22,182 nucleotides of DNA from a virus. The position numbers were made by a program, and so were the translations under genes. The notes under the pieces were generated by a model that ran no database searches, was not told the DNA's origin, and saw only the letters and a program-made list of their open reading frames with translations. Below are positions 1-22,182 of this stretch, in pieces. The stretch is taken from positions 1 through 22,182 of the IMG/VR virus record IMGVR_UViG_3300020467_000061. The stretch is one strand, 5' to 3'. Position 1 is the stretch's first letter. Each line of letters starts with the position of its first letter.

Positions 1-432
1 CACCTCCGCAAACGCATCTGGATTATTGCCTACGCCAACGACCCAAGATACTATCGCACATCCAAATGCCAAGCTGACAGCAAATGGACGGAGACTATCG
101 CCGAAAGGTACAAGTCACAGCCTCAACCTACAGGACAAGCTCACACTGTTGCCAACACCACGAGCCTCAGAGTGGAAGGGGATAGGAGTCAAGGGCAGCA
201 AGAGCAGCTTGCGTTGGCAGAAACAGGGCTACTTGACTGGAGTGATACAGGAGTCCGACTCAGTTCCGACTGGCGAACCTATGCATCTCAACCCATGCTT
301 CGTAGAGGAGATGATGGGCTATCCCGTAGGGTGGACAGACTTAAATGCCTAGGCAACACCATATGTCCGCAAACCGCAACAATTCCACTCAATCGTGTCA
401 AACAACTTGACGCTCTCTTCCAGCATAGCTAA
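1..432 (+). CDS. C-terminal part of a DNA cytosine-5 methyltransferase, partial and frameshifted
   Basis: The gene enters from the left edge. Its first readable frame runs from base 2 to a TAG at 350-352 and shows two LLPTP motifs and the segment LNPCFVEEMMGYPVGWTDLNA (roughly 286-349), which is the usual lead-in to the last motif of phage and bacterial C5 cytosine methyltransferases. In that family this segment is followed by LGNAV/I-PQ. Here LGNTICPQTATIPLNRVKQL is present, but in the -1 frame, starting with the CTA that shares its C with the GCC Ala codon (about base 349) and ending with TAA at 430-432. The protein therefore continues across a frame change, by a one-base deletion, a sequencing error or a real -1 shift. 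The catalytic Pro-Cys motif would lie upstream of the window. Family call comes from motif recognition; the target base and sequence cannot be told. Confidence 0.6.
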   Translation, partial: HLRKRIWIIAYANDPRYYRTSKCQADSKWTETIAERYKSQPQPTGQAHTVANTTSLRVEGDRSQGQQEQLALAETGLLDWSDTGVRLSSDWRTYASQPMLRRGDDGLSRRVDRLKCLGNTICPQTATIPLNRVKQLDALFQHS

Positions 433-478
433 TATGTTGGATGAGGGTCTCACCCTCTGTTGTTCACCACTTATCATC

Positions 479-769
479 ATGCAACCAAAAGCACGCACCT
501 CAACATGTGTCAAGTCTATTGACGTAGACCCTATCACAGGCACAGCTATTGTTGAGTTCTTGACAGATACACGCTATGAGTACACCAACGTATCTCGTAG
601 AGCTATCGCCAACCTACTTGCACAACCTAACATGAGCTTAGGATTCTGGGTCAATGCCAACTGTAAACTCAAGAGTGTCAAGTGCAAAGAGATCACACCA
701 GTCTCTATATACAAACACAAGCTTGCCAAAGTGCGAGTCTTACAAAAACCATCCCTTACAAATGTCTAA
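479..769 (+). CDS. KTSC-domain small protein
   Basis: 96 residues from ATG 479. Residues about 11-62 (VKSIDVDP, then EFLTDTRYEYTNV, then LLAQPN-S-GFWVNANC) follow the KTSC domain pattern: a Ser near the start, a YDP-like turn, a hydrophobic strand, a Y-Y-V strand, a short helix and a final G-(F)-N. KTSC domains occur alone in many phages and fused to lysyl-tRNA synthetase-like proteins; their function is not established. An in-frame ATG at 434 just after the methyltransferase stop would add 15 residues with no obvious domain; I prefer 479 because the domain normally starts close to the N-terminus, but no Shine-Dalgarno decides it. The stop overlaps the next gene by 8 bases. Confidence 0.6.
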   Translation: MQPKARTSTCVKSIDVDPITGTAIVEFLTDTRYEYTNVSRRAIANLLAQPNMSLGFWVNANCKLKSVKCKEITPVSIYKHKLAKVRVLQKPSLTNV

Positions 770-968
770 CCACACCATGACTGTTACTTTCGACAAGTCT
801 GTATCCTCCTCCATTTTGGAGGCAGGGTATAACTACTCGCCAACTGGCAATTCCACTATCGCTGTGCATTTCGACTCAAACAAAGACATCTATGATGTAC
901 TTCATGAAGTTGGACTTGAACACCTCGCAGACAACGTAATTTACACCAATTACTATGAGCTTACATGA
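762..968 (+). CDS. Hypothetical small protein, 68 aa
   Basis: Starts at ATG 762, overlapping the previous stop in the arrangement ATGTCTAA (762-769), and overlaps the next gene by 14 bases. I do not recognise the family. The sequence is mildly acidic, has no signal peptide or membrane segment, and contains a DIYDVLHEVGLEHLADNVIY segment that looks like a short helix-turn-helix-sized helical pair. The compact start/stop coupling with both neighbours supports a real gene. A longer reading from 654 is possible in frame, but that part lies over the KTSC gene and reads like a shadow. Confidence 0.6.
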   Translation: MSNHTMTVTFDKSVSSSILEAGYNYSPTGNSTIAVHFDSNKDIYDVLHEVGLEHLADNVIYTNYYELT

Positions 969-1302
969 TCTTAAACAGTGCAAAGAATGTAAAGAGTTCA
1001 AACACTACACCGACTTCCCGTTATTTAGCACTAAGGGAGCAGGTCGCAAGAATACTTGCAAACATTGCTCCAACAAACAAGCGACAGTCAGACGAAGACT
1101 GAGACGCAACCATCCTGTACCTGCAGCTGGAGACTGTCCAGCATGTGGTAGGCATACCACCAAATGGGTTCTTGACCATGACCATAAGACTGACAAGTTT
1201 AGAGGTTACATATGCGATGCATGTAATGTAGCCTTTGGCAAGTTTGACGATGACTCATACACTATGCACCGCTCACTAATTTGGCTCCAATCTCATGTCT
1301 AA
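955..1302 (+). CDS. Endonuclease VII-like HNH nuclease
   Basis: 115 residues. The C-terminal half has the recombination endonuclease VII signature: a CPAC pair (C61, C64), the metal/active-site motif LDHDH (73-77), and CDACN (C87, C90, N91), matching the zinc cysteines and DH...N catalytic set of T4 gp49-type nucleases. The N-terminal half has a second cysteine quartet (C9, C12, C35, C38), probably another zinc knuckle, then a basic linker (RRRLRRN, 46-52). The family resolves branched DNA such as Holliday junctions; stand-alone small members in phages may also act as packaging or homing-type nickases. It overlaps the gene before by 14 bases and the gene after by 8 (ATGTCTAA at 1295-1302). 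Confidence 0.8.
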   Translation: MSLHDLKQCKECKEFKHYTDFPLFSTKGAGRKNTCKHCSNKQATVRRRLRRNHPVPAAGDCPACGRHTTKWVLDHDHKTDKFRGYICDACNVAFGKFDDDSYTMHRSLIWLQSHV

Positions 1303-1561
1303 TTCCATCAAAACAAACACCACAACAGACAAGTACATCAAGACCTTTGATGTTTCTGACGACCCTATCGTTTACACACTAACACGCACCAGCCCATACT
1401 CAATGGATGATATGCTTCTAGGTGTATTTGATAGCAAAGAGTCTCTGTTATGTAGGCTTACTCGCATCATGGACAGACCTGAAAATGATGAACAGTTTAA
1501 GATTGAAACACACAATCTTAGAACACTCAAGCAAGAGGAGGAACTCAACTATGGCGTATGA
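1295..1561 (+). CDS. Hypothetical protein, 88 aa
   Basis: Begins in the ATGTCTAA overlap with the nuclease stop. No family recognised. It is polar and acidic toward the C-terminus (Glu-rich QEEELNYG ending), with no membrane segment or cysteine motif. The gene's 3' end carries the GAGGAGG Shine-Dalgarno (about 1536-1542) of the next gene and overlaps it by 11 bases. Position in an early-type small-gene run suggests a host-takeover or accessory role, but that is inference only. Confidence 0.55.
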   Translation: MSNSIKTNTTTDKYIKTFDVSDDPIVYTLTRTSPYSMDDMLLGVFDSKESLLCRLTRIMDRPENDEQFKIETHNLRTLKQEEELNYGV

Positions 1562-1718
1562 TACTGTTAACGAGCAAGCCCTCATGGACTTTGTGCATGA
1601 CATCAACAAAATCTTTGATGTTGGTTATGAAGATGACGCTGTATCACGTAAGACCCTCAAATCTTTCGATCAGCGTTGTACCAAGTTTATCAACCAATTA
1701 CAAAAGGACTTCACATGA
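1551..1718 (+). CDS. Hypothetical protein, 55 aa
   Basis: ATG 1551 is chosen because AGGAGG at 1536-1541 sits 9 bases upstream, one of the few strong Shine-Dalgarno sequences in the window. The protein looks all-helical, with acidic N-terminal half and a basic C-terminal helix (RKTLKSFDQRCTKFINQLQK). Family unknown. It ends in an ATGA overlap with the next gene. Confidence 0.6.
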   Translation: MAYDTVNEQALMDFVHDINKIFDVGYEDDAVSRKTLKSFDQRCTKFINQLQKDFT

Positions 1719-1858
1719 CTAAGAAAGAACTACTCGACAAGCTAACCGACTTAGGTTGGGACTATCAAAGCCTCACCAGCTCTGGTAGAGACACTTATGA
1801 TGAAATCATGAGAGGTCTAGGTGTTTTAGGAGCCAATGAGAAATGGATAGACTTATGA
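1715..1858 (+). CDS. Hypothetical protein, 47 aa
   Basis: Starts at ATG 1715 in an ATGA overlap with the previous stop. The sequence opens with MTKKELLDKLTDLGWDYQSL, a short amphipathic helix typical of tiny phage proteins, and ends in another ATGA overlap (1855-1858). No recognised domain. An in-frame ATG at 1676 would overlap the previous gene more deeply and has no better ribosome site. Confidence 0.55.
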   Translation: MTKKELLDKLTDLGWDYQSLTSSGRDTYDEIMRGLGVLGANEKWIDL

Positions 1859-2061
1859 CTGAGTACGATGACCTCATGAAACAAGTGGAGGAGCATAACA
1901 AGCAGCTCCACCGTACCAAGGACATCAATGTTGCCGACTGTCTAACATTCCAGGACAGGGACGCAATAGCACAGATCATAGACAAACGTGTTGCCAAAGA
2001 ATACGGTGACATGTATCCATTCAAATGGTCATTCACCTGTAGCGGACACTTTATTTGTTAA
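1855..2061 (+). CDS. Hypothetical protein, 68 aa
   Basis: Begins at ATG 1855 (ATGA overlap) and ends with TAA at 2059-2061, followed by TT and the next ATG. The N-terminal 25 residues are heptad-like and charged (EYDDLMKQVEEHNKQLHR), suggesting a short coiled coil. The C-terminus ends in an aromatic and cysteine-containing stretch (FKWSFTCSGHFIC) that is unusual but not a known motif to me. Function unknown. Confidence 0.55.
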   Translation: MTEYDDLMKQVEEHNKQLHRTKDINVADCLTFQDRDAIAQIIDKRVAKEYGDMYPFKWSFTCSGHFIC

Positions 2062-2063
2062 TT

Positions 2064-2192
2064 ATGAGTACACCACACGCACAAGAACGCCTTGAAACTA
2101 TCTTTGAAGAAGTCAAGGCAGCTTTCCCTTACTATGATGAGGAAAAGCAAGCTGAGATTGCTATGAAGCGATTTGATGAGGAGCTTGTATGA
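2064..2192 (+). CDS. Hypothetical acidic microprotein, 42 aa
   Basis: Reads from ATG 2064 (TAATTATG junction) to TGA 2190-2192. It is acidic and probably a single long helix (QERLETIFEEVK, then YYDEEKQAEIAMKRFDEEL). No family known. Support comes from the same stop-TT-start spacing used by certain genes downstream (RNA polymerase to SSB, exonuclease to reductase) and from an ATGA overlap with the following lipoprotein gene. Confidence 0.5.
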   Translation: MSTPHAQERLETIFEEVKAAFPYYDEEKQAEIAMKRFDEELV

Positions 2193-2302
2193 AAGCATGC
2201 CTCATAATGCTCGCCATCTCATTGTTCATACAGGGATGCCAGTACACCGTGTTCTTGCATAACAAGGACAACCCACCAACTAAATCAATTAGGATATGGT
2301 AA
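2189..2302 (+). CDS. Small lipoprotein, 37 aa
   Basis: ATG 2189 overlaps the previous stop (ATGA); TAA at 2300-2302. The N-terminus MKACLIMLAISLFIQGC has one Lys, a hydrophobic core of about 12 residues and a lipobox-like IQGC, so a signal-peptidase-II lipoprotein is predicted with Cys17 as the lipidated residue. The mature part would be only about 21 residues and ends with a proline-containing basic stretch (NPPTKSIRIW). Very small phage lipoproteins include outer spanins (Rz1 type) and receptor-blocking exclusion proteins; no partner inner spanin was seen next to it. The lipoprotein nature is seen in sequence; the role is open. Confidence 0.6.
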   Translation: MKACLIMLAISLFIQGCQYTVFLHNKDNPPTKSIRIW

Positions 2303-2303
2303 C

Positions 2304-2594
2304 ATGAAAGACCCATTTAAAAACAGAATACAAGAGCTAAACCAGTGGAACGCCACTGATGAACTCACTCAAGTTGACTTTTTAATGGGTCAAGAGGCAG
2401 CTCTTACCTGGGATTTACCAGCTTCCTATGTATGTGTCGTCAGAGCTATTAAGACTGACGGTAAGATAGAGGAGCGGGCATATCGTCAAGCTAAAGCAGC
2501 TAAATTGTACATGAAAAACTTACTTATCAATGACTGTGACTACATAGTTATGACAGGTAATGCAATCCTTGACACACTCCATGACCTACTATGA
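2304..2594 (+). CDS. Hypothetical protein, 96 aa
   Basis: Starts two bases after the lipoprotein stop. Soluble, mixed alpha/beta in appearance, with a central Ala/Lys-rich helix (YRQAKAAKLYMKNLL) and no cysteine cluster or signal peptide. I do not recognise the family. It overlaps the next gene by ATGA at 2591-2594, so the two are probably translated in coupling. Confidence 0.6.
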   Translation: MKDPFKNRIQELNQWNATDELTQVDFLMGQEAALTWDLPASYVCVVRAIKTDGKIEERAYRQAKAAKLYMKNLLINDCDYIVMTGNAILDTLHDLL

Positions 2595-2869
2595 CACTCA
2601 ACCCACATGACCTATCAGAGTTACTAGATCGACTAGGCTACTACATTGATGATGAGACAGGGGAAGTTTTTATAGAGCTTGACCCATGTGGCCCGCCATC
2701 AATAGATAAGTTCTTAGTTGTACTAGCTTCTCAAGGTCAACTAATCACCAAACGAAATGCAGCAAATGAGTTAGGTTTTTATCTACCTAACTGGCAATGC
2801 TTTAGCAGCATGGAGGAATACTGTAAGGTATTTCCCTATGAACCACAATGTAAAATGTACGATGACTAA
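2591..2869 (+). CDS. Hypothetical protein, 92 aa
   Basis: Begins in the ATGA overlap at 2591. Acidic N-terminal half (LGYYIDDETGEVFIELDP) and a C-terminal part rich in aromatic and cysteine residues (NWQCFSSMEEYCKVFPYEPQCKMYDD). No known domain. Last small gene before the RNA polymerase; its stop lies in ATGACTAA (2862-2869), which provides an ATG for the following overlapping frame. Confidence 0.6.
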   Translation: MTLNPHDLSELLDRLGYYIDDETGEVFIELDPCGPPSIDKFLVVLASQGQLITKRNAANELGFYLPNWQCFSSMEEYCKVFPYEPQCKMYDD

Positions 2870-3107
2870 TTTGACACAACGACAAATTGACCGTCTTGAT
2901 GACTACGAATACTCACTCTTTCTAGCTTATGGTGACGCATACAAACCTACACCGACAGTTTCTTCTAGAGCAAGAAGCAATCAGCTGTGGGAGGCAGAGA
3001 CTTCACGATTCTTTAGAGAAACTAGAAGGCAAATCTTACGCTTCCGCAAGCGTGTACGGGGTGTCATCAATCAAAGAGGCTATACCTTATCTAATGGAGA
3101 AGGTTGA
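2862..3107 (+). other. Overlapping ORF, possibly the original N-terminus of the RNA polymerase in a shifted frame
   Basis: An 81-codon frame starts at ATG 2862 in the same ATGNCTAA overlap used by upstream genes, and runs 179 bases into the RNA polymerase frame. Its first 25 residues (LTQRQIDRLDDYEYSLFLAYGD) look like real protein and can be laid against the start of T7 RNA polymerase, where a YGE precedes the conserved LAREQ-LE segment; beyond about base 2935 it reads as an out-of-frame shadow rich in Arg. It may be an independent short gene, or polymerase N-terminus separated by a +1 frame change. I list it as unresolved. Confidence 0.35.
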
Positions 3108-5277
3108 GCAGACTAAACATAAACTTAAAACAGGTCAAGCTGGTAAGTTTTATAAAGACATAGCTGTATACCTCGATGACTTAGAACCCCTTGCAATCTC
3201 AACCATCATACTCAAAGTTGTATTTGACAGAGTATTTAGCACACAAAGAGGAGCCAATCTAATTACTCCTACTCTTGTTGCTATTGGATCTGCGTTAGAA
3301 TCTGAGTGTAAGTTCAGATGGTATAAGACAGAGTACCCTGGATTGATGCACTACATCAGTGAAAAATACTTTCACAACGCCTGTGGTACACGACAAAAAG
3401 AGATTATCGCCAGCCAAAAGTTTGGTCAACGTGACATACGATGGACACCTTGGAGCGTCAAGGCTAAAACATCCCTCGGACGATGGGCTCTTACAGTTAT
3501 AATGGACACCACTCAATGGTTTACCATCAGCAAACGTAAGACACACCGTAAACGTTACGATTATAGGGTAATCCCTACTGATTTATTCAATTCTAGGCGA
3601 ACTGAACTAATCAAATCAGCTGAATTATTTTCTGGTATACCGTGGCCTATGCTAGTAGTACCAGATGATTGGGGTTATGATGAAGAAGGTAACATCATTT
3701 ATGGTGGATACCTCACAAATACCATGATGAAAGGTCATGATTTAACCCGCAAAGGAAACCCCACCATAATACACGGAGAAACGCCTATTAACTTCTTAAA
3801 CAAGTTACAAGCCGTGAGGTACTGTGTCAATCAGCACGTACTGCACACAGCAGAAGAGATGAGGTTGAAGGGTAGAATTATAGGTAAGTTTATACCTATA
3901 TCACCTACTACTAAACTCCCACGTCCTGCAGATGCTGATACAAACCCAGAGAGTAACCTAGCTTGGAGACGAGCTATGGCAGAATCTCACAATGCTGATC
4001 GCATAAACTTTAAACGATCAGTAAGAACACGCACACAGCTAGAAGCAGCTAACAAATTTAAAGATGATGTCTTTTATCTTTGCTGGTCTTTTGACTACAG
4101 AGGTAGAGCATACCCAATACCAGCTTTCTTGACACCTCAAGATACTGACTTTGGTAAAGCACTCTTAAGATTTGCTGATGAGGCTAGTGTGACAGATGAG
4201 GCAGAACTATGGTTATCTTTCCAAGTAGCTACAACCTACGGATTGGACAAAGAAACACTAGAGGACAGACATTTATGGGTGTCTAAAAATACTGAACTCA
4301 TCACCAAAGTTGCTACTGACCCCGTAAGACACTTGTCTTCATGGGAAGAGGTAGATGAACCTTGGCAATTCATGGCTGCTTGTCATGAGTACTACCACTG
4401 TTGTATAGCTAAAGACAAGTTAACTACTGGTCTTATGGTCGCAGTCGATGCAACCTGTTCTGGACTCCAGATACTTGCAGGTCTTGCAGCTGACAGAAGT
4501 ACAGCAGAGTTAGTAAATGTTGTCCCTAGTAACAAACCTAGTGACGCATACAAAGCGGTGGCAGAACAAGCTAAAGAGTTCTTACCAACGTACATGCACC
4601 ATTGGATTACTCGTGCCGTGTGCAAACGCACAGTTATGACAATCCCTTACAATGCTACTAAAGATAGCAGTCGCAAGTACATACGTGAATCATTACTTGA
4701 AGAAGGCATAGATCCTACAAAGGATGAGCTAACACAGATCGTCAATGCTGTTTATAACAGTATGGACACTATAGTTCCAGGGCCAATGCAAGTGATGAGA
4801 TGGATAAAGAAACATGTCGGACAGTACATCAGAAATGGTGCTACTGCAGTTGAATGGGTCACACCATCTGGTTTCATAGTTAATCAAAGAAGAGATGACA
4901 TTGAAACAATGAGGATGGAACTACAATTACTTGGTAGGACAAGTATTAGATTACCTACGGGTAAAACTACACCTAGCCCTACTAAGCATAAGTCTAGTAC
5001 TGCCCCTAATTACATTCATTCATTCGATGCTTCGATCCTTCACAGATCTTTTAATCAATTCAATGAACCATTCACAGTCATACATGACTCAGTTCTTTGC
5101 AGAGCAGGAGACATGGGAACACTCAATCGCCTTGTGCGAGAAACCTATGCCAATATCTTTTCCGAAGAAGATTGGCTCTCCAAGTTTGCAGAGACCATCA
5201 ATGCCTCTGAACCACCACCAATCGTTGGAACATTAAATCCCAAAGATGTTTCAAATTCCACCTATTTTTTCTGTTAA
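2929..5277 (+). CDS. T7-like single-subunit DNA-directed RNA polymerase
   Basis: 782 residues (T7 enzyme 883). It transcribes the phage replication and late genes from phage promoters in the host cytoplasm. Landmarks in T7 order: the N-terminal LHRQFLLEQEAISCG helix (about 7-21) aligned with T7 LAREQ-ALEHESY; DYRGRAYP (389-396) matching T7 DWRGRVY; first catalytic Asp in VAVDATCSG (D507); KRTVMTIPYN, the O-helix, with K566 and sugar-selecting Y574; second catalytic Asp in VIHDSV (H719, D720). It ends in an aromatic C-terminus (TYFFC), like the T7 foot. A TAG at 2923 blocks any longer in-frame start, so ATG 2929 is the first possible; no Shine-Dalgarno precedes it. The SSB gene follows after TAATT, with no ligase gene between as in T7. 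Confidence 0.97.
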   Translation: MVTHTNLHRQFLLEQEAISCGRQRLHDSLEKLEGKSYASASVYGVSSIKEAIPYLMEKVEQTKHKLKTGQAGKFYKDIAVYLDDLEPLAISTIILKVVFDRVFSTQRGANLITPTLVAIGSALESECKFRWYKTEYPGLMHYISEKYFHNACGTRQKEIIASQKFGQRDIRWTPWSVKAKTSLGRWALTVIMDTTQWFTISKRKTHRKRYDYRVIPTDLFNSRRTELIKSAELFSGIPWPMLVVPDDWGYDEEGNIIYGGYLTNTMMKGHDLTRKGNPTIIHGETPINFLNKLQAVRYCVNQHVLHTAEEMRLKGRIIGKFIPISPTTKLPRPADADTNPESNLAWRRAMAESHNADRINFKRSVRTRTQLEAANKFKDDVFYLCWSFDYRGRAYPIPAFLTPQDTDFGKALLRFADEASVTDEAELWLSFQVATTYGLDKETLEDRHLWVSKNTELITKVATDPVRHLSSWEEVDEPWQFMAACHEYYHCCIAKDKLTTGLMVAVDATCSGLQILAGLAADRSTAELVNVVPSNKPSDAYKAVAEQAKEFLPTYMHHWITRAVCKRTVMTIPYNATKDSSRKYIRESLLEEGIDPTKDELTQIVNAVYNSMDTIVPGPMQVMRWIKKHVGQYIRNGATAVEWVTPSGFIVNQRRDDIETMRMELQLLGRTSIRLPTGKTTPSPTKHKSSTAPNYIHSFDASILHRSFNQFNEPFTVIHDSVLCRAGDMGTLNRLVRETYANIFSEEDWLSKFAETINASEPPPIVGTLNPKDVSNSTYFFC

Positions 5278-5279
5278 TT

Positions 5280-5864
5280 ATGGCAACCACCTACGTCACA
5301 CCCGACCCCGTAACACTTGATGGCTTTCAAGCTATACTTAAGCCTGGGGAGTGGGGATATAAGTTATCTGCCCTTGTAAAAGGTGACTTAATAACTAAGT
5401 TAGAAGAAGAACGTGAATCAGCTCTAGAATGGGCTAGAAGCAAGAGTAAGAATCCCAAGAGAGTAACAGTCAAACCAGAGCCTTGGGAGGAGTTAGACAA
5501 CCAGCAGGGTGCTTATCACATTCGTTTTAGCTGGAGAGATGGAGACAAACTTATTCCTGTTATTGTTGATACAGAAGGTACAGCAATCAAGGATACAGAT
5601 ACACCAATTTATAGCGGTAGTAAAGTTAAGCTAGCTTTCTTTCAAAAGCCATACGTATTACCAACAGGTGATATTGGTACATCATTAAAACTAAAGGCAG
5701 TTCAACTTGTTAGTCTTAACAGTGGAGCTGGTGTTGTTGATAATGGTGACATGACAGCAGATCAAGCAGCTGACTTGTTTGGTAAGACACAGGGATTCAA
5801 GGTTGAAGACCCTAACGTTGAAGCAGTTGGTACTCCTAGCTCTGTTGAGGATGACGACTTCTAA
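5280..5864 (+). CDS. Single-stranded DNA-binding protein, gp2.5-like
   Basis: 194 residues (T7 gp2.5 is 232). It coats ssDNA at the fork and coordinates the helicase and polymerase. The body has OB-fold-like alternating strands (HIRFSWRDGDKLIPVIVD, then KVKLAFFQKPYVLP, then SLKLKAVQLVSL), with the LxxxQLV strand typical of phage SSBs. The decisive feature is the acidic tail ending in a terminal phenylalanine (SVEDDDF, 188-194), which in T7 gp2.5 docks on polymerase and helicase. Junction with RNA polymerase is TAATTATG; its stop overlaps the nuclease start as TAATG. Confidence 0.9.
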   Translation: MATTYVTPDPVTLDGFQAILKPGEWGYKLSALVKGDLITKLEEERESALEWARSKSKNPKRVTVKPEPWEELDNQQGAYHIRFSWRDGDKLIPVIVDTEGTAIKDTDTPIYSGSKVKLAFFQKPYVLPTGDIGTSLKLKAVQLVSLNSGAGVVDNGDMTADQAADLFGKTQGFKVEDPNVEAVGTPSSVEDDDF

Positions 5865-6208
5865 TGCGTAGTCATTTAGAAGAACAAGTTGCTGACTTGT
5901 TAGATCAGTTGGCAGTACCTTATCAGTATGAATCTGAAAAACTACCTTATCTTATCGAGGCAAACTATATCCCCGACTTCAAAGTTGGGGACATATACCT
6001 CGAAGCAAAGGGTTACTTCCCACCAGAACAGAGACGTAAGATGAAAGCTGTAAAAGAATCTCATCCAGACTTAGACATTCGTATTATATTTCAATCACCT
6101 AACAATAAAATATCCAAACGTTCTAAAACTACATACGCAAAATGGGCAGAAAAGAACGGTTTTCCTTGGTGTGCTTATTATGCAATCCCAGTTGACTGGC
6201 TCAGATGA
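5864..6208 (+). CDS. Endonuclease I, gp3-like Holliday-junction resolvase
   Basis: 114 residues (T7 gp3 is 149). It resolves four-way junctions and helps degrade host DNA. The T7 active-site set is intact: SHLEEQV (E6), YIPDF (D38), YLEAKG (E47, K49), followed by the family helix QRRKMKAVKESHPDLDIRIIF and the C-terminal KWAEKNG...IPVDWL block seen in T7. It starts in a TAATG overlap with the SSB gene and overlaps the primase-helicase by 29 bases. The shorter length reflects missing T7 N-terminal and basic C-terminal extensions. The T7 lysozyme gene (gp3.5) that normally follows is absent. Confidence 0.93.
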   Translation: MRSHLEEQVADLLDQLAVPYQYESEKLPYLIEANYIPDFKVGDIYLEAKGYFPPEQRRKMKAVKESHPDLDIRIIFQSPNNKISKRSKTTYAKWAEKNGFPWCAYYAIPVDWLR

Positions 6209-7778
6209 ATCAACATTCCTATATCACACAAGCTGTGACCATTGCGGTTCGTCAGACGGTAATTCCGTATACGATGATGGACATACTTATTGTTTTGTAT
6301 GTAACCATTTTAGTAGCGGGGAGCCAAGTGACGATAGTGGCAGACAAACCAAAACAGCTATGCTTAAAGGAACTCCTGTCAGACTAAAGAAACGAGGTCT
6401 ATCAGAAGAGACCTGTCGAAAGTATCGCATCCATAAGGACGGTGATACCCTACGTATGCACTATTTAACTAAAACTGGTCAAGTATGTGCTGCTAAGGTT
6501 AAAACTAAGGACAAAGACTTCTGGATGGAAGGTAATAACACTGACCATCAACTTTTTGGGCAAAATTTATTCCCAGATAAAGGCACTCGACTCACTATAT
6601 ATGAAGGTGAGTTGGATGCAGCCTCTGGATGGGAAGCACAACCCAAATGGCCTCATGTATCCATACCAAATGGAGCTAAGGCTGCAAAGAAATCATTACA
6701 AAGGGTGTTAGATCTACTTCAAGGCTATGAAGAGGTTGTATTATTCTTTGATAATGATGAGGCAGGTAGACAGGCAGCACAAGAATGTGCAGAACTGCTA
6801 CCCCCTGGAAAAGCTAAAATTGCTAGGCTTGAGAAGTACAAAGATGCTTCTGAGGCACTACAAGCAGGAGATAATGAAGCGGTAAGGAGAGCTATCTGGG
6901 ATGCAAAAACATACAGACCAGACGGTATCGTTGACGCTAAATCATTACTCGAAATACTAACCACCCCTACCCCACCCGCTGACCATGAGTACCCATTTCA
7001 CGGATTACAGTCAAAGTTGCACGGCATACGGTACGGAGAACTTGTCACTATTACTTCAGGATCTGGTACAGGAAAATCCAGCTTCTGTAGGGTTCTTGCA
7101 GGTCATCTTCTCAACCGACAAGAAAGGGTCGGTTACTTGGCACTTGAAGAATCTAACCGTAGGACGGCTCTCGGATTGATGTCCGCACAGCTAGGCAGAC
7201 CTTATCATTTAGAGGAATATGAACGAACAGAACTCGAATACGCCTACAACAGTACTATTGCTAATTGGCATCTTTTCCTGTTCGATGGCTTTGGCAGTTA
7301 TGACCCTGACACAATTTACAGTAGGATCGAATACCTTGCCTGTGGATTGGAATGTCGTGTTATCTTTTTGGATCACCTCAGTATTTTATTGAGTGGATTA
7401 GAGGGAGATGAGAGACGTATGATTGACGTTACAATGACCAAGCTACGCTCACTTGTTGAACGTACAGGTATAACATTGTTTCTTGTATCACATCTTAGAC
7501 GTACACAGTCAGATCAAAACCATGAGGAAGGAGCACGTGTAACACTAGGACAATTAAGAGGGTCTGCTGCTATTGCACAGTTATCTGATACAGTTATTGC
7601 CCTTGAACGTGACCAACAAAGCCCTGAAAAACAGAACAGCACCACCGTCCGTGTTCTAAAAAATAGACACAGTGGAGAGGTTGGTGTTGCTAACGAACTG
7701 ATCTATGACCTACGAACATGCACCTTTACAGAACATGAAGTTACGCCCGACTTCGACCCGACCACAGACTTCGGGTGA
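6180..7778 (+). CDS. DNA primase-helicase, gp4-like
   Basis: 532 residues from ATG 6180 (T7 gp4 566). A GTG at 6171 would add three residues; ATG is preferred. Order of domains: Cys4 zinc ribbon for primer-template recognition (C19, C22, C38, C41, in the conserved CDHCGSSDGNS...GHTYCFVC layout); TOPRIM primase with YEGELDA (E142 region) and FFDNDEAG (D191, D193); then a RecA-like hexameric helicase with Walker A GSGTGKS (294-300), Walker B VIFLDH (394-399) and the DNA-contacting RGSAAIAQLSD loop (460-470). It ends with an acidic tail TTDFG, like the T7 acidic tail that contacts polymerase. It both unwinds the fork and makes RNA primers. The exonuclease ORF overlaps its 3' end. Confidence 0.96.
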   Translation: MQSQLTGSDESTFLYHTSCDHCGSSDGNSVYDDGHTYCFVCNHFSSGEPSDDSGRQTKTAMLKGTPVRLKKRGLSEETCRKYRIHKDGDTLRMHYLTKTGQVCAAKVKTKDKDFWMEGNNTDHQLFGQNLFPDKGTRLTIYEGELDAASGWEAQPKWPHVSIPNGAKAAKKSLQRVLDLLQGYEEVVLFFDNDEAGRQAAQECAELLPPGKAKIARLEKYKDASEALQAGDNEAVRRAIWDAKTYRPDGIVDAKSLLEILTTPTPPADHEYPFHGLQSKLHGIRYGELVTITSGSGTGKSSFCRVLAGHLLNRQERVGYLALEESNRRTALGLMSAQLGRPYHLEEYERTELEYAYNSTIANWHLFLFDGFGSYDPDTIYSRIEYLACGLECRVIFLDHLSILLSGLEGDERRMIDVTMTKLRSLVERTGITLFLVSHLRRTQSDQNHEEGARVTLGQLRGSAAIAQLSDTVIALERDQQSPEKQNSTTVRVLKNRHSGEVGVANELIYDLRTCTFTEHEVTPDFDPTTDFG

Positions 7779-8295
7779 TGTTAACTTAGCTTTTGATATT
7801 GAGACAGATGGAATCGACTCCAGTTGTATCCACTGTATCGTTACCCAAGACATAGACACAGGTCTAGTCACTGAGTACAACGATCAAGCTACTCCAAATT
7901 ATAGTGTAGTTAATGGAGTTAATGACCTTGAGGTCGCTACTAACATTATCTCACACAATGGCATCATGTTTGATGTCCCGCAAATCCAAAAGCATTTCAG
8001 CTTTTTTAAGGGTAGAGCTAGACACTGGGACACACTTATCCTCAGTAGATACTTTCACCCAAACCTATTAGAGATAGATCTTAGACGTAAATGGACTATG
8101 ATGCCAGCACGTCTCTACGGTTCTCATAGCTTAGAAGCTTATGGTTACAGGTTAAGATGTTTCAAAGATGGTTTTGGTAAGACTACTGATTGGCAAGAAT
8201 GGTCTCCAGAAATGCAAGACTACTGTAAAAAAGATGTTGCTATACTTGTTAAACTATGGACACATTTTCAAAAATCCATCCAAGCATTGTCCTAG
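7735..8295 (+). CDS. DNA polymerase 3'-5' exonuclease domain as a separate ORF
   Basis: 186 residues from ATG 7735, overlapping the primase-helicase by 44 bases; an in-frame ATG at 7705 is also possible. It equals the first about 190 residues of T7 gp5: DIET (D21, E23), SHNGIMFD (D80), the RYFHPN-LL block, YGSHSLEAYGYRL, and YCKKDV (D167), so all four metal-binding carboxylates of the DnaQ-like proofreading exonuclease are present. Translation stops with TAG at 8293-8295, exactly at the domain boundary, while the polymerase part continues in the -1 frame. It may be a free subunit or be joined to the polymerase by a frameshift. No Shine-Dalgarno is visible. Confidence 0.9.
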   Translation: MKLRPTSTRPQTSGDVNLAFDIETDGIDSSCIHCIVTQDIDTGLVTEYNDQATPNYSVVNGVNDLEVATNIISHNGIMFDVPQIQKHFSFFKGRARHWDTLILSRYFHPNLLEIDLRRKWTMMPARLYGSHSLEAYGYRLRCFKDGFGKTTDWQEWSPEMQDYCKKDVAILVKLWTHFQKSIQALS

Positions 8296-9518
8296 AACAT
8301 GATACAGCACAGCTAATGGCTCAACAGAAGACCACAGGCTGGCCATTCAATGTAGAAAAGGCACAAGAGCTGGAGAACGCACTACTGACAAGGTTAGAAC
8401 AGCTTAGAAAACAAGCTGAAACCGTTTGTCATTATGTACCACACAACTTGTTTACTCCAAAAAGAGATAACAAGAAACAAGGTTACTTTGCTGGAGCAGA
8501 AATGCAAAGGTTAAAGGACTTTAATCCTAGCAGTCGAGAACACATAGCTTGGTGGTTTAAAACCTTTCAAGGTTGGAAGCCTACTAAACTCACACCCACT
8601 GGTAAAGCAGTGATTGATGAGACAGTTCTCAAAGAAATAGGAACAGAAGAGGCATTGGTATTTTTAGAAATTTTGGTCACACAAAAGAAACTAGGAATGG
8701 TATCCCAAGGATCTAATGCTTGGTTGAAGCTAGTCAAGGATGGCAGACTTCACCACTCTTGCTTTATCGGTGCGGTAACTCATCGAATGGCACATTCACA
8801 CCCGAATCTTGCACAAGTAAGTTCGGACAAGGATTGTCGTGAATTATTTATTACCAAACCAGACTGGAAACTTATTGACAGTGATCTAGCTGGTATCGAG
8901 TTGAGATTATTTGCACACTACCTTCATAGATATGACGGTGGACAGTATGCAAAGATATTACTTGAACAAGACATTCATCAAGTCAATGCAGATAAAATTG
9001 GAATCTCTCGCAGACAAGTTAAGACAATTACGTATTGTTTCTTGTATGGAGGGGGCAACCAGAAACTTGGATTATCTTACGACAACATGCTACCCCTCGA
9101 AGCTGCGAAGAAGAAAGGGGCAGAGATTAGGAGAGCTTATATGGATGCTATTCCAGGTCTTGAAAAGCTTGTCGAAGATACTAAAAGAGTTGCTGGTGGA
9201 GGTAGTATACGTGCTATCGACAAACGTCAAATCATTGTGGACAAAGAACACAAAGCATTAAACTGCCTTTTACAGGCATCGGCAGCAGTCATCGCAAAGC
9301 GTTGGTTATTACTAACACACCAAAACATTGGTCAAACTGTACATGAACGTTATGCTTTTGTACATGACGAACAAGTGTTAGGAGCTCCAGTTCCAAATGC
9401 ACAGTTTATTGCTGACGTTTGCAAACTATCTGCATTACAAGCTGGTGAGTATTACAACATACGATTACCCATTGAAGCCGATGCACAAATCGGTGATAAC
9501 TGGGCACAGGTACACTAA
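8256..9518 (+). CDS. Family A DNA polymerase domain, gp5-like
   Basis: 420 residues containing thumb, palm and fingers of T7 gp5. Motif A is IDSDLAGIELR (catalytic D210); motif B is R252-K256-Y260-Y264G in RRQVKTITYCFLYGGG, with Tyr at the Pol I 762 position as in T7; motif C is VHDE (H370, D371, E372); the C-terminus NWAQVH matches T7 NWAICH. The NPSSR and HSHPNLAQV template/primer blocks are present. It is shorter than the T7 equivalent, and the T7 thioredoxin-binding loop appears reduced or missing. The frame has a TAA at 8250-8252, so ATG 8256 is the earliest start; it overlaps the exonuclease ORF by 40 bases. Spliced together, the two parts would give a near-complete gp5. Confidence 0.95.
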   Translation: MDTFSKIHPSIVLEHDTAQLMAQQKTTGWPFNVEKAQELENALLTRLEQLRKQAETVCHYVPHNLFTPKRDNKKQGYFAGAEMQRLKDFNPSSREHIAWWFKTFQGWKPTKLTPTGKAVIDETVLKEIGTEEALVFLEILVTQKKLGMVSQGSNAWLKLVKDGRLHHSCFIGAVTHRMAHSHPNLAQVSSDKDCRELFITKPDWKLIDSDLAGIELRLFAHYLHRYDGGQYAKILLEQDIHQVNADKIGISRRQVKTITYCFLYGGGNQKLGLSYDNMLPLEAAKKKGAEIRRAYMDAIPGLEKLVEDTKRVAGGGSIRAIDKRQIIVDKEHKALNCLLQASAAVIAKRWLLLTHQNIGQTVHERYAFVHDEQVLGAPVPNAQFIADVCKLSALQAGEYYNIRLPIEADAQIGDNWAQVH

Positions 9519-10237
9519 TGCTATTAATTGACTCTGATTTCCTTGCTTACAAAGCTGCTCAAGCTTGTGAGATAGGTATAGACTTTGGAGAAGATGTCAT
9601 TATTGCTCAATCACAATTCAGTGAAGTTCTGAAAGTATTTCATAATGAATTAAATAAAGTGACTAAAGCTATGATGGAAGACAACTTCATACTATACTTT
9701 TCAAGCACTAAAAATTTTAGAAAGAAAATTTACCCCGATTATAAGGGGCATCGAATGAAACGTAAGCCCCTTGGCTACAAACGTTTAGTAAATTACTGTA
9801 GAGAAAACCACAACTTTAAATTAATTGAAGGGTTAGAAGCTGACGATACCATAGGTATTGAAGCAACCCGCTTTGCAGATCCCAGTAACATTATTGTCAG
9901 TCCAGACAAGGACATGAGACAGATACCTAGTACGCTATGGAATCTTACTGATGATGTTACAGAGATAACTAAAGACGATGGTGACAGATGGCATCTAATA
10001 CAGAGCTTAAGTGGAGACCCAACAGATGGGTACTCTGGTTGCCCTGGAATAGGAGTCAAGCGAGCCACAGAATTACTAAACAAAAATGAAAACAAGTGGG
10101 AGGCAGTGTGTAAAGCCTATAGAGATAGAGGGTTATCAGACGATGACGCTTTGCTCAACGCACGTCTAGCCAAGATCTTACGTAATGAAGACTACGACCA
10201 CGACCGTAACCAACCTATTTTATGGACTCCTAATTAA
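9518..10237 (+). CDS. 5'-3' exonuclease, gp6-like (FEN/PIN family)
   Basis: 239 residues (T7 gp6 300). It removes RNA primers and degrades host DNA to recycle nucleotides. Metal-site motifs in order: LLIDSDF (D5, D7), the DYKGHR arch motif (74-79), GLEADD (E107, D109, D110), SPDKDM (D130, D132), and GDPTDGYSGCPGIGVKRA (D167, D170 plus helix-hairpin-helix DNA-binding turn). Starts in a TAATG overlap with polymerase and is followed by TAATTATG into the reductase gene. Confidence 0.93.
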   Translation: MLLIDSDFLAYKAAQACEIGIDFGEDVIIAQSQFSEVLKVFHNELNKVTKAMMEDNFILYFSSTKNFRKKIYPDYKGHRMKRKPLGYKRLVNYCRENHNFKLIEGLEADDTIGIEATRFADPSNIIVSPDKDMRQIPSTLWNLTDDVTEITKDDGDRWHLIQSLSGDPTDGYSGCPGIGVKRATELLNKNENKWEAVCKAYRDRGLSDDDALLNARLAKILRNEDYDHDRNQPILWTPN

Positions 10238-10239
10238 TT

Positions 10240-11646
10240 ATGTTGAATGATTTGTTTCCACACCCTTTGGTAGCTAGAACTGGTAGAATCCAACAGTGGA
10301 TTAAAGAACCAGAAGGACGTTTACCTGTCAGCTGCACAGTATTTGTAGTTGAAGATAGCATAGAGGGTGAGAATGGAATAGAAGCAAGCTGGCGTTTTGT
10401 CAGTCATGCTCTACGATTCGGAGCAGGTGTAGCAGTACACCTCTCTAAGATTAGACCTAATGGTCATACCAATGAAAAAGGATTAGTCGCTAGTGGCCCT
10501 GTATCATTTGGTAAAGTATATTCTGCCCTTAATGAAACGCTAAGGCGTGGGGGAGTATACAAAAATGGAGCTTGCGTTTTGCATCTTGACTTAGATCATG
10601 ACGACATCCTAGAATACATTACAACACCAAGAGAAGAATTAGCTTGGGTTAAGCGTTGTGTAGATTTAACTCCAGAGATGTGGAAGAACACACCTCACAA
10701 AGAAGCATTGTTACACGGCATAAAGTCGGGTGACATTTGGTTAAACAAAATTAAGTATCAATATGGAAAAAGACTCTACGGGAACGTATGCCTTGAGGTT
10801 ATGTTGCCCTCACGTGGAACGTGCTTGTTACAACATGTCGCTCTCAGTGCCTGTACAATCAGCAACATACAAGAGGGTTTCACTACAGGTATGTCCGAGT
10901 TGTGTGATCTCCATAGCAGGACAGGCGTTGGAGAATCTGGAGAGTACCTTGCCCCAGAAAATGACAGACAAGTGGGGCTTGGAGTGCTCGGTCTTGCCAA
11001 CCTCCTCAGACGTTACAAGGTAACTTATGCAGAGTTTGGTGAAGCATTAGATAGAGTTAATTATGGTTTGGAAACATCAGAAAATGACACTTCCTTACCA
11101 GAAAATTCTCTTAAGATTGCATTTGCAATGAAGCGTGGAATACTAGCAGCAGCTGATATAGCTCGTGAGTATGGTATGGAGAGAGCATTTGCTATAGCTC
11201 CAACTGCATCATGTAGTTATAACACCAAAGATCTCGATGGGTATACATCCTGTCCTGAGATTGCTCCACCAATAGCTCGAAGTGTTGACCGTGACAGCGG
11301 TACATTTGGAGTTACATCTTATGATTATGGCGAAGTTGAGATCGCCTCGGAAGTTGGCTGGGACGCATACAAGCGTGTAGCAGACGGCATAATGACAATG
11401 CTCAATAAAACGGGACTTCTTCACGGATACTCATTCAACTCTTGGAGTGATGTAGTAACCTATGACAATGCGTTCATTGAAGAGTGGCTGGACAGCCCCC
11501 AAACATCTTTATATTATTCCCTACAAGTAATGGGTGATACACAAGATAAGTCCAGTGCTTTTGCTGCATTAGATGAAAGTGATGTCGATGATTACTTGAG
11601 TGGGATACTAAACGAACCCATTACATGTATAGGTTGTGCAGAATGA
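10240..11646 (+). CDS. Ribonucleotide reductase large (alpha) subunit, short class I type
   Basis: 468 residues, much shorter than E. coli NrdA (761); no N-terminal ATP-cone is seen. It reduces ribonucleotides to deoxynucleotides for phage DNA synthesis. Active-site residues visible: first redox Cys in VSCTVF (C32), the N-x-C-x-E loop GNVCLEV (N182, C184, E186), partner Cys in ALSACTISN (C205), a PTASCSYNT loop (321-329), the Tyr pair SLYYSLQ (Y425, Y426) that in class I relays the radical from the beta subunit, and a C-terminal TCIGC swap pair (C463, C466). No cobalamin domain is seen. Cyanophage Syn5's equivalent was first called class II and later reassigned to class I for these reasons; the same logic holds here. 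Its stop overlaps the beta gene start as ATGA. Confidence 0.9.
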   Translation: MLNDLFPHPLVARTGRIQQWIKEPEGRLPVSCTVFVVEDSIEGENGIEASWRFVSHALRFGAGVAVHLSKIRPNGHTNEKGLVASGPVSFGKVYSALNETLRRGGVYKNGACVLHLDLDHDDILEYITTPREELAWVKRCVDLTPEMWKNTPHKEALLHGIKSGDIWLNKIKYQYGKRLYGNVCLEVMLPSRGTCLLQHVALSACTISNIQEGFTTGMSELCDLHSRTGVGESGEYLAPENDRQVGLGVLGLANLLRRYKVTYAEFGEALDRVNYGLETSENDTSLPENSLKIAFAMKRGILAAADIAREYGMERAFAIAPTASCSYNTKDLDGYTSCPEIAPPIARSVDRDSGTFGVTSYDYGEVEIASEVGWDAYKRVADGIMTMLNKTGLLHGYSFNSWSDVVTYDNAFIEEWLDSPQTSLYYSLQVMGDTQDKSSAFAALDESDVDDYLSGILNEPITCIGCAE

Positions 11647-12359
11647 ACCCTTATGATAAGTTATTACAACGGAAAAGAAAGTGGACTCCCGTTAAGCCCA
11701 CGAAAGGAAAACTACTTGAAGGTAGTGAAGAAGCCATCTTCCGTGCTCTGGCAATACGGCATATGGAGCTACCTGTTGGTTCCTTTATTACGGAAACCCT
11801 TAGCAAAGAGGTTCCCGAAATTGCTAGAACACTTCTCGTCTCAAACGTAAAGGACGAGGAGAATCATGACCTTGCTCTTGGCTACATCGCTGACGCTCTT
11901 GGCGTTAACGAGAAGGCTGAGAGAGAGGCTAAACTATTACGTGATGCTTGGATAGCTCATCCAGATCACACTGTCCTAAAAGCTTTGGTTGCTGAACGTG
12001 CTATTTTCTTTGTTATTCTACCTTTCAATAGGTTTTGTGGCGATGCTGCTCTTAGGACAGTATCGGCTGATATTTCCAGAGATGAGCAAATTCATGTCGC
12101 CTGCAACTCTTTGGTATGTGCTGATATGGGTTTACGCCCTAGCACTTCTTTGGACAAACTTAGGAAAGCTACAATTAATTGGATTTTTGAACCATTAAAT
12201 GATATATCACCTAACAAATATTTAAGCAGAAAATTTTGGACGAACTCAAGTGATCGTCTAATGTACGAAGGTAAAGCTCCAGAGCTTGCCGACACTAAGC
12301 GAGCTAGGATGCCCGCATTTTTTGAACATGCAAACACCAACTTACCCAAGTACGCTTGA
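11643..12359 (+). CDS. Ribonucleotide reductase small (beta) subunit-like ferritin-fold protein without the radical tyrosine
   Basis: 238 residues from ATG 11643, which overlaps the alpha stop as ATGA; an in-frame ATG at 11625 is less likely. The di-metal ligand pattern of NrdB is intact: E42; E72xxH75 in DEENHD; E118 in VAERAIFF; E148xxH151 in RDEQIH, with spacing close to E. coli NrdB. The residue four after the first His (E. coli Tyr122, the radical site) is Leu79 rather than Tyr. Other sequence supports include the helix GDAALRTVSADISRDEQIH and a C-terminal tail with a Tyr (NLPKYA) that could contact alpha. It would generate the radical used by the alpha subunit. Function as partner is inferred from fold motifs, adjacency and overlap; the oxidant type is unknown. 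Confidence 0.8.
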   Translation: MNPYDKLLQRKRKWTPVKPTKGKLLEGSEEAIFRALAIRHMELPVGSFITETLSKEVPEIARTLLVSNVKDEENHDLALGYIADALGVNEKAEREAKLLRDAWIAHPDHTVLKALVAERAIFFVILPFNRFCGDAALRTVSADISRDEQIHVACNSLVCADMGLRPSTSLDKLRKATINWIFEPLNDISPNKYLSRKFWTNSSDRLMYEGKAPELADTKRARMPAFFEHANTNLPKYA

Positions 12360-12510
12360 TTGGGGACGCATCGAGAAGATCATTGATGAACTCGATCAGC
12401 AGTTTCCAGACAAGTTTCCAGACCACACACTATCAGAGAAAGAAATATCTTTTAGGGCTGGTCAATTATCAATTATACGTATACTAAAAGAAAAATTTAA
12501 AGGAGAATAA
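12328..12510 (+). CDS. Hypothetical protein, 60 aa
   Basis: ATG 12328 lies 32 bases inside the reductase beta gene. An in-frame ATG at 12286 is deeper in that gene and gives a shadow-like extension, so 12328 is preferred. The sequence is helical and charged (DWGRIEKIIDELDQQF, then SFRAGQLSIIRILKEKFKGE) and ends at TAA 12508-12510, part of a TAATTATG junction. Family unknown. The last codons double as the AGGAG ribosome site of the next gene. Confidence 0.6.
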   Translation: MQTPTYPSTLDWGRIEKIIDELDQQFPDKFPDHTLSEKEISFRAGQLSIIRILKEKFKGE

Positions 12511-12512
12511 TT

Positions 12513-12836
12513 ATGTGTATCGGAGGATTATTTGGTGGTAGGAGAGAACCTGACCCACTTCCAGTACAAAATGCACCAACCCCACCGCCACCCCCAGCAC
12601 CTGTGCAGACAGCACCAACACCTTTACCAGAAACTCCAACCCCATCTCCTGTAACAGAGGATGAGACTAAGAAGAAGGCAAAAGTAAAAGCTAAGAAAGT
12701 AAATAAGAAGGCTAAATCTTCGGGTACTACTAAGTTAGCTACTGCTAAACCACCAACAAGTGGTTTAAAAGGTATTGGTACTAAGCAAGGTGTTAACACG
12801 ACTACTACTACTTCTCGTGGAGGCACTTACGGTTAA
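12513..12836 (+). CDS. gp7.3-like small virion or tail-assembly protein
   Basis: 107 residues with a good Shine-Dalgarno AGGAG at 12501-12505. Three zones: N-terminal MCIGGLFGGRREPDPLP, a proline-rich stretch (about 13-46, PTPPPPPAP), then a Lys/Ala-rich stretch (52-70) and a Gly/Thr-rich tail ending SRGGTYG. T7 gp7.3 is a 99-residue Lys/Ala-rich tail-assembly protein with a Ser/Gly-rich C-terminus, encoded directly before the portal gene, and this gene has the same location, size and low-complexity make-up. No close residue-level match is claimed. The stop overlaps the portal start as TAATG. Confidence 0.55.
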   Translation: MCIGGLFGGRREPDPLPVQNAPTPPPPPAPVQTAPTPLPETPTPSPVTEDETKKKAKVKAKKVNKKAKSSGTTKLATAKPPTSGLKGIGTKQGVNTTTTTSRGGTYG

Positions 12837-14413
12837 TGAAAAACGCACGGCAAAGATACCAAGAGTTATCTAGTCACCGTGAACAATTTTTAAATGTTGC
12901 TTATGAGTGTGCGGAATTAACACTTCCCACACTTCTGATGCGTAACGAAGGCGATGCTTTGTATCAAAGTTTTGTCACACCTTGGCAATCAGTTGGAGCC
13001 AAAGGAGTAACTACGTTGAGTTCAAAACTCATGTTAGGTCTTCTACCTCCCAGCACTTCATTTTTTAAATTACAAGTAGACGATTCAAAACTAGGTGAGG
13101 AAGTACCTGCCGAAGCAAAAAGCGAATTAGATCTTAGCTTTGCAAAAGTAGAGCGTATGATTATGGATAGCATAGCAGGTTCTACTGACAGAGTTCAGAT
13201 TTTTGCAGCCTTGAAACATCTTGTTGTTACTGGTAATGCTCTAATATATATGAGTAAGCAAGGTATGAAAGTCTACCCTCTCAATCGCTATGTAGTAGAA
13301 AGAGATGGCAACGGTGAAGTAATTGAGATAGTCACAAAAGAACGAGTCAGTAAAAAATTATTAGGTATTTCAGAACTAGACGATAGCGTTAATGATGATT
13401 CAAAAAGTGACTACAAAGGAAGTAAAGACGTAGATGTATATACATGTGTAAAACTATATGATAATGGTTGGCGTTGGCATCAAGAAGCTAACGACACAAT
13501 ACTACCAGACAGCGTAGGTAAAGCTCCCAGGGACAAGACCCCTTGGCTACCACTACGTTTTGTCACTGTTGATGGAGAAGATTACGGACGTTCTAGAGTA
13601 GAAGAGTTCCTTGGGGACTTGAAATCTTTAGAGGCATTGATGCAAGCTATAGTAGAAGGTAGTGCAGCAGCAGCGAAAGTTGTATTTACTGTGTCACCCT
13701 CAAGTACAACTAAGCCAGCATCATTAGCTAACGCAGGTAATGGAGCTATCATACAAGGTAGACCAGATGATATAGGTGTAGTACAGGTCGGTAAAACTGC
13801 AGACTTTCAAACAGCATATCAAATGATAAACATGCTGGAAAAAAGATTGTCAGAAGCATTTTTAATTTTGACCCCAAGACAGTCAGAACGTACTACAGCA
13901 GAAGAGGTTAGGATGACACAGATGGAGCTTGAGAGGCAATTGGGTGGCTTGTTCAGCTTGTTAACTACAGAGTTCCTAATACCCTACCTCAAGAGAAAGA
14001 TGCACACCCTCACACAGTCTAAAGAAATACCAGAATTACCCAAGTCTTTGGTAAGACCTACTATTGTTGCAGGTATAAATGCACTTGGTAGAGGTCAAGA
14101 CAGAGAGGCTTTGTTACAATTCATAACAACCATATCACAGACTATGGGGCCAGAGGCTTTAGCTCAGTTCCTAAATGCTGATGAAGCTATCAAACGTCTT
14201 GCTGCAGCTCAAGGTATTGACATGCTTAACTTAGTTAAAACTAATGAAGAGCGTCAAGCCGAACAAGAGCAAGCAATGCAAGCACAACAAATGCAGTCAT
14301 TAACAGATCAAGCAGGAAAAATAGCAGGAACTCCATTAATGGATCCCTCTAAAAATCCACAAATACTTGATGCAATAGAACAAGCTGCACCCGCACTACA
14401 ACAACCACAGTAA
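12836..14413 (+). CDS. Portal (head-tail connector) protein, gp8-like
   Basis: 525 residues (T7 gp8 536). Twelve copies form the ring through which DNA is packaged and ejected. Recognised by overall T7 portal layout: N-terminal RYQELSSHREQFLNVAYECAEL; TPWQSVGAKGVTTLSSKLML; a LVVTGNALIYM core; NRYVVERDGNGEV wing; GEDYGRSRVEEFLGDLKSLE; ERTTAEEVRMT near the clip/crown; and a C-terminal Gln/Ala-rich helical barrel. Starts in a TAATG overlap, ends with TAATT before the scaffold gene. Confidence 0.95.
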   Translation: MKNARQRYQELSSHREQFLNVAYECAELTLPTLLMRNEGDALYQSFVTPWQSVGAKGVTTLSSKLMLGLLPPSTSFFKLQVDDSKLGEEVPAEAKSELDLSFAKVERMIMDSIAGSTDRVQIFAALKHLVVTGNALIYMSKQGMKVYPLNRYVVERDGNGEVIEIVTKERVSKKLLGISELDDSVNDDSKSDYKGSKDVDVYTCVKLYDNGWRWHQEANDTILPDSVGKAPRDKTPWLPLRFVTVDGEDYGRSRVEEFLGDLKSLEALMQAIVEGSAAAAKVVFTVSPSSTTKPASLANAGNGAIIQGRPDDIGVVQVGKTADFQTAYQMINMLEKRLSEAFLILTPRQSERTTAEEVRMTQMELERQLGGLFSLLTTEFLIPYLKRKMHTLTQSKEIPELPKSLVRPTIVAGINALGRGQDREALLQFITTISQTMGPEALAQFLNADEAIKRLAAAQGIDMLNLVKTNEERQAEQEQAMQAQQMQSLTDQAGKIAGTPLMDPSKNPQILDAIEQAAPALQQPQ

Positions 14414-14415
14414 TT

Positions 14416-15267
14416 ATGGCAGAAACAATCCGCTACGACACATCAGATGATCCAGTAGCAGCACAAGCTATTGCAGAAAAAGAAGCTGAGTCTTTACGAA
14501 TAGGTGAAGATCTTATGGCAAAGCAAGAGAAAAGGCTTGCTGGTAAATATAAAACAGCTGAAGAATTAGAGGCTGGTTATCTTGAGTTACAAAAAAGATT
14601 AGGTGAAACACCTGCTACAGAAACAGAGTCAACTGAACCACAACCAGAGTATGAATTATATTCTGATGATGGTGCAGTCAATTATGATACTGCAAATGAG
14701 TTATATGGAGAACAATTAGGAAACTTATTTAAGTCCAACGACATTGACCCGTTTGCTATGAGTAAGTACTTTGAAGAAAATAATGGTACTCTAGATGATA
14801 CCATGTATGAACAGTTAAATAAGGCTGGTCTTAACAAAGACATAGTTGACAATTATTTAGCAGGTGTCAGAAATTCTTTAGGGACTGAACCAAATTCTAC
14901 TCAGCCAATTCTAACTGACGCAGAGGTAAAAGACCTTAAAGGTTTAGCTGGAGGTGAACAAGGTTATGATAATTTAATGGATTGGGCTGCTAATAATTTA
15001 GGTGAACAGGCAGCTAAAGATTATGATGATGTTTTAGCAACAGGCAACAAGTCTGCAGTTAAATTTGCAATTACAGCACTTATGGGAAAATACGAAGACG
15101 CTAATGGAAGGGATACTAACCTTATTACAGGTAAAGAATCAGCTCCAGAAACATATAGAAGTATGGCAGAAGTTGTCAGAGATATGAACAAACCAGAATA
15201 TACACAAGATGAAGCGTTCAGAGATGACGTTATCAGAAAACTATCCGCATCAAACTTAAAAGTATAG
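14416..15267 (+). CDS. Capsid assembly scaffolding protein, gp9-like
   Basis: 283 residues (T7 gp9 307). It templates procapsid assembly and leaves before maturation. The protein is strongly acidic and helical, with the typical start AETIRYDT..., an early LAGKYKTAEELEAGYLELQ motif found in many podovirus scaffolds, a disordered acidic middle (TPATETESTEPQPEYE), and a GEQGYDNLMDWAANNL segment near 176-191. No cysteine and few aromatics. Junction with portal is TAATTATG. Its stop is followed by an intergenic AGGAG (15266-15270) for the next small gene. Confidence 0.9.
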   Translation: MAETIRYDTSDDPVAAQAIAEKEAESLRIGEDLMAKQEKRLAGKYKTAEELEAGYLELQKRLGETPATETESTEPQPEYELYSDDGAVNYDTANELYGEQLGNLFKSNDIDPFAMSKYFEENNGTLDDTMYEQLNKAGLNKDIVDNYLAGVRNSLGTEPNSTQPILTDAEVKDLKGLAGGEQGYDNLMDWAANNLGEQAAKDYDDVLATGNKSAVKFAITALMGKYEDANGRDTNLITGKESAPETYRSMAEVVRDMNKPEYTQDEAFRDDVIRKLSASNLKV

Positions 15268-15277
15268 GAGCTAAACA

Positions 15278-15394
15278 ATGCCTGGACATTATGGAAAAGG
15301 GATGAAAAAAACTGGTGGTACTAAGAAAAAAGGTATGAGCAAGGGTATGTCAAAACTACCTAAGTCTGTACAAAAAAAAATCATGAAAAAATAA
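15278..15394 (+). CDS. Basic microprotein, 38 aa
   Basis: ATG 15278 has AGGAG at 15266-15270, seven bases upstream, so translation is well supported. Nearly a third of residues are Lys (MPGHYGKGMKKTGG...QKKIMKK) with four extra Met and several Gly, a composition typical of tiny DNA-interacting or capsid-internal phage peptides. I know of similar MPxxYGKG-type peptides in marine phages but no function. It ends with TAA in a TAATG overlap with the next frame. Confidence 0.7.
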   Translation: MPGHYGKGMKKTGGTKKKGMSKGMSKLPKSVQKKIMKK

Positions 15395-15456
15395 TGGCAA
15401 AAAAATGTCCTTGTAAACATGGCAAGAAAAAAAAGCGTAAGCCTAAGTATAGGTAG
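15394..15456 (+). CDS. Lys/Arg-rich micropeptide, 20 aa
   Basis: From ATG 15394 (TAATG overlap) to TAG 15454-15456. Sequence MAKKCPCKHGKKKKRKPKYR has a CPC pair and 12 basic residues among 20. The stop-start overlap matches accepted gene junctions here, which favours reality, but it lies partly over the next ORF (38-base overlap) and is too short for statistical support. It may instead serve to deliver ribosomes to the ATG at 15419. Confidence 0.4.
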   Translation: MAKKCPCKHGKKKKRKPKYR

Positions 15457-15667
15457 AGGCGAAAAATCCAAGAAGGGTGGTCTCACTGCTAAAGGCAGAG
15501 CAAAATATAATCGTGCAACTGGCTCTAACCTTAAGGCTCCACAGCCTGGGGGTGGTGCACGTAAGCGTTCCTTCTGTGCTCGCATGAAAGGAAACAAAGG
15601 GCCAATGAAAAAACCAAACGGAAAGCCAACCCGTAAAGCGTTGGCACTACGCAGATGGAAATGCTAA
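15419..15667 (+). CDS. Small basic phage protein (DUF6321-like)
   Basis: 82 residues. The core GGLTAKGRAKYNRATGSNLKAPQPGGG, then ARKRSFCARMKG, and the ending ALRRWKC are characteristic of a short conserved family widespread in cyanophages and other phages; I believe it is DUF6321, function unknown. Strongly basic with two conserved Cys (about 53 and 82). The start MARKKSVSL matches the length usual for the family. No Shine-Dalgarno is seen; the start lies inside the preceding micropeptide frame. Position between scaffold and capsid suggests a virion or packaging role, but this is inference. Confidence 0.8.
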   Translation: MARKKSVSLSIGRGEKSKKGGLTAKGRAKYNRATGSNLKAPQPGGGARKRSFCARMKGNKGPMKKPNGKPTRKALALRRWKC

Positions 15668-15673
15668 AGTATA

Positions 15674-15805
15674 ATGGCTGGTAAATCTAAATTTTCTACA
15701 CCGTATTATGACGATCAAGATAAACTTAAAAAGTTTTCTAAAAATGCGGACAAAGTTTTTAAAAGAAACATAAAAAAAATTAACAGTGTTAATGAGCAAC
15801 CATAA
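15674..15805 (+). CDS. Basic microprotein, 43 aa
   Basis: ATG 15674, six bases after the previous stop, to TAA 15803-15805. Lys-rich with aromatic residues (KFSTPYYDDQDKLKKFSKN, then KVFKRNIKKINS). No known family. It is linked to the next gene by TAATG overlap, which together with its place in a row of similar basic genes supports it. Confidence 0.6.
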   Translation: MAGKSKFSTPYYDDQDKLKKFSKNADKVFKRNIKKINSVNEQP

Positions 15806-15954
15806 TGGCTAAACGAGGACTATACGCAAACATACATGCCAAGAGAAAGCGGATAGCTGCTGGCTCTGGCGAAAAGATGAGGAAGGTTGGGAGTAAAGGT
15901 GCTCCTACTGCTAAGAATTTTAAACGTTCAGCAAAGACCGCTAAAAAGAGATAG
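15805..15954 (+). CDS. Conserved basic phage microprotein (GLYANIHAKRKRI type), 49 aa
   Basis: Starts in TAATG overlap. The sequence MAKRGLYANIHAKRKRIAAG, then SGEKMRKVGSKGAPTAKNF and a Lys-rich end, matches a short, recurrent protein signature I recognise from many phages, including cyanophages, with no assigned function. About 40 percent of residues are basic, no acidic patch, no Cys. Likely nucleic-acid binding or internal virion peptide by composition only. Ends TAG 15952-15954, directly abutting a possible TTG-started frame. Confidence 0.75.
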   Translation: MAKRGLYANIHAKRKRIAAGSGEKMRKVGSKGAPTAKNFKRSAKTAKKR

Positions 15955-16104
15955 TTGAAAGACCTCTACATATACCTCACTTTAATAACTAACCTATTTA
16001 TTTGCTCTGGCGTGATACGCCATTGGAACAATTTACCTAACGACAATGACACCACCCGACAACATCTTTCCAAACGAAACACAACCAATTATTATGAACC
16101 ATAA
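15955..16104 (+). CDS. Possible small membrane protein with TTG start, 49 aa
   Basis: Open frame that begins with TTG exactly after the preceding stop, with a purine-rich AAGAG (about 15946-15950) upstream. It encodes one hydrophobic segment (YIYLTLITNLFICSGVI, about residues 6-22) followed by a polar tail (NNLPNDNDTTRQHL). It covers the otherwise empty 91 bases before hli and overlaps the hli start. The TTG start and lack of a known family make this tentative; it might also be a leader without coding function. Confidence 0.35.
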   Translation: MKDLYIYLTLITNLFICSGVIRHWNNLPNDNDTTRQHLSKRNTTNYYEP

Positions 16105-16225
16105 TCATTCAAACGATCAATGGCACGTTGCAGAAGAGACTAACGGTAGACTAGCTATGATAGGCTTTGTTGCTGCTGTTGGAGCATATATCTTCACTGG
16201 TAATATTATACCTGGGATTTTTTAA
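16046..16225 (+). CDS. hli: High-light-inducible protein (Hli), phage-encoded
   Basis: 59 residues from ATG 16046; an in-frame ATG at 16094 (residue 17) could also be used and would give the more usual core-only length. The single transmembrane helix carries the chlorophyll-binding motif E30xxN33GR35xAM38xGF in AEETNGRLAMIGF, continuing FVAAVGAYIFTG. Hlips sit in the thylakoid membrane, bind chlorophyll and carotenoid and protect photosystem II during stress and repair. The gene ends with TAA immediately followed by the psbA ATG, so the two are co-transcribed and meant to act together during infection. Confidence 0.93.
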   Translation: MTPPDNIFPNETQPIIMNHNHSNDQWHVAEETNGRLAMIGFVAAVGAYIFTGNIIPGIF

Positions 16226-17302
16226 ATGGCTGCAATTACATTATCAAAACCAAATACTAATTGGCAGGATTTTTGTAAGTGGGTAACAAGTACAGACAAC
16301 CGCCTCTACGTGGGGTGGTTCGGTGTGCTAATGATACCTTGCTTATTAACTGCTACAACATGCTTTATACTCGCCTTTATTGCTGCACCTCCTGTAGACA
16401 TAGATGGCATACGTGAACCAGTATCTGGCTCTCTACTCTATGGAAACAACATCATATCTGGAGCGGTCGTACCCTCCTCAAACGCAATCGGACTACATTT
16501 CTATCCCGTCTGGGAAGCAGCAACACTTGACGAATGGCTCTATAACGGAGGGCCATACCAGCTTATCATCTTTCACTTCCTTATCGGTGCAGCATCTTAC
16601 ATGGGACGCCAATGGGAACTTAGTTATAGACTAGGGATGAGACCTTGGATATGCGTAGCTTACTCAGCTCCAGTATCAGCTGCACTAGCAGTATTTCTTG
16701 TTTATCCTTTTGGACAAGGATCTTTTTCTGACGGTATGCCTTTAGGAATCAGTGGAACATTCAACTTCATGTTTGTCTTCCAAGCGGAGCACAACATTCT
16801 TATGCACCCCTTCCATATGCTCGGTGTTGCGGGCGTGTTTGGTGGTGCTTTGTTTGCTGCTATGCACGGAAGCCTTGTTACTTCCTCAATCCTTCGGGAG
16901 ACCACGGAAAACGTTTCACAAAACTATGGTTACAAGTTTGGTCAAGAAGAGGAGACTTATAACATTGTAGCTGCACACGGATATTTTGGTAGACTTATAT
17001 TTCAATATGCTTCTTTCAATAATTCTCGTTCTTTACATTTCTTTCTTGGTACTTTCCCCGTGGTTGGCATATGGCTCACCTCTATGGGAATCTGCACTAT
17101 GGCTTTCAACCTTAACGGATTTAATTTTAACCAGTCAATAGTTGACGCTAATGGTAAAGTTATTCCTACATGGGCTGATGTCGTTAATAGACAGAACCTT
17201 GGAATGGAAGTAATGCACGAAAGAAATGCACATAACTTCCCGTTAGACTTAGCATCTGCTGAAACTACTTCTGTAGCATTGACTGCACCTGCACTAGCCT
17301 AA
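16226..17302 (+). CDS. psbA: Photosystem II D1 protein, phage-encoded
   Basis: 358 residues, full length. D1 is the rapidly photodamaged core subunit of photosystem II; phage copies sustain electron flow during infection. Visible functional residues (this numbering is one below the standard): Tyr-Z Y160, Mn ligand D169, P680 ligand H197 in LMHPFHMLG, Mn-cluster residues H331, E332, H336 and D341, and the C-terminal processing site LDLA|SA after A343. Position 130 of standard numbering is Gln ([11 protein letters not shown]), as in D1:1-type, low-light forms. All five membrane helices are intact. The N-terminus ([15 protein letters not shown]) is divergent from host sequences. It lies between assembly genes and the capsid gene, so it is expected to be expressed late. 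Confidence 0.98.
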
Positions 17303-17311
17303 CAGCCACGT

Positions 17312-17364
17312 CCGTTCATCCCCGCAAGGGACGCATGATTCCAAAGCATGGAACGGGGCTTTGG
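17312..17364 (+). promoter_or_regulatory. Glutamine-II (downstream-peptide) riboswitch candidate
   Basis: Three pairings are seen by eye. P1: CCGTTC (17312-17317) with GAACGG (17351-17356), 6 perfect pairs. P2: TCCC (17319-17322) with GGGA (17328-17331), loop CGCAA. Pseudoknot: CCAAAG (17341-17346), inside the P1 loop, with CTTTGG (17359-17364) downstream, 6 perfect pairs, giving an H-type pseudoknot. The conserved strings CGTTCATCC, GGACGCATGA and CATGGAACGG agree with what I recall of the downstream-peptide motif, a glutamine-binding RNA found in Prochlorococcus, Synechococcus and a cyanophage, always before a short YRG-containing peptide gene. Here the ribosome site GGAG (17370-17373) and such a peptide (ATG 17380) follow immediately, so translational control by glutamine is the likely role. 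Confidence 0.8.
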
Positions 17365-17379
17365 TATATGGAGATTACC

Positions 17380-17433
17380 ATGACAGTAACTTACGTATAT
17401 CGTGGCGTTACTTACACAAAAATTGTGAAGTAA
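17380..17433 (+). CDS. 17-residue riboswitch-associated peptide
   Basis: MTVTYVYRGVTYTKIVK, with GGAG at 17370-17373, six bases before the ATG. The YRGVTY core resembles the small YRG (DUF4278-like) peptides that follow downstream-peptide riboswitches; original descriptions gave 17 codons as the lower size limit, and this example matches it. Function of these peptides is not known to me. It is too short for a statistical gene call; the support is the perfect position behind the riboswitch and ribosome site. Confidence 0.65.
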   Translation: MTVTYVYRGVTYTKIVK

Positions 17434-17439
17434 CAAAAA

Positions 17440-17531
17440 GGGGGGGGAGCACCTCAGAGTCGGACTCCCCTCTAATTGGTAAAAGCCTTCTACGGAAGAC
17501 ACCTTTTGCCGTCTGGACGGTAGGGACAGAC
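17440..17531 (+). other. Three consecutive RNA hairpins upstream of the capsid gene
   Basis: Hairpin A: eight G run with GGGGAG (17444-17449) pairing CTCCCC (17465-17470), extendable by G-U/G-C pairs to 17441/17473. Hairpin B: GGTAAAAG (17478-17485) with CTTTTGCC (17503-17510), topped by CTTC/GAAG (17487-17490, 17495-17498) closing a TACG loop, i.e. the extra-stable cUACGg tetraloop. Hairpin C: GTCTG (17511-17515) with CAGAC (17527-17531). None is followed by a T-run, so these are not standard intrinsic terminators; A could attenuate, B and C could be processing or stabilising elements for capsid mRNA, comparable in position to T7 RNase III sites. The rest of 17532-17616 holds no gene. Confidence 0.6.
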
Positions 17532-17578
17532 CTACAAACAGCTTGAGTCTTAGCTGATACATTTAAGATTCCAACAAT

Positions 17579-17590
17579 TCTAGATCTAGA
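17579..17590. repeat. 12-bp perfect palindrome before capsid gene
   Basis: TCTAGATCTAGA reads the same on both strands and lies 26 bases before the capsid start codon, in a stretch with no Shine-Dalgarno. It could be a protein-binding site, a small hairpin or part of a phage promoter region; no known consensus is matched. Confidence 0.4.
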
Positions 17591-17616
17591 GACGATACAT
17601 ATAACCTTACAAAATA

Positions 17617-18795
17617 ATGGCACAACAGTCAACAAGCAGTCCTAGCTCACAAACCTTTCTGGGTAGGATTGGTAATAATGCGTCACAGGACGCAACGAAC
17701 AACAGAGACCTCTATTTAAAGTTGTTCTCAGGTGAGATGTTTACTGGCTTCCAAAGAGAGACAATCGCAAGAGATCTCGTTATGAAGCGTACACTCACAA
17801 ACGGAAAGAGTTTACAGTTCATCTATACTGGACGTACAAGTGCGGAATACCACACTCCTGGCAACAGTATATTAGGAAACTCTGACGGAGCTCCACCAGT
17901 AGCAGAAAAAACAATTACAGTTGATGACTTACTCATCAGTTCTGCATTTGTTTACGAGCTGGATGAAACATTGGCTCACTACGAATTGAGAGGAGAGATC
18001 TCCAAGAAGATCGGTTATGCTCTTGCACAAAAATATGATAGACTAATCTTTAGAGCTATCGCTAAAGGTGCTAGACAGGCTTCTCCTATTTCAAAAACTG
18101 GTTTCATCGAGCCAGGTGGTACACAAATCCAAGTTGGTGCAGGTTCTGACGCTGACGATGCTCTTGATGATGGTCATCTTGTAACAGCATTTTATGATGC
18201 TGCTGCAGCTCTTGACGAAAAAGGAGTTTCTGATGATGGTCGGGTTGCCGTACTAAACCCTAGACAGTACTACGCACTTATAAAAGGTGCTGGTAATAAC
18301 GGTCTAATTAACAGAGACGTACAAGGTACAGCTCTTCAGTCTGGTAACGGAGTAATTGAAATTGCAGGTATTCAAATCTACAAATCAATGAACGTTCCAT
18401 TCTTCTCTAAGTATGGTACAAAATATGCACCTACAAGTGGAACACCAGACGCTGGTACTGACCTAGCTACAGGTGATCCTGGAAATACAGGTTCATTCGT
18501 ATCTGAGCCAATCGAAACAGCAAATACAGTTACAGGTGACAACTATGGCCCACGCCAGAACTACGGTGCTGCCTCTAACTTTGCAAACACATGTGGACTT
18601 ATCTTCCAAAGAGAAGCAGCAGGTGTTGTAGAAACAATAGGCCCACAGGTACAAGTAACTAGTGGAGACGTTTCAGTGGTATACCAAGGCGATGTCATCC
18701 TAGGACGCATGGCTATGGGTGCGGATTACGTTAACCCTGCAGCTTGTGTAGAATTGTTTGCAGGAACAACAAGTGCTCCTACAGCTTTCTCATAA
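17617..18795 (+). CDS. Major capsid protein, gp10-like
   Basis: 392 residues (T7 gp10A 345). Builds the icosahedral shell with the HK97 fold. Recognised by the podovirus capsid layout: LYLKLFSGEMFTGFQRETIARDLVMKRTLTNGKSLQFIYTG (N-arm and E-loop region), ITVDDLLISSAFVYELDETLAHYELRGEISKKIGYALAQKYDR spine helix, and RVAVLNPRQYYALI, then IEIAGIQIYKS near the A-domain. Extra length is in a central and late Gly/Thr-rich loop (GTPDAGTDLATGDPGNTG). No Shine-Dalgarno before ATG 17617; the long structured leader suggests separate post-transcriptional control. A strong intrinsic terminator follows, as in T7 after gene 10. Confidence 0.96.
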   Translation: MAQQSTSSPSSQTFLGRIGNNASQDATNNRDLYLKLFSGEMFTGFQRETIARDLVMKRTLTNGKSLQFIYTGRTSAEYHTPGNSILGNSDGAPPVAEKTITVDDLLISSAFVYELDETLAHYELRGEISKKIGYALAQKYDRLIFRAIAKGARQASPISKTGFIEPGGTQIQVGAGSDADDALDDGHLVTAFYDAAAALDEKGVSDDGRVAVLNPRQYYALIKGAGNNGLINRDVQGTALQSGNGVIEIAGIQIYKSMNVPFFSKYGTKYAPTSGTPDAGTDLATGDPGNTGSFVSEPIETANTVTGDNYGPRQNYGAASNFANTCGLIFQREAAGVVETIGPQVQVTSGDVSVVYQGDVILGRMAMGADYVNPAACVELFAGTTSAPTAFS

Positions 18796-18810
18796 TATAT
18801 ACATTTATAC

Positions 18811-18834
18811 GGGGGCACTCGCCCCCCTTTTTTT
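18811..18834 (+). terminator. Intrinsic terminator after the capsid gene
   Basis: GGGGGC (18811-18816), loop ACTC, GCCCCC (18821-18826), one C, then seven T (18828-18834). A 6-bp all-GC stem plus T-run is a textbook Rho-independent terminator and corresponds to T7 T-phi, placed between genes 10 and 11 so that only part of transcription reads into tail genes. The T-run touches the start codon of the next gene. Confidence 0.92.
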
Positions 18835-19473
18835 ATGGCACAAATATCTTACGGAGTGTCTACCGAACTAGATGCTGTCAACTCAATCCTGATGAGCGTT
18901 GGAGAAACCCCAGTTAATACATTAGCTGTGCAAAGCCCCGAAGTGGTTATAGCACTAAACACTCTAAGGCAAGTCTGCCGTGAGATACAAGCTGAGGGTT
19001 GGTCGTACAACACAGAGAACGAGTACCCTATAAACCTTGATACAAATAATCAGTGTATTATACCAAACAATGTTTTACAAATAGACCTTAATATCTTTCA
19101 ACACGGTAAAGATTTTGATGTAGTCAGACGTAGTGATAATGGTATTATGAAAGTATACGATAAAAAAGGACATACTTTCACTTTTGAAAATTGTAGTAAA
19201 TTATATTTTGATATTATATGGATGCTAAGTTTTGAAGATCTACCTCAAGTTTTTAAAGATTACATTACTGTTAGAGCTACTAAACTGGCTTCTAATCGTA
19301 TGGTAAATAATCCACAATCTGCTCAATTACTTGAATCAGATGAGGCACTTGCGAGGGCTTCAGCTTTAGAATATGAAAGCAAACAAGGAGACCATAATAT
19401 ATTTAATGATTATCAGTATCAACACGATGCTAACACCGTGTATAAACCATTTAAAGTATTAAGAAGAATGTAA
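18835..19473 (+). CDS. Tail tubular protein A, gp11-like
   Basis: 212 residues (T7 gp11 196). Gatekeeper ring joining portal to nozzle. Family signature at the N-terminus: TELDAVNSILMSVGETPVNTL, then ALNTLRQVCREIQAEGWSYNTENEYPI; later FKDYITVRATKLASNRMV and ALARASALEYESKQGDHNIF, as in podovirus TTPA. ATG 18835 directly follows the terminator T-run, with no Shine-Dalgarno visible, so translation may depend on read-through RNA refolding or an unusual initiation mode. Its stop overlaps the gp12 start as TAATG. Confidence 0.95.
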   Translation: MAQISYGVSTELDAVNSILMSVGETPVNTLAVQSPEVVIALNTLRQVCREIQAEGWSYNTENEYPINLDTNNQCIIPNNVLQIDLNIFQHGKDFDVVRRSDNGIMKVYDKKGHTFTFENCSKLYFDIIWMLSFEDLPQVFKDYITVRATKLASNRMVNNPQSAQLLESDEALARASALEYESKQGDHNIFNDYQYQHDANTVYKPFKVLRRM

Positions 19474-22182
19474 TGGCAGCAGTAAATCAACGTATCCCAA
19501 ACTTTCTTGGGGGTGTATCTCAACAACCAGATAAAATAAAATTTCCAGGACAATTAAGGGCGTGTGATAATGCTGTTCCAGATATAACATTTGGTCTTAA
19601 AAAACGTCCTCCTGCAGAATTTGTAGCTAACCTTAGTGGTGCAAATAATTATGGAAAATGGTTTGAGATAGTAAGAGATGATGATGAAAAATATATATTT
19701 CAAATTACGGGCGATCAAGCAATCCCTTTAAAAATATGGGATATTAATGGTAATCCACAGACTTTAAACTATAATAGTCAAGGTGATCTTAGTTACTTAT
19801 ATAATATTATAAGTGCAAATCAAACTGAATACTCTGTAACTACAATACAAGACTACACACTGATTGCTAATAAAAACGTAACTGTAGTTGAAGAATCTAC
19901 TACTGCACCTGCACCAATACACAATGGTGATTATTCATACGTAAGGCTAGATACTATTGCCTATAACACTGAATATGTTTTATATGATACTACAAGTACA
20001 ACAGTTCCACCTAATCCTAACACATATTATAGGGCTACTTCTTTAAAAGTAGATTTTCTTGGCCCTCCTGGAGCTGGTAATGCAATTAACCTAGCTGGTT
20101 CAACATGGGGAAACCCAGAAGCAGATACAAGATATGCTGCCTCTACACCTTTTTCATTTTCTGGTGGTGATGATGTTCTACTTAGTGGAAATGTATTCAA
20201 TGAACCAGCTAGTAGTATTATGAATCCTCTTGATAGTACTGAGAATTTAACAGAAAATATTGAGGGTAGTTTACAAGTAAATGGTGTTGCTTATATTGCT
20301 AGTAACACTGCAAACTACGATGGTACTGGTAGCACTGCACAGGATTTTTTAGGATATACACAAGATTATGACAATCGTTACACTGCTACAATTACACTTA
20401 CAAATGGTGGTTTAATTAGAGGTAGTGAGTCTTTTGCAAAAGACGCTTACATAACAGTAAAAACAGGTAATGGCACAGCTAATGTACAACAGTATCGTGT
20501 TTCAGTAGAGGCTGTTGAACCTGTAACAACATACCGAGATGTAGCTAATATAGGTTACTTTAAAACGCCTAAGAATCCTGACGAAGGTGTTTTATCTATG
20601 GCAACTATTTTAAATGAATTAGCTGCGTCTGTTAATGCAAATATGACTGGTGTAACTGCTGAAGTTATAGGTAGTGGATTATTTCTTTATGGTACAAATG
20701 CCAAAAACATAAACTTTCTTGGTGGTGCTGTAAACGAAAACATGAGTGTTATATCTACAAAAGCACAAGATGTTAGTAGACTACCAGCCATGAATAAACA
20801 TGGATATGTAGTTGAAGTATCAAATGATTCTGATGTAGAAACTGATAATTATTATCTAAAATTTGTTGCTGACAATGGTATTAGTGGAACTGGTAGTTAT
20901 GAAGAAACTATAAGACCTCATAACTTTCATGGTACAGGTACAGATCAACAAGTAAAGTTACGTTTAAATCCTAACTCAATGCCACACGCTTTGGTAAATA
21001 ACCGAAACGGCTCATTTACTTTTATTAGATTAAATGAAACTAACGCTAATATACTAAGTAATGAGAATTACTGGAAAGATAGACAAGTAGGTGATAATGT
21101 ATCAAACCCTTTTCCATCAATAGTTGGTAAACAAATAACTAATTTATTTTTTCATAGAAATAGATTAGGTTTAGTGGCTGATGAACAGATAGTAATGAGT
21201 CAACCTGGGTCGTATTTTAATTTAGGTATTGTATCAGCTATAGCAGCTAGTGATGATAACCCAATAGACATTAGTGTATCAGATGTAAAACCAGCATTTA
21301 TAAGACACACACTACCTATAAATAAAGGTATGATGATGTTTAGTGATAATGCTCAATTTTTATTATTCACAGAATCTGATATATTTAGTCCTAAAACTGT
21401 TAGGTTAAAAAAAATAGCAAGCTATGAATGTGATTCAGGTATACAACCCTTAGATCTTGGTACATCCGTACTATTTACATCTAGTGTTGCTGCTCATTCT
21501 AGAGCATTTGAGGCTGTTATAGTAGATGATGATACTCCTGCTCAAATTATAGAACAGACTAGAGTAGTACCAGAGTTCTTACCAAAAGATATAACTCAAT
21601 CAACTAATTCAAAAGTATTGGGTATTACTACGTATGGTAAAAAAGATACTGATAATTTATATCATTATAAATACTATAATGCTGATAATAAAAGAGAACA
21701 ATCTGCGTGGTATACTTGGTTAATAAAGGGTCAACTACAACATATGTTTTATACAGCTAGTAGTTTTTTTACAGTCACTTATTTTGAAGGTACGTATAGA
21801 CTAGCAAGATATGAGTATATGACTGAAACAACAGCTAATGGTAGTTATACAATAGATGATGGTACTACTCAAAGCCTTCCTGATGCAATTACTACTGCAA
21901 GGTCTTTTGAGGCACATTTAGACTTTATGGTTTTACCAAATAGTATATTAGGTACTCAAAATCCAGATCAAACTTCAATAACTGTACCATACACAATTAG
22001 TAGTACTAATAGCCCAACTAATTTTTACATGGTTGGTTTATCTGGTACTGATGCTTTCGGTGAATCTATTGCTGGTATGGTAAAAACAGCTGATTCTGTA
22101 TCGGGTACTAATGCTATTTTTAATGACGTAGTTTTATCTAGCACAAACTCTAAAATTGCTGTAGGTTATGGCTATGCAAGTA
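19473..22182 (+). CDS. Tail tubular protein B (nozzle), gp12-like, partial
   Basis: Open from ATG 19473 to the window edge, 903 codons without stop (T7 gp12 is 794 residues), so this is an enlarged version. The N-terminus carries the family motif FLGGVSQQPDKIKFPGQ and GLKKRPPAEFV; the middle has FFHRNRLGLVADEQIVMSQPGSYFNL, then AIAASDDNPIDI and HTLPINKGMMMFSDNAQFLL, the best conserved block of the family. It forms the tail nozzle that contacts fibres. Base composition is clearly more A/T-rich than psbA or capsid. The C-terminus lies outside. Confidence 0.96.
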   Translation, partial: MAAVNQRIPNFLGGVSQQPDKIKFPGQLRACDNAVPDITFGLKKRPPAEFVANLSGANNYGKWFEIVRDDDEKYIFQITGDQAIPLKIWDINGNPQTLNYNSQGDLSYLYNIISANQTEYSVTTIQDYTLIANKNVTVVEESTTAPAPIHNGDYSYVRLDTIAYNTEYVLYDTTSTTVPPNPNTYYRATSLKVDFLGPPGAGNAINLAGSTWGNPEADTRYAASTPFSFSGGDDVLLSGNVFNEPASSIMNPLDSTENLTENIEGSLQVNGVAYIASNTANYDGTGSTAQDFLGYTQDYDNRYTATITLTNGGLIRGSESFAKDAYITVKTGNGTANVQQYRVSVEAVEPVTTYRDVANIGYFKTPKNPDEGVLSMATILNELAASVNANMTGVTAEVIGSGLFLYGTNAKNINFLGGAVNENMSVISTKAQDVSRLPAMNKHGYVVEVSNDSDVETDNYYLKFVADNGISGTGSYEETIRPHNFHGTGTDQQVKLRLNPNSMPHALVNNRNGSFTFIRLNETNANILSNENYWKDRQVGDNVSNPFPSIVGKQITNLFFHRNRLGLVADEQIVMSQPGSYFNLGIVSAIAASDDNPIDISVSDVKPAFIRHTLPINKGMMMFSDNAQFLLFTESDIFSPKTVRLKKIASYECDSGIQPLDLGTSVLFTSSVAAHSRAFEAVIVDDDTPAQIIEQTRVVPEFLPKDITQSTNSKVLGITTYGKKDTDNLYHYKYYNADNKREQSAWYTWLIKGQLQHMFYTASSFFTVTYFEGTYRLARYEYMTETTANGSYTIDDGTTQSLPDAITTARSFEAHLDFMVLPNSILGTQNPDQTSITVPYTISSTNSPTNFYMVGLSGTDAFGESIAGMVKTADSVSGTNAIFNDVVLSSTNSKIAVGYGYAS

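Follow-up and report, generated by a model that had tools for sequence, protein, structure and literature searches.

A glutamine-II riboswitch and a predicted single-YRG micropeptide before the capsid gene of T7-like cyanophages

Introduction

The type-2 glutamine riboswitch is described as an element of ON direction that is linked to DUF4278 genes and controls the following ORF in its hosts (review PMC6316151), and the host RNA has been proposed to free an occluded ribosome site (PMC6698751). In Synechocystis, IF17 (gifB) stands under a type-1 glutamine riboswitch (PMC6316151). For phages, the literature mentions glutamine riboswitches of T4-like cyanophages and of phage Melnitz (PMC9602691, PMC9964418, PMC9004378).

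In the literature searched we found no report on a glutamine riboswitch in T7-like cyanophages, nor on the phage peptide described below. The phages used as models for infection of the most abundant photosynthetic cells include P-SSP7 and its relatives; the production of virions is expected to be limited by the nitrogen status of the host. Here we analyse a window of 22,182 nucleotides (positions 1 to 22,182 of IMG/VR virus record IMGVR_UViG_3300020467_000061), which encodes a T7-like RNA polymerase at 2929-5277. A sequence-only reading had placed a downstream-peptide (Glutamine-II) RNA and a 17-codon peptide between psbA and the capsid gene, and had suggested either nitrogen-dependent control in the late region or a host psbA-linked cassette carried along.

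Results

Aptamer identity and architecture

The aptamer consists of the following parts (window coordinates):
17310..17365, plus strand: Glutamine-II (type-2 glutamine) riboswitch aptamer (RF01704, 49.2 bits, cut-off 33, E 2.2e-9)
17312..17317, plus strand: 5' strand of the pseudoknot (PK) helix, CCGUUC, partner 17351-17356
17319..17331, plus strand: P1 hairpin UCCC-CGCAA-GGGA, U17319-C17322 with G17328-A17331
17341..17364, plus strand: P2, enclosing the PK 3' strand, CCAAAGC 17341-17347 with GCUUUGG 17358-17364
17351..17356, plus strand: PK helix 3' strand, GAACGG, partner 17312-17317

The Rfam covariance model confirms the proposed RNA class, with a match that spans the full model (1-60; cmscan, E computed over the window) and exceeds the Rfam gathering score of 33 bits. 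No Rfam family besides RF01704 appears in 17200-17700, even at E<=5. The type-1 glutamine model, RF01739 (glnA), which had also been put forward for comparison, has no match in the window, and the 16 T7-like records tested are likewise free of matches at E<=0.001.

The helices P1, P2 and PK lie at the positions given to them by the sequence-only reading, with one refinement at the sixth PK pair. In the crystal structure this pair is the long-range C19:G41 (PMC6698751), which in the numbering of that structure maps to C17334:G17356 here and not to C17312:G17356. The ligand-site set compared, C1:G40, G2:C39, G18, C19:G41, A33:G42 and G35 (PMC6698751), is found in full, as C17313:G17355, G17314:C17354, G17333, C17334:G17356, A17348:G17357 and G17350.

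Across 131 distinct phage aptamers, the P1 pairs are kept in 95-100% with compensatory types seen, and the P2 pairs in 93-100% with numerous two-sided changes. The PK strands were fixed by the search pattern in this set; in Cyanophage SS120-1, found by Rfam alone, a change in the PK is compensated (CGUUU/AAACG). A missing model match, or P1 and PK pairs broken without compensation in homologous phages, had been named as what would speak against the RNA; we observe the match, covariation of P1 and P2, and the compensated PK of SS120-1. These comparisons show an aptamer that belongs to RF01704 and whose predicted helices are maintained through compensatory change.

Distribution and genomic place

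Searches of whole records find exactly one RF01704 copy above the cut-off in 19 of 22 T7-like cyanophage records, P-SSP7 included, and the matched region recurs in P-SSP7, P-GSP1, P-SSP2, P-SSP3, P-SSP10, NATL2A-133, 9515-10a and others. Whole-record searches of S-B28 and the freshwater phage S-SRP01 gave no riboswitch copy. S-SBP1 retains the 3' half of the aptamer and has lost the 5' half, with the peptide ORF MSINLIRFLASQKKRAERYHTDALRYRGVVYKEID intact (locus L091 2120-2195). Six T4-like phages yield type-2 matches that are weak at best (22-29 bits), and their type-1 scores are higher.

Loci from IMG/VR were gathered in two independent ways, by capsid similarity and by a pattern for the RNA alone. 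A capsid gene lies downstream in 98 of the 119 loci retrieved by the RNA pattern alone; of the remainder, 17 end within 1.2 kb and four show 1.2-3 kb without a capsid gene. The pair of aptamer and peptide thus looks like a near-universal, standard part of T7-like cyanophage genomes as far as the sampled sequences go, and not like a chance passenger.

Its neighbours in the window are as follows:
16226..17302, plus strand: psbA (PSII D1), upstream (PF00124, E 2.2e-88; stop 17300-17302)
17617..18795, plus strand: major capsid protein gp10, T7-like, downstream (PF21703, E 1.8e-71)

The pair recurs behind psbA in related phages, and its recurrence does not depend on psbA. In 128 loci psbA lies within 1.5 kb upstream of the aptamer. 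Another 39 loci show more than 1.5 kb of upstream sequence from which psbA is absent; 28 of them have the capsid gene downstream, and in psbA-less loci the pair stays between the scaffold and capsid genes. Where extra genes have been inserted, for example in NATL2A-133 and P-SSP10, the aptamer is near psbA and the distance from peptide to capsid gene exceeds 1 kb. Sequence comparison therefore shows one copy per genome with a fixed place within the scaffold-psbA-capsid interval, and since psbA is dispensable and inserted genes separate the peptide from the capsid gene, the element, by its arrangement in these genomes, is physically joined to neither neighbour.

In the T4-like cyanophage P-RSM4 (L387 1268-1428), a 99-nt hypothetical ORF lies between psbA and a gene annotated as the major head subunit precursor; P-TIM40 (L383) has a similar small ORF after psbA.

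The predicted YRG micropeptide

The sequence-only reading was right about the ribosome site and the 17-codon ORF, both of which are present in the sequence:
17370..17373, plus strand: Shine-Dalgarno GGAG, 6 nt before AUG 17380
17380..17433, plus strand: YRG micropeptide ORF, 17 codons, MTVTYVYRGVTYTKIVK (a YRG ORF occupies this place in 187 of 192 phage loci)

In those 187 of the 192 aptamer-bearing phage loci, the ORF has 13-73 residues (nearly all 13-42) and a single YRG motif, and its AUG sits 22-30 nt past the PK strand, with one exception at 49. Random positions in the same loci gave a comparable ORF in 39 of 9,350 trials. The contig end cuts four of the five aptamer loci without a YRG ORF. 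In MedDCM-OCT-S04-C24 (L089 1850-1970) the aptamer is intact and YRG is missing from the ORF (MSDLEKRYIINAYNKCSARRRK), possibly through a frameshift or sequencing error.

Among 107 distinct core sequences, pN/pS is 0.36 around YRG, and the 17-residue class has 0.41 in frame versus 0.91 out of frame. YRG was part of the selection criterion, and its invariance is no independent evidence. The tyrosine five residues past the YRG tyrosine was not a selection criterion; it is invariant in 107 of 107 sequences, with both Tyr codons used. The substitution pattern and the control trials show the aptamer to be coupled to a one-YRG ORF whose amino-acid sequence is under selection.

Phage ORFs of greater length, mostly 32-42 aa, have an additional N-terminal segment, for example M-x-x-ELQARIKEQ. 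Several of these longer peptides match DUF4278 (PF14105) over the C-terminal part of the domain alone, at 14.7-20.1 bits, and because these matches fall below the Pfam gathering cut-off of 25.3 we do not class the phage peptide as a DUF4278 member. The window peptide, searched as 21 aa from an in-frame upstream start, has no PF14105 match and no significant Pfam match; in the same form it matches the PHROG 5049 profile at E 0.0091, and one relative does so at E 2.7e-5. We know of no glutamine-synthetase inactivating activity of the phage peptide. It is unannotated in most of the annotated records consulted and a 'hypothetical protein' in some. The last peptide codons of the window (17407-17433) form a second hairpin, GUUACUU...AAGUAAC, which includes the stop codon.

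Among the host-family genomes, 92 of 151 have the riboswitch, in up to nine scattered copies per genome. The highest-scoring of the host copies examined precede ORFs of 33-58 aa in which YRG/YRR is repeated two or three times, for instance MTLTYRGQKYVQNKETAKKQHLELTYRGKSYTS. It is the last of the host repeats, YRGVxYTK, that the phage peptide resembles. Another group of host copies is followed by a different, unrelated-looking ORF of about 56 aa (MNNLLQIREKI... / MNELS). Several host copies (L110, L114, L115 and other Prochlorococcus loci) have an extra CGTTCA shortly before the aptamer's own CGTTCA; this could possibly be a decoy 5' PK strand.

A predicted hairpin between the leader and the YRG codons

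Beyond the aptamer, the leader can pair with the coding sequence of the peptide:
17357..17406, plus strand: proposed expression platform hairpin, 17358-17378 (P2 3' strand, leader, GGAG) with codons 17386-17406

In this layout the stem contains GGAG, the loop contains the AUG, and the pairing partner is formed by the peptide codons up to YRG. In 25 distinct sequences of equal length, 92.9% of the cells of the 18-pair hairpin are paired, and seven pairs have two-sided changes, amounting to 37 such cells; shuffled columns gave 83.6% paired and 10.6 two-sided cells, and slid versions at most 45.1%. The alignment behind these figures (A1) omitted three of 28 equal-length leaders, which are in shifted register, and counts were also made with all 28. 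The clearest covariation is synonymous: a change of the Val codon from GUA to GUU is accompanied by a leader change from U to A or from U to G, and GAUUAC...GUAAC alternates with GAUAAC...GUUAC across the strands of the hairpin.

Measured against synonymous recoding, the duplex of leader and YRG codons has a mean z of -1.77 in 75 short-class sequences and -2.03 in 18 ELQAR-class sequences. The same measure gives no pairing signal in 31 host loci (z +0.26/-0.29) or in the phage LEKR/INLIRF ORF groups (z -0.04). Pairing of coding sequences with their own leaders reaches -12.7 kcal/mol, versus -9.1 with leaders swapped between phages, and a swap between the two short subclasses weakens it from -14.4 to -8.1 kcal/mol. 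Co-variation, partly synonymous, shows that the complementarity of the leader and ribosome site to the YRG codons is conserved in the aligned phages. A hairpin predicted from the peptide's own codons is, by this comparison, phage-specific and new, and the literature searched contained no earlier report of it.

The RNA block at the capsid gene

Two further structured elements separate the peptide from the capsid gene:
17440..17475, plus strand: hairpin with a CACCUCAGAGUCGGA loop, preceding the capsid-leader block; other phages have a T-arm-like hairpin at this place
17476..17539, plus strand: conserved structured capsid-leader block, no Rfam match; also, for example, in P-SSP7 (AY939843.2 20682-20746)

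The block comprises an outer stem, within it a hairpin that frequently carries a UACG cap, the near-palindrome CCGTCTAGACGG and a hairpin around GGATAGAC. It precedes the capsid gene in 157 of 169 loci. Of 16 T7-like cyanophages tested, 14 have the block in a single copy per genome, among them the riboswitch-less S-B28 and S-SRP01. We considered and rejected its identity with a known RNA, given the lack of an Rfam match, as well as a promoter repeated along the genome, given that a search with its model yields a single copy per genome and a single strong match within the window. A motif search of the window returned chance-level matches and missed the real site through a one-base difference in length, and RNAalifold predicted only a poor structure from a MAFFT alignment of the block, whose stems are of unequal length. 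The capsid message could be processed or initiated at the block, and the 3' part of the block (GGGAUAGACCACA) is similar to the start of T7 phi10 transcripts.

The hairpin before the block has two forms, one resembling a tRNA T-arm (83 loci) and one with a CACCTCAGAGTCGGA loop (69 loci). No intact tRNA was found in the window; among the loci scanned, NATL1A-7 alone has a complete tRNA-Gly(TCC) before the block (L097 5641-5711). The T-arm-like hairpins and this tRNA-Gly suggest a tRNA-like punctuation of the late message.

Discussion

What could be the role of a glutamine sensor in this place? Glutamine control of late-region expression, one of the two possibilities first raised, remains the best reading of the element on the sequence evidence, with the qualification that its immediate target is the peptide; nothing links the riboswitch to control of the capsid gene itself. 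We consider it probable that, in the late region of T7-like cyanophages, translation of the small YRG peptide is controlled by a phage type-2 glutamine riboswitch. The intact peptide of S-SBP1, retained despite the half-lost aptamer, counts in favour of this reading. When glutamine is scarce, the long hairpin would form, capture the 3' strand of P2 and bury GGAG. Binding of glutamine would fix the PK and P2 and shorten the hairpin, making the ribosome site easier to open, and the peptide would be made when nitrogen is plentiful, as in the ON switch that the type-2 element is reported to be in hosts (PMC6316151). Because the P2 3' strand contributes to five of the 18 hairpin pairs, P2 and the full hairpin are mutually exclusive. 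Nearest-neighbour modelling with the aptamer and P2 blocked gives a weaker hairpin, of about -10 kcal/mol in P-SSP7 and P-GSP1, but a ribosome site that is still mostly paired: its mean unpaired probability rises from 0.36 to only 0.43 for the short class and is unchanged for the long class. Since equilibrium folding shows no release of the ribosome site, we dropped it as proof of switching and put forward the link from ligand to ribosome site as a proposal; P2 could even stack on the hairpin.

The same folding result favours another explanation, in which the micropeptide is made constitutively, the Shine-Dalgarno hairpin serves as its constitutive brake or as an mRNA-stability element, and either the aptamer acts elsewhere or glutamine is answered through a different alternative fold; the overlap with P2, limited to those five pairs, points the same way. 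However, the aptamer ends directly at the base of the hairpin, the distance between PK and AUG hardly varies, and host type-2 elements control the ORF that follows (PMC6316151), so that we regard this explanation as unlikely. It is also conceivable that the ORF is a regulatory leader whose translation, and not its product, affects the capsid message through coupling, RNA stability or processing. Such a role would agree with a downstream capsid gene in almost every phage, with a hairpin formed by the codons themselves and with the very short ORFs, but it is at odds with the amino-acid selection (pN/pS 0.36-0.41), with an invariant second tyrosine encoded by either codon, with the other genes that keep peptide and capsid gene more than 1 kb apart in several genomes, and with the separate conserved RNA block that already sits at the capsid gene. 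We hold this role to be quite improbable.

The remaining explanation, that of a host cassette acquired with psbA and without a function of its own, draws on the aptamer beginning within about 17 nt of the end of psbA in many phages. It fails because the pair remains before the capsid gene where psbA is absent. The scattered host copies precede ORFs that differ from those of phages, in repeat number among other things, and the long-term conservation, together with a phage-specific hairpin, is likewise contrary to a mere passenger. We rejected the cassette, to which we would give hardly any credence.

Less surely, the peptide may correspond to a single repeat of the YRG (DUF4278-like) proteins with which hosts respond to nitrogen, and might act on the same host partner as these proteins, tuning nitrogen assimilation to virion production. 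More tentatively, we hypothesize that the glutamine-gated micropeptide mimics a single YRG repeat of host DUF4278-like proteins, interfering with or replacing them in late infection, and that its YRG codons double as a mask of the ribosome site in a riboswitch form invented by phages. A near-universal glutamine sensor and a mostly unannotated peptide by the capsid gene provide a testable handle on how these phages read nitrogen, and in the peptide the YRG proteins of marine picocyanobacteria have a minimal counterpart with a single repeat.

The element shares with RF01704 the model score, P1, PK and P2, the conserved CGCA linker, the A33/G35 positions and a short downstream ORF, and differs in a proposed expression platform built from the peptide's YRG codons, in its fixed place before the capsid gene and in its single copy per genome. 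With the type-2 ORFs of its hosts (yfr6-like, DUF4278/YRG proteins of marine picocyanobacteria) it has in common the RNA class, the distance to the AUG and the YRG-x-x-Y motif; the host ORFs, however, have two or three YRG/YRR repeats or are of the MNNLL/MNELS kind, whereas the phage ORFs carry one YRG. The likeness to IF17 (gifB) lies in a glutamine riboswitch governing a small DUF4278-related nitrogen-control protein (PMC6316151), but there the aptamer is of type 1 and the protein is a complete glutamine-synthetase inactivating factor, and the phage peptide is far shorter. T4-like cyanophages and Melnitz likewise carry glutamine sensors (PMC9602691, PMC9964418, PMC9004378), yet the T4-like records tested are weak for type 2 (22-29 bits) and score higher for type 1, and the riboswitch of Melnitz is a glnA-like element at ssrA. 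The RNA class and the glutamine riboswitches of other phages were thus already known; what is new is the coupled single-YRG micropeptide, the phage-specific hairpin made of its codons, and the near-universal, capsid-linked and psbA-independent place of the element in T7-like cyanophages.
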